Origin: an uncultured Clostridiaceae bacterium
Lineage (GTDB): Bacteria > Bacillota > Clostridia > TANB77 > CAG-508
Reading direction: 5' to 3'
Assembly (NCBI GenBank): GCA_930990125.1
Contig: CAKNOI010000008.1
Coordinates: forward strand, 1 to 54,785
Length of the DNA: 54,785 nucleotides
The stretch's first letter is position 1. The number at the start of each line of letters is the position of its first letter. Under the pieces are notes generated by a model. It worked only from the letters and a program-made list of their open reading frames with translations. It was not told the origin of the DNA and made no database searches. A program made the translations under genes and the position numbers. Shown here one piece after another: positions 1-54,785 of this stretch.

Positions 1-124
1 CTTTACTAATTATTCCGTTTTCACCTAGTGTAAAGCTTAGGGTTATTGATGCTAAAATTATTAGAATTACCACCGTAATTACTAAAGCCACTAACGTAAT
101 ACCTTTTTCTTTTCTTCTTTTCAT
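1..124 (-). CDS. Pilin-like surface protein, N-terminal fragment
   Basis: Only the first 41 codons are present; the gene runs off the left edge. The protein starts with a short basic stretch (MKRRKEK) followed by GITLVALVIT and a long hydrophobic helix, which is the layout of a type IV prepilin N-terminal segment: basic leader, Gly, then membrane helix. The same segment starts the protein at 34268-35680. An AGGAGG ribosome-binding site sits 8 nt before the ATG. It is likely a secreted or surface-anchored protein with a divergent C-terminal domain, but that part is outside the window. A long leader (about 125-409) precedes it. Confidence 0.75.
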   Translation of the reverse strand, partial: MKRRKEKGITLVALVITVVILIILASITLSFTLGENGIISK

Positions 125-269
125 GTTTTCATCCTCCTATGTTTTTTAGAAATACTACTTTTTACATTGGCAGTCTATCTTTGTATCGCAAATATACACA
201 GTTTTCCTGTGCTTTTTTATTCTATTTTGTTCTACTTTATCATAACTATTTTTTACAACATTTATGTTA

Positions 270-338
270 TCACCTAAAATAAATGTGTGTGTGTGTTACA
301 GCCTCAAGGCTTTTCGCATTTTTTCTTTGGTGACTCAT
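270..338 (-). CDS. 22-codon leader peptide reading through an AC repeat
   Basis: The ATG at 338 is preceded by a GAGGAG ribosome-binding site 9 nt upstream. The frame encodes MSHQRKNAKSLEAV, then THTH from the dinucleotide repeat, then IYFR and a TGA stop. A change of one repeat unit (2 nt) would change the frame and the stop position. The equivalent small ORF in leader B also starts near its promoter and reads through a dinucleotide repeat. Function unknown; a cis-acting leader peptide is the simplest guess. Confidence 0.45.
   Translation of the reverse strand: MSHQRKNAKSLEAVTHTHIYFR
284..296. repeat. (TG)6 dinucleotide repeat
   Basis: Thirteen perfect nt on the plus strand (CA on the transcribed sense) inside the leader A small ORF. 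Confidence 0.95.
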
Positions 339-415
339 TCTTTTTCTCTCCTCTCTGTATATTTGCACATTTTTTACTTTTATTGTATTGGTAGTATTCC
401 CTCTTTTCGCATTTT

Positions 416-444
416 ATTTTATATGTTTTTCTCCTCATTGTCAA
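416..444 (-). promoter_or_regulatory. Promoter of the pilin-like gene (leader A)
   Basis: TTGACA (minus strand, 439-444) and TAAAAT (416-421) with a 17-nt spacer. It sits just past the stop codon of the surface-protein remnant at 448-591 and starts the long leader of the gene at 1-124. Confidence 0.65.
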
Positions 445-447
445 GTA

Positions 448-591
448 CTAAATTTCTAACATATATGGTTCTGCTTCTGTTCCTTCTCCTCCGGTAATTT
501 TTATATTTAAGCTCTCATCTAAGGTAAAAACTACTCTTAAACCAAAGGTAATATTATAAGATGTTATTCCTCCACTGTTACCTCTTTCCTC
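448..591 (-). pseudogene. C-terminal remnant of a pilin-like surface protein
   Basis: A 47-codon open frame after an upstream TAG, with no start codon or ribosome-binding site. It reads GNSGGITSYNITFGLRVV, then FTLDESLNIKITGGEGTE, then AEPYMLEI and stop. This is close to the usual C-terminal ending of DUF6273-type surface proteins of this group (GxRxVxxL...ITGGDGTxxNPYxL); compare the ending of the gene at 34268, VTSGDGTFENPYTLAP. The rest of the gene is gone, so this is decay product of a lost paralogue. Confidence 0.6.
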
Positions 592-602
592 CTAATGAAT
601 AC

Positions 603-637
603 AAAAAAGGGAGTTAAAACTTAGTTTTAACCCCCTT
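603..637 (-). terminator. Terminator of the orphan repeat RNA
   Basis: On the minus strand a GGG-G-GTTAAAAC stem, a TAA loop, GTTTTAAC-T-CCC, then six T residues. Strong intrinsic terminator ending the short transcript that starts near 744. Confidence 0.8.
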
Positions 638-744
638 AATTAAATTACGCTTTTTATTGTGAGCAAGCGTTTACTCGAATATATCGTTCGCCATTTTTTG
701 AGTTGCGAAACACTCGAATTATTAAATAGCTATTCTCTATTAGT
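638..744 (-). ncRNA. Orphan small RNA with two 39-nt repeats (type III antitoxin-like)
   Basis: A consensus promoter (751-779) and a strong terminator (603-637) bracket a transcript of about 140 nt with no convincing ORF. It holds two imperfect direct repeats, 661-680 and 700-719 on the plus strand (GAG-x-GCG-x-ACTCGAAT), 39 nt apart, each able to form a GAG/CTC hairpin. Its promoter is almost identical to that of the type III antitoxin RNA at 1499-1527, and both RNAs carry AAAAAATG between repeats. It may be a second type III antitoxin RNA that lost its toxin, or an extra antitoxin for the nearby toxin. The repeat sequences of the two RNAs are not clearly homologous. Confidence 0.5.
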
Positions 745-750
745 ATATTC

Positions 751-779
751 ATTATACTATTTTTTATACCTTCTGTCAA
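751..779 (-). promoter_or_regulatory. Promoter of the orphan repeat RNA
   Basis: TTGACA (774-779) and TATAAT (751-756) with 17-nt spacer. About 35 of 40 bases around it are shared with the antitoxin promoter at 1499-1527, so the two are a duplicated promoter. Confidence 0.8.
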
Positions 780-803
780 ATGGTTTTTTGCTATAGGAAT
801 AAT

Positions 804-1280
804 CTAATTTTGTCGTTTTAATAATATTTCTTTCATTTCAATTATATTATAAAACGGAATATTAATACCTCTTTCTGCCATATTAATTACTTGTCTTGAA
901 TAAGCTATAACTTTATTTTTTACTCTTAAAGGAATTTCAACATCCTTATTCTCAGTGGTATATTTTTCTAATATGTAATTTTCCCTTGTTGGAAATAAAT
1001 TTTGTATTAAAAATACTGATTGTTTTCCAACTACTTCTCCAAAAACAAAATTATATATTCTATGTTGTTTTTGTTTTTTATGTTCATATATTTTTTGATA
1101 TTTTTCGTATTTAGTAGAAATAGGAACAAACCAAATAATTTCTTTATTATATTTATCTCTAAAACAGAAATAACATGGTCGTTTTGTTCCACTTTTTTTA
1201 TTTTCCATTAAATTATATTCTTTAAATATCTCAAAAAAATCATCTTTTATAAAATAAAATTTTCCATCTTCTATTATCAT
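804..1280 (-). CDS. Type III toxin-antitoxin toxin, ToxN/AbiQ/CptN family endoribonuclease
   Basis: 158 aa. The sequence has the family layout: a short strand (GKFYFIKDDFFEIF), the KRPCYFCFRD strand, IIWFVPIS followed by a Lys/Tyr-rich helix, then VFLIQNLFPTRENYI and a C-terminal helix. This pattern is that of CptIN-type toxins common in Clostridia. These are endoribonucleases inhibited by a small repeat RNA encoded just upstream. The context agrees: a strong promoter, a two-repeat RNA and a leaky terminator precede the gene. Ribosome-binding site AAAGGAG lies before the ATG. Likely role is abortive phage defence or element maintenance. Confidence 0.8.
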   Translation of the reverse strand: MIIEDGKFYFIKDDFFEIFKEYNLMENKKSGTKRPCYFCFRDKYNKEIIWFVPISTKYEKYQKIYEHKKQKQHRIYNFVFGEVVGKQSVFLIQNLFPTRENYILEKYTTENKDVEIPLRVKNKVIAYSRQVINMAERGINIPFYNIIEMKEILLKRQN

Positions 1281-1303
1281 TTTTATTACATTTCTCCTTT
1301 ATT

Positions 1304-1342
1304 AAAATATGGGATCTAAATTAATTTTATAGACCCCACATT
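1304..1342 (-). terminator. Terminator between antitoxin RNA and toxin gene
   Basis: Minus-strand stem TGGGGTCTA / TAGATCCCA (1330-1338 with 1310-1318, one G-U pair) followed by TATTTT. An imperfect T run is typical of type III loci, where the terminator limits toxin expression relative to the RNA. Confidence 0.75.
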
Positions 1343-1492
1343 TTTAACTATTACTTTTGATTTTTTCACCTACTTATTTATATTCCGCAAGTAGGGGTGC
1401 GATTAACATTTTTTCATTCACAAATTTATATTCGCAAGTGACGTTGCGATTAACATTTTGGTAATAGTAGATATTAAATATCCACTACTATT
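1343..1492 (-). ncRNA. Type III antitoxin RNA with two 47-nt repeats
   Basis: Transcript from the promoter at 1499-1527 to the terminator at 1304-1342. It starts with a hairpin (TAGTAG...CTACTA around 1465-1490) and then has two direct repeats of about 47 nt: the core CGCAAGT occurs at 1386-1392 and 1433-1439, and GATTAACATTTT at 1401-1412 and 1448-1459 (plus-strand letters). Repeat RNAs of this kind fold into pseudoknots, are cut at A-rich sites by the toxin and inhibit it. The A-rich junctions AAAATG are present. Confidence 0.75.
1367..1459. repeat. Two tandem repeats of 47 nt in the antitoxin RNA
   Basis: Copies 1367-1412 and 1414-1459. They share TTTATATT, CGCAAGT, TGCGATTAACATTTT in the same order and spacing; differences cluster in the central loop. 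Confidence 0.8.
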
Positions 1493-1498
1493 ATATTC

Positions 1499-1527
1499 AT
1501 TATACTATTTTTTATACCCAGTGTCAA
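1499..1527 (-). promoter_or_regulatory. Promoter of the type III antitoxin RNA and toxin
   Basis: TTGACA (1522-1527), 17-nt spacer, TATAAT (1499-1504): a perfect sigma-A promoter driving antitoxin RNA and toxin. Near-identical to the promoter at 751-779. Confidence 0.85.
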
Positions 1528-1569
1528 ATGTTTTTTTGCCTAATTCTTTAAGAATTTTTCATTCTCTAA

Positions 1570-1598
1570 TTGATATTTTTTTCCAAATATTATACAAT
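1570..1598 (+). promoter_or_regulatory. Promoter of the acyl-CoA ligase gene
   Basis: TTGATA (1570-1575), 17-nt spacer, TACAAT (1593-1598). It lies upstream of the ATG at 1630 and rules out the earlier in-frame ATG at 1570 as the start. Confidence 0.6.
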
Positions 1599-1629
1599 AA
1601 GTACAGCAAACTTTTGGGAGGTCATAGAA

Positions 1630-3360
1630 ATGTCAAAAATGAAAAATAAATTATATGAGCCGGAAAAAATCGCTAATTTTAGAGAATTAGTAGAGCGTTA
1701 TTCTTTATTTGGAGATAAGACTGCTTTTGCCTATAAACTAAGTCCAAAGGATAAAGAAATTATTCATATTACTTACAAACAATTTCAAAATGACATTTAC
1801 TGTTTAGGAACAGCATTATTAAGTTTAGGTTTAGAAGGAAAAAATGTAGCTATTATTGCTCCTAATCGCTATGAATGGTGCACTAGTTACCTTGCTACTC
1901 AAATAGCTAATATGGTTACTGTTCCTTTAGATAAAGCACTTCCAGATGGAGAAATTGAAAATTTAATTTTACGAAGCTCTGCAGAGGCTGTTATTTTTGA
2001 TGTAAAATATTTAGATGTTTTTCAAAAAATAAAAAAGGAGCAAAAGAGTAACTTAAAATACTATATTTGTATGGATTTTAAAGAAGATAGTAAAGAAATT
2101 TATTCCTATACTCGTTTGTTACAGTCTGGTAAAAAATTATTAGATTATGGAGATACGCGTCTGCAAAATGTAAAAATTGATAATAAAAAAATGGCAGTGA
2201 TGCTCTTTACTTCTGGTACTACGGCTATTGCCAAAGCAGTAGAATTGTCTCAGTTTAATATTTGCGAAAACATTTATGTTATTGGTTGCGTTTGTAAAGT
2301 TGTGCCAGAAGATGTATTTTTATCCTTTTTACCACTTCATCATACTTTTGAATCTACTACAACGTTTTTATATGGTACATACTGTGGTATTACGGTTGCT
2401 TTTTGCGATGGCTTACGTTATGTAGTAGATAATTTAAAAGAATATAAAGTAACTGGTATTGTTTGTGTTCCTTTAATGTTAGAAGCAATGTTTAAAAAAA
2501 TAGAAAAAGGAATTGCTCAAAAAGGAAAAACAAGATTAGTTCACATTATGACTAAAGTTTGCAATTTCTTATTAAAATTGGGAATTGATATTCGTAGAAC
2601 CGTTTTTAAAGAAATATTAGATGAACTTGGTGGACATTTACGTGTTATCGTTTATGGTGCTGCTCCTATGGATAAAAAAGTAGCACAAGGTCTTACCAAT
2701 TTAGGTATTAATTTATTACAAGGCTATGGATTAACGGAAACTTCTCCTGTTATTTGTGCCGAAAATGATAAATACAAAAAACCTGGGTCTTGTGGATTTC
2801 CTATGCCAAATGCAGAAATACGAATTGATTCTCCCAATGACCAAGGAATTGGTGAAATAAAGGTAAAAGGTACTAGCGTTATGTTGGGCTATCATCATAA
2901 TAAAGAAGCAACAGAAGAAGTCCTTAAAGATGGTTGGTTCTATACCGGAGACCTTGGATATTTTGATAAAGAAGGTCACCTATTTATTACTGGTAGAAAA
3001 AAAGATGTTATTGTGTTAAAAAACGGAAAAAATATTTATCCGCAAGAATTAGAAATGCTACTTTCTACCCTTCCCTATGTAGCAGAAGTCATGGTATATG
3101 GAAAGCCTACAAAAGATGGGGATTTAAAAATATGTGCCAAAATAGTTTATCAAGAAGACCTATTAAAACAACATTTTGGCGATGTTTCTAAGGAAGAATA
3201 CCATTCTCTTATTTGGAATGACGTAAAAAACTTAAATAAAACAATGCCTCCTTATAAGTATATTCGTGAAATTTTAGTCACAGATGAACCTATGATTAAA
3301 ACTACTACACAAAAAATAAAGAGACATGAAGAATTAAAGAAACTTTTAGGAAATACTTAA
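1630..3360 (+). CDS. AMP-forming acyl-CoA synthetase (long-chain fatty acid-CoA ligase type)
   Basis: 576 aa from the ATG at 1630, which has a GGGAGG ribosome-binding site; an in-frame ATG 60 nt earlier overlaps the promoter. It activates a fatty acid as acyl-AMP and transfers it to CoA. Visible adenylation motifs: TSGTTAIAKAVELS (phosphate-binding loop), YGAAPM, GYGLTETSP, GWFYTGDLG and the hinge with GRKKDVIVLKNGKNIYPQE, plus a late Lys (TTTQKIKRHEE). The loop is unusual: TSGTT-A-I-A-K-A instead of the common TSGTT-G-x-P-K-G, though the catalytic-site Lys stays. Single-gene transcript ending at the terminator 3364-3397. Substrate chain length cannot be read from sequence. Confidence 0.85.
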   Translation: MSKMKNKLYEPEKIANFRELVERYSLFGDKTAFAYKLSPKDKEIIHITYKQFQNDIYCLGTALLSLGLEGKNVAIIAPNRYEWCTSYLATQIANMVTVPLDKALPDGEIENLILRSSAEAVIFDVKYLDVFQKIKKEQKSNLKYYICMDFKEDSKEIYSYTRLLQSGKKLLDYGDTRLQNVKIDNKKMAVMLFTSGTTAIAKAVELSQFNICENIYVIGCVCKVVPEDVFLSFLPLHHTFESTTTFLYGTYCGITVAFCDGLRYVVDNLKEYKVTGIVCVPLMLEAMFKKIEKGIAQKGKTRLVHIMTKVCNFLLKLGIDIRRTVFKEILDELGGHLRVIVYGAAPMDKKVAQGLTNLGINLLQGYGLTETSPVICAENDKYKKPGSCGFPMPNAEIRIDSPNDQGIGEIKVKGTSVMLGYHHNKEATEEVLKDGWFYTGDLGYFDKEGHLFITGRKKDVIVLKNGKNIYPQELEMLLSTLPYVAEVMVYGKPTKDGDLKICAKIVYQEDLLKQHFGDVSKEEYHSLIWNDVKNLNKTMPPYKYIREILVTDEPMIKTTTQKIKRHEELKKLLGNT

Positions 3361-3363
3361 AAA

Positions 3364-3397
3364 AGCAAAAAAAGTCCAACAGCTAGTTGGGCTTTTT
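3364..3397. terminator. Bidirectional terminator between acyl-CoA ligase and rng
   Basis: AAGTCCAAC / GTTGGGCTT stem with A-rich and T-rich flanks on both sides; serves both converging genes. Confidence 0.8.
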
Positions 3398-3399
3398 GC

Positions 3400-4584
3400 T
3401 TAGCTACAAATATGTTTTCTAGTCATTTCTAATAGGTTTAACTTAGTAAACCCTACAATTTGTGTTTTCGAACGGTCTTGTTTTAAACTTTCTTGTAGTG
3501 TTTGCATTACTTCTTGCCTATCTTTTTCCTCTTCCATATCAATGTAATCAATAATAATAATTCCGCCAATATCACGCAATCGCAATTGTTTTGCAATTTC
3601 AACACTTGCTTCTTTATTTACTTTTAGCACGGTTTTTTCTAAGGTATCTTTACCTACATATTTACCAGAATTAACATCAATTGCTACTAGTGCTTCTGTA
3701 CTATCTATCGTAATAAAACCACCGCATTTTAGCCATATCTTTCTTTCTTTTCTTTTTTCTATTTGTTCTGGCAAATCATATCTATCTAATACATTTTCTG
3801 TTTGTTCTAATGCGACAGTATTTGTTTTTTGCATGTTTTGCAATAAGTAATTTACCTCTTGAAATGTCTTGTCATTATTAACCCAAATTTTTTCAATTCC
3901 CTGATCTAATACATCTAGTAGGAATTTGGTTACTAAGCTTTTCCTTTCATATACTTTTGTTGGCACTTTTTTTGCTGTTTGTATTCTTTTTTGGATGGTT
4001 TCCCATGTTGTAACTATTTCTTGAATATCTTGTTTTATTTCTTCTTCTCTTTTTCCTTCTGCTGCTGTTCTAATAATAGCACCATATTCCTTAGGCAAGT
4101 AATGTTCTACGATTTGTTTTAATCTATTTCTTTCTTCTATGTCTTCAATTTTTTGGGATACCGTAATAAAAGGAGTATTCGGAAGTAAAGCAATAAAACG
4201 GTTTCCTAGGTTAATATGTGCTGATACTCTAGGTCCTTTTCTCATAGTAGCATCTCTTTTTATTTGTACTAGAACTGTTTGTCCCTGTTTTATATAAGTC
4301 TCTATTCGCTGTTCTGGACATAAATTATTAGGATTAGAAGCTAAAGTAATATCTGTTTTGGGTAATATATCTTTTTGATGAATAAAGGCATTTTTTTCTT
4401 CTCCTATATCAATAAAAGCCGCCTGCATACCTGGCAATATGTTTTGTACTTTTCCTAAATAAATATTCCCTTCTAATATTTGTTTTTCTTCATTTTCTTC
4501 GTAATATTCTACTAATTTACCATGGTGGCAAAGTAAAATACATGTGCTACCATCTGGTTTTACATCTATTAGTATTTCTTTCAC
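3400..4584 (-). CDS. rng: Ribonuclease E/G family protein, short form
   Basis: 394 aa. The S1-like RNA-binding region (about residues 37-120) and the RNase H-like catalytic core are present. The two catalytic aspartates are visible: D303 in AIDVNSGK and D346 in IIIIDYIDMEEEKD. The protein stops right after NLLEMTRKHICS, about where longer family members continue into the CPxCxG zinc-link, which is missing. A terminator follows directly (3364-3397), so the ending looks natural, not a frameshift. Without zinc-link it may not form the usual dimer-of-dimers. It lies just downstream of pth, which may share its transcript. Acts in RNA processing and decay. Confidence 0.85.
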   Translation of the reverse strand: MKEILIDVKPDGSTCILLCHHGKLVEYYEENEEKQILEGNIYLGKVQNILPGMQAAFIDIGEEKNAFIHQKDILPKTDITLASNPNNLCPEQRIETYIKQGQTVLVQIKRDATMRKGPRVSAHINLGNRFIALLPNTPFITVSQKIEDIEERNRLKQIVEHYLPKEYGAIIRTAAEGKREEEIKQDIQEIVTTWETIQKRIQTAKKVPTKVYERKSLVTKFLLDVLDQGIEKIWVNNDKTFQEVNYLLQNMQKTNTVALEQTENVLDRYDLPEQIEKRKERKIWLKCGGFITIDSTEALVAIDVNSGKYVGKDTLEKTVLKVNKEASVEIAKQLRLRDIGGIIIIDYIDMEEEKDRQEVMQTLQESLKQDRSKTQIVGFTKLNLLEMTRKHICS

Positions 4585-4599
4585 TATTTTTCGTCCTTT

Positions 4600-5181
4600 C
4601 TAAACGTTATCCTCTTTTGCTTCTCCATTAAACCTATTCATTGCTTTATCTACACCATTTTTCATTATTTCTATTACTGCTTCTGCTGCTTTTTCTACTC
4701 CCTTTTGCAGTATTTGGTATTCTTCTTCTTCTAATTTTCCTATTACATAAGAAATCATTTCGGATTTATCTTGCGGACTACCTATTCCTACTCGTATTCG
4801 GATAAATTCGTCAGATAACAATTCATGCACTACAGATTTCATGCCATTGTGGGTTCCTGGCCCTCCTTTTTTACGAATACGAATGGTTCCTGGCAGGGTA
4901 TCAATATCATCATATACTACAATTAAATTTTGTGGTGTAAGCTTATAAAAGTCTAAAAAGGGTTTAATACATTCTCCACTTAAATTCATATAGGTTTGTG
5001 GTTTTAGTAAAATAACCTTTTCCTTTTCTAACATTCCGCTTCCATATAGTCCATTAAATTTTGCTCTAGAGATTTCTATATCACTTTTTTTAGCAATAGT
5101 ATTAATGACATCAAATCCCATATTATGTCTTGTATAGGCATATTCTTCTTCTGGATTGCCTAGTCCTACGATTACATACAT
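4600..5181 (-). CDS. pth: Peptidyl-tRNA hydrolase
   Basis: 193 aa from the ATG at 5181. A GTG three codons earlier (5190) is possible, but the AAAGGTG ribosome-binding site is best spaced for the ATG. Family motifs: IVGLGNPEEEYAYTRHNMGF with the catalytic His, the substrate Asn in QTYMNLSGE, VVYDDIDTLPG and GGPGTHNGMKS. It recycles peptidyl-tRNA released from stalled ribosomes. Housekeeping gene, upstream of rng on the same strand with a 15-nt gap, so likely co-transcribed. Confidence 0.93.
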   Translation of the reverse strand: MYVIVGLGNPEEEYAYTRHNMGFDVINTIAKKSDIEISRAKFNGLYGSGMLEKEKVILLKPQTYMNLSGECIKPFLDFYKLTPQNLIVVYDDIDTLPGTIRIRKKGGPGTHNGMKSVVHELLSDEFIRIRVGIGSPQDKSEMISYVIGKLEEEEYQILQKGVEKAAEAVIEIMKNGVDKAMNRFNGEAKEDNV

Positions 5182-5279
5182 TGTGCTCACCTTTTCTTTT
5201 TTCTTCTTCCCTATTGTACAATATTTCTACTATTTTAGCAAGAAAAACGTAGTAGAAATATGTCTACTACGTTTTTGCT

Positions 5280-5558
5280 TTATTTTGCTTCTGCTGTTTC
5301 CTTTTGTGCAGGATACACGCTTACTTTCTTTTTATCTCTTCCTAGTCTTTCAAATTTAACAGTACCATCTACTAAAGCATATAGAGTATCATCACTACCG
5401 ATATCTACATTGGTTCCTGGATGGATTTTTGTTCCTCTTTGTCTTACTAGGATATTTCCAGCTAATACAAATTGTCCATCAGCTCTTTTTACTCCAAGAC
5501 GTTTAGACTCACTGTCTCTACCGTTCTTAGAACTACTTTGTCCTTTTTTATGAGCCAT
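5280..5558 (-). CDS. rpmA: 50S ribosomal protein L27
   Basis: 92 aa with the L27 signature [20 protein letters not shown] and [10 protein letters not shown]. The N terminus is [16 protein letters not shown], the mature form found in Gram-negatives. Most Firmicutes have a cleavable extension ending FFAxKKG, removed by the protease Prp encoded between rplU and rpmA; both the extension and a prp gene are missing here. Preceded by rplU with a 30-nt gap. Confidence 0.96.
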
Positions 5559-5588
5559 TCTTTTTCACTCCTTTCGATATCTGTTTGT

Positions 5589-5954
5589 TTATTCAGCTAC
5601 TTTTTCAGCTACCTTCTCTGCTTTTTCTGTCTTTTTTGCAGCAGGTAATTTAATCGCTTTAATCTCTACTTTTGTATATGGTTGTCTGTGACCTTGTTTT
5701 CTTCTATAATTCTTTTTTGCTTTGTATTTGTAAACAACTATTTTTTTACCTTTACCATGAGATACAACAGTTCCTTCTACTTTAACACCTTTCACATAAG
5801 GAGCACCAACTTCTACTTTTTCTCCATTGGCTACTAAAATTACTTTATCAAAAGTAACTTTTTTTCCTTCTTCTGTGTCTAGTTTTTCAAAGAAAACAAC
5901 ATCTCCTTCGGTTACTTTGTATTGTCTACCACAGCTCTCGATTATTGCGTACAT
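5589..5954 (-). CDS. rplU: 50S ribosomal protein L21
   Basis: 121 aa, L21 core starting [18 protein letters not shown] and containing [18 protein letters not shown]. It has a charged tail of about 18 residues rich in Ala, Lys and Glu ([13 protein letters not shown]) beyond the usual end. First gene of the rplU-rpmA operon, transcribed from the promoter at 6059-6087 through the leader at 5955-6052. Ribosome-binding site GGGAGGTG. Confidence 0.96.
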
Positions 5955-6052
5955 AGGTAGTACACCTCCCTTATATGTATACTCGCTAATCCATAAATCT
6001 TAGGTAGTTAGAATACTCTAACATTTAGGCACCATGATTAAGCGGATTACAG
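5955..6052 (-). ncRNA. L21-type ribosomal protein leader
   Basis: The 98-nt leader between the rplU promoter and ATG can pair GTAATCCGCTTAATC near its 5' end with GGATTAGCGAG near its 3' end, and has an internal TTAGAGTATTCTAA hairpin. This matches the position and general form of the L21 leader of Firmicutes, thought to be an autoregulatory site. Assigned by position and pairing only, not by a covariance model. Confidence 0.55.
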
Positions 6053-6058
6053 GTATTT

Positions 6059-6087
6059 ATTGTACCATATTTGGTAAGTCTTGTCAA
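6059..6087 (-). promoter_or_regulatory. Promoter of rplU-rpmA
   Basis: TTGACA (6082-6087), 17-nt spacer, TACAAT (6059-6064). Confidence 0.75.
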
Positions 6088-6140
6088 CAGTAAATTTAAG
6101 ACTAAGTCCCTGTTTCAATATACTTTCCACCGAAAAAATT

Positions 6141-7409
6141 TTAAGCCCTATTCTGTTCACATTCACACTTTTTGTTCCAATATGCTTCATATAATTTTTT
6201 TGCTGTTTCTGGGCTGTCTTTTCCTTCTGCATTTTTTACAGGTGCAAAGTTTTCTTCTCTTTTATCACATAAAATAGAGATATTATCTACTAAATCAAAA
6301 CTATCAAACATAAAGCTTTCAAATTTAAAAGCATTTGGCTCTGTAACTTCTACTAAATTTCCATTCTCTTCTAAGTAATTTGCCTTTTTAAATGCCTTAT
6401 GATATGGTAATTTTTTTTCTGCAATTTTTTTTAAGCAATTAATATGGAATAAGTTACACATGATATTACTATCGCCAAACAGTAATTCTCCGTTATCGTT
6501 TACCGCTTCTGCCATATTACCTGGAAATTCGGTATATTCTATAATAGCTGGTTTGCCGTTTTTTTTGCAATATACCCCCACTTTTTCAGATGGATATGCT
6601 TTTTTGGTAGATTTTGCACCAATACTATTGTTTTGCGCTATTGTAAGACCAATAATCATAGGATCTGCCATTTGTAACAACACATTATCTACTCCTCCTA
6701 TGAAAATCCACTTTGTACCTTCCTTCTCCATCTTTTCTAGTAAATGATGCTTTTTTAAGGAAGTAAATATTCCACCATTTCCATCCGATGCTTCTTTTAT
6801 TTTTCCATCTTCCCCTATAAATAGTTTTCCCTCTTTGCTAATAAGAGGAAGTTCTCCTTGGGTAAAAAATGTAATTTTTTCTTTTGGATATCCAAAATAG
6901 TTTTGTTCCATAAAAAAGTCTACTGTTTCTTGGTTGTTCTCTTTACTTGTCATAATATACCAAGGAATAACCGTTTCATATTTGTTATTCGCTAAGATTA
7001 GATTTTCTGCTAATATTTCAAATAAATATTTTCCGTTTTCGCCCACATCTAATTTGAATTTTCCTTTAGGTCCATGGCATCCTAATCTTGTTCCCTGTCC
7101 TCCTGCCATTGTTGCTACTGCATATTCTCCGCGTTTTATTACTTCTTCTCCTAGTTTAGTATACGTCTTTTTTTCTTCTACAGATAAGGTTTCTTTGTTC
7201 TTGGATACCACTGGTTCAATTGTAGTATTTTGATATTGTATTGGTTGTAATGCTTGTTCATATAGATGCATTATTTCTTCTATATCCATTTGTAAAATTT
7301 GGTCTATTAATTCTTCTTTCTTTTGTTCATTACTATTTTGTAAAAATGGTAAAATATGCTCTTGATGATATTTTCTTAATTTTTGTTCTGCAAGTTCCAT
7401 TTTTTCCAT
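6141..7409 (-). CDS. UDPGP type 1 family uridylyltransferase (UDP-sugar pyrophosphorylase)
   Basis: 422 aa. It carries the nucleotidyltransferase loop MAGGQGTRLGCHGPKGKF (about residues 100-117) of the eukaryote-like UDPGP family, then IPWYIMTSKENN, GNGGIFTSL and the IFIGGVDNVLLQMADP active-site strand. Family members make UDP-glucose or UDP-GlcNAc from UTP and the sugar 1-phosphate; the sequence alone does not fix which. N-terminal helical region (about 1-75) is typical. It is transcribed away from spoIVA and stands alone. No terminator is obvious before the rplU promoter region. Confidence 0.85.
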   Translation of the reverse strand: MEKMELAEQKLRKYHQEHILPFLQNSNEQKKEELIDQILQMDIEEIMHLYEQALQPIQYQNTTIEPVVSKNKETLSVEEKKTYTKLGEEVIKRGEYAVATMAGGQGTRLGCHGPKGKFKLDVGENGKYLFEILAENLILANNKYETVIPWYIMTSKENNQETVDFFMEQNYFGYPKEKITFFTQGELPLISKEGKLFIGEDGKIKEASDGNGGIFTSLKKHHLLEKMEKEGTKWIFIGGVDNVLLQMADPMIIGLTIAQNNSIGAKSTKKAYPSEKVGVYCKKNGKPAIIEYTEFPGNMAEAVNDNGELLFGDSNIMCNLFHINCLKKIAEKKLPYHKAFKKANYLEENGNLVEVTEPNAFKFESFMFDSFDLVDNISILCDKREENFAPVKNAEGKDSPETAKKLYEAYWNKKCECEQNRA

Positions 7410-7486
7410 GCTTTCACCCTCTAACTCAAATTTTCTTTGCCTATTTTATCATACCTTCAAAAAAAAATCAATTTTCAAAATTTATG

Positions 7487-7516
7487 GAATATTCTAGCAT
7501 GCAGTTAATATACATT
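7487..7516 (+). promoter_or_regulatory. Candidate sigma-E promoter of spoIVA
   Basis: GAATATT (7487-7493), 15-nt spacer, TATACATT (7509-7516), close to the mother-cell sigma-E consensus (-35 ATATT-like, -10 CATACAnT). spoIVA is a sigma-E gene in Bacillus, so position and sequence agree. Confidence 0.45.
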
Positions 7517-7561
7517 AATTAAAGTGATGTACAAACATTTTTTAAGGGGGTAAATAAATAA

Positions 7562-9040
7562 ATGGAAGCTTTAAATCTTTATCAAGATATAGCAAAACGT
7601 ACCGATGGTGACATTTATGTTGGGGTGGTTGGGCCTGTTAGAACAGGAAAGTCTACTTTTATTAAAAACTTTATGGACTTATTAGTCATTCCTAATATTC
7701 AAAATGACTATAAAAGAGAAAGAGCTAAAGATGAATTACCACAAAGTGCTGCAGGTAGAACTATAATGACAACAGAGCCTAAATTTGTACCTAACGAAGC
7801 TGTCTCTATTACGGTAGGAGATAATTTAAATTTAAAAGTAAGACTAGTAGATTGTGTAGGATACTTGGTAAACAATGCTATTGGATATTTAGAAGATGAT
7901 ATGCCAAGAATGGTAAAAACACCTTGGTTTGATGAGGAAATTCCTTTTGAACAAGCAGCCGAAATAGGAACCAAAAAAGTAATTGAAGAACATTCTACTA
8001 TTGGTATTTTAATTACCACAGATGGTTCTGTTACCGATATTCCAAGAGAAGATTACATAGAGGCAGAAGAGCGTGTTGTTCATGAATTAAAAGCATTAAA
8101 CAAACCTTTTGTTATTGTCTTAAACTCTGAAAATCCAAATTCTGAGTATACAAGGCAATTAGCACAAAAGTTAGAAGAAAAATATGGTACTTTTGTCATT
8201 CCTACCGACTGTGCTAATTTAAGTAGCAATGATATTGAAGAAATTTTTGGAAAAATGTTATATGAATTTCCTATTGATTGTATTCATATTCATTTTCCAA
8301 AATGGGTAGATAGTTTACCTGATGAACATTGGTTAAAACAAGAGCTATATCAAGAAATCAAAAATGCCTTTTGTAATAGTAAAGTTTTAAAAGAGGTAAA
8401 TTCTTGTTTAGCTGTTCTGCAAAAAACAGAGGTAATTGAAAAAAGTATGATAGAAGAAATTTCTTTAGGAACTGGTTCTGTTACTATTTCTACTACCTTA
8501 AAAGAAAATCTATTTTATCAAATTTTAACCGAAATTTCTGGTGTAGAAATTACAAGCGAAGGAGATTTATTTTCTACCATTACTACACTTGCCGCTTCTA
8601 AAAAGGAATATGATAAGATTGCCTATGCACTAGAAGAAGTAAAAGCAAAAGGATATGGAATAGTAACTCCAACAATAGATGAACTTATTTTAGATGAACC
8701 AGAAATGGTAAAACAAGGTTCTCGTTTTGGAGTAAAACTAAAAGCAAAAGCTCCATCTATTCACATGATAAGGGCAGATATTGAAACCGAAGTTTCCCCT
8801 ATTGTTGGTTCTGAAAAACAATCTGAGGATTTAGTAAACTATTTACTTTCTGAATTTGAATCTGATCCTCAAAAAATTTGGGAATCTAATATTTTTGGAA
8901 AAAGCTTACATGAGCTTGTAAACGAAGGCTTACAAAATAAATTATGCAAAATGCCAGAAGATGCACAAGAAAAACTAAGAGAAACTTTAGAGCGAATTGT
9001 AAATGAAGGTAGTGGCGGACTTATTTGTATTATTTTATAA
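7562..9040 (+). CDS. spoIVA: Stage IV sporulation protein A, spore coat scaffold ATPase
   Basis: 492 aa, full length. Walker A GPVRTGKST at residues 24-32, followed by family sequence TEPKFVPNEAV and LVDCVGYLV, with the conserved C-terminal ending GGLICIIL needed for membrane anchoring through SpoVM in Bacillus. It polymerises with ATP on the outer forespore membrane as the base of the spore coat. AAGGGGG ribosome-binding site. Single gene with its own terminator (9063-9088). Its presence says the organism forms, or recently formed, endospores. Confidence 0.95.
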   Translation: MEALNLYQDIAKRTDGDIYVGVVGPVRTGKSTFIKNFMDLLVIPNIQNDYKRERAKDELPQSAAGRTIMTTEPKFVPNEAVSITVGDNLNLKVRLVDCVGYLVNNAIGYLEDDMPRMVKTPWFDEEIPFEQAAEIGTKKVIEEHSTIGILITTDGSVTDIPREDYIEAEERVVHELKALNKPFVIVLNSENPNSEYTRQLAQKLEEKYGTFVIPTDCANLSSNDIEEIFGKMLYEFPIDCIHIHFPKWVDSLPDEHWLKQELYQEIKNAFCNSKVLKEVNSCLAVLQKTEVIEKSMIEEISLGTGSVTISTTLKENLFYQILTEISGVEITSEGDLFSTITTLAASKKEYDKIAYALEEVKAKGYGIVTPTIDELILDEPEMVKQGSRFGVKLKAKAPSIHMIRADIETEVSPIVGSEKQSEDLVNYLLSEFESDPQKIWESNIFGKSLHELVNEGLQNKLCKMPEDAQEKLRETLERIVNEGSGGLICIIL

Positions 9041-9062
9041 CCTTCCTTTATCAGCACAAAAT

Positions 9063-9088
9063 AAAAAGAGGTATATACCTCTTTTTTA
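9063..9088. terminator. Bidirectional terminator between spoIVA and spoVG
   Basis: Perfect palindrome AAAAAGAGGTA / TACCTCTTTTT with T and A runs on both sides. Confidence 0.85.
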
Positions 9089-9097
9089 TTTTCTATC

Positions 9098-9370
9098 TTA
9101 TTCTGCTGAACCTTCTGTTTCTGGAGCTTCATAAGCTTCTAGAATAGCTTTTTGAATTTTCTCTCTTGTCTCAGCATTGATTGGATGAGCTATATCCTTG
9201 AATTCCCCGTTTGGAGTTTTTCTGCTAGGCATAGCAATAAATAATCCATTTTGACTTTCGATAACTTTAATGTCATGAATTACGAATTCGTTATCGAATG
9301 TTACAGAAGCAACAGCTTTCATTCTGTTCTCTGAATTTACTTTTCTTAAACGTACATCTGTTATTTGCAT
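9098..9370 (-). CDS. spoVG: SpoVG, septation and regulatory RNA/DNA-binding protein
   Basis: 90 aa, typical length. Starts [11 protein letters not shown] and contains [18 protein letters not shown]-like and [20 protein letters not shown], the most conserved stretch of the family, with a Glu-rich tail. Nucleic-acid-binding regulator of spore cortex formation, septation and, in pathogens, virulence genes. Ribosome-binding site GGAAGG. It converges with spoIVA on a shared terminator. Confidence 0.95.
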
Positions 9371-9405
9371 CTTAGTGCACCGCCTTCCAAAGTTTTATAA
9401 AAATT

Positions 9406-9430
9406 TTGTACATGTTCTTCTTATGTACAA
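9406..9430. promoter_or_regulatory. Inverted repeat upstream of spoVG
   Basis: TTGTACAT (9406-9413) and ATGTACAA (9423-9430) form a perfect 8-bp inverted repeat with a 9-nt centre, 36 nt before the spoVG ATG. It could be an operator. The rest of 9371-9620 shows only AT-rich sequence with no clear promoter. Confidence 0.35.
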
Positions 9431-9650
9431 TTATATTATTCTCCAAAAAAATATATTTTCCTTCTATTTTTTACAAAAATTTAAAATTTCTTTTTCTTTT
9501 ATTTCTATGGTATGTTTTCACAAGATTCGTACATAATACATATAATAAACAAAAAGTATTGAAATATTCTTTTGTTCATTATATAATCTTTAGAGATATA
9601 TTGTTATTTTGTGAAATATTTTGCAAATAAGAGGAAGGACGTGTGTTGGT

Positions 9651-11036
9651 TTGGCTAACATAGACTATTTTAAACATTTTTCTAGAATACATATGATTGG
9701 TATTGGTGGCATTAGCATGAGTGGCATTGCCGAAATACTAAAAAATTGGGGGATTGTAGTAACAGGTTCTGATATTGATTCTTCTGAGATTACAGAAAAA
9801 TTACTACAAAATGATATTAAAGTTACCATTGGCCACAACTTAGAAGATGTTGCCGCAGCGGATGCTATTGTATATAGTGCTGCTATCAAACAAGATGATA
9901 TAGAAATGGTAGAAGCAAGAAGGTTAGGCAAACCAATTATTGAACGATGTGATTTTTTAGGCGAAATTACGAAAGCCTATTTAAATACCATTGGTGTTTC
10001 TGGTACCCATGGGAAAACAACAACTACTTCTATGATTTCTTTATGTTTTTTAGAAGCAGGACTTGACCCAACCATACAAGTAGGTGCCATTTTAAAACAA
10101 ATTGATGGAAATTATCGTGTTGGTAATAGTGAATATTGCATTATAGAAGCTTGTGAATATGTGGAAAGCTTTTTAAAATTCTATCCAAAAGCAGAAGTTA
10201 TTTTAAACATTGATAATGACCATTTAGATTATTTTAAAACCTTTGAAAATATTAAAAAAGCATTTGTTAAATATGTAAAATTAATTCCTAAGGATGGTTT
10301 ACTTGTTACCAATGCAGATGATAAAAATTGTTTGGACTTGCGAAACGAAACATCTGCTAATGTAATTACTTATGGCATTTTGAATAAAGAGGCCGACTTT
10401 ACTGCAAGTAATATTGCTTACAATGAGGAAGGTTTCCCTTGTTTTGATGTATACTATCATGGAAATTTTTATGGGCATATTGCCCTTTCTGTTCCAGGAG
10501 ACCATAATGTTTTAAATTCTCTTGCTACTATTGCTTTATGTGATTTTTACGGTATTTCGAAAGAAGCTATTACCAAAGCTTTATTAAACTTTACAGGAGC
10601 ACATCGTCGCTTTGAATATGTAGGGAATGTACAAGGTGCTAGTATTTATGATGATTACGGACACCATCCAACAGAAATACTAGCTACAGCAGAAGCCCTA
10701 CAACATAAAAAATACCATGAATCTTGGGTTGTTTTTCAGCCTCATACGTATAGCAGAACCAAAAATTTGATGAAGGATTTTGCAAAATCCTTATTACATT
10801 TTGACCATATTCTTATTACCGATATTTATGCTGCTAGAGAATCTAATACGTATGGTGTAACTTCCGAAGATCTTGTTGCTTGTATCCAATCCTTTGGAAA
10901 AGAAGCTTTATATTTTTCGGATTTTGATGCTATTGTTGCGTATTTAAAACAACATGTTCATTCGCAAGATATTATATTAACACAAGGAGCTGGAACCGTT
11001 ACCCATATTGGCCCTATGCTGTTAGGAGAATTCTAA
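9651..11036 (+). CDS. murC: UDP-N-acetylmuramate-L-alanine ligase
   Basis: 461 aa from a TTG start at 9651, chosen because GAGGAAGGA lies about 11 nt before it; an earlier in-frame TTG at 9621 has no ribosome-binding site. Motifs: HMIGIGGISMSGIAEIL (Rossmann-like N domain), ATP loop GVSGTHGKTTTTSM, EACEYVESFL, NIDNDHLDYF and YDDYGHHPTEILATAEAL. It adds L-Ala to UDP-MurNAc in the cytoplasm, first step of the peptidoglycan stem peptide. Single gene ending at the terminator 11060-11102. Confidence 0.93.
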   Translation: MANIDYFKHFSRIHMIGIGGISMSGIAEILKNWGIVVTGSDIDSSEITEKLLQNDIKVTIGHNLEDVAAADAIVYSAAIKQDDIEMVEARRLGKPIIERCDFLGEITKAYLNTIGVSGTHGKTTTTSMISLCFLEAGLDPTIQVGAILKQIDGNYRVGNSEYCIIEACEYVESFLKFYPKAEVILNIDNDHLDYFKTFENIKKAFVKYVKLIPKDGLLVTNADDKNCLDLRNETSANVITYGILNKEADFTASNIAYNEEGFPCFDVYYHGNFYGHIALSVPGDHNVLNSLATIALCDFYGISKEAITKALLNFTGAHRRFEYVGNVQGASIYDDYGHHPTEILATAEALQHKKYHESWVVFQPHTYSRTKNLMKDFAKSLLHFDHILITDIYAARESNTYGVTSEDLVACIQSFGKEALYFSDFDAIVAYLKQHVHSQDIILTQGAGTVTHIGPMLLGEF

Positions 11037-11059
11037 TTTTTTATTCTCTTTTTCCATAG

Positions 11060-11102
11060 AAAAAATACTCACATGTTTTCTGTAACATGTGGGTATTTTT
11101 TA
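11060..11102. terminator. Bidirectional terminator between murC and spoIVB
   Basis: AAAATACTCACATGTT / AACATGTGGGTATTTT stem with T runs on both strands. The uncorrected spoIVB frame reads straight through this terminator, whereas the +1 frame stops exactly before it, which supports the frameshift. Confidence 0.85.
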
Positions 11103-12366
11103 ATTTACTTCTCTTATTTGTTTTAACATCATATCTGCAAATACACCGGTACCCTGTCGTTGGGTCATTTACTAATACATGTGTGATAGCGCCAACAAAT
11201 TTTCCATTTTGCAAAATAGGAGAACCACTCATGCCTTGTATAATTCCTCCTGTTTGTTCTAATAATTCTGGGTCAACCACACGAATTACCATACTTTTAT
11301 TATTTTGATTATTATTAACATATTTTTTCTGAATTTCAATTTCATATTCCTTTGGAGCCTTTCCATCTAGAGAACAAAGAATGGTTGCTTTTCCTATTTC
11401 TATTTTTTCTCTTTCCATTACCTCCATTGCTTTACTGGTATCTACACCTAAGTAATTCGTATTTTGAATTTGTCCAAATATTCCAAAATTAGTATTTTTA
11501 CTAATCTCTCCTATTACTTTACTATTTTCAATACTTCCTCGTATTTCCCCTGGACTTCCCTTTTCTCCTTTTTGAATGGATAAAATATTGGTTGTTACTA
11601 ATTCACCATTTGCAATAGTAATTAATTCTTCTGTATCAATATCTAAAATTCCATGTCCTAGAGCACCAAAGCTTTTTGTACTTGGTTCATAAAAAGTTGC
11701 TGTTCCTACTCCTGCTGCAGCATCTCTTACCCATAATCCTAATTTATATTCTTTTTCCCCGGTTTTTACTGGCTTCATTGTAGTTTGCATTGTATCTTCG
11801 TCACGTACATAGGTAATGTGTAAATCGTTTCCTTGGGAAGCATTTACATCTTCTATTAAATCTGCTGTACAGGTTACTGCTTCACCATTAATATTGATAA
11901 TTCTATCTCCTTCTTTTATATCTATTCCTTCGTATGGTTTATATCTTTTATTATCTTCTCCCTGAATTTCAGACATTCCTACCACCAATACACCACTAGT
12001 ATATAGCTTAAGTCCTATGCTATTTCCTAGTGGAATAACACTGGTTTTTGGGATCACATTTACTGTCACTTCTTTTACCGGTACTTTTCCAAACAATGCT
12101 AAATTTAAGGTAACCGTTCCCGAATTTTGTGCTTCTAAACCATTTAACACTTTAGATACGGTTTGCGCACCATAGGAAGAAGAAAAGCTTGTTAAATTTG
12201 GGTTAGTAGTATCTACTTGTTCTACCGATATTCCCCAAATAGTACTAAGTGGTAAGTTTTCTCCTTGAAATAGAATATAGTTGCTTGGTAAAAAAGTAAA
12301 GTAACACACATATGCATATAACATCAGTAATAATACTATTATCCCTATTTTTCGAATTGTTTTCAT
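11100..12366 (-). CDS. spoIVB: SpoIVB serine peptidase, with a +1 frameshift at a CGG codon
   Basis: 421 aa after joining frames. N-terminal membrane segment (about 6-26), PDZ domain around EGIDIKEGDRIININGE, and the S55 peptidase domain with GALGHGI (His), and GMSGSPILQNGKFVGAITHV (Ser). SpoIVB is secreted by the forespore and triggers pro-sigma-K processing. In frame zero the end reads ...NDPTTGYR and then 29 unrelated residues through the terminator to 11041. Skipping the C of CGG at 11146-11148 gives GYGVFADMMLKQIREVN and a stop at 11100, the normal family ending. See the findings for five sister sites. A terminator (12410-12462) separates it from the Tad-like cluster. Confidence 0.9.
11146..11148 (-). 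other. +1 frameshift site CGG in spoIVB
   Basis: Zero frame TAC CGG TGT; skipping C gives TAC GGT GTA (Tyr-Gly-Val). Restores the conserved GYG near the C terminus. Confidence 0.85.
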
Positions 12367-12409
12367 TTTCGTTATCCTCTTTTCCTGTTTTATATTAGGA
12401 TAACCAATT

Positions 12410-12462
12410 TTGCAAAAAATACACCACAGAATCTCCCTTTTTTTCTGTGATGTATTTTTTTA
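12410..12462 (-). terminator. Terminator of the Tad-like cluster
   Basis: Minus strand ATACATCACAGAA stem pairing with TTCTGTGGTGTAT, loop AAAAAGGGAGA, then TTTTTT. It ends transcription after the gene at 12467. Confidence 0.75.
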
Positions 12463-12466
12463 TTTT

Positions 12467-14185
12467 TTATTCTGTTATTTCATACAAATTTAAATAACTA
12501 TTTAGCTTATAGGCATTATACTTTTCTCTTCCTAATGCCCTATAATAAGCTTCTTTTTGTATTTCGTAACCATCTTGTTCTAGAACATCTTCTAATAATT
12601 TTTTGTTGTTATCATATACTACACAATTATAATCTGCAACGCTATCTGCTGGATAATAGTAATTTAATTCTTCTGCATCATTCATAACAGATTGCCTCAT
12701 AAAATTAATGTTTAAAAATCCCGTCAAATTTGCATCTTCCTCTAGCTGTTCATTTAATGTACTACATCCTAAGTGATGATATGTTTTTACTCCATTTTCT
12801 TCGTGTACAAAATATAAAGAATCTCCTGTTACATATTCTTTATTCACATTATTTGCTACAATAGCATAACCATTATATATTTTACTTTGTAATGGAATAC
12901 CTTGTAAAAAAGATACCATACATACATTACTTATAATAATATCCCATTCTTCCTCAGATAATACAGGAAGTGCAAAATCATAGGTACTTCCTAATGCTTC
13001 TGAATTGTCTGTATAGTTTGAAATTGCAACATTTAGATTGGTCTGAATAGAATTTTTAATAACTGCTCTACGATGTTCATTAAAGGTACTTTCTTTGGCT
13101 TCTGGGTCATTACGGGAAGAACATTCAAAAATAGGGTCTGTTCCGGTATTATTAAAATCTTCTATATTGGTACTTTTATATCCATTTACTTCAATTTCCT
13201 GTAAATGATTTTTATTAATACCATCTAAATGACTATTAGCCCACAAAGTAAATTCATATGCTTGTTTATAATAATCTATTGCACTATGGTCTGATAATGT
13301 TCCATTTGCTAAGTTCTGCAAATCCTCTCGTGTAATTGCATAAGAAGTAACTAAACTATCTTCTGTCATCCAATTTTTTTCATTTGCCACTACACGGAAG
13401 AAGTGATAATTGGTAGTAATCGTATTTCCTCTATAATCTTGAGAAGTTGCTGTATATCCATTAGGGTCATAATATATTTTATTTCCATCTGCATTAATAT
13501 AGCGATACGTTCCTTTTTCAAAAGTACCATTGTTGTCTGTTATAATAGTTTCTTCTAATGCTTCTTTTCCTATTTCTACTCCCTTGTACACTACCTTTCC
13601 GGTAATAGTAGAACGATCTGGTGAAAACTCGGAACCTTCTAAATTATCTGGATTAATTAAATATCCTGTTTTAGTTACATATTCGCCATCTACTATTCCA
13701 TATACTACAATTAAATTGTCTAAAGTATAGTTTACGACAAAGTCGTTATCGCTTCCCTTTACATATCTTGCGGAATAATAAATATATGGTTTTAGTCCTG
13801 GTTCTACAATACCATTATAAGTATTTTTAAAAGGTGTATAAATATAATATCCATCATATAAAGTATATACTAATGCAGGAATATATGGTTGTAGATTATA
13901 TCTATTAGAATCACCATATCCTAAGCTTGTTCCTAACGAATTAAAAAATGTACTAACAGATGCTTGTATGTCACGTATTTTAGAATCACTAACACTAGAA
14001 TAATCATTGGATGTTGTGTTTAATTGAAAAGCCTTAATGGCATCATGTGTTGCATTGTATAATTTTGTATCATAATTATTCTGATCCTGAATCGTATCTA
14101 CATTTGCCTGAACATACATAGAAAGAGCAAGAGATATAGGAACTATGATAATAACAAAGATAATCGTTAAGTGTTGTAACTTCAT
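12467..14185 (-). CDS. Large secreted protein of the Tad-like cluster, unknown function
   Basis: 572 aa, last gene of the cluster. One N-terminal hydrophobic helix (about residues 7-26, IIFVIIIVPISLALSMYVQA) preceded by MKLQHLT with two basic-polar residues, then a long extracytoplasmic part with no cysteine-rich or catalytic motif I recognise. Tyr, Asn and Asp are abundant (ALVYTLYDGYYIYTP, ITTNYHFFRVVANEKNW). Its helix-plus-exposed-domain shape fits a minor pilin or tip adhesin of the machine encoded upstream. AGAGGA ribosome-binding site. No homologue is recognised by eye. Confidence 0.6.
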   Translation of the reverse strand: MKLQHLTIIFVIIIVPISLALSMYVQANVDTIQDQNNYDTKLYNATHDAIKAFQLNTTSNDYSSVSDSKIRDIQASVSTFFNSLGTSLGYGDSNRYNLQPYIPALVYTLYDGYYIYTPFKNTYNGIVEPGLKPYIYYSARYVKGSDNDFVVNYTLDNLIVVYGIVDGEYVTKTGYLINPDNLEGSEFSPDRSTITGKVVYKGVEIGKEALEETIITDNNGTFEKGTYRYINADGNKIYYDPNGYTATSQDYRGNTITTNYHFFRVVANEKNWMTEDSLVTSYAITREDLQNLANGTLSDHSAIDYYKQAYEFTLWANSHLDGINKNHLQEIEVNGYKSTNIEDFNNTGTDPIFECSSRNDPEAKESTFNEHRRAVIKNSIQTNLNVAISNYTDNSEALGSTYDFALPVLSEEEWDIIISNVCMVSFLQGIPLQSKIYNGYAIVANNVNKEYVTGDSLYFVHEENGVKTYHHLGCSTLNEQLEEDANLTGFLNINFMRQSVMNDAEELNYYYPADSVADYNCVVYDNNKKLLEDVLEQDGYEIQKEAYYRALGREKYNAYKLNSYLNLYEITE

Positions 14186-14268
14186 TTTTCTTTTGTCCTC
14201 TCTTTCAATAAAATGAATAGAGGATAGAATACCTTCTTCCTACAGAAATTTTATTCTACCCCCTTATT

Positions 14269-14835
14269 TTATTTTCCATTTACTGTTACAATTCCAGCTG
14301 CTTCTGCTGCAATTTGATAGGTGTCATCACCTGTAACATGATATAGGAAATTTCTTAACAATTGTGATATAGTAACATTGGTATTCTTTACTTTTACAGA
14401 AACAATATCTCCTTCTTTTAAGGTGATTCTCGCCTTTTCTTCTGGTGACAAAACATTTTGTCCTTCTAGTTCTTGATATTTTTCTTGTAATGCATCTAAA
14501 ATCTGTGTAGTATATACATTATAGTACTCATTTTCACCAATTTTATCTTTATCTTCCTGTGTTACTTTAATTCCTATATTTTCATCTTTTACCATTACTT
14601 GAATGTCTATTTCATATGAGTTACCGCTAGAATTTATTTCTTGTACAAATTGATCATAGTCGGCAAGTGATAACTTTCCTGTTGCTCTAATATTATCTAC
14701 AAATTCTGCTGTTGCGGTTTGTGCGGAAAGCTCTGCAATATCATCTGTTCTTTCTGATACAGCCATTAGTGGAAATACAAACATTAAAACAGCAGCTAAA
14801 AAGATAGCAACAACGGTAATTAAAGAATCTCCCAT
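14269..14835 (-). CDS. TadE/F-like membrane pseudopilin
   Basis: 188 aa. N-terminal membrane helix (about 4-24, SLITVVAIFLAAVLMFVFPL) followed by a mostly helical region (DIAELSAQTATAEFVDNIRA) and a small C-terminal domain. The TADNIR-like helix and short hydrophobic start are usual in TadE-like proteins of Firmicute Tad loci. Probably inserted in the membrane and assembled as a minor subunit. GAGGAG ribosome-binding site; it lies between the frame-shifted MENA protein and the large secreted protein, in one minus-strand run. Confidence 0.5.
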   Translation of the reverse strand: MGDSLITVVAIFLAAVLMFVFPLMAVSERTDDIAELSAQTATAEFVDNIRATGKLSLADYDQFVQEINSSGNSYEIDIQVMVKDENIGIKVTQEDKDKIGENEYYNVYTTQILDALQEKYQELEGQNVLSPEEKARITLKEGDIVSVKVKNTNVTISQLLRNFLYHVTGDDTYQIAAEAAGIVTVNGK

Positions 14836-14873
14836 ATTACTCTCCCTCCTATTCTTATCCTCTTTTTAAAACC

Positions 14874-15675
14874 TTAATTTGTTATTAATGTATAAGTAAT
14901 AATTCGTTTTGTCTTTGGTTTTAATAGATTTACAATTTGTCCATCAATATCAATTACTGTACTGGTATCTGTGGTTTCATAGTCTATAATAGGATTACCA
15001 TCTGGACCTAATACCACATCACCATTTTCATCTCGTTTGTATACTATTTCTCCAGATGCATATTCTCCTAATGTTTCTACAAACTGATATTTTTTTGTTT
15101 TGCAGGCCTCATAAAATCCCATTCCTGTATTGTTAAAATTATTATAATCTACCCATACAGCAGGTTCCCCTGTACTACTTGTTTGATAAACATATCTACC
15201 GCCTGTAATAAAGGCATCTAAATTCAATTTAATATCTTTTACATTTCCTGCCCATGGTTCATGTCTTTTATTTTCATCATCTAGGTCAAATGCAGAAATA
15301 CGAAGGCTGTCTGGGTCGTCTCTATTTTCATAATTATAATAGGTATTGTTCCAATTATCAGGGTTTGTCTTTGTCGTATAGATATACAAATTTCCTGTTG
15401 TTTCTAGTGTACCATCTTCGTTTAATCTTCCGGTTTTAAATTGAACCGTATAGTTTTCTTTGTAATATCGATACAAAGTAGGGATGATGGTTTCTACACC
15501 CACTACTCTGCTTTTATTTTTACTTGGTTCCACATATTCATAATAATTGGTACTATCTTTACTGTATAATAGAATATCAGCCGTTTCTCTTGCTTTCGTA
15601 AAAGTAACCATACTAATACCTAGAGCTCCCACAAAAAACAAATGCCATTTTTAAAGCATCTACAGCATTTTCCAT
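14874..15675 (-). CDS. Fifth MENA-type pilin-like protein, interrupted by a frameshift near its N terminus
   Basis: The real start is the ATG at 15675 (AAGGAA ribosome-binding site), giving MENAVDALKMAFVF, the same first residues as its neighbours at 15703, 16809 and 17339. The frame then hits a stop after FCGSSRY. Removing one T from the run of six at 15641-15646 restores MAFVFVGALGISMVTFTK and an open frame to 14874 (266 aa). The body has one membrane helix then an extracytoplasmic Tyr/Asn-rich domain (GRLNEDGTLETTGNLYIY). Unlike six other frameshifts in the window, the site is not CGG, so a sequencing error or variable homopolymer is possible. Without the upstream part, a TTG at 15641 would be the only start, with no ribosome-binding site. 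Confidence 0.6.
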
Positions 15676-15702
15676 ATTTCTTCATTCCTTTTTGCTTACG
15701 GC

Positions 15703-16149
15703 TTAATTTCCTGAACTTGTTTTTCTTTGAATACCTACTTGTGTAATTAATCCAGATTGAGAATCAGTTGCAAAAGTTACTGTATAGGTATAACCTGAAC
15801 GAACAGTATCTTTTACTTCATTAATACTTGCTCTTGTAACTGGATCTGTAGGGGCATCAAAGTTTTCTGGTGCTGCACCACTTATAACAGAAATTTGTCT
15901 TGAAGGGTCATCTACATAAAGGTTATTATGACTAAGAACGTTATTGATTAATGTGGCTACAGCAGAACCACGTTGTGTTCCTTCATATGATAAAAATTCT
16001 GCATTATATGCTTGTACTTGTTGTGCATCCATGTTGGCAGAATCGGTAACATCAGCTGCTTGCTGATAAATAAACATACCTAATCCTATAATCAAAATTG
16101 AAAGTAATATTGCACCTGCAATAATTAATGCTTTTGACGCATTCTCCAT
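15703..16149 (-). CDS. MENA-type pilin-like protein
   Basis: 148 aa. Starts MENASKALIIAGAILLS and has one membrane helix to about residue 28, then a helix with AYNAEFLSYEGTQRG and a small domain ending TVTFATDSQSGLITQVG. The start and the F-x-x-Y-E-G motif recur in the proteins at 16809 and 17339, so these are paralogues. They are probably the subunits moved by the CpaF motor. The usual Flp leader with Gly/Glu-Tyr cleavage site is not obvious. AAGGAGG ribosome-binding site. Confidence 0.65.
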   Translation of the reverse strand: MENASKALIIAGAILLSILIIGLGMFIYQQAADVTDSANMDAQQVQAYNAEFLSYEGTQRGSAVATLINNVLSHNNLYVDDPSRQISVISGAAPENFDAPTDPVTRASINEVKDTVRSGYTYTVTFATDSQSGLITQVGIQRKTSSGN

Positions 16150-16232
16150 AAAAAATTCCTCCTTATTCTTTTGCTTATTTTTATTTAATCTAAGGTGTTT
16201 ACCTTAATATAAATAACAATTTTAGTGATAAT

Positions 16233-16661
16233 TTATATTTGTTCAAAATGTAGGTATTTAACCAAATTTGTTTTTTCATGGTATTCTATTTTAGTACATT
16301 TAAATGCTTGTGAACTATAATTTTTTGCAAAGTTTTCTATTCCAGAATTATAAATTGTTTCTATAGTATAGGTTTTTTCGTTGTCTTTAAAATAAATATC
16401 TGCTGTAATAGAATTAGTTTCATTTTCGATATATTGACCTTTTGCATCTTTTTCAATATTATTTTTCGTATTATCATCTATAATTTGATTCATAATACTA
16501 ACTAGCTCTGTTCCTTTAAAGGATTTACCATCATATTTTTGATATTTACTGTTCGTTTGTGTGATTTGATTCGTATTAAACTGATAGTTAATATAACAAT
16601 AAAAGCTAATCGCTAATATTAAAATAAGTACAATACTAAAAAACAAAATTGGTTTTTTCAT
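16233..16661 (-). CDS. Divergent pilin-like paralogue lacking the MENA start
   Basis: 142 aa. Starts MKKPILFFSIVLILILAISF (membrane helix) instead of MENA. The rest aligns with the protein at 17339: NSKYQKYDGKSFKGTEL matches the FNREYEAFNRRDLWGGQI block, SIMNQIIDDNT matches SVMNKMLDNNN, and FKCTKIEYHE...KYLHFE matches FKCVSVEYNE...KMYFEE. So it is a paralogue with a replaced N terminus. GAGGT ribosome-binding site. The 147 nt between it and 16809 hold no gene. Confidence 0.6.
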   Translation of the reverse strand: MKKPILFFSIVLILILAISFYCYINYQFNTNQITQTNSKYQKYDGKSFKGTELVSIMNQIIDDNTKNNIEKDAKGQYIENETNSITADIYFKDNEKTYTIETIYNSGIENFAKNYSSQAFKCTKIEYHEKTNLVKYLHFEQI

Positions 16662-16808
16662 TGTTTACCTCATATACTTAATTATAACATTTATCTACAT
16701 TTTATGCAATCATTTTCTTATGCTTTTCTATGGTAAATTTATCTGTCATTTTTTCTAGACATGTTTTATTTTACTAAAAATTCTTTTTTCATTATGCTAG
16801 CAAAAATG

Positions 16809-17324
16809 TTATCTTATACGTTCTAATTCAATAGAATATACTCTTCTTGTAATAGGGCTAATCTTTATCGATTTGCAACGATAAAGTACTTGCCTATTTT
16901 CTAGTTCTATATCATAGGAATTTTCTTCTATTATTTCGTTAAAATCTACCATAGGATTTCCAGAAGCGTTTAAAAGTGTTAAATTCGTTTTTCTGTTAGA
17001 AGACGTTTTGGTTTTTACATTAGCAATTACCTGTACATAATAGGTACTTTCGTCTCCAGCATTAGCATTAGTAAGTTCATATTGTTTATTATTTTCAATT
17101 GCCATATTCGCTAATGTAATAATTTGATGTATTGTGATATTGTCTGCTCCTTCATATTTTAAAAATTTAGCATTAAAAGCACTTATTTCTGCCTCTGCTC
17201 TTTCTATCTCTACTTCTGCTGCATAACCTCCAAACGTAAAAATTAGGAAAGCACCGATACTGATTATCATAACACCCAATAATACAGCTGCTGCTATTAA
17301 TAATGCTTTTGACGCATTTTCCAT
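16809..17324 (-). CDS. MENA-type pilin-like protein
   Basis: 171 aa. MENASKALLIAAAVLLGVMI then an F-rich helix end (GAFLIFTFGGYAAEVEIER), the motif AFNAKFLKYEGADNITIHQ and LANMAIENNKQY, ending with a beta-rich part (YRCKSIKISPITRRVYSIE). Same family as the neighbouring genes; spacing to the gene at 17339 is 14 nt and the ribosome-binding site is AAAGGAGG. Confidence 0.65.
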   Translation of the reverse strand: MENASKALLIAAAVLLGVMIISIGAFLIFTFGGYAAEVEIERAEAEISAFNAKFLKYEGADNITIHQIITLANMAIENNKQYELTNANAGDESTYYVQVIANVKTKTSSNRKTNLTLLNASGNPMVDFNEIIEENSYDIELENRQVLYRCKSIKISPITRRVYSIELERIR

Positions 17325-17338
17325 GGCACTTTCCTCCT

Positions 17339-17869
17339 TTAGTTTGTCTGTTTTATTTGATAATTTGGGTCTGAGGGATCCACTTCCTCAAAATACATTT
17401 TTTGTACTCTTCCGGTTTCTTCATTATATTCTACAGATACACATTTAAATAATTTTCTCTTTAATTCCGTTAGTTGATCTTCTGTACGCTGTGCTTCAGC
17501 AAATTTTTGTGAAAAACTTGCAAGCGTAGAATAGGTGGTTCCCTCTTTCTTTTTATTAAAAAAGTCATCTATTACTGTAAATTTTACACTAATGTCCATC
17601 ATATAATTGTCTTCATCTAATGTTGCATATTTATTATTATTATCTAACATTTTATTCATAACAGAAATAATTTGTCCACCCCACAAATCTCTACGGTTAA
17701 ACGCCTCATACTCACGGTTAAACTCTGTGAGTTGCTGTGCCACTAATGCGTCTTGTTCGGTTTGGGACACTTCCGAAATTCTATCAAACATTAATACTAG
17801 TGCTGATATGACCATAATTGCAATTAATACTCCAGCCGCTATTAATAGTGCTTTAGTTGCATTTTCCAT
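17339..17869 (-). CDS. MENA-type pilin-like protein
   Basis: 176 aa. MENATKALLIAAGVLIAIMV with membrane helix to about 28, then EFNREYEAFNRRDLWGGQI, SVMNKMLDNNNKYA and a C-terminal KLFKCVSVEYNEETG. First pilin-like gene after the TadB/C-like gene (18-nt gap). Start supported by GAGGAGG. Paralogue of three other genes here; function as a filament subunit is inferred from context. Confidence 0.65.
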   Translation of the reverse strand: MENATKALLIAAGVLIAIMVISALVLMFDRISEVSQTEQDALVAQQLTEFNREYEAFNRRDLWGGQIISVMNKMLDNNNKYATLDEDNYMMDISVKFTVIDDFFNKKKEGTTYSTLASFSQKFAEAQRTEDQLTELKRKLFKCVSVEYNEETGRVQKMYFEEVDPSDPNYQIKQTN

Positions 17870-17887
17870 GTCTTTTCCTCCTCATTT

Positions 17888-19966
17888 TTATTGCATTGCT
17901 GTCATAGCATTCATAGATTCGGACATTGTGATAATACCAATAAATACAAGTGGAATAATTAAATATCCTACAAATAGTATAATCATTGGTGCAAATCCAA
18001 TTGCCTTTCCAAGCATTCCTTTTCTAGAAATTAAGCGGTCATTGGATTCTTTTCGTTTTTCTTGATAATATGCTCTTTCAGAATCTAGCTCATCAAAAGC
18101 ATCTTTAATTGGAATTTTCTCTACTGCTGCTTGTAAGCTTTCAATAATACGTATTAATTCTTGATAGCTAACATCTTCTTTCATTGCTTCTAGTGCTTCC
18201 CAAGGACCACTTTCGTAGTTGTTTACACACTTACTAATAGGTTCTTTAAAAATATTAGCATATCTTTCTAACCATTCTAGTATGATTTCTACGTTTACTC
18301 TTTCTATTTTCATTAGCATCATAATAATGGTTTGGAACTGCATTACTTCGTTTTCCATTTCCATTTGTCTCATCTTTAATTGGAACTTTAATAATAAAAT
18401 AGGAGACATGTATCCTACTACAGCAAACACCATAGAAAGTAACACTTCAAACCATTGCATATATTCTGTATTTATGGTTTGTAGTTTTCCCATTACTCTT
18501 TCTGCTGCTGTTGCTATTTCTTCTTCTGTTGCATCTTTATAGTAAGGAGAACGTTCCATTTCATAAACAATTTGTTCTAGTGTGGTATCTTGTTTTCCTC
18601 TAAATTTATTTAGGAAATAATTATCTTGTTCTGTTGTTTCCATCGCTTTTTTAGCATCTTTTTCATCCATTTGTCCCATAATATTGTAATCTGTCGTAGG
18701 TTCTGTATATACATAGTGAATAGAAACTTGGTGGAATTGGTAAAACAATACCAAAGAAGCAACAAAAGCTACTACTGCAATACAAATACGGTTAATATAT
18801 ATCCATTCCATTTTTTGCTTAGATGCAGAATCTTTTAATAAATCCCTTACTTTACGATAATCTTTGGTTCCTTTTTTCGGAATAAATAAATCTACAAATT
18901 TCTTAACAAAAGGAATTTTATATAATTTTGCTTGCCAAGGATTTTCTGTATTTTTAATATTGGTTGCAACAGCTCCATTATCCTTTAACTTTCTAGTTAA
19001 TAAGTAACAAACAAAAGTGGCAACTAAGATAAGTACTTGTACAATCATTCCGTTTTTTCCGTTATAAAAGCTTTCTGTAAAAGAGAATTGGGATATTGCC
19101 CAATTTTTAATTGGTTCTAGACATAACATCGGAACTAATGCAATAACGGACAAGCTTTGGAATACATAATTTAATTTATCTCTTTTTAATAATTCTAGTT
19201 GTAATTCTTGTGTAATATTATTTAAGTTTTTTAAATATAAGGAACCTCCATCTACTTGACGGTCACCAAACTCCTTTGTCAAATAAGAAATTCCCGCAAA
19301 TTCTTTCAAATAACTATTTGGTGCAATATCATAATATTTTTCTAATTCCCCTTCTGGGTCATCTGAAATTAATATTTCATATATTTTTTCTGCCTGTCTG
19401 GACATTTCTGGTGCATCATCATCTTGCGCTACTTGGTAAATTGCCTCTTCTACCATGTTATATTCATGATAAGCATGACGTATTTCGGAAAAGAAGTTGA
19501 TTTGTTGTTTTAATAACTCACTATCTATTTTATCTACTCTACCATCAATAAAGGTATCTACCATAAATACTGTGAAAATAAGTAAAATTACTCTTAATAG
19601 CGTATTACCACCGGTTAATGCAAAAATAGCAATAATAATTGGTACTAAAGTAAGTAATGTTCTTGTCAAAATTTTAGAACTTTGTGTTCTTGTAATATAT
19701 TCATCATCTAGGTTGATAATTTCTAGTCTTCTTCTTATTTTTAAAAGGTATCGTCTTAAAAATGGTGTTCTTAAGTAAAATATGTATAACTTCTGATAAA
19801 TTACTTCCATAGAAAAGGTTTTTGCTTTGGTACCTTCTCTTAGCTGTTGTATATGTTTTACTTCTGCTTTATTTTGTTTCTTCATAATTATCATATAAGC
19901 AATAATAACAATAAAGAATAAAGCTCCGGCACCTATCATCATATATAGTATCATGTTGTTATCCAT
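17888..19966 (-). CDS. TadB/TadC-like inner-membrane platform protein
   Basis: 692 aa. Hydrophobic helices near residues 5-27, 100-135, 260-335 and 395-415 form a first half; another pair near 495-525 and 660-685 with a soluble region (QFQTIIMMLMKIERVNVE, DELDSERAYYQEKRKES) form a second half. The second half resembles a type II secretion F domain (TadB/TadC), and the size suggests a fusion of the two platform proteins. It would couple the CpaF ATPase to pilin extraction from the membrane. Same strand and operon as cpaF with a 33-nt gap. Confidence 0.65.
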   Translation of the reverse strand: MDNNMILYMMIGAGALFFIVIIAYMIIMKKQNKAEVKHIQQLREGTKAKTFSMEVIYQKLYIFYLRTPFLRRYLLKIRRRLEIINLDDEYITRTQSSKILTRTLLTLVPIIIAIFALTGGNTLLRVILLIFTVFMVDTFIDGRVDKIDSELLKQQINFFSEIRHAYHEYNMVEEAIYQVAQDDDAPEMSRQAEKIYEILISDDPEGELEKYYDIAPNSYLKEFAGISYLTKEFGDRQVDGGSLYLKNLNNITQELQLELLKRDKLNYVFQSLSVIALVPMLCLEPIKNWAISQFSFTESFYNGKNGMIVQVLILVATFVCYLLTRKLKDNGAVATNIKNTENPWQAKLYKIPFVKKFVDLFIPKKGTKDYRKVRDLLKDSASKQKMEWIYINRICIAVVAFVASLVLFYQFHQVSIHYVYTEPTTDYNIMGQMDEKDAKKAMETTEQDNYFLNKFRGKQDTTLEQIVYEMERSPYYKDATEEEIATAAERVMGKLQTINTEYMQWFEVLLSMVFAVVGYMSPILLLKFQLKMRQMEMENEVMQFQTIIMMLMKIERVNVEIILEWLERYANIFKEPISKCVNNYESGPWEALEAMKEDVSYQELIRIIESLQAAVEKIPIKDAFDELDSERAYYQEKRKESNDRLISRKGMLGKAIGFAPMIILFVGYLIIPLVFIGIITMSESMNAMTAMQ

Positions 19967-19999
19967 CTTTTTCCTTTAGCACCTCCTTTTGCACTTTCT

Positions 20000-21977
20000 T
20001 TATTTTTCTACTTTTGGTTTTCTTCCACGTTTTTTTGTTTCTTCTGCTTCTCTTTGTTGTCTCATTTCTTCTAATTCTTCTGCTCTTGATTTTAGTTTTG
20101 TTCCCCAATTTTCTTCTAGGAATTTATCAAATGCATCTACGTCTGCGTCATCCATGTTCTCACGCATTTCTCGAATATTTTGGTCTGATATTTTGTTGGT
20201 AAGTACATAGGTTCCATCTACATATTCCATAATATTTACATAACGATATAATTCTCTATTGGTGCTTTTAGTAAAATAATGTGTTGCATTATCCATAAAT
20301 TTATCTATTTTTCCTTCTAGTGTTTTTTCTTTACGATGGTCAAAATTATATTCGTTTTTATCTTCTACTGGAATACATTCTGTTACTCTTTCAATATAAC
20401 GATTTCCTCTAAAGTCTTTTACTAAGTGAATATCAAAGTTTAATACTTGTACAACCTGTTCTTCTGCTGTTCTTTCATCGGTGAACACACCTGTTCTTAA
20501 CATAGAGTTTCTAAGTGCTGTTACTAAGTTTGGAAATGTTTTTGCGTGGTGTGTAAATAAGGTAAACTTAGAAGCTACCTGTGCAGCCTGAATCATCCAA
20601 GATGCAACCGGGTCTGTTGCAACCTCTCCGGATAATATTTACAGAACCGTCAGTCTTTTTCTGTACGTCCAAACCTGCTTGTCCAGAAATGGTATCTGTC
20701 TCACGGAAAGTAAGAATGTTTCTGGTTGGATAAATCTTTCTTAAGTGAAGCTCGAATGCAGTTTCCTGAACCCTTATGTTCATGGTTTCGTATATGTTTT
20801 CTATCATACCCATTAACATGGTTGTTTTACCACAACCCTGCTCACCAGTAAGAGAAATAATTCTTGCTCCTTTTACTAAGAATTTTAATAGGTCAATTGC
20901 TTTTTCTTTTCCAGGGAAACGAATTAATTGTTCTAGTGTAGCACGTTGTACGTCGAATTTTCTTACAAAGAATGCCCATGTTTCAGAAAAGCTTGGTCTT
21001 ACAACAACAACACGAGAACCATCTTTCATTTCGTTAATTTTATAACCATTGGTATCAGATAACTGTCCTGGATTGTTGTATTTATAAATATTTTGACATA
21101 CTCTTTTTAGCTCTGCTTCTGTACCAAAAGAAAGAAAAGCTAAACGAATAGAAATACCATGGAAGAATATCCAAATACTGTCACAAGCTCTTGGTACTTT
21201 ATGCTCCATAATTTGGTCTATGTAATCACTATCTGTTTGTGCAACTTGGCTTAAGAAACTCTCTGGAAGACCAGATACACCACCAGATACACCATCTATG
21301 TTCATATCTCTTATTTCGTCAATACTACTATATCCTTTGTAATGTTGATAAATTCTTTGTACTACTACATTTAATTTATCAGAAAATGCCAATAAGAAAT
21401 TTTCTTTTTCATAGATATCACTAATTTCTTCTGCTGTAATTACATAGCATGGTTTAGAATCTCCTGTTACATATTTTAACTCGTCTAGTTTATATTTTTT
21501 TATTAATTGATTAAGAGCTTCGTATCCAAACTCTCTTTTATACATATAAATAATAATATCAAATTTATCTTGTGGTGTTAACAAAGATGGTATATCAAAA
21601 GGAATTGCTTTAGAAATATTTGTTTCATCTACGCCATATTCTTGAAATAATAAATCGTAAATTAATTCTTTTACATATTTTTTATCGTTAACATCACCAT
21701 AAGTACAGCCTTTTAATGCTTTTTTTAATTCGTACTTTTTATTTTTTCTTCTTTTTAATTCTTCTTCAGAAAGGCCAATATCGTAAAGATTAACTTTTGT
21801 AATTTCATCTAATCTTCTTTTTACAAACTCTGTCATTTTTTCTAAGGTATAGGTCTTATCGTCTACATCTACAGATTCTTCTACTGCAGCATTTTTCTTT
21901 TTGGTGATAAAATACATTATCAATATAATCGCCCCGACAACAACTACACCAATTAATATAATATTCATTATGTTCAT
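20000..21977 (-). CDS. cpaF: CpaF/TadA-like secretion ATPase, with a +1 frameshift at a CGG codon
   Basis: 658 aa after joining frames. N-terminal membrane helix (about 5-26), linker region, then the ATPase domain with Walker A GEQGCGKTTMLMG and RVQETAFELHLRKIYPTRNI. In frame zero the protein stops at GSVNIIR plus 18 wrong residues. Skipping the C of CGG at 20628-20630 gives NIIGEVATDPVASWMIQAAQ, then FTLFTHHAKTFPNLVTALRN, the CpaF H-box region, and the C-terminal part to 20000. Both halves are needed for ATP hydrolysis, so the break is unlikely to be tolerated as a null. A long N-terminal membrane extension is unusual for CpaF. Confidence 0.85.
20628..20630 (-). other. +1 frameshift site CGG in cpaF
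   Basis: Zero frame ATC CGG AGA; skipping C gives ATC GGA GAG (Ile-Gly-Glu), restoring the IIGEV segment. Confidence 0.85.
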
Positions 21978-22006
21978 TCGAAAGGCTCCTTTCTATCCTC
22001 TTTTGT

Positions 22007-22849
22007 CTAGATTCTTGTTTGTAATTCTTGTAATTTATATATGATACTTTCCGCTATCTTTTTCACTTCTCCTATAAATACTGCGTTGCGGTCTGCTTTA
22101 TCTAAATTATGCATTCTTAAAAAGAAATCCGCTATTTTTCCTTCGCTACATGCTTCAAAAAATAAAGTGTTATATGGTACATCTAATGGTTCTTTTTTCA
22201 TATGATAAAATCTTGCTATATTTTTTACACTGTATTTTGAAAATTTATCGTATCTTCCTAATAATAGCATAATATTTCTTTTCTTTAAAAATTCTTCTTC
22301 TTCTCTTAGTTTTGCAAAATCATTAATTAATCTTAGTCGTTGTGTTAGATTTACCATAATAACATCAGACATTTCTAAAATTTCTTTGTTATATGCTTCA
22401 TCTAGTCCTTTATTCAAATCTACAAATACCAAGTCGTAATATTGGTTTGCTGTTTTTATGATTTCTGGATATATTTTTTTAACTCCCATGTATTCTTCTT
22501 CTGTCTTGGATTCTTCTGTGCTAAATAGCACATCTAATCTATCTTTAAACACAATTCTGGTATAATTTGTTACAATTTCTGGTGATGTCTTATTACTAGC
22601 TATAATTTTAATTAATCCATCTATTCCAGAATCTAAAGACACCTTTTTATTTCCTGTTATTTCTCTTATTAGTGCTTTAGATTTTGATAAGTCCCAAAAA
22701 CATTCTTCTAATGTTTTATCTTGATATTTCGTAGACAGTATTAATATTTTGTAATTATGTTCAATTGCCATATAGGTAGCAACTGCCGCCATAGACAATG
22801 TTTGTGCTGTTTCATTTTTTTCATTGCTCCAAAAAGTGATAATTGCCAT
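22007..22849 (-). CDS. CpaE/MinD-like protein with degenerate Walker A
   Basis: 280 aa. MinD/ParA fold: MAIITFWSNEKNETAQTLSM replaces the usual GGxGKT loop, followed by AAVATYMAIEHNYKILIL, YYDLVFVDLNKGL (Walker B-like) and VIMVNLTQRLRLINDF. ParA-type proteins position Tad machines (CpaE). The altered loop suggests weak or no ATPase activity. Overlap-free run with cpaF; AGGAG ribosome-binding site. Confidence 0.6.
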   Translation of the reverse strand: MAIITFWSNEKNETAQTLSMAAVATYMAIEHNYKILILSTKYQDKTLEECFWDLSKSKALIREITGNKKVSLDSGIDGLIKIIASNKTSPEIVTNYTRIVFKDRLDVLFSTEESKTEEEYMGVKKIYPEIIKTANQYYDLVFVDLNKGLDEAYNKEILEMSDVIMVNLTQRLRLINDFAKLREEEEFLKKRNIMLLLGRYDKFSKYSVKNIARFYHMKKEPLDVPYNTLFFEACSEGKIADFFLRMHNLDKADRNAVFIGEVKKIAESIIYKLQELQTRI

Positions 22850-22851
22850 CT

Positions 22852-23550
22852 TTACACTCCTCTTTCTATTTGTCTCATTACCTTTTTAACCTCTACATTA
22901 TTAATGTTACCTGCAATTTGCTCTACAATGTAGGCTAATCCTTCTTTGTATTGATTGCTTAACTTTTTTAATTTGATTTTAGAAACTCTTTGGTTTTCTA
23001 TAATAACGCTTTGGTCTCCTAATTCATATGGAAAATAAATTCTATCTTCATTCCATACAATTTTATATCCTAAAGATAAAAAGTTTAAGTAATCATCATC
23101 TTCTTGCAAAATGTGTTTACAGAATAATACTTTGGTAATTGTCAGTGGTTCACGTATTCCGCTTAAAATTTCTAATCCTTTTTTAAGAGAATACATATCA
23201 AAAGAAGTCACAAAGTAATTTAAGTCTGCTGTTTTCATATCAAAATTTTCTAGTACTCGGGCATTATCTGTATCTACTAGAGCAATATCATAAGGGAGTA
23301 CAGCATGAAGTGGTATGCCCAAATACTCTTTTATTTTGTCAAAATCATCAAATCCTACAGCAACATCCATTCCTTCGTATTCAGTCACATAAGTAGTAGT
23401 AGGATTTATGACTGGCACAATGTATTTTGCTTTTTGATTTAAAGTAGAATCAATCACAATTACTTTTTTACCAATTGTTGTTAAAATTTTCGCAATATAG
23501 ATAATAAAATCTGTTTTATCAAAAGCTCCTATAAATCCTATTTTCTTCAT
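22852..23550 (-). CDS. Second MinD/CpaE-like protein, Walker A lost
   Basis: 232 aa. MKKIGFIGAFDKTDFIIYIA in place of the deviant Walker A, then LTTIGKKVIVIDSTLNQKAK, the switch region GMDVAVGFDDFDKIKEYLG, and DIALVDTDNARV. The architecture is that of a ParA-like fold without the phosphate loop. It ends 2 nt before the gene at 22007, so the two are translationally close and may act together as a heteropair. Confidence 0.5.
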   Translation of the reverse strand: MKKIGFIGAFDKTDFIIYIAKILTTIGKKVIVIDSTLNQKAKYIVPVINPTTTYVTEYEGMDVAVGFDDFDKIKEYLGIPLHAVLPYDIALVDTDNARVLENFDMKTADLNYFVTSFDMYSLKKGLEILSGIREPLTITKVLFCKHILQEDDDYLNFLSLGYKIVWNEDRIYFPYELGDQSVIIENQRVSKIKLKKLSNQYKEGLAYIVEQIAGNINNVEVKKVMRQIERGV

Positions 23551-23571
23551 TGTATACTCCCTTTCCTAAAT

Positions 23572-24522
23572 TTATACTCCAGCGCCCATTGCTTCTAAGT
23601 ATCTTACTCTTTCATCTTGTTGTACTTTTAATTCTTCTTGTACTGCTGCTTCTACATTATCTTGTGCATCTTCTGCATTAGCATTTACTTGGTTTTGAAT
23701 ATCTTGTCTATTATCTCCAGAAGTAGCTTGTCTTGCAGATAATTCTTCTTTTGCTTTTTGAATAATGTTTGGATCTCTGTTAATTGCACCAATTACTTCA
23801 TTGCTTGGTATGTAGGTTGGTGTCGCAGCATCTTGTAATCCTGGTTCTACATATCTTGTTACATATAATTTTGCTCCTGGTACAATGTAAGATTCCACAA
23901 TAGCATTGCTCATTAATAAGATTTCATCTTCTCTTAATTGTAACCAAATAGAGCTTTCAGAAGGAACTCCTCCTATCATTGGAATTGTTATTTGTTTTTT
24001 AGAAACAACAAGATAATCTAATCCATTTGGTAGTTGCAGACGAACATCTACATATTCCTGATCCTCTATTTGTGTTGGAAGAGCAATCATATTATATTCT
24101 ACTGTACGTAAATTTCTAGTATCTTCTACAGAAGTATCTATTAACATATCTGTTGTAATAATTGTTCCTGCTTCTATATTAATTTTAGCGTTTTTTAAAT
24201 TTAAAATGCTTTCTTCCCCTGTTTCTGCATTTTGCACAATTTCTTCAAACTCACTAGAGCCTGAAATCATGTTGCTAGGGATAGCATCTTTTGATACTTG
24301 TACCATTTTAATATCTTCTGGTTTAATGGTTTCACCAGATTTTATTTGACGATTGGCAACATAAGCTGTTGTTATTGTTGCTAATTGTGCTTCTTGTTCG
24401 CTCTTAATTTTGCCTAATTGAATTACTAAGAATGCAATAATCAAACCAGATATAATTAAACAAATTAAGAAACCTAATAAAAATGAATTTTTTGCTTTTC
24501 TTTGCATAGGGTTTACAGCCAT
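23572..24522 (-). CDS. CpaB/RcpC-like SAF-domain pilus assembly protein
   Basis: 316 aa from the ATG at 24522 (AAGGAGG ribosome-binding site); a GTG 42 nt upstream is in frame but less likely. One N-terminal membrane helix (about 13-35), then the SAF domain: AYVANRQIKSGETIKPED and GTIITTDML, typical of CpaB, which binds the secretin or cell wall in Tad systems. The C terminus is Gln/Asn/Glu-rich and may be disordered. First gene of the cluster, with a promoter at 24583-24611. Confidence 0.75.
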   Translation of the reverse strand: MAVNPMQRKAKNSFLLGFLICLIISGLIIAFLVIQLGKIKSEQEAQLATITTAYVANRQIKSGETIKPEDIKMVQVSKDAIPSNMISGSSEFEEIVQNAETGEESILNLKNAKINIEAGTIITTDMLIDTSVEDTRNLRTVEYNMIALPTQIEDQEYVDVRLQLPNGLDYLVVSKKQITIPMIGGVPSESSIWLQLREDEILLMSNAIVESYIVPGAKLYVTRYVEPGLQDAATPTYIPSNEVIGAINRDPNIIQKAKEELSARQATSGDNRQDIQNQVNANAEDAQDNVEAAVQEELKVQQDERVRYLEAMGAGV

Positions 24523-24582
24523 TTTAAATTCCTCCTTAAATCTATCTAAAAGTATTTTAGACACAATATTCCTACTCTACTT

Positions 24583-24611
24583 ATTGTACAACAAATTGTG
24601 ACTAAAAACAA
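24583..24611 (-). promoter_or_regulatory. Promoter of the Tad-like cluster
   Basis: TTGTTT (24606-24611), 17-nt spacer, TACAAT (24583-24588), before cpaB. No other strong promoter was seen inside the cluster, so about 12 kb may be one transcript with possible internal starts. Confidence 0.45.
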
Positions 24612-24761
24612 TAAAAATACTGTCCTGTAATTCAAAAATAATATTTTTGTAATATATTTGTAATATATTTAAAAAATATTTCTATTTTCTATTTTCTTCC
24701 ACCTAGAAACATGATAAAATATTAGTGTATATTTTAGAAAAAGGAGGAATTACAAAAAAAC

Positions 24762-25496
24762 ATGTTATTATTACAAGATATTTCTTTTAATAGAGATAAT
24801 AAACAAATATTAAGTCATATCAATCTTCGTATAGATACTGGCAAATTTGTCGCTATTACTGGTCCTAATGGTTCTGGAAAATCGACTCTTGCCAAAATTA
24901 TTATGGGAATGGAAAAACCGGATTCTGGTGCCATCCTTTTTGATGGACAAGATATTACTTCTATGGACATTACACAAAGAGCTAAACTAGGAATTGGTTT
25001 TGCTTTTCAACAACCAGTTAAATTTAAGGGGCTTACCGTACAAGATTTAATTGAACTTGCTACCGGAAATAAAATCAAATTTTCCGAAGCCTGTGACTAC
25101 TTGTCTGACGTAGGCCTTTGCGCAAAAGAATATATTCACCGTGAAATTAACGACAGCCTTTCTGGTGGAGAATTAAAGCGAATTGAAATTGCTATGTTAG
25201 AAGCTAAAAAATCCAAATTTACTATTTTTGACGAACCTGAAGCAGGAATTGATATTTGGAGCTTTAATAATTTAATTCAAGTATTTGAGAAAATGCATGA
25301 TGAAATTAAGGGCTCTATTGTCGTTATTTCTCATCAAGAAAAACTACTTTCTATTGCAGATGAAATTGTATTATTAAATAGTGGAAAAGTAGTAAACCAC
25401 GGAAAACGTGAGGAAATATTACCACTTCTTTTAACTACCAATCGTAGTTGTTCTCGTTTTCGTGAGCTAGAAGGAGGTGCTACAAAATGTCATTAG
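24762..25496 (+). CDS. sufC: SufC-like Fe-S assembly ATPase
   Basis: 244 aa. ABC ATPase: Walker A GPNGSGKST (34-42), Q-loop FAFQQPVKFKG, signature LSGGELKRIEIAMLEA, Walker B KFTIFDEPEAGID and the H-loop VISHQEK. The short form and DEPEAGID fit SufC. Overlaps the sufB-like gene by 10 nt, so the pair is translationally coupled. No sufD, sufS or sufU is next to it, which matches the two-gene minimal SUF-like systems of anaerobes. A separate cysteine desulfurase sits 1.8 kb away on the other strand. Confidence 0.85.
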   Translation: MLLLQDISFNRDNKQILSHINLRIDTGKFVAITGPNGSGKSTLAKIIMGMEKPDSGAILFDGQDITSMDITQRAKLGIGFAFQQPVKFKGLTVQDLIELATGNKIKFSEACDYLSDVGLCAKEYIHREINDSLSGGELKRIEIAMLEAKKSKFTIFDEPEAGIDIWSFNNLIQVFEKMHDEIKGSIVVISHQEKLLSIADEIVLLNSGKVVNHGKREEILPLLLTTNRSCSRFRELEGGATKCH

Positions 25497-26410
25497 ATTC
25501 TTTAGAAAAACATATGTTAAAACAAATTGCAGACATAGAAGAAGTGCCAATGGGAGCCTATAATATTCGTAAAGACGGAAAAGGAATTGCCAGAAACACC
25601 ACAAGTAATATTGATATTGTTCCTAAAAAAGATAAACCAGGTATTGATATTATTATTAAAGAAAATACCAAAAATGAAAGTGTGCATATTCCCGTTATTT
25701 TAACAGCAGAAGGTTTAAAAGATGTGGTTTATAACGACTTTTATATTGGTAAAAATGCAGATGTAGTCATTGTTGCTGGATGTGGTATTCATAATAACTA
25801 TTGCGAAACATCAGAACATGATGGTATTCACACCTTCCATTTAGAGGAAAATTGTAAAGTACGTTACGTAGAAAAACATTATGGTGAAGGAGATGGCACT
25901 GGAAAGCGTATTTTAAATCCAGAAACCATTATTTTTCAGAAGAAAGGTTCTTCTTTTGAAATGGAAACCGTACAAATAAAAGGAGTAGATTCTACTGTTC
26001 GTAACACAGTTGCTCATTTAGAAGAGGATACCAATTTAGTCATTACAGAACGCTTAATGACACATGGAACGCAACATGCTAAAACAAGCTTTGAAGTAAA
26101 CTTAAATGGCGAAAATTCTAGTACACATGTTACTTCTCGTTCTGTTGCCAAAGAAAATTCTACTCAAGAATTTATTTCCAAAGTAATTGGAAATACTAAG
26201 TCTTTTGGACATGTAGAATGTGATGCGATTATTATGGATAAAGCAAAAGTTATTTCTACACCAGAAATTGTTGCTAACCATTTAGATGCTAATCTTATTC
26301 ACGAAGCTGCGATTGGAAAAATTGCAGGAGATCAAATTATTAAACTCATGACACTAGGTCTTACCGAACAAGAAGCAGAAGAACAAATTATTAATGGCTT
26401 TTTGAAATAG
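25487..26410 (+). CDS. sufB: SufB/SufD-like Fe-S scaffold protein
   Basis: 307 aa, much shorter than standard SufB (about 470 aa). The beta-helix core is recognised by repeated strands (VVIVAGCGIHNNYCETSEHD, NLVITERLMTHGTQHAKTSF) and the conserved C-terminal block FGHVECDAIIMDKAKVISTP, IVANHLDANLIHEAAIGKIA. The Glu-His-Glu pattern and Cys (AGCGIHNNYC) may hold the cluster. With sufC it would assemble Fe-S clusters in a two-protein system. Ends at the terminator 26425-26470. Confidence 0.8.
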   Translation: MSLDSLEKHMLKQIADIEEVPMGAYNIRKDGKGIARNTTSNIDIVPKKDKPGIDIIIKENTKNESVHIPVILTAEGLKDVVYNDFYIGKNADVVIVAGCGIHNNYCETSEHDGIHTFHLEENCKVRYVEKHYGEGDGTGKRILNPETIIFQKKGSSFEMETVQIKGVDSTVRNTVAHLEEDTNLVITERLMTHGTQHAKTSFEVNLNGENSSTHVTSRSVAKENSTQEFISKVIGNTKSFGHVECDAIIMDKAKVISTPEIVANHLDANLIHEAAIGKIAGDQIIKLMTLGLTEQEAEEQIINGFLK

Positions 26411-26424
26411 AAAACATAGAAAAC

Positions 26425-26470
26425 AAAAGCAGAAGCTTTTAAGCCTTTATAGGCATAAACTTCTGCTTTT
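26425..26470. terminator. Bidirectional terminator after sufB
   Basis: AAAAGCAGAAG / CTTCTGCTTTT stem with a 24-nt loop that itself holds a small AGCCTTTATAGGC hairpin; T and A runs on both sides. Confidence 0.8.
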
Positions 26471-27002
26471 ATTTTGCTTCTTCTGGCGGATTTAAAATGT
26501 TTTGTATTTCCTCATCTTGTTTTAATTCTTCTACCATAAACTCTGCTGATTTTTTGTTTTTGGTAATTGCCGCTATTACTATCTCTCTATCGGAACGCAA
26601 TCTTTTACTTGCATATTTTAAAATAATTGGTTTATTTTTTACCGCTTCTAATACTACCTCTTTGTCATCTCTTAATCTCCTACTTGCATAATATAAAATT
26701 TGTCCATCGTTTTTTACTGCCTCTAAAATAACGTCTTTATCATCGCGAAGTCTATCACTTGCATAGCAACCAGTCCAACCCGCTTGTTTTACTGCCGTTA
26801 TTAACACATCTTTATCATCTTTTAAACGTTTACTAGAAAACTCCAATGCTCCTCCATCTATGCTTACCGCTTCTAATACAATTTCTTTATCATCCTGCAA
26901 TGCAGGGGATGCCCATTCTAGTAAAAGTGGATTTTCCTTAATTGCCTGTCTTACTAATTCTCTATTATTATTTTGTTCTCTTACTTGTTCTGCTGTAATC
27001 AT
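26469..27002 (-). CDS. DUF4116 tandem-repeat protein
   Basis: 177 aa made of about four repeats of roughly 33 residues with the pattern DDKEVVLEAV...YASRRL (for example YASDRLRDDKDVILEAVKND and YYASRRLRDDKEVVLEAVKN). This is the DUF4116 repeat, found in many bacteria, of unknown function, possibly a protein-binding solenoid. Start at ATG 27002 near the AGGGG-like site. Unrelated to neighbours; likely a single-gene transcript. Confidence 0.75.
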   Translation of the reverse strand: MITAEQVREQNNNRELVRQAIKENPLLLEWASPALQDDKEIVLEAVSIDGGALEFSSKRLKDDKDVLITAVKQAGWTGCYASDRLRDDKDVILEAVKNDGQILYYASRRLRDDKEVVLEAVKNKPIILKYASKRLRSDREIVIAAITKNKKSAEFMVEELKQDEEIQNILNPPEEAK

Positions 27003-27070
27003 TCTATCTTACCCCTGTTTTATTGTATCTGTTTTTTATTTTTATTACAATACTTTAACATTAAATTTTA

Positions 27071-27115
27071 AAGAAAAAGAATGTACAATTCCTGTTACAT
27101 TCTTTTTCTTTTTTA
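27071..27115 (-). terminator. Terminator downstream of nifS-like gene and remnant
   Basis: Minus strand AAAGAAAAAGAATGTAA, loop, TACATTCTTTTTCTTT; long A/T-rich stem ending in a T run. Confidence 0.65.
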
Positions 27116-27258
27116 TTAACTTAATTTGTTATATTTTCCGACATTGCCCCCTGTAATGCTATTTCCACCTTTATTGCTTAAAACGTTGGCAGTTCCATCT
27201 ACTGTAAAGGTTCCTCCTGTAATTTCAAGGGTTCCTGCATTTTTTTCATTCTCTATAT
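27116..27258 (-). pseudogene. Remnant of a repetitive surface protein
   Basis: Directly after the stop of the cysteine desulfurase, the minus strand has an open frame of 47 codons starting VNIENEKNAGTLEITGGTF, then TVDGTANVLSNKGGNSITGG, NVGKYNKLS and a stop. The GTLxITGGTF... pattern is that of right-handed beta-helix repeats in large surface proteins of gut Clostridia. No start codon with ribosome-binding site is visible. Probably a decayed fragment. Confidence 0.5.
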
Positions 27259-28402
27259 TCACTTACTTTTACACGTTTTTATTATTTCTTCTAAAGCCTT
27301 TACAAAAGCATCTATCTCTTCTTTTGTATTTTCCTCTCCAAGGGTAATACGTATTGTTCCGGAAGCATATTCTTTTGGAACCCCCATAGCAACTAGTACA
27401 TGGGAAGCTTCCGTTTTTCCAGAAGAACATGCAGAACCTGCTGATACGCAAAATCCTCTTTTATCTAACTCTAATAATAATTTATCTCCCTCTATATTTT
27501 TAAAAGAAATATTTGCATTTCCTGGGAGTCTGTTACTTCTAGAACCGTTTAATCTACATTCTGTAATATGGTCAGATACTTGCTGTAATAAATATTCTCT
27601 TAAAGCTGTAAGCTTTGCATTGTAGTTTTCTAAATTCTTAGATGCCAGCTCTATTGCCTTTCCCAGTCCTACAATTCCAGCAACATTTTCTGTTCCTGCT
27701 CTTTTATCTCTTTCCTGATGCCCTCCATGTAAAATCTTTTCAAATTCAACTCCTTCATGCACATATAAAGCCCCTACTCCTTTTGGTCCATAAAATTTAT
27801 GTGCGGAAAGAGAAAGACTATCTATATGCATTTCTTTTACACGAATAGGAATATTTCCGTACCGCCTGTACACTATCCGTATGAAAAAGTACTCCATATT
27901 TCTTTGCTATTTTTCCTATTTCTGTTACAGGTTCTATGGTTCCTACTTCATTATTTGCAAACATAATACTAATTAAAATGGTACTTGGGGTAATTGCTTG
28001 CTCTAACTCTTGAAGCGAAATACATCCATCTTTATCAACTGGTAAATAGGTAATACGAAATCCTTCTTTTTCTAAAGATGCACAAGTTTCTAACACGGCA
28101 TGATGTTCAATTTGAGTCGTAATAATGTGGTTTCCTTTTTTTCTATTGGCATATGCCATTCCCTTAATTGCTAAATTATCGCTTTCGCTCCCACAGCCAG
28201 TAAAATATATTTCCTTGGGACTTGCTCCAATAGCTTCTGCTACTTGTGTTCTTGCTTTTTCCAATGCCTTTTTGGCTGTTCTACCAATGCTATATATACC
28301 AGAAGCATTGCCATAATATTCTGTAAAAAATGGTTCCATTTCTTTTCTTACATTTTCTTTTACATACGTAGTGGCCGCATGGTCAAAATAGGTAATTTTC
28401 AT
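27259..28402 (-). CDS. nifS: Cysteine desulfurase (NifS/IscS type), with a +1 frameshift at a CGG codon
   Basis: 380 aa after joining frames. PLP-dependent enzyme supplying sulfur for Fe-S clusters: MKITYFDHAATT, ESDNLAIKGMAYANR, TQIEHHAVLETC, the Lys loop SAHKFYGPKGVGALYV and the catalytic Cys in SAGSACSSGKTEASHVL. In frame zero it breaks after FHTDSVQAVR. Skipping C of CGG at 27857-27859 gives VQAVGNIPIRVKEMHIDSLS, the normal family sequence, in a frame open to the end. Divergently oriented to dapA. It is probably the sulfur source for the nearby SufC/SufB pair. Confidence 0.88.
27857..27859 (-). other. +1 frameshift site CGG in nifS
   Basis: Zero frame GTA CGG AAA; skipping C gives GTA GGA AAT (Val-Gly-Asn), the expected QAVG segment. 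Confidence 0.88.
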
Positions 28403-28598
28403 GCTATCCTTCCTTCCTATCTTCGAAAATTTTTCGCTTTCTTTATATCTTATGCAAATTTTGTAATTTTATTTACTTTTTTTGTACTCTTTTTTTCGAA
28501 AAAACATTCCTTTTTTTCCAAACTTATCATATAATACTTACATAGAAAATATAATTATATTTCTTATCTATTTTGCTTTTTAAAGGAGCAGATATTTC

Positions 28599-29486
28599 AT
28601 GAAAAAAATTTTATTTACTGGCTGTGGAACAGCTATTGCCACTCCATTTACAAAAGACGGAGTTAATTTTGAAGTTTTTAAACAGTTGTTAGAAGACCAA
28701 CTAAAAGGACATGTAGATGCCATTATTGTATGTGGTACTACAGGAGAAGCCTCTACCATGACAGAACAAGAAAAAAAGGATACCATTGCTTTTGCCGTAA
28801 AAACCGTAGCAGGACGTGTACCGGTTATTGCCGGAACAGGTGGAAATAATACTGCCTCTTCTATTGCTATGACAAAATGGGCAGAATCTATTGGCGTAGA
28901 TGGTGTACTTCTTGTAACCCCTTACTATAACAAAACTACGCAGGCAGGTTTAATTGCACATTATACAACCATTGCTAATGCTACTTCTCTACCTATTATT
29001 TTGTATAATGTACCAAGTAGAACAGGCCTAAATATTACCCCAGAAACTTGCCTTGCCCTTTCGAAAATAGAAAACATTGTTGCCATTAAAGAAGCTAGTG
29101 GTAATCTATCTCAAGTAGCTCAAATTGCAGCACTATGTAAAGATAATTTAACTATTTATTCTGGAAATGATGATCAAGTTCTTCCTATCTTATCCTTAGG
29201 AGGTCTTGGGGTTATTTCTGTATTATCTAACATTTTACCAAAGGATACCCACCAAATGGTAGCATCCTATTTCGAAGGAAATACAAAGGAAGCTACACAT
29301 TTACAACTTGCAACATTACCACTCATTAATAGCCTATTTTGCGAAGTAAACCCAATTCCAGTAAAAGCAGCATTAAATATGCTTGGCTATGATTTTGGAG
29401 TTCCAAGACTACCTTTGGTAGAATTATCAAAAGCAGGAAAAGAAAGATTACAAAAAGAAATGAAAGAATATGGTTTACTTTCTTAA
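28599..29486 (+). CDS. dapA: 4-hydroxy-tetrahydrodipicolinate synthase
   Basis: 295 aa. Condenses pyruvate and aspartate semialdehyde, first committed step to lysine and dipicolinate. Motifs: FTGCGTAIATPF, CGTTGEASTM, PVIAGTGGNNT, YNVPSRTGLN (catalytic Tyr) and IVAIKEASGN (Schiff-base Lys). AAAGGAG ribosome-binding site. Followed by an HD protein and dapB on the same strand; dipicolinate is also needed for spores. Confidence 0.95.
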   Translation: MKKILFTGCGTAIATPFTKDGVNFEVFKQLLEDQLKGHVDAIIVCGTTGEASTMTEQEKKDTIAFAVKTVAGRVPVIAGTGGNNTASSIAMTKWAESIGVDGVLLVTPYYNKTTQAGLIAHYTTIANATSLPIILYNVPSRTGLNITPETCLALSKIENIVAIKEASGNLSQVAQIAALCKDNLTIYSGNDDQVLPILSLGGLGVISVLSNILPKDTHQMVASYFEGNTKEATHLQLATLPLINSLFCEVNPIPVKAALNMLGYDFGVPRLPLVELSKAGKERLQKEMKEYGLLS

Positions 29487-29565
29487 TATTTCATTAATCC
29501 TCTTCTTCTGCCCTATAAAACATGTTATAATAAAATTATCATAAAGAATAAAGAGGGATTGTACT

Positions 29566-30102
29566 GTGGATAAAACAAAGGAACTTACTAAAGCTCAAGA
29601 GGAATTTGAAAGTATTATACAAGATTTAGTACAAAATGAAACTGTACAGCAAATGAAAAATTTTAGACAACATTATACTACATCTTGTTTTGACCATTGC
29701 AAAGAAGTAGCATTTTATAGCTACCTCATTTGTAAGAAATTAAATTTAGACTATGTGGCAGCTGCAAGAGCTGGAATGTTACACGATTTATTTTTATATG
29801 ATTGGAGAAAACGATTAGATGGTAGAAAAGGATTACATGCTTTTACTCATCCTAAAACAGCATGTGCTAATGCTAAAAAACTATTTTTATTATCTGAAAA
29901 AGAACAAGATATTATTATAAAGCACATGTGGCCACTAACTTTCTTTTTTCCAAAGTATAAAGAAAGTTATATTATATCTTTTGTAGATAAGTATTGTGCT
30001 ATTTCAGAATCTTTTAGAGCCTATGGAGACAGACTAAACCATACCAAACTTCCAAGATATGCTTATGTGTTTTTAAGCATTTTCTTGTTTCGAATTTGGT
30101 AA
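29566..30102 (+). CDS. HD-domain hydrolase
   Basis: 178 aa, GTG start at 29566 with AGAGGGA upstream. HD motif: DHCKEVAFYSYLICKKL, then AGMLHDLFLYDW, HPKTACANAKKLF and IIKHMWPL, the metal-binding His/Asp pattern. Similar small HD proteins hydrolyse nucleotides or act as phosphohydrolases; substrate unknown. It sits between dapA and dapB but has its own terminator (30105-30137), so functional linkage to lysine synthesis is not shown. Confidence 0.8.
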   Translation: MDKTKELTKAQEEFESIIQDLVQNETVQQMKNFRQHYTTSCFDHCKEVAFYSYLICKKLNLDYVAAARAGMLHDLFLYDWRKRLDGRKGLHAFTHPKTACANAKKLFLLSEKEQDIIIKHMWPLTFFFPKYKESYIISFVDKYCAISESFRAYGDRLNHTKLPRYAYVFLSIFLFRIW

Positions 30103-30104
30103 TA

Positions 30105-30137
30105 CAATATACCAAGATTTTTTCTTGGTATATTTTT
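30105..30137 (+). terminator. Terminator of the HD gene
   Basis: AATATACCAAGA / TCTTGGTATATT stem with loop TTTTT, then TTTTT. Confidence 0.8.
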
Positions 30138-30186
30138 GTATTTTATGCTATAATTTTTTAAAAAGATGAAGGAGGAATTATAAAAA

Positions 30187-30945
30187 ATGATTCAAGCGTT
30201 AGTAAGTGGCTGTAATGGCAAAATGGGACGCATTGTTACCCAGTTATTAAAACAAAACGATGCCTTTTTAGTATTTGGAGGATACGATAAAACAGAAGCT
30301 GAAGATTATTCTTATCGAACCTTTACCACCCCATCTGAAATTGTAGATATACCAGATGTTATTATTGATTTCTCAGTTCCTGAAGCAACCATGACATTAT
30401 TAGAATATGCTGTATCAAAAAAAGTTCCAATGGTAATTGCAACTACTGGATTTACCAAAGAGCAAGAACAACAATTACAAGAAGCTTCTGGGCATATTCC
30501 TATCTTTAAAGCATCCAACATGTCTTTTGATATTTACTTAATGGGTGAGCTTGTCTCTCAAGTAGCCTCAATTTTATCCGATACCGATATAGAAATTACA
30601 GAAACACATCATAATAGAAAAATAGATAGTCCTAGTGGAACTGCCCTATTTTTAGCAGATAAAATAAAAGAAGCAAGACCAGATTTGGTATATAACTTTA
30701 ACCGTATGGCACAAAGGAAAAAAAGAGAGCCAAACGAAATTGGCTTTTCGTCTATTCGTGGTGGTAATATTGTAGGAGAACATACTGTGCAATTCTTTGG
30801 ACCAAATGAAACACTAGAAATAAAACACACCTCCTATTCCAGAGAAATTTTTGCAGAAGGTGCTTTAAAAGCTGCCCAATTTCTTGTATCTCAAAAAAAA
30901 CCTAGGATGTATTCTATGTCTGATTTAGCTGGAACTTTCAAATAG
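30187..30945 (+). CDS. dapB: 4-hydroxy-tetrahydrodipicolinate reductase
   Basis: 252 aa. NAD(P)H-dependent reduction of the DapA product. Motifs: VSGCNGKMGRIV (nucleotide loop), ATTGFTKEQ, MSFDIYLMGEL, ETHHNRKIDSPSGTALFLAD (catalytic His-Lys) and FSSIRGGNIVGEHTV. AGGAGG ribosome-binding site. Ends at the terminator 30953-30986. Confidence 0.94.
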   Translation: MIQALVSGCNGKMGRIVTQLLKQNDAFLVFGGYDKTEAEDYSYRTFTTPSEIVDIPDVIIDFSVPEATMTLLEYAVSKKVPMVIATTGFTKEQEQQLQEASGHIPIFKASNMSFDIYLMGELVSQVASILSDTDIEITETHHNRKIDSPSGTALFLADKIKEARPDLVYNFNRMAQRKKREPNEIGFSSIRGGNIVGEHTVQFFGPNETLEIKHTSYSREIFAEGALKAAQFLVSQKKPRMYSMSDLAGTFK

Positions 30946-30952
30946 AATGTTA

Positions 30953-30986
30953 AAAAGCAAAGGAGAAATATTTTCCTTTGCTTTTT
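30953..30986. terminator. Terminator between dapB and adhE
   Basis: AAAAGCAAAGGA / TCCTTTGCTTTT stem; usable on both strands. Confidence 0.8.
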
Positions 30987-31011
30987 ATTGTATCAGAAAT
31001 TTTTTTATTTT

Positions 31012-33621
31012 TTATACTTCTTTTCCATAATAGCTGTCTAATAGTATTTGTTTTAATTCGCTTACTAGTGGTAATCTTGGGTTTGCTGTTGTACATTGGT
31101 CTTCAAAGGCTCTATCTGCTAACATGTCTACTTTTGCTAAAAATTCGTCTTCTGCAATTCCTGCTTCTTGAAAGCTTTTTGGAATAGCCAATTTTTGATT
31201 TAACTCTTGTACTTTAGAAATTAAAGAGCGAACACCTTCTTCTACCGTTTCTGCTGGTAGTCCATTTCGTTTTGCAAGTTTTGCATATTTTTGGTCTGCT
31301 ATAAAATATTCATATTTTGGGAAAGATACAAATTTACTTGGTTTGCTTGCATTATATTTAATAACATATGGTAATAAAATAGCGTTAATTCTACCATGTG
31401 CCATATGAAATTCTGCACCTATTTTGTGTGCCAAAGAATGGTTTATACCTAAAAATGCGTTGGTAAATGCCATTCCTGCAATGGTACTTGCATTGTGCAT
31501 TTTTTCTCTTGCTGTTTTATTGCTTCCTTCTTCATAAGCAGTAACTAAATTTTCTAATACCAATTCTACTGCTTTTTCGGATAAACCGTCTGTATAATCA
31601 GATGCCATATTAGATACATATGCTTCAATAGCATGTGTTAATACATCCATTCCTGTATCTGCAGTTATCGTTTTTGGTAAAGACATTACTAAATCTGGAT
31701 CTACAATAGCAACATCTGGTGTTAATTCGTAATCTGCTAATGGATATTTTTTATTGTTTTCTTTATCCGAAATAACAGCAAAAGATGTTACCTCAGAACC
31801 TGTTCCAGATGTAGTAGGAATAGCCACCATTTTTGCTTTTACTCCTAGTTTTGGAAACTTATAGGTTCTTTTACGTATATCCATAAATTTTAGTTTTAGT
31901 CCTTCTATATCTGCATCTGGATGCTCATAAAATAGCCACATTCCTTTAGCTGCGTCAATAGCAGAACCACCACCAATTGCAATAATCACATCTGGTTTAA
32001 ACTGATTAATCATCTCTACTCCTCTTTTTATGGTAGTAAAAGATGGGTCAGATTCTACATCAGAAAAGATTTCAGAATGCACATATTGTGCTCTTTTTCT
32101 TAAATGATATAACACTTTATCTACATATCCTAATTTTACCATACCTGGATCTGTTACAATAAATGCTCTTGTAATATCTGGCATTTTTTCTAGATACGCA
32201 ATAGAGCCAGCTTCAAAATATATTTTTTCTGGAACTTTAAACCACTGCATATTAACCCTCCTATTTGCTACTCTTTTGATATTAATTAAATTAACACTAG
32301 ATACATTTGCTGTCGTAGAGTTTCCCCCAAAAGAACCACAACCTAATGTTAAAGATGGCATATTGGTGTTATAAATATCTCCAATAGCACCATGGGTAGA
32401 TGGAGAGTTTACAATAATTCTTCCTGCTTTTAGAGTTTCAGAAAATTTATTAATTACTTCTTCGTTTTCAGAATGAATTACTGCAGAGTGTCCCATTCCT
32501 CCATTTTCTAGTAGTTCTTCTGCAAGCTTAATTCCTTCGTCACTATTTGTTACTTTGTAATACGTAAGCACAGGGCTTAATTTTTCTTTAGAGAATGGAT
32601 ATCCTTCTCCTACTCCTGTTTCTGGTACTACAATTATTTTGGTATCCTCTGGAATTTCTAAACCTGCTTCTTTTGCAATATGATATGGACTCTGTCCTGG
32701 AATATGAGATTTAATTTTATCTCCTTTTTCCTTGTCAAACATAGAGTCTTTTAATTTTTCTTTTTCCTCTTCTGTTACAAAATAGCATCCAGAGTCTTTC
32801 ATTAGTTTCTCAAACTCTTGTGCAATTTCTTCTTCTACAATAACAGCTTGTTCGGAAGCACAAATCATACCATTATCAAAAGACTTAGAAAGTACTAGGT
32901 CATTTACAGAAGTCTTTAATTTTGCACTTTTTTCTATTAGGCATGGAACGTTTCCTGGACCTACACCTAAAGCTGGCTTACCACTGGAGTAAGCAGATTT
33001 AACCATTCCAGTTCCACCTGTTGCTAAAATAAGGTTTACATCTGGATGGTGCATTAACATGGTAGTAGCTAATATACTAGGCTTTTCAATCCATAAAATG
33101 CAATCCTTAGGAGCACCAGCACTCACTGCTGCATCTCTTAAAATTCTAGCTGCTTCACTACTACACTTTTGTGCAGAAGGATGAAAACCAAATACAATAA
33201 CGTTTCTGGTTTTTGCAGCAATAATCGATTTAAACATCGTTGTAGAAGTAGGATTGGTAACAGGAGTAACACCAGCAATAATACCAATTGGCTCTGCTAC
33301 TTCTCTGTACCCTTCCTCTTCATTTTCTTCTATTACGCCAACAGTTTTATCATATTTAATACTATGATAAATATATTCTGTTGCAAACATATTCTTTGTA
33401 ATTTTGTCCTCATAAATACCACGGCCCGTTTCTTCCACTGCCATTTTAGCAAGTTCCATATGATGCTCTAAACCTGCCATTGCCATGTGTTTAATAATGT
33501 TGTTCACCGTATCTTGGTCTAATTTTAAATATTCTTCAGAAGCCTTTTTTGCCCTTTGCATTAAATTATCAATCATGTTTTTTACTTCTGTTTCCTCTTG
33601 TGACGTAAAGCTATCCGCCAT
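31012..33621 (-). CDS. adhE: Bifunctional acetaldehyde-CoA / alcohol dehydrogenase
   Basis: 869 aa from the ATG at 33621, which has the AAAGGAG ribosome-binding site; the in-frame ATG at 33657 lies upstream of it. N half is a CoA-acylating aldehyde dehydrogenase (GVTPVTNPTSTTMFK, ATGGTGMVKSAYSSGKPA, catalytic Cys in FDNGMICASEQA). C half is an iron alcohol dehydrogenase (GGGSAIDAAKGMW, IPTTSGTGSEVTSFAV, FLGINHSLAHKIGAEFHMAHG with metal His). Converts acetyl-CoA to ethanol and regenerates NAD+, so the organism likely ferments to ethanol. Promoter at 33685-33712. Confidence 0.96.
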   Translation of the reverse strand: MADSFTSQEETEVKNMIDNLMQRAKKASEEYLKLDQDTVNNIIKHMAMAGLEHHMELAKMAVEETGRGIYEDKITKNMFATEYIYHSIKYDKTVGVIEENEEEGYREVAEPIGIIAGVTPVTNPTSTTMFKSIIAAKTRNVIVFGFHPSAQKCSSEAARILRDAAVSAGAPKDCILWIEKPSILATTMLMHHPDVNLILATGGTGMVKSAYSSGKPALGVGPGNVPCLIEKSAKLKTSVNDLVLSKSFDNGMICASEQAVIVEEEIAQEFEKLMKDSGCYFVTEEEKEKLKDSMFDKEKGDKIKSHIPGQSPYHIAKEAGLEIPEDTKIIVVPETGVGEGYPFSKEKLSPVLTYYKVTNSDEGIKLAEELLENGGMGHSAVIHSENEEVINKFSETLKAGRIIVNSPSTHGAIGDIYNTNMPSLTLGCGSFGGNSTTANVSSVNLINIKRVANRRVNMQWFKVPEKIYFEAGSIAYLEKMPDITRAFIVTDPGMVKLGYVDKVLYHLRKRAQYVHSEIFSDVESDPSFTTIKRGVEMINQFKPDVIIAIGGGSAIDAAKGMWLFYEHPDADIEGLKLKFMDIRKRTYKFPKLGVKAKMVAIPTTSGTGSEVTSFAVISDKENNKKYPLADYELTPDVAIVDPDLVMSLPKTITADTGMDVLTHAIEAYVSNMASDYTDGLSEKAVELVLENLVTAYEEGSNKTAREKMHNASTIAGMAFTNAFLGINHSLAHKIGAEFHMAHGRINAILLPYVIKYNASKPSKFVSFPKYEYFIADQKYAKLAKRNGLPAETVEEGVRSLISKVQELNQKLAIPKSFQEAGIAEDEFLAKVDMLADRAFEDQCTTANPRLPLVSELKQILLDSYYGKEV

Positions 33622-33684
33622 TTTGTATTTCTCCTTTCTTATGCTAAAAAAGTTCATTTATTTTATCTATAGTATTCCCATAAC

Positions 33685-33712
33685 ATTATATCTTAAGTCA
33701 CAATTTTGTCAA
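33685..33712 (-). promoter_or_regulatory. Promoter of adhE
   Basis: TTGACA (33707-33712), 16-nt spacer, TATAAT (33685-33690). A TTGTGA half-site lies in the spacer, but no full Rex operator is visible. Confidence 0.65.
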
Positions 33713-33721
33713 GGAAAATTT

Positions 33722-33795
33722 TTATGGTGCAAGCGTGTATTTTTAGGCAAGAACCAGCCAATAGCAATATTCTTCCCATGCTCTACTGGTAAAAG
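33722..33795 (-). pseudogene. C-terminal remnant of a pilin-like surface gene
   Basis: Plus-strand GGTGCAAGCGTGTAT (33729-33743 region) repeats exactly the end of the surface gene at 34268 (encoding YTLAP), and the adjoining ATTGCTATTGGCTGGTTCT resembles its YYWLAS segment. Frames are broken and most of the gene is missing, so this is residue of a deleted paralogue. Confidence 0.45.
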
Positions 33796-33800
33796 ATATA

Positions 33801-34073
33801 TTATTCGTCTTCCATCTCCTTTAATTCTTCCATTGTTTTTGCAACTACCTTTCCTTCTTCTAATTGTTTTATAGATTCTTGTAAAGCATTTTGATTACTA
33901 TCAGAATAAAAAGGATCAATAGAAACATCAAATGGTATTCTTTTTTCACGTATTACTTTTTTAGCAAATATATTAAATGCCGTAGACATCGTTATTCCTA
34001 ATTCATTACATATCTTTTCTAATTCTTTTTTTGTATTCTCTTCTATTCTAAAATTAATTAATGTCTGAGCCAT
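33801..34073 (-). CDS. RelB/DinJ-family antitoxin without adjacent toxin
   Basis: 90 aa from the ATG at 34073 (AGAGGTGATAACT ahead); a GTG three codons earlier is possible. MAQTLINFRIEENTKKELEK then CNELGITMSTAFNIFAKKVI is the ribbon-helix-helix part of DinJ/RelB antitoxins, followed by the toxin-binding tail. A RelE/YafQ toxin would normally follow, but downstream is only the surface-gene remnant. So it is an orphan antitoxin, perhaps after toxin loss. Own promoter at 34099-34127. Confidence 0.8.
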   Translation of the reverse strand: MAQTLINFRIEENTKKELEKICNELGITMSTAFNIFAKKVIREKRIPFDVSIDPFYSDSNQNALQESIKQLEEGKVVAKTMEELKEMEDE

Positions 34074-34098
34074 AGTTATCACCTCTTTCTATAGCATT

Positions 34099-34127
34099 AT
34101 TTTATCATTTTGTAAAGATGTTGTCAA
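34099..34127 (-). promoter_or_regulatory. Promoter of the RelB-like gene
   Basis: TTGACA (34122-34127), 17-nt spacer, TAAAAT (34099-34104). Confidence 0.65.
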
Positions 34128-34267
34128 TATATTGTATTTACTGTATAGTATTATTCTTTCCTTAAATATGTGATATTATACCTAAAAAATGAAATTGGCA
34201 TTCTTAACCATTATGTTGGAACATCTAGCTGGCATATACTAATATAGGATTTTATAAAAATAAACTT

Positions 34268-35680
34268 TTACGGTGCAAGCGTGTATGGATTTTCAAAAGT
34301 TCCATCACCGGAGGTTACCTTTACACCTTGCTTTAAGCGAAATACTGGACGAAGTGCTCCACTACTAGTATATCCATTTGTAGTACCATATATATAAACA
34401 TAACATAATGCATCAGTTCCTAGACTGCCACTTATATTAACTCGACGCATATCAAAATAGCAATAACTAGAATTACCAATTACCACTCTAGAAGCCAACC
34501 AATAGTATTTCCCTCGATTGTATATTTTTAGTTTATTCATTTGCTCCCAATCCGTTACATAGTTATTGTCTGTATCTTTTAGTGTTCCACTATACCCTCC
34601 TCCAAACTGTGTCGTATACATTCCTGCTCCATCATAGTTTGGATTATCTGGCACGCTTCCTACGCATCGCGCTACTTCTGCTATTCCATCATCCTTCTTT
34701 CTATAATTCTCTGCTTCTGCGTTTAATATTGCTATAGCATTATTATAGGAATTTCTACTTGTATTAAAATCACTGCTTCCTAATGTTACATTTCCTACCG
34801 TATCTGCTGTTATAATTTGTATTCCATAACTACTATAGTTAGTATTTTCTACTCCATATAATACAATACATTTCTGCTGTGTTCCATACGCATCTGTGTA
34901 CCATACATATTTTCCTTCTGTTAATCGACTATCTACAAGGATTTTTCCTGTTGTAGCTTCTATACTTTCTTCTCCTATATTTCCTGCTTTATCTTGCACT
35001 TTTACTGTTAATGTATATTGGGTTTCTTGCTCTAATTCAACATAGATATAGCTATTGCTTATACTTTTTCCATCTAAAGCTTCTCCTAAGTAATATTGGT
35101 ATGTCTCTGTTTCTACTAGTCCACTTTCTTCTTCTGTTACTTCTACCGTTACTACTATACTATTACTTGTTACTTCTCCTACTGTTACTTTTACTTCTGG
35201 CTTTTTTTCATCTTTTATTATTGTACTTTTATTCACACTTGCTATGCTTCCATTCCATAGCCTTGCGTGTACTTCGTCTCCATGATATAGCCCTGTTACT
35301 TTCTCTCCGCTTTTTATCTCTTTCCAATTTTCTTCTGCTGTTCCATTTATTTGGTACTGTAATGTCTCTCCTGCGGTATTGGCAAGTATACTTACCTCTG
35401 CTTGTCCATTACTCCATGTTACTTCTCCAAATTCTATTGTCCCTTTCGGTACTTCTATTTCTCCTTCTCCCGCTTCTATCCCTTTTAGCTCATTTAATAG
35501 GTTTTGTATTAGCTTATCTTCTTCTGCTGCTGCGTTTGCCATGTTTTGCTTTGCTTCTTGTGCCTTCGTAATTATTCCATAGTCTCCTATCATAGTATCT
35601 AGCGTTACTCCTGCTAAGATAATTAGCACAATTACTGTTATCACTAATGCTACTAGTGTAATTCCTCTTTCTTTCCCCAT
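34268..35680 (-). CDS. Pilin-like surface protein with Ig-like and DUF6273-type domains
   Basis: 470 aa. N terminus MGKERGITLVALVITVIVL: basic residues, Gly, then a hydrophobic helix, the type IV prepilin layout. A helical stalk (KAQEAKQNMANAAAEEDKL) follows, then an Ig/fibronectin-like part (SNSIVVTVEVTEEESGLVE, KVQDKAGNIGEESIEATTG), and a C-terminal domain with GKYYWLASRVV, ALRPVFRLKQGVKV and GTFENPYTLAP, as in DUF6273 surface proteins. Probably exported and displayed on the surface. Its leader (35755-35930) and promoter resemble those of the gene at 1-124. No prepilin peptidase gene is in the window. Confidence 0.75.
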   Translation of the reverse strand: MGKERGITLVALVITVIVLIILAGVTLDTMIGDYGIITKAQEAKQNMANAAAEEDKLIQNLLNELKGIEAGEGEIEVPKGTIEFGEVTWSNGQAEVSILANTAGETLQYQINGTAEENWKEIKSGEKVTGLYHGDEVHARLWNGSIASVNKSTIIKDEKKPEVKVTVGEVTSNSIVVTVEVTEEESGLVETETYQYYLGEALDGKSISNSYIYVELEQETQYTLTVKVQDKAGNIGEESIEATTGKILVDSRLTEGKYVWYTDAYGTQQKCIVLYGVENTNYSSYGIQIITADTVGNVTLGSSDFNTSRNSYNNAIAILNAEAENYRKKDDGIAEVARCVGSVPDNPNYDGAGMYTTQFGGGYSGTLKDTDNNYVTDWEQMNKLKIYNRGKYYWLASRVVIGNSSYCYFDMRRVNISGSLGTDALCYVYIYGTTNGYTSSGALRPVFRLKQGVKVTSGDGTFENPYTLAP

Positions 35681-35755
35681 TTTGTCTCTTCCCTTCTAAA
35701 TATTTTATGTACTCAAATTTTTGTAAAATTACTTTAACTGGAATTACACACATAA

Positions 35756-35789
35756 AAAAGACAGACTATTTTACATAGCCTATCTTTAT
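35756..35789 (-). terminator. Possible attenuator hairpin in leader B
   Basis: Thirteen-pair stem (two G-U pairs) with loop GTAAA, followed by six T on the minus strand, 75 nt before the gene start. Readthrough would be required for gene expression. Confidence 0.5.
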
Positions 35790-35843
35790 ATTTCAAATAA
35801 ACACAGCTTTTCTGTGTTTCTAATTTTTTACTTTTCCTAAACC

Positions 35844-35900
35844 CTAGCTCTCTCTCTCTCTCTCTCTTACAGTATCAACGGTTTTGCTCTTTTTTATCAT
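35844..35900 (-). CDS. 18-codon leader peptide reading through a GA repeat
   Basis: ATG at 35900 with a good AAAGGAG ribosome-binding site; encodes MIKKSKTVDTV, then REREREs-like residues from the GA run (R-E-R-E-R-E-S) and a TAG stop. Repeat-length changes would alter frame and stop, as in leader A. Confidence 0.45.
   Translation of the reverse strand: MIKKSKTVDTVRERERES
35848..35867. repeat. (CT)10 dinucleotide repeat
   Basis: Twenty perfect nt on the plus strand (GA on the transcribed sense). At the matching place leader A has a TG/CA repeat (284-296). Confidence 0.95.
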
Positions 35901-35935
35901 TTTTATATTTCTCCTTTTCTTCCGTTCTTTGCTTT

Positions 35936-35965
35936 ATTTTACCTTATTTCTTTTTCTCTTGTCAA
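35936..35965 (-). promoter_or_regulatory. Promoter of the pilin-like gene (leader B)
   Basis: TTGACA (35960-35965), 18-nt spacer, TAAAAT (35936-35941). From here to 36100 no gene is visible. Confidence 0.6.
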
Positions 35966-36101
35966 TGCTACTAATAGCAATTTTTTTGATTCTTTTTTAA
36001 TTTCTATTCTTTTAACTGTTAAAATAGCATTTTACAAAATAGAAAAATGAATGTATAATAAAGTACTTACAATTTGGTACATCATATTCTCCTTTCCAAA
36101 C

Positions 36102-36146
36102 AAAAAAGCAAAATAATCTAGTAAAAACTAAAATATTTTGCTTTCT
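36102..36146 (-). terminator. Terminator of the toxin-antitoxin pair
   Basis: Minus strand AAGCAAAATA ... TATTTTGCTTTTTT with an 18-nt loop, right after the stop codon at 36152. Confidence 0.7.
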
Positions 36147-36151
36147 ATCAT

Positions 36152-37168
36152 CTATTTAATTAACTTTAAATTCATAGCATATTCAAATGATATTGGTTCA
36201 AATCTTTTAGTTTTTTTCCATCCATCCTCTCTATGTGATATTTCAGATATATCTGTCACATTTTTATTCTTTAGTAATTTTATTATTGTATCTATTATTT
36301 CTTTTTCACTACTACTTATTTTATCTAAATTAAAATTATTATTGCTTAAAATTTTAGTAGTATTTCCATTTTCCGTTTCAATATCTTCTCTTGTATATTT
36401 ATCATCTAATAATGATATTTCATCATATTTTTTATATACTATAGTAGGTCCAAATTTTTGATTTTGATAAGTAAGTCCAGTAATTGCAACTGTTCTTTCA
36501 TTAAATGATAACATATCAATATACCATAAATACTTATTCAAACTTGTTATTGTTAAATTCTTTACCTTACTTGCTATATATGAAATAATATTTTCTATCT
36601 TTTCTAAATCTAATGTTTTGTATCCATTATAAATATCAGGTTTTCTACTCAATACAGATTTTAAATATCTTCTAATATTATCTTGAACTTCCTTTTTACT
36701 AATGTCCTTTTCTACTTCTCCAGATATTATTTTATTATATGTTTTATCATTAATATTACTTTTTTCATATGCCTCTTCTACTTTTTCTATAAATTTATCA
36801 TCATTTTCTATTAATAATTTAATATAATCACTTTGAGATTTTGTTGGAAGTCCTCCTCTTTCATATCTATTAATAGTCATTTTTCCAAAGCCTAAAATAG
36901 ATGTTAATTCCCTTTGTGAAATGTCATATTTTTCTCTTAATTTAATAATATCCTCAGGTTTTATAATATTAGCTTTTTCTCTATATATTTGGTATATCCT
37001 TTCATTATTTTCATCTTCAATTTCATTAACATATAAATCTTGATTACATTCATTGCATATAGCTACATTTTCAAATGTGTTTACTTCAATTCCTCTAAAT
37101 TCTTTTAATTCTCTTTTTTTGATTCTATACTCTACTTCTTTTTTACAATATGGACAATATACTCTCAT
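36152..37168 (-). CDS. Antitoxin with zinc ribbon, HTH and Panacea (SocA/DUF4065) domain
   Basis: 338 aa. N-terminal zinc ribbon with two CxxC pairs (YCPYCKKE and ICNECNQD) as in MqsA/YgiT; then an Xre-type HTH (about 75-130, YDISQRELTSILGFGKMTIN and RYERGGLPTKSQSDY); then a C-terminal Panacea domain (LNKYLWYIDMLSF, ERTVAITGLTYQNQKFGPTI). Panacea domains neutralise many unrelated toxins. The upstream gene (2-nt gap) is the likely partner toxin. HTH plus the palindrome at 37420-37447 suggest autorepression. Confidence 0.75.
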   Translation of the reverse strand: MRVYCPYCKKEVEYRIKKRELKEFRGIEVNTFENVAICNECNQDLYVNEIEDENNERIYQIYREKANIIKPEDIIKLREKYDISQRELTSILGFGKMTINRYERGGLPTKSQSDYIKLLIENDDKFIEKVEEAYEKSNINDKTYNKIISGEVEKDISKKEVQDNIRRYLKSVLSRKPDIYNGYKTLDLEKIENIISYIASKVKNLTITSLNKYLWYIDMLSFNERTVAITGLTYQNQKFGPTIVYKKYDEISLLDDKYTREDIETENGNTTKILSNNNFNLDKISSSEKEIIDTIIKLLKNKNVTDISEISHREDGWKKTKRFEPISFEYAMNLKLIK

Positions 37169-37169
37169 T

Positions 37170-37400
37170 TTAATTCACCTCATCATATTTACCAAATTCA
37201 TGAACTGACAAACAAACTGACTTCTCAATATTTTCTATTCTTATTTTAATATATAACTGTGTATCTTCAAACATTGGATTAAACTTGAATATCCAACCTT
37301 CATAGTTTGGATTTTTATCTTCTTCTGGACCTGCAAAACAATCCTCTACAGTAAGTCCTCTAATAATATCTTTAATAATTTGACCTTCTATTGTATTCAT
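37170..37400 (-). CDS. MqsR-like toxin (partner of the Panacea antitoxin)
   Basis: 76 aa from the ATG at 37400 (AAGGAG ribosome-binding site); an in-frame ATG at 37430 lies inside the palindrome and is rejected. The sequence has IIKDIIRGLTVEDCFAGPEE, then GWIFKF and QLYIKIRIENIEK with CLSVHEFGKY, similar to small MqsR-like proteins of Clostridia where KI..I....VISFHE forms the core. Being toxin-first and next to a YgiT-type zinc ribbon antitoxin supports this. It is shorter than Escherichia MqsR, so the ribonuclease call is moderate. Confidence 0.55.
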   Translation of the reverse strand: MNTIEGQIIKDIIRGLTVEDCFAGPEEDKNPNYEGWIFKFNPMFEDTQLYIKIRIENIEKSVCLSVHEFGKYDEVN

Positions 37401-37419
37401 TATATGCCATCTCCTTAAA

Positions 37420-37447
37420 AATAATGCCACTTTTTGATGGCATTATT
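37420..37447. promoter_or_regulatory. Palindromic operator before the toxin gene
   Basis: Perfect 10-bp arms AATAATGCCA (37420-37429) and TGGCATTATT (37438-37447). It covers the likely transcription start and lies between promoter and ribosome-binding site, a standard place for toxin-antitoxin autoregulation. Confidence 0.6.
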
Positions 37448-37476
37448 ATTTTACCATGAATCTTTACATAAGTCAA
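37448..37476 (-). promoter_or_regulatory. Promoter of the toxin-antitoxin pair
   Basis: TTGACT (37471-37476), 17-nt spacer, TAAAAT (37448-37453). Confidence 0.6.
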
Positions 37477-37616
37477 TAATTTACATCAATTATTATCTAT
37501 TTTTAATTTTTAATTTTAGGTCTATTTTAATTAAATAAATTGCGAAATTAAATCTTTTCTTTTTCCAAGTTTTATTGTATAATAATGGGAGTTTAAACAA
37601 AGAAAGGATGATAGCA

Positions 37617-40043
37617 TTGTCATATAATTTTAAAGAGATAGAAAAAAAATGGCAAACGAAGTGGGAAAAAGAAGGAACTTTTTATGCCAAAGAAGATTAC
37701 ACTAAGAAAAAATGGTATGGGCTTGTTGAGTTTCCTTATCCTTCTGGACAAGGCTTACATGTAGGTCATCCAAGAAGTTATACTGCCCTAGATATTGTTG
37801 CAAGAAAAAGAAGAATGGAAGGATATAATGTGTTATACCCTATTGGTTTTGATGCGTTTGGCTTACCAGCAGAAAATTATGCTATTAAAAACCATATTCA
37901 TCCTAAAATTATTACAGAGCAAAATATTGCAAATTTTAGAAGACAATTAAAATCACTTGGCTTTTCTTTTGATTGGTCTCGTGAAGTAAATACAACAGAT
38001 CCAGAATATTATAAATGGACACAATGGATTTTTATTCAACTTTTTAAACATGGTCTTGCTTATAAAGCGAACATGAAAATTAACTATTGTACTGGCTGTA
38101 AAGTTGGACTTGCTAACGAAGAAGTAGTAAATGGTGTTTGCGAACGCTGTGGTAGTCCTGTTATCCAAAAGGAAAAATCTGAATGGATGTTAAAAATTAC
38201 AGAATATGCTGGACGTTTAATTGACGACCTAGATGAAGTTAATTTTCTAGATAAAATTAAAGCACAGCAAAAAAATTGGATTGGTAGAAGTACCGGTGCA
38301 GAAGTAACTTTTAAAGTAGATGGCACAAACGAAAGCTTACTAGTATACACCACAAGACCAGATACCTTATTTGGAGCTACCTACTTAGTAGTAGCACCAG
38401 AACATCCTATTTTAAAAACATTAGCACAAAAAATTACTAACAATGAAGAAATAAAAGCATACCAAGAGCAAGCTGCTCGTAAGTCCGATTTTGAAAGAAC
38501 CGAACTTGTAAAAGATAAAACTGGTATTGAAATAAAGGGCATAAAAGCCATTCACCCTATTACAGGAGAAAAAATGCCTATTTGGGCATCTGATTATGTA
38601 CTTTGGGGATATGGAACAGGTGCTATTATGGCAGTACCTGCACATGATACAAGAGATTGGGATTTTGCTAAAACCTTTCATTTACCTGTAAAACAAGTAA
38701 TTGTTCCTTTTCAAACCAGAGGAGAAATAGAGCCATTAACCGAGGCCTTTACCGATGTAGAAGACGGTACCTTAGTTAACTCTGACTTTTTAAATGGTCT
38801 TAGTGTAAGCACAGCCATTTCTACCATGATTTCTTACTTAGAAGAACATCATCTAGGTACGAAAAAAACAAATTATAAGCTTCGTGATTGGGTATTTTCT
38901 AGACAACGTTACTGGGGTGAACCTATTCCAATGGTGCATTGTGAAAAATGTGGTTGGGTACCATTAGATGAAAAAGACTTACCACTTACTCTTCCAGATG
39001 TAAAAGACTTTGAACCAGGAGAAAATGGCGAATCTCCACTTGCAAAACAAACTGAATGGATACAAACTACTTGCCCTAAGTGTGGTGGAAAAGCAACCAG
39101 AGAAACCGATACTATGCCACAATGGGCTGGTTCTTCTTGGTACTTCTTACGTTATATGGATCCACATAACCAAAATGCGATTGCTTCTAAAGAAGCTATT
39201 AACTATTGGGCACCAGTAGACTGGTACAATGGCGGTATGGAACATACTACTTTACATTTATTGTACTCCCGTTTTTGGTATAAATTCTTATACGATATTG
39301 GCGTTGTTCCAACCAAAGAACCTTATGCAAAAAGAACTTCTCATGGTATGATTTTAGGTTCTAATGGAGAAAAAATGTCTAAGTCCAAGGGTAATGTTAT
39401 TAACCCAGACGACATTGTAAACGAATTTGGTGCTGACACATTAAGAGTATACGAAATGTTTATGGGACCATTTGACCAAACCGCACCATGGTCTATGGAT
39501 AGTATTCGTGGATGCTTTAAGTTTTTAGACAGAGTATGGAACATGCAAGATATGCTAGTAGAAGGAGATACCTATTCCCCTACTTTTGAAAAAATGATGC
39601 ATAAAGCTATTCAAAAAGTAAGTAATGATATTGAAGAAATGAAATTTAATACTTGTGTTTCTACTTTTATGACAATGGTAAACGAATTTTATCATCATAA
39701 AACCATTAACAAAGCAGAATTTAATACTTTTTTAACTTTACTAAACCCATTTGCTCCACATATTACAGAAGAGCTTTTTGAAACCATAGGAAATACCAAA
39801 ACCATCGCCGAAGGAACATGGCCAACCTATGATGCTTCCAAAACCATTGATGAGGAAATAGATATGCCAATTCAAATAAACGGAAAAGTAAAAACAACCG
39901 TAAAACTACCTCTAGACTGTGACGAAGAAAAAGCAAAAGAAATGGTACATGCTAATTCTGTAATTCAAACAAATTTGGAGAATAAAACCATTGTAAAAGA
40001 AATTTATGTTAAAAATAAAATTTATAACATCGTAGTTCGTTAG
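37617..40043 (+). CDS. leuS: Leucine-tRNA ligase
   Basis: 808 aa from a TTG at 37617, spaced 8 nt from GAAAGGA. The nearer ATG at 37608 abuts the ribosome-binding site and the ATG at 37575 is upstream of it. Class I synthetase with [13 protein letters not shown] (HIGH), the editing domain ([26 protein letters not shown]), [24 protein letters not shown] (KMSKS) and anticodon domain. No T-box leader is visible upstream. TATAAT at 37578-37583 is the likely -10 box. Ends at 40045-40080 terminator. Confidence 0.97.
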
Positions 40044-40044
40044 A

Positions 40045-40080
40045 AAAAACCCCTTGCTTACCATAAGCAAGGGGCTTTTA
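40045..40080. terminator. Terminator between leuS and phoH
   Basis: CCCCTTGCTTA / TAAGCAAGGGG stem with a three-base loop and T run; works for both converging genes. Confidence 0.85.
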
Positions 40081-40090
40081 TTACAAATAA

Positions 40091-41449
40091 CTATAAAACT
40101 TGAGAAGCAAGTTTTGCAAGCGGGCTTCTAACAGATTCTTTTTCTGTTAGCGTTACTTGAAAGCAATCTAGCTTACCTTTCATCTTTTCAGACGCATAGC
40201 TAAGACCATTGTTTCTAACGTTTAAGTCACGCTTATCAATCTGGCTTGGGTCTCCCAAAAGGACAATTTTTGTGTTTTCTCCGACTCTGGTTACAATAGA
40301 TTTTACCGTTAATGGAGTGAGGTTTTGTGCTTCATCAATAATGATGAAAGTATCTTTAATAGACCTTCCTCTCATATAATTGATGGCTTCTGGTACAATA
40401 ATACCAGTTTCTAGATAATATTTTCCATCTTCTTTGATGTCAAATCCATCTTTTTGGAATCCATTTTTCTTAGAATCTGAAGCATTGGTAAGGTTTTTTA
40501 GGTTGTCTTGCAATCCTCGCAAATACGGACCTATTTTACCACTTTCGTCTCCTGGTAGGTAGCCCATTTCTTTATCCATCTCTTGGACACTTCTGGTGTA
40601 CAAAATTTCTTTATACAGCCGTCTTTCTATTACCTGCTCTAATCCACAAGCAAGAGATAAAAATGTTTTTGCTGTACCGGCAGAACCTTTGATAATTACC
40701 AGTGGAGCCACTTCCCATGGTTGCATCAGAGCTTCTATCATCATGTTTTGTCCCATATTTAAAGGTTTTACGCCAAATGGTTTGCAACTAAAGTATTCCA
40801 ATGGATGAAATTTGCCTTCTCTATAGCAGCTGATAATGGATTGAGAACCATCTTTTAAGAAAACAAACATATTCTCATACAATTGTTTTCCTTCCAGTTC
40901 CGCTTGCACCTCTCTTTGGCTTAACTCTCTATTTGCTCTAAAGTAATCGATTTTCTCTTTAGGAATTTCTAGCACCATACGAGCTTTATACTGCTCATTT
41001 AGTTCTGGCAAAAGCTCATCTCTGAATTCTTCTGCGTGAATTCCTAAAGATTCTGCCCGAAGTCTAAGCGGAATATTTCTGCTAATTAAGACAACCTCCT
41101 CTCTTTGTTCTTTTAGTCCAAGGCATACCTGCAGTATCCTAGTTTCATACGGTTTAAGACGTTTTCCCTTTCCTGGGATTTTTACATCATAGAAACCATC
41201 TACAATACGCAGGCGGCTTCCATTTTCTTGCTTTACACCTTCTTCCGATACTAGCTGTTTAAAAGGAAATGTCTTAATATAATCTAAGACATCTTTTGCT
41301 CTTATAGCATCTTCGTCGTAGCCATTTCCTACTTCGTAGAGAACGTCCATCACATCCATAGGAATAGCTATGGTGTTATCAGAGCCAAGGCCTAGTAAAA
41401 TATTCTCGGACCGAACTGCTCTTGGGGTTAGTACGAATGTCTTTTTCAT
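40091..41449 (-). CDS. PIN-PhoH family ATPase/RNase (YlaK type), compositional outlier
   Basis: 452 aa from the third ATG at 41449, spaced 9 nt from AAAGG; earlier starts overlap the ribosome-binding site. N-terminal PIN-like part (to about 190), then PhoH ATPase with IIKGSAGTAKTFLSLA (Walker A), ILYTRSVQEMDKEMGYLPGD and IIIDEAQNLTPLTVKSIV (Walker B), LLGDPSQID. Probably an RNA-processing ATPase. Codon use differs from the neighbours: it uses CGC, CTG, AGG and, three times in frame, CGG (41411-41413, 41057-41059, 40619-40621) as ordinary Arg. This suggests recent transfer. It matters for the CGG frameshift hypothesis (see findings). Confidence 0.85.
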   Translation of the reverse strand: MKKTFVLTPRAVRSENILLGLGSDNTIAIPMDVMDVLYEVGNGYDEDAIRAKDVLDYIKTFPFKQLVSEEGVKQENGSRLRIVDGFYDVKIPGKGKRLKPYETRILQVCLGLKEQREEVVLISRNIPLRLRAESLGIHAEEFRDELLPELNEQYKARMVLEIPKEKIDYFRANRELSQREVQAELEGKQLYENMFVFLKDGSQSIISCYREGKFHPLEYFSCKPFGVKPLNMGQNMMIEALMQPWEVAPLVIIKGSAGTAKTFLSLACGLEQVIERRLYKEILYTRSVQEMDKEMGYLPGDESGKIGPYLRGLQDNLKNLTNASDSKKNGFQKDGFDIKEDGKYYLETGIIVPEAINYMRGRSIKDTFIIIDEAQNLTPLTVKSIVTRVGENTKIVLLGDPSQIDKRDLNVRNNGLSYASEKMKGKLDCFQVTLTEKESVRSPLAKLASQVL

Positions 41450-41673
41450 ACTCATCAACCTTTTATAATTATTTATAAAACATTTTTTGTCTGGTTAGCA
41501 TTTGCCAATGTAGACATAAAATATTTTACATGCTACTATTATATCCTTTCTATGCGAATAATGCAATATTTTGTAATATTTTTGTAACATTTTTTTAATC
41601 TGTATGACACACAAATTCCACTTTTCTATAGTATAATAGTGTTGTAAAATTGTAAGTTACTAAGGAGAAAACA

Positions 41674-42765
41674 ATGAGCATAGAAACCGATTTAAGAAAA
41701 GATGGTATTGAAGTATTGCAAAAATTGGATACCTTGCATATTAACTCCATTGCCAAAAATGTTGCAGAGAGCTTAGTAAATGGTCTTCCAGAGCTAAACT
41801 TAAATTATAATGAATTATTTATGAAATTATCTCGTTTAGATATGTACCTTGCCAAAATTCCAACCGGAATGGCAGAGGCAAATTATTGCTATGTCAATTC
41901 TTCCATTTATTTTAATCATATGGCAGATTTTTCTAAAGTAAATACCTTTGCTGTGCATGAATGTATTCATTATTTACAAGAATTGCGAAATAATAAAAAT
42001 GTTGTTACCGGTCTTGGTTTATATAATTTTGAAACAGGACTTGCCTTAAACGAAGCTGCTGTTCAATTAATGACATCCAAAGCAGTAGGTGAGCCAGAAG
42101 ATGAAGTAAAATATTATGATATTACCCTAAAAACAACAAGTCCCAATTACTACCCACTACTTTGCAATTTAGTAAAGCAAATGACTTATGTAACAGGGGA
42201 TTATGCTTTATATACAAGTGCTTTTTATGGAACCAATTCTTTTAAAGAAAAGTTTTGTAATTTATGTGGCGAAAAAAACTATCATCGTATTCTTAAATTA
42301 TTAGACCGCTTGTTAAATGCAGAAGAAGAAATTATCACCCTTACCAATACTTTGCAAAATATGGAATTAAAAAACAGTTCTAATAAAAAAATAATGGCTT
42401 CTATTGAAAAGCAAAAAAAATATATTCGAAATACGTATTTTGAAATACAAAATTTAATTTTGGTTTCTTATTTTGATACTTTATATAAACAACTATACAC
42501 ACTAGAGGACATCGAAAGCTATCGTTCTAGACTATACCATTATAAAGATTATATTGGAACCACCAATGAATATTTCTTTTTTAACGACTATTACCTATCT
42601 AAAATGGAAAAATTGGAAGCAAAAAAAGAAGCACTTCAAGGTAGTGCCTCCCTTACTTCTCTTGTTGCAGTAAAAGAAAGTAAGCTTTCTACTTTTTTTC
42701 GTACCATCAAAAATTTATTTCGAAAAAGCAAAAACAATATGGAATACGGAACCAAAAAAGAATAA
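41674..42765 (+). CDS. HExxH-type metallopeptidase-like protein, unknown function
   Basis: 363 aa. VNTFAVHECIHYLQELRNNK contains HExxH (His-Glu-Cys-Ile-His) followed about 29 residues later by LALNEAAVQLMTSK, giving a gluzincin-like third ligand Glu. N-terminal helices precede; the C-terminal half is coiled-coil-like (KKYIRNTYFEIQNL, KMEKLEAKKEALQG) and ends with a basic tail (FRTIKNLFRKSKNN). No signal peptide. I do not recognise a named family; catalytic activity is inferred from the motif only. Confidence 0.55.
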   Translation: MSIETDLRKDGIEVLQKLDTLHINSIAKNVAESLVNGLPELNLNYNELFMKLSRLDMYLAKIPTGMAEANYCYVNSSIYFNHMADFSKVNTFAVHECIHYLQELRNNKNVVTGLGLYNFETGLALNEAAVQLMTSKAVGEPEDEVKYYDITLKTTSPNYYPLLCNLVKQMTYVTGDYALYTSAFYGTNSFKEKFCNLCGEKNYHRILKLLDRLLNAEEEIITLTNTLQNMELKNSSNKKIMASIEKQKKYIRNTYFEIQNLILVSYFDTLYKQLYTLEDIESYRSRLYHYKDYIGTTNEYFFFNDYYLSKMEKLEAKKEALQGSASLTSLVAVKESKLSTFFRTIKNLFRKSKNNMEYGTKKE

Positions 42766-42766
42766 A

Positions 42767-42797
42767 AACAAAACCCAAGCTTTGGGTTTTATTTTTT
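42767..42797. terminator. Terminator between the metallopeptidase-like gene and the esterase gene
   Basis: AAAACCCAA / TTGGGTTTT stem with an AGCT centre and T/A runs on both sides. Confidence 0.75.
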
Positions 42798-43737
42798 ATT
42801 CTTCTATTTTCTTTTCTCTTATTTGTCTCATTTCTTCTAATACATCTTGATATCCTTCTTTACCAAAATCCACATCTTCTTTTACAAAGGAATATAAAAT
42901 AAAATCGTGAATGGCGTTTTCATATTCTTTTACTGTTATTTGTGTTCCTGCTTCTTTACATCTTTGTTCTAAGATAGCAACATCAGGATTTAGAATATCT
43001 GCTGTTCCTGTAAAAACTACAATTGGACATAAGTTTTGCAAAGGTCCATATAGTGGGTCTACTAAATAGGTGTCTTCTTCTTTTATGTCTCTTCCATATT
43101 GTTCCCCTGCAAGTTTTAATGCTGGTTTTGATAACATAGGGTCTTTGGACTGCACCTCATCTATTTTTTGGTTTTCCATACTAGTATCTAGCCAAGGAGA
43201 TAGTAAAAATAAGGCATCTGGCATTTTTCTACCTTTCTCCCCCATTTTTTCTAACAAGGCTAATGCTAATCCTCCTCCTGCAGAATCTCCCATCACAATC
43301 CATGTTTTATCTTGTTCGTTTTCTAATATTTTTTCATAACATGGCTCCATCATAGTAAATACATCTTTGTAGTTATATTTAGGAGTTAGTGGATAGTCTG
43401 GTACTACTAAAGTAGCATTGGTATCTTGTAATAGCCCTTCAAAAAATAACCAGTGCTCTTGCTTTAGTTCTGCCATATAAGAACCCCCATGAAGATACAA
43501 AATAATACTATCCGAATCTGTTTCTTTGTCTTTTTTGATAATAAATACTTTTCTCCCCTCTATTTTTTCTGTTTCTACAGCATAGCTATCTTCAAACCAA
43601 TCGGGCACATTGGATACAATTTCTCCATTAAACAAATATAATGTTAGAAAAATTACTGCTACACAACAGGCAACAAAAACTACCATAGCAATGCGAAACC
43701 CAATTTTGTCTTTTAATTTTTTCTTTTCTTTTTCCAT
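42796..43737 (-). CDS. Membrane-anchored alpha/beta hydrolase (acetyl-esterase type)
   Basis: 313 aa. N-terminal membrane helix (about 14-36), then an alpha/beta hydrolase of the hormone-sensitive-lipase type: oxyanion motif YLHGGSY, nucleophile elbow GDSAGGGLAL, Asp in TADILNPDV and a late His in NAIHDFILYSF. Probably acts on acylated sugars or lipids outside or at the membrane; substrate unknown. It follows the acyltransferase-like gene by 11 nt, suggesting a linked acylation/deacylation role. Confidence 0.8.
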   Translation of the reverse strand: MEKEKKKLKDKIGFRIAMVVFVACCVAVIFLTLYLFNGEIVSNVPDWFEDSYAVETEKIEGRKVFIIKKDKETDSDSIILYLHGGSYMAELKQEHWLFFEGLLQDTNATLVVPDYPLTPKYNYKDVFTMMEPCYEKILENEQDKTWIVMGDSAGGGLALALLEKMGEKGRKMPDALFLLSPWLDTSMENQKIDEVQSKDPMLSKPALKLAGEQYGRDIKEEDTYLVDPLYGPLQNLCPIVVFTGTADILNPDVAILEQRCKEAGTQITVKEYENAIHDFILYSFVKEDVDFGKEGYQDVLEEMRQIREKKIEE

Positions 43738-43748
43738 TTCTTTCCCCT

Positions 43749-54785: not shown

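Follow-up and report, generated by a model that had tools for sequence, protein, structure and literature searches.

The two leaders in the window

The window analyzed here is the whole stretch of 54,785 nucleotides from an uncultured Clostridiaceae bacterium (assembly GCA_930990125.1, contig CAKNOI010000008.1, positions 1 to 54,785). It carries two prepilin-like genes, each preceded by a leader with a dinucleotide repeat inside a short ORF. The features of leader A, at the contig end, were as follows:

444 to 125, minus strand: leader A, whole
439..444, minus strand: -35 box TTGACA
416..421, minus strand: -10 box TAAAAT, after a 17-nt spacer
346..351, minus strand: Shine-Dalgarno sequence GGAGAG
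270..338, minus strand: leader ORF in its present OFF phase, 22 codons, ATG at 338 (MSHQRKNAKSLEAVTHTHIYFR, then stop)
284..296, minus strand: CA dinucleotide tract within the leader ORF
155..283, minus strand: openable frame, extending past the degenerate terminator
197..211, minus strand: CACAG/CTGTG hairpin, within the extended ORF
175-182, minus strand: AAAGATAG motif
148..182, minus strand: degenerate remnant of a terminator hairpin
2..124, minus strand: prepilin-like gene truncated by the contig end (N_methyl, PF07963)

Those of leader B were:

35965 to 35681, minus strand: leader B, whole
35960..35965, minus strand: -35 box TTGACA
35936..35941, minus strand: -10 box TAAAAT
35908..35914, minus strand: Shine-Dalgarno sequence GGAGAAA
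35844..35900, minus strand: leader ORF in its present OFF phase, 18 codons, ATG at 35900 (MIKKSKTVDTVRERERES, then stop)
35848..35867, minus strand: GA dinucleotide tract
35734..35847, minus strand: openable frame, crossing the terminator, with the stop beyond it
35802..35816, minus strand: CACAG/CTGTG hairpin
35780-35787, minus strand: AAAGATAG motif
35754..35787, minus strand: intrinsic terminator, stem AAAGATAGGCTAT/ATAGTCTGTCTTT plus U-tract
34268..35680, minus strand: prepilin-like gene of 470 aa (MGKERGITLVALVITVIVLIILAGVT...)

All elements listed in the first-pass annotation, from the promoter to the gene, were present on the minus strand in both leaders, and its description of a CA repeat in leader A and a GA repeat in leader B, both inside the ORF, was accurate. 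The gene behind leader A matched the N_methyl profile (PF07963) at its N-terminus with 22.0 bits against a cut-off of 21.2. The Pfam profile search gave no N_methyl match for the gene behind leader B, in which the prepilin motif GITLVALVITVIVLIILAGVT was recognized by eye. No Rfam match was found anywhere in the window, and the leader is therefore not a catalogued riboswitch.

Both leaders were in the OFF phase in the present assembly. As the annotation had proposed, the repeat length set the leader stop. The 22-codon ORF of leader A became 61 aa long with one more CA unit and 59 aa with two fewer, ending beyond the AAAGATAG region in both cases, and the 18-codon ORF of leader B became 54 aa long with one GA unit fewer and 56 aa with two more. 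The open stretches of 126 nt in leader A (P = 0.018) and 111 nt in leader B (P = 0.039) exceeded those of most shuffled sequences. The ORFs of 22 and 18 codons that had been annotated are thus not the functional unit; they are frame-shifted OFF forms of ORFs of ~55–75 codons, and the functional feature would be the alternation between OFF and ON.

The terminator of leader B comprised a stem of 13 bp (-14.7 kcal/mol) followed by U residues. At leader A, the CACAG/CTGTG hairpin reached -8.3 kcal/mol (computed for 195-213). The intrinsic terminator expected of an attenuator of the pil1 type was degenerate there, with an interrupted stem (-5.2 kcal/mol) and no U-tract. The attenuation switch that had been suggested for both leaders is therefore doubtful at leader A, where the recognizable U-tract terminator was lost; leader B and most of its paralogues were intact. 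Leader A is probably no longer well attenuated.

Leader copies in the source genome

The annotation had counted two leaders, and this number had to be raised to ~12 in the 1.38-Mb genome. The copies were located on contigs C8 (A and B), C9, C12, C13, C18, C19 (twice), C32, C42, C43, and C51, and several were truncated by contig ends. All (CA)6+ and (GA)6+ runs of the genome, among those listed, lay within such leaders or within leaders cut by a contig end.

The paralogues on C12 and C43 were found in the ON (open) phase, and the open-phase leader peptide of C12 read MRNKRTKKAESLEAVTHTHTHTFIQ...NCAYLRYKDRLRKLVCLFLAYDSS before its stop. In leader B and most paralogues, the long ORF phase crossed the terminator stem and stopped after it. 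The AAAGATAG sequence of leader B and the paralogues formed the 5′ arm of this intrinsic terminator, which had a stem of up to 13 bp, a stability of -11 to -15 kcal/mol and U residues after the stem. In a set of ten terminator sequences, eight of them from the source genome, 96.9% of the pairs were kept, vs. at most 59% when the partner was slid, and three stem pairs were changed on both sides.

The first-pass annotation had treated AAAGATAG as a motif of its own. It was indeed present in both leaders, but it was part of the terminator (degenerate in leader A) rather than a separate element. As a stand-alone motif it was rejected, with seven of the 11 genome matches of AAAGATAGRCT being unrelated, and it matters only as a terminator arm.

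Some copies in this genome showed a different structure. Two leaders on C13 and C9 (L047 and L052) started at the contig end in the CA tract and had a second GA tract downstream in the same ORF, so that a single frame may be subject to two hypermutable repeats. In the leader on C42 (L049), the repeat had shrunk to GAGAGA and the frame stopped ahead of the terminator; this leader is apparently locked OFF. A phage-type leader truncated by the contig end was found on C51 (L179, 1-60, minus strand). It directly followed the end of another gene, its own promoter was not evident, and it is perhaps a prophage element.

Frames, terminators, and downstream genes

The copies for a wider survey were selected by the repeat motif only, and frames played no part in the selection. 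Thinned counts are reported because copies within genomes are related and the unthinned counts are thus not independent.

A start codon preceded by a Shine-Dalgarno sequence was found in frame with the GCT-GTA motif in 164 of 198 copies, while the other two frames had such a start in 7 and 10. This agreed with the earlier claim that the repeat lies in a translated frame, as far as can be read from the DNA. Near-consensus promoters were present in 21/63, vs. 0.6%.

One frame reached the terminator in 98% of the 149 copies with a terminator, compared with 38% in shuffles. After thinning, one of the three frames reached it in 44 of 44 unrelated downstream sequences, compared with 16.1 on average and at most 24 across 500 shuffles. 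That two frames stop early was rejected as evidence, since shuffles did equally well (96.6 vs. 96.5%), so that the information lies in the third frame alone. Terminators with a stability of -10 kcal/mol or better were detected in 43 of 67 sequence clusters and in 1-2 of the shuffled ones. About a third of the clusters had no strong terminator, and some of these were direct fusions or had another layout.

The present phases of 137 cellular copies were 34 ON and 103 OFF, an ON share slightly below one third (P = 0.04). The OFF stops were at a median of about 39 nt upstream of the terminator.

The first downstream ORF had a prepilin-like N-terminus in 99 of 157 cases, which bore out the view that the genes behind the leaders encode surface proteins. 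Among the other first ORFs, many had a membrane or signal segment at the start, and some resembled phage tail genes. A minority of leaders (for example, L119, L172, L174, L177, and L178) lacked a terminator and were fused in frame to the prepilin, with the repeat placed upstream of the GITLxAL cleavage motif; the variable part would therefore be removed on maturation. In two further cases (L021 and L175), the leader preceded or lay near a protein with the stretch AILGGSTTSEIKNMLEIFLL, which was not a pilin and looked FkbH-like by eye.

Repeat-number variation

Eighteen pairs of near-identical copies, defined by flanks at least 90% identical on both sides, were compared. The repeat number differed in 13 of the 18 pairs and the phase in nine, with none of the pairs comparing one locus between two strains of the species of the window; assemblies can miscount microsatellites, and individual differences may be assembly errors. 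The differing pairs included phage contigs with identical flanks (L299/L317 and L303/L309) and copies within one genome (L061/L093). The first-pass annotation had made its proposal depend on the leader recurring at other genes, on a variable repeat length and on translation of the leader ORF; judged by the ~12 leaders, the varying pairs and the in-frame starts, and as far as sequence allows, the proposal was not refuted.

Occurrence across genomes

Of the 287 genomes examined from the order, 69, representing 28 of 45 genera, contained the CA-type pattern GGCTGTA(N)CACACACACA, and the reversed control pattern had no match. The (CA)6 form was absent from 248 other genomes sampled across the phylum. 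GA-type leaders were found in 10 of 56 relatives, one of which had 26 copies, and up to about 30 leader copies occurred per genome. In a scan of representative genomes, the matches listed included Clostridia, Clostridium, Eubacteriales, and Erysipelotrichaceae MAGs. The occurrence of the leader is far beyond chance.

Proposed mechanism and alternative explanations

We propose, with a probability of roughly 85%, that the dinucleotide-repeat leader ORFs are phase-variable, ribosome-mediated transcription attenuators of prepilin-like and other surface genes. The ORF with its start site, the repeats, the frames, the terminators and the repeat-length differences are directly visible in the DNA. The slippage rate, the interference of the ribosome with the terminator and the outcome for expression are expected by analogy with the experiments on pil1 of Streptococcus gallolyticus.

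In this mechanism, the ribosome would initiate on the short leader ORF (MxxxxSLEAV...) and translate through the CA or GA tract, which would gain or lose units via slipped-strand mispairing. In two of the three phases, the ORF would end just after the tract and before the terminator; the terminator should then form and the downstream surface gene should be low (OFF). The ORF of the third phase would enter or pass the terminator, and the ribosome should block formation of the stem, so that transcription should proceed into the surface gene (ON). Single cells should in this way switch surface proteins on or off at random. One argument against this mechanism is that translation-dependent attenuation requires transcription-translation coupling, which is weak in some Firmicutes.

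Another explanation is that the extended ORF encodes a small protein switched by the repeat, and that the pilin is expressed independently. The tails of paralogues within the source genome were alike (LRYKDxLRKLVCLFxVxDSS, then stop), as would be expected of a conserved product. However, this conserved tail coincided with the terminator stem, and the open frame of leader A read the homologous DNA in another frame. In other genera, the peptide tails were unrelated and the terminator was nonetheless reached, and most late stops lay inside the hairpin (94 of 137 copies, with 40 after it). A conserved small protein as the product was rejected, since the open frame is retained rather than the peptide, and this explanation appears very improbable.

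A leader peptide with repeated codons ahead of a terminator also resembles the his and thr leaders, and runs of Thr/His or Arg/Glu codons could stall the ribosome when the amino acid is scarce. However, the repeat kind was interchangeable with the frame logic retained: CA (Thr-His) and GA (Arg-Glu) repeats replaced each other even among paralogues of one genome, and regulatory codons for a single amino acid were not conserved. Since the two kinds substitute for each other, the leader is unlikely to sense one particular amino acid. Moreover, the ORF of most copies ended directly behind the repeat, an alternative antiterminator hairpin common to several genera was not seen, and the downstream genes encoded surface proteins, not biosynthesis. 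Taken together, amino-acid-sensing attenuation seems even less probable than a small-protein product.

The least probable explanation is that the leaders serve chiefly as places where pilin genes are exchanged by recombination, with incidental repeats and terminators: it would fit the many copies per genome, the similar leaders before different genes and the contigs that break at leaders, but it does not predict a frame that reaches the terminator or an in-frame start, and recombination at leaders could act in addition to attenuation.

Comparison with known systems

Phase-variable attenuation of this kind has a precedent in S. gallolyticus pil1, where gain or loss of GCAGA repeats lengthens a leader peptide into a terminator and raises transcription, loss of the start codon lowers transcription, and loss of the terminator raises it 11-fold (PMC3894217). 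In its OFF form, the ORF there ends 39-49 nt ahead of the terminator (Danne et al., 2014, PMC3894217). This was the only report of such a device found in the literature.

The clostridial leaders share the design of pil1 and pil3, in which a frame change in a tandem-repeat leader ORF extends the peptide so that it enters or passes an intrinsic terminator ahead of pilus genes. In front of a pilus gene, they had a promoter and a leader ORF with its Shine-Dalgarno sequence and start codon, and the ORF contained a short tandem repeat (CA or GA) whose unit is not a multiple of three. Leader B and its family had a terminator between the ORF start and the gene. One frame stopped well ahead of the terminator and another reached or passed it, and the OFF stop was tens of nucleotides ahead in both systems (39-49 there, median 39 here). 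However, S. gallolyticus has GCAGA pentanucleotides and sortase-assembled pili at two loci, whereas the leaders described here have CA or GA dinucleotides, a different leader peptide, and prepilin-like genes of the N_methyl type as well as other surface genes. They also reach about 30 copies per genome, extend over many genera and have a phage form. The GCAGA repeat expected of descent from the S. gallolyticus leader was not seen among the copies found, which were all of the CA or GA type. We consider that the clostridial leaders probably work like pil1 and are of independent origin, because the repeats, the leader sequence and the pilus type differ. They apparently represent a dinucleotide-repeat, order-wide and multicopy form of the known pil1 mechanism.

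In the contingency loci of Neisseria (opa) and Haemophilus, slippage of repeats within the coding region switches the translation of surface proteins by frame. The leaders resemble these loci in switching a surface protein by repeat slippage, but most copies carry the repeat in a leader ORF distinct from the gene, where it should influence transcription; a minority are direct in-frame prepilin fusions. In the trp, his, and thr leaders and in bmrBCD, a terminator forms or fails to form depending on how a leader peptide is translated. Leader translation would govern terminator formation in the same manner here, but the input would be a heritable mutation of repeat length, not stalling on particular codons.

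If the proposed attenuation is true, a mechanism known from one streptococcal species group would become a large-scale strategy among the uncultured gut Clostridia of a whole order. Each genome would have up to about 30 surface-gene loci that seem to switch independently, and the number of surface states would be very large. The attenuation would also explain why these small genomes contain dinucleotide microsatellites and why assemblies tend to break at them, and repeat lengths in raw gut metagenome reads would give a predicted on/off state for each surface gene.

Leaders on phage contigs

The same leader was found near tail and lysis genes on 21 IMG/VR viral contigs (L297-L317). It had a ribosome-binding site, an ATG, ...SLEAV or a similar sequence, and a CA repeat, and the genes nearby included Gp10_C (PF21939), a PHROG tail protein, and an endolysin. 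For one contig (L303), a comparison with named phages gave no close match.

The leader is shared by these Clostridia and phages found in metagenomes, and we speculate, at slightly less than even odds, that slippage of the repeat and translational coupling let the phages vary their tail or receptor-binding proteins, in parallel with hosts that switch their surface pilins by the same kind of device. Such sharing suggests that host and phage compete by means of one and the same switch. Near-identical phage contigs differed in CA number, and on some contigs, L303 among them, the open frame terminated at TAATG, overlapping the start of the next gene.
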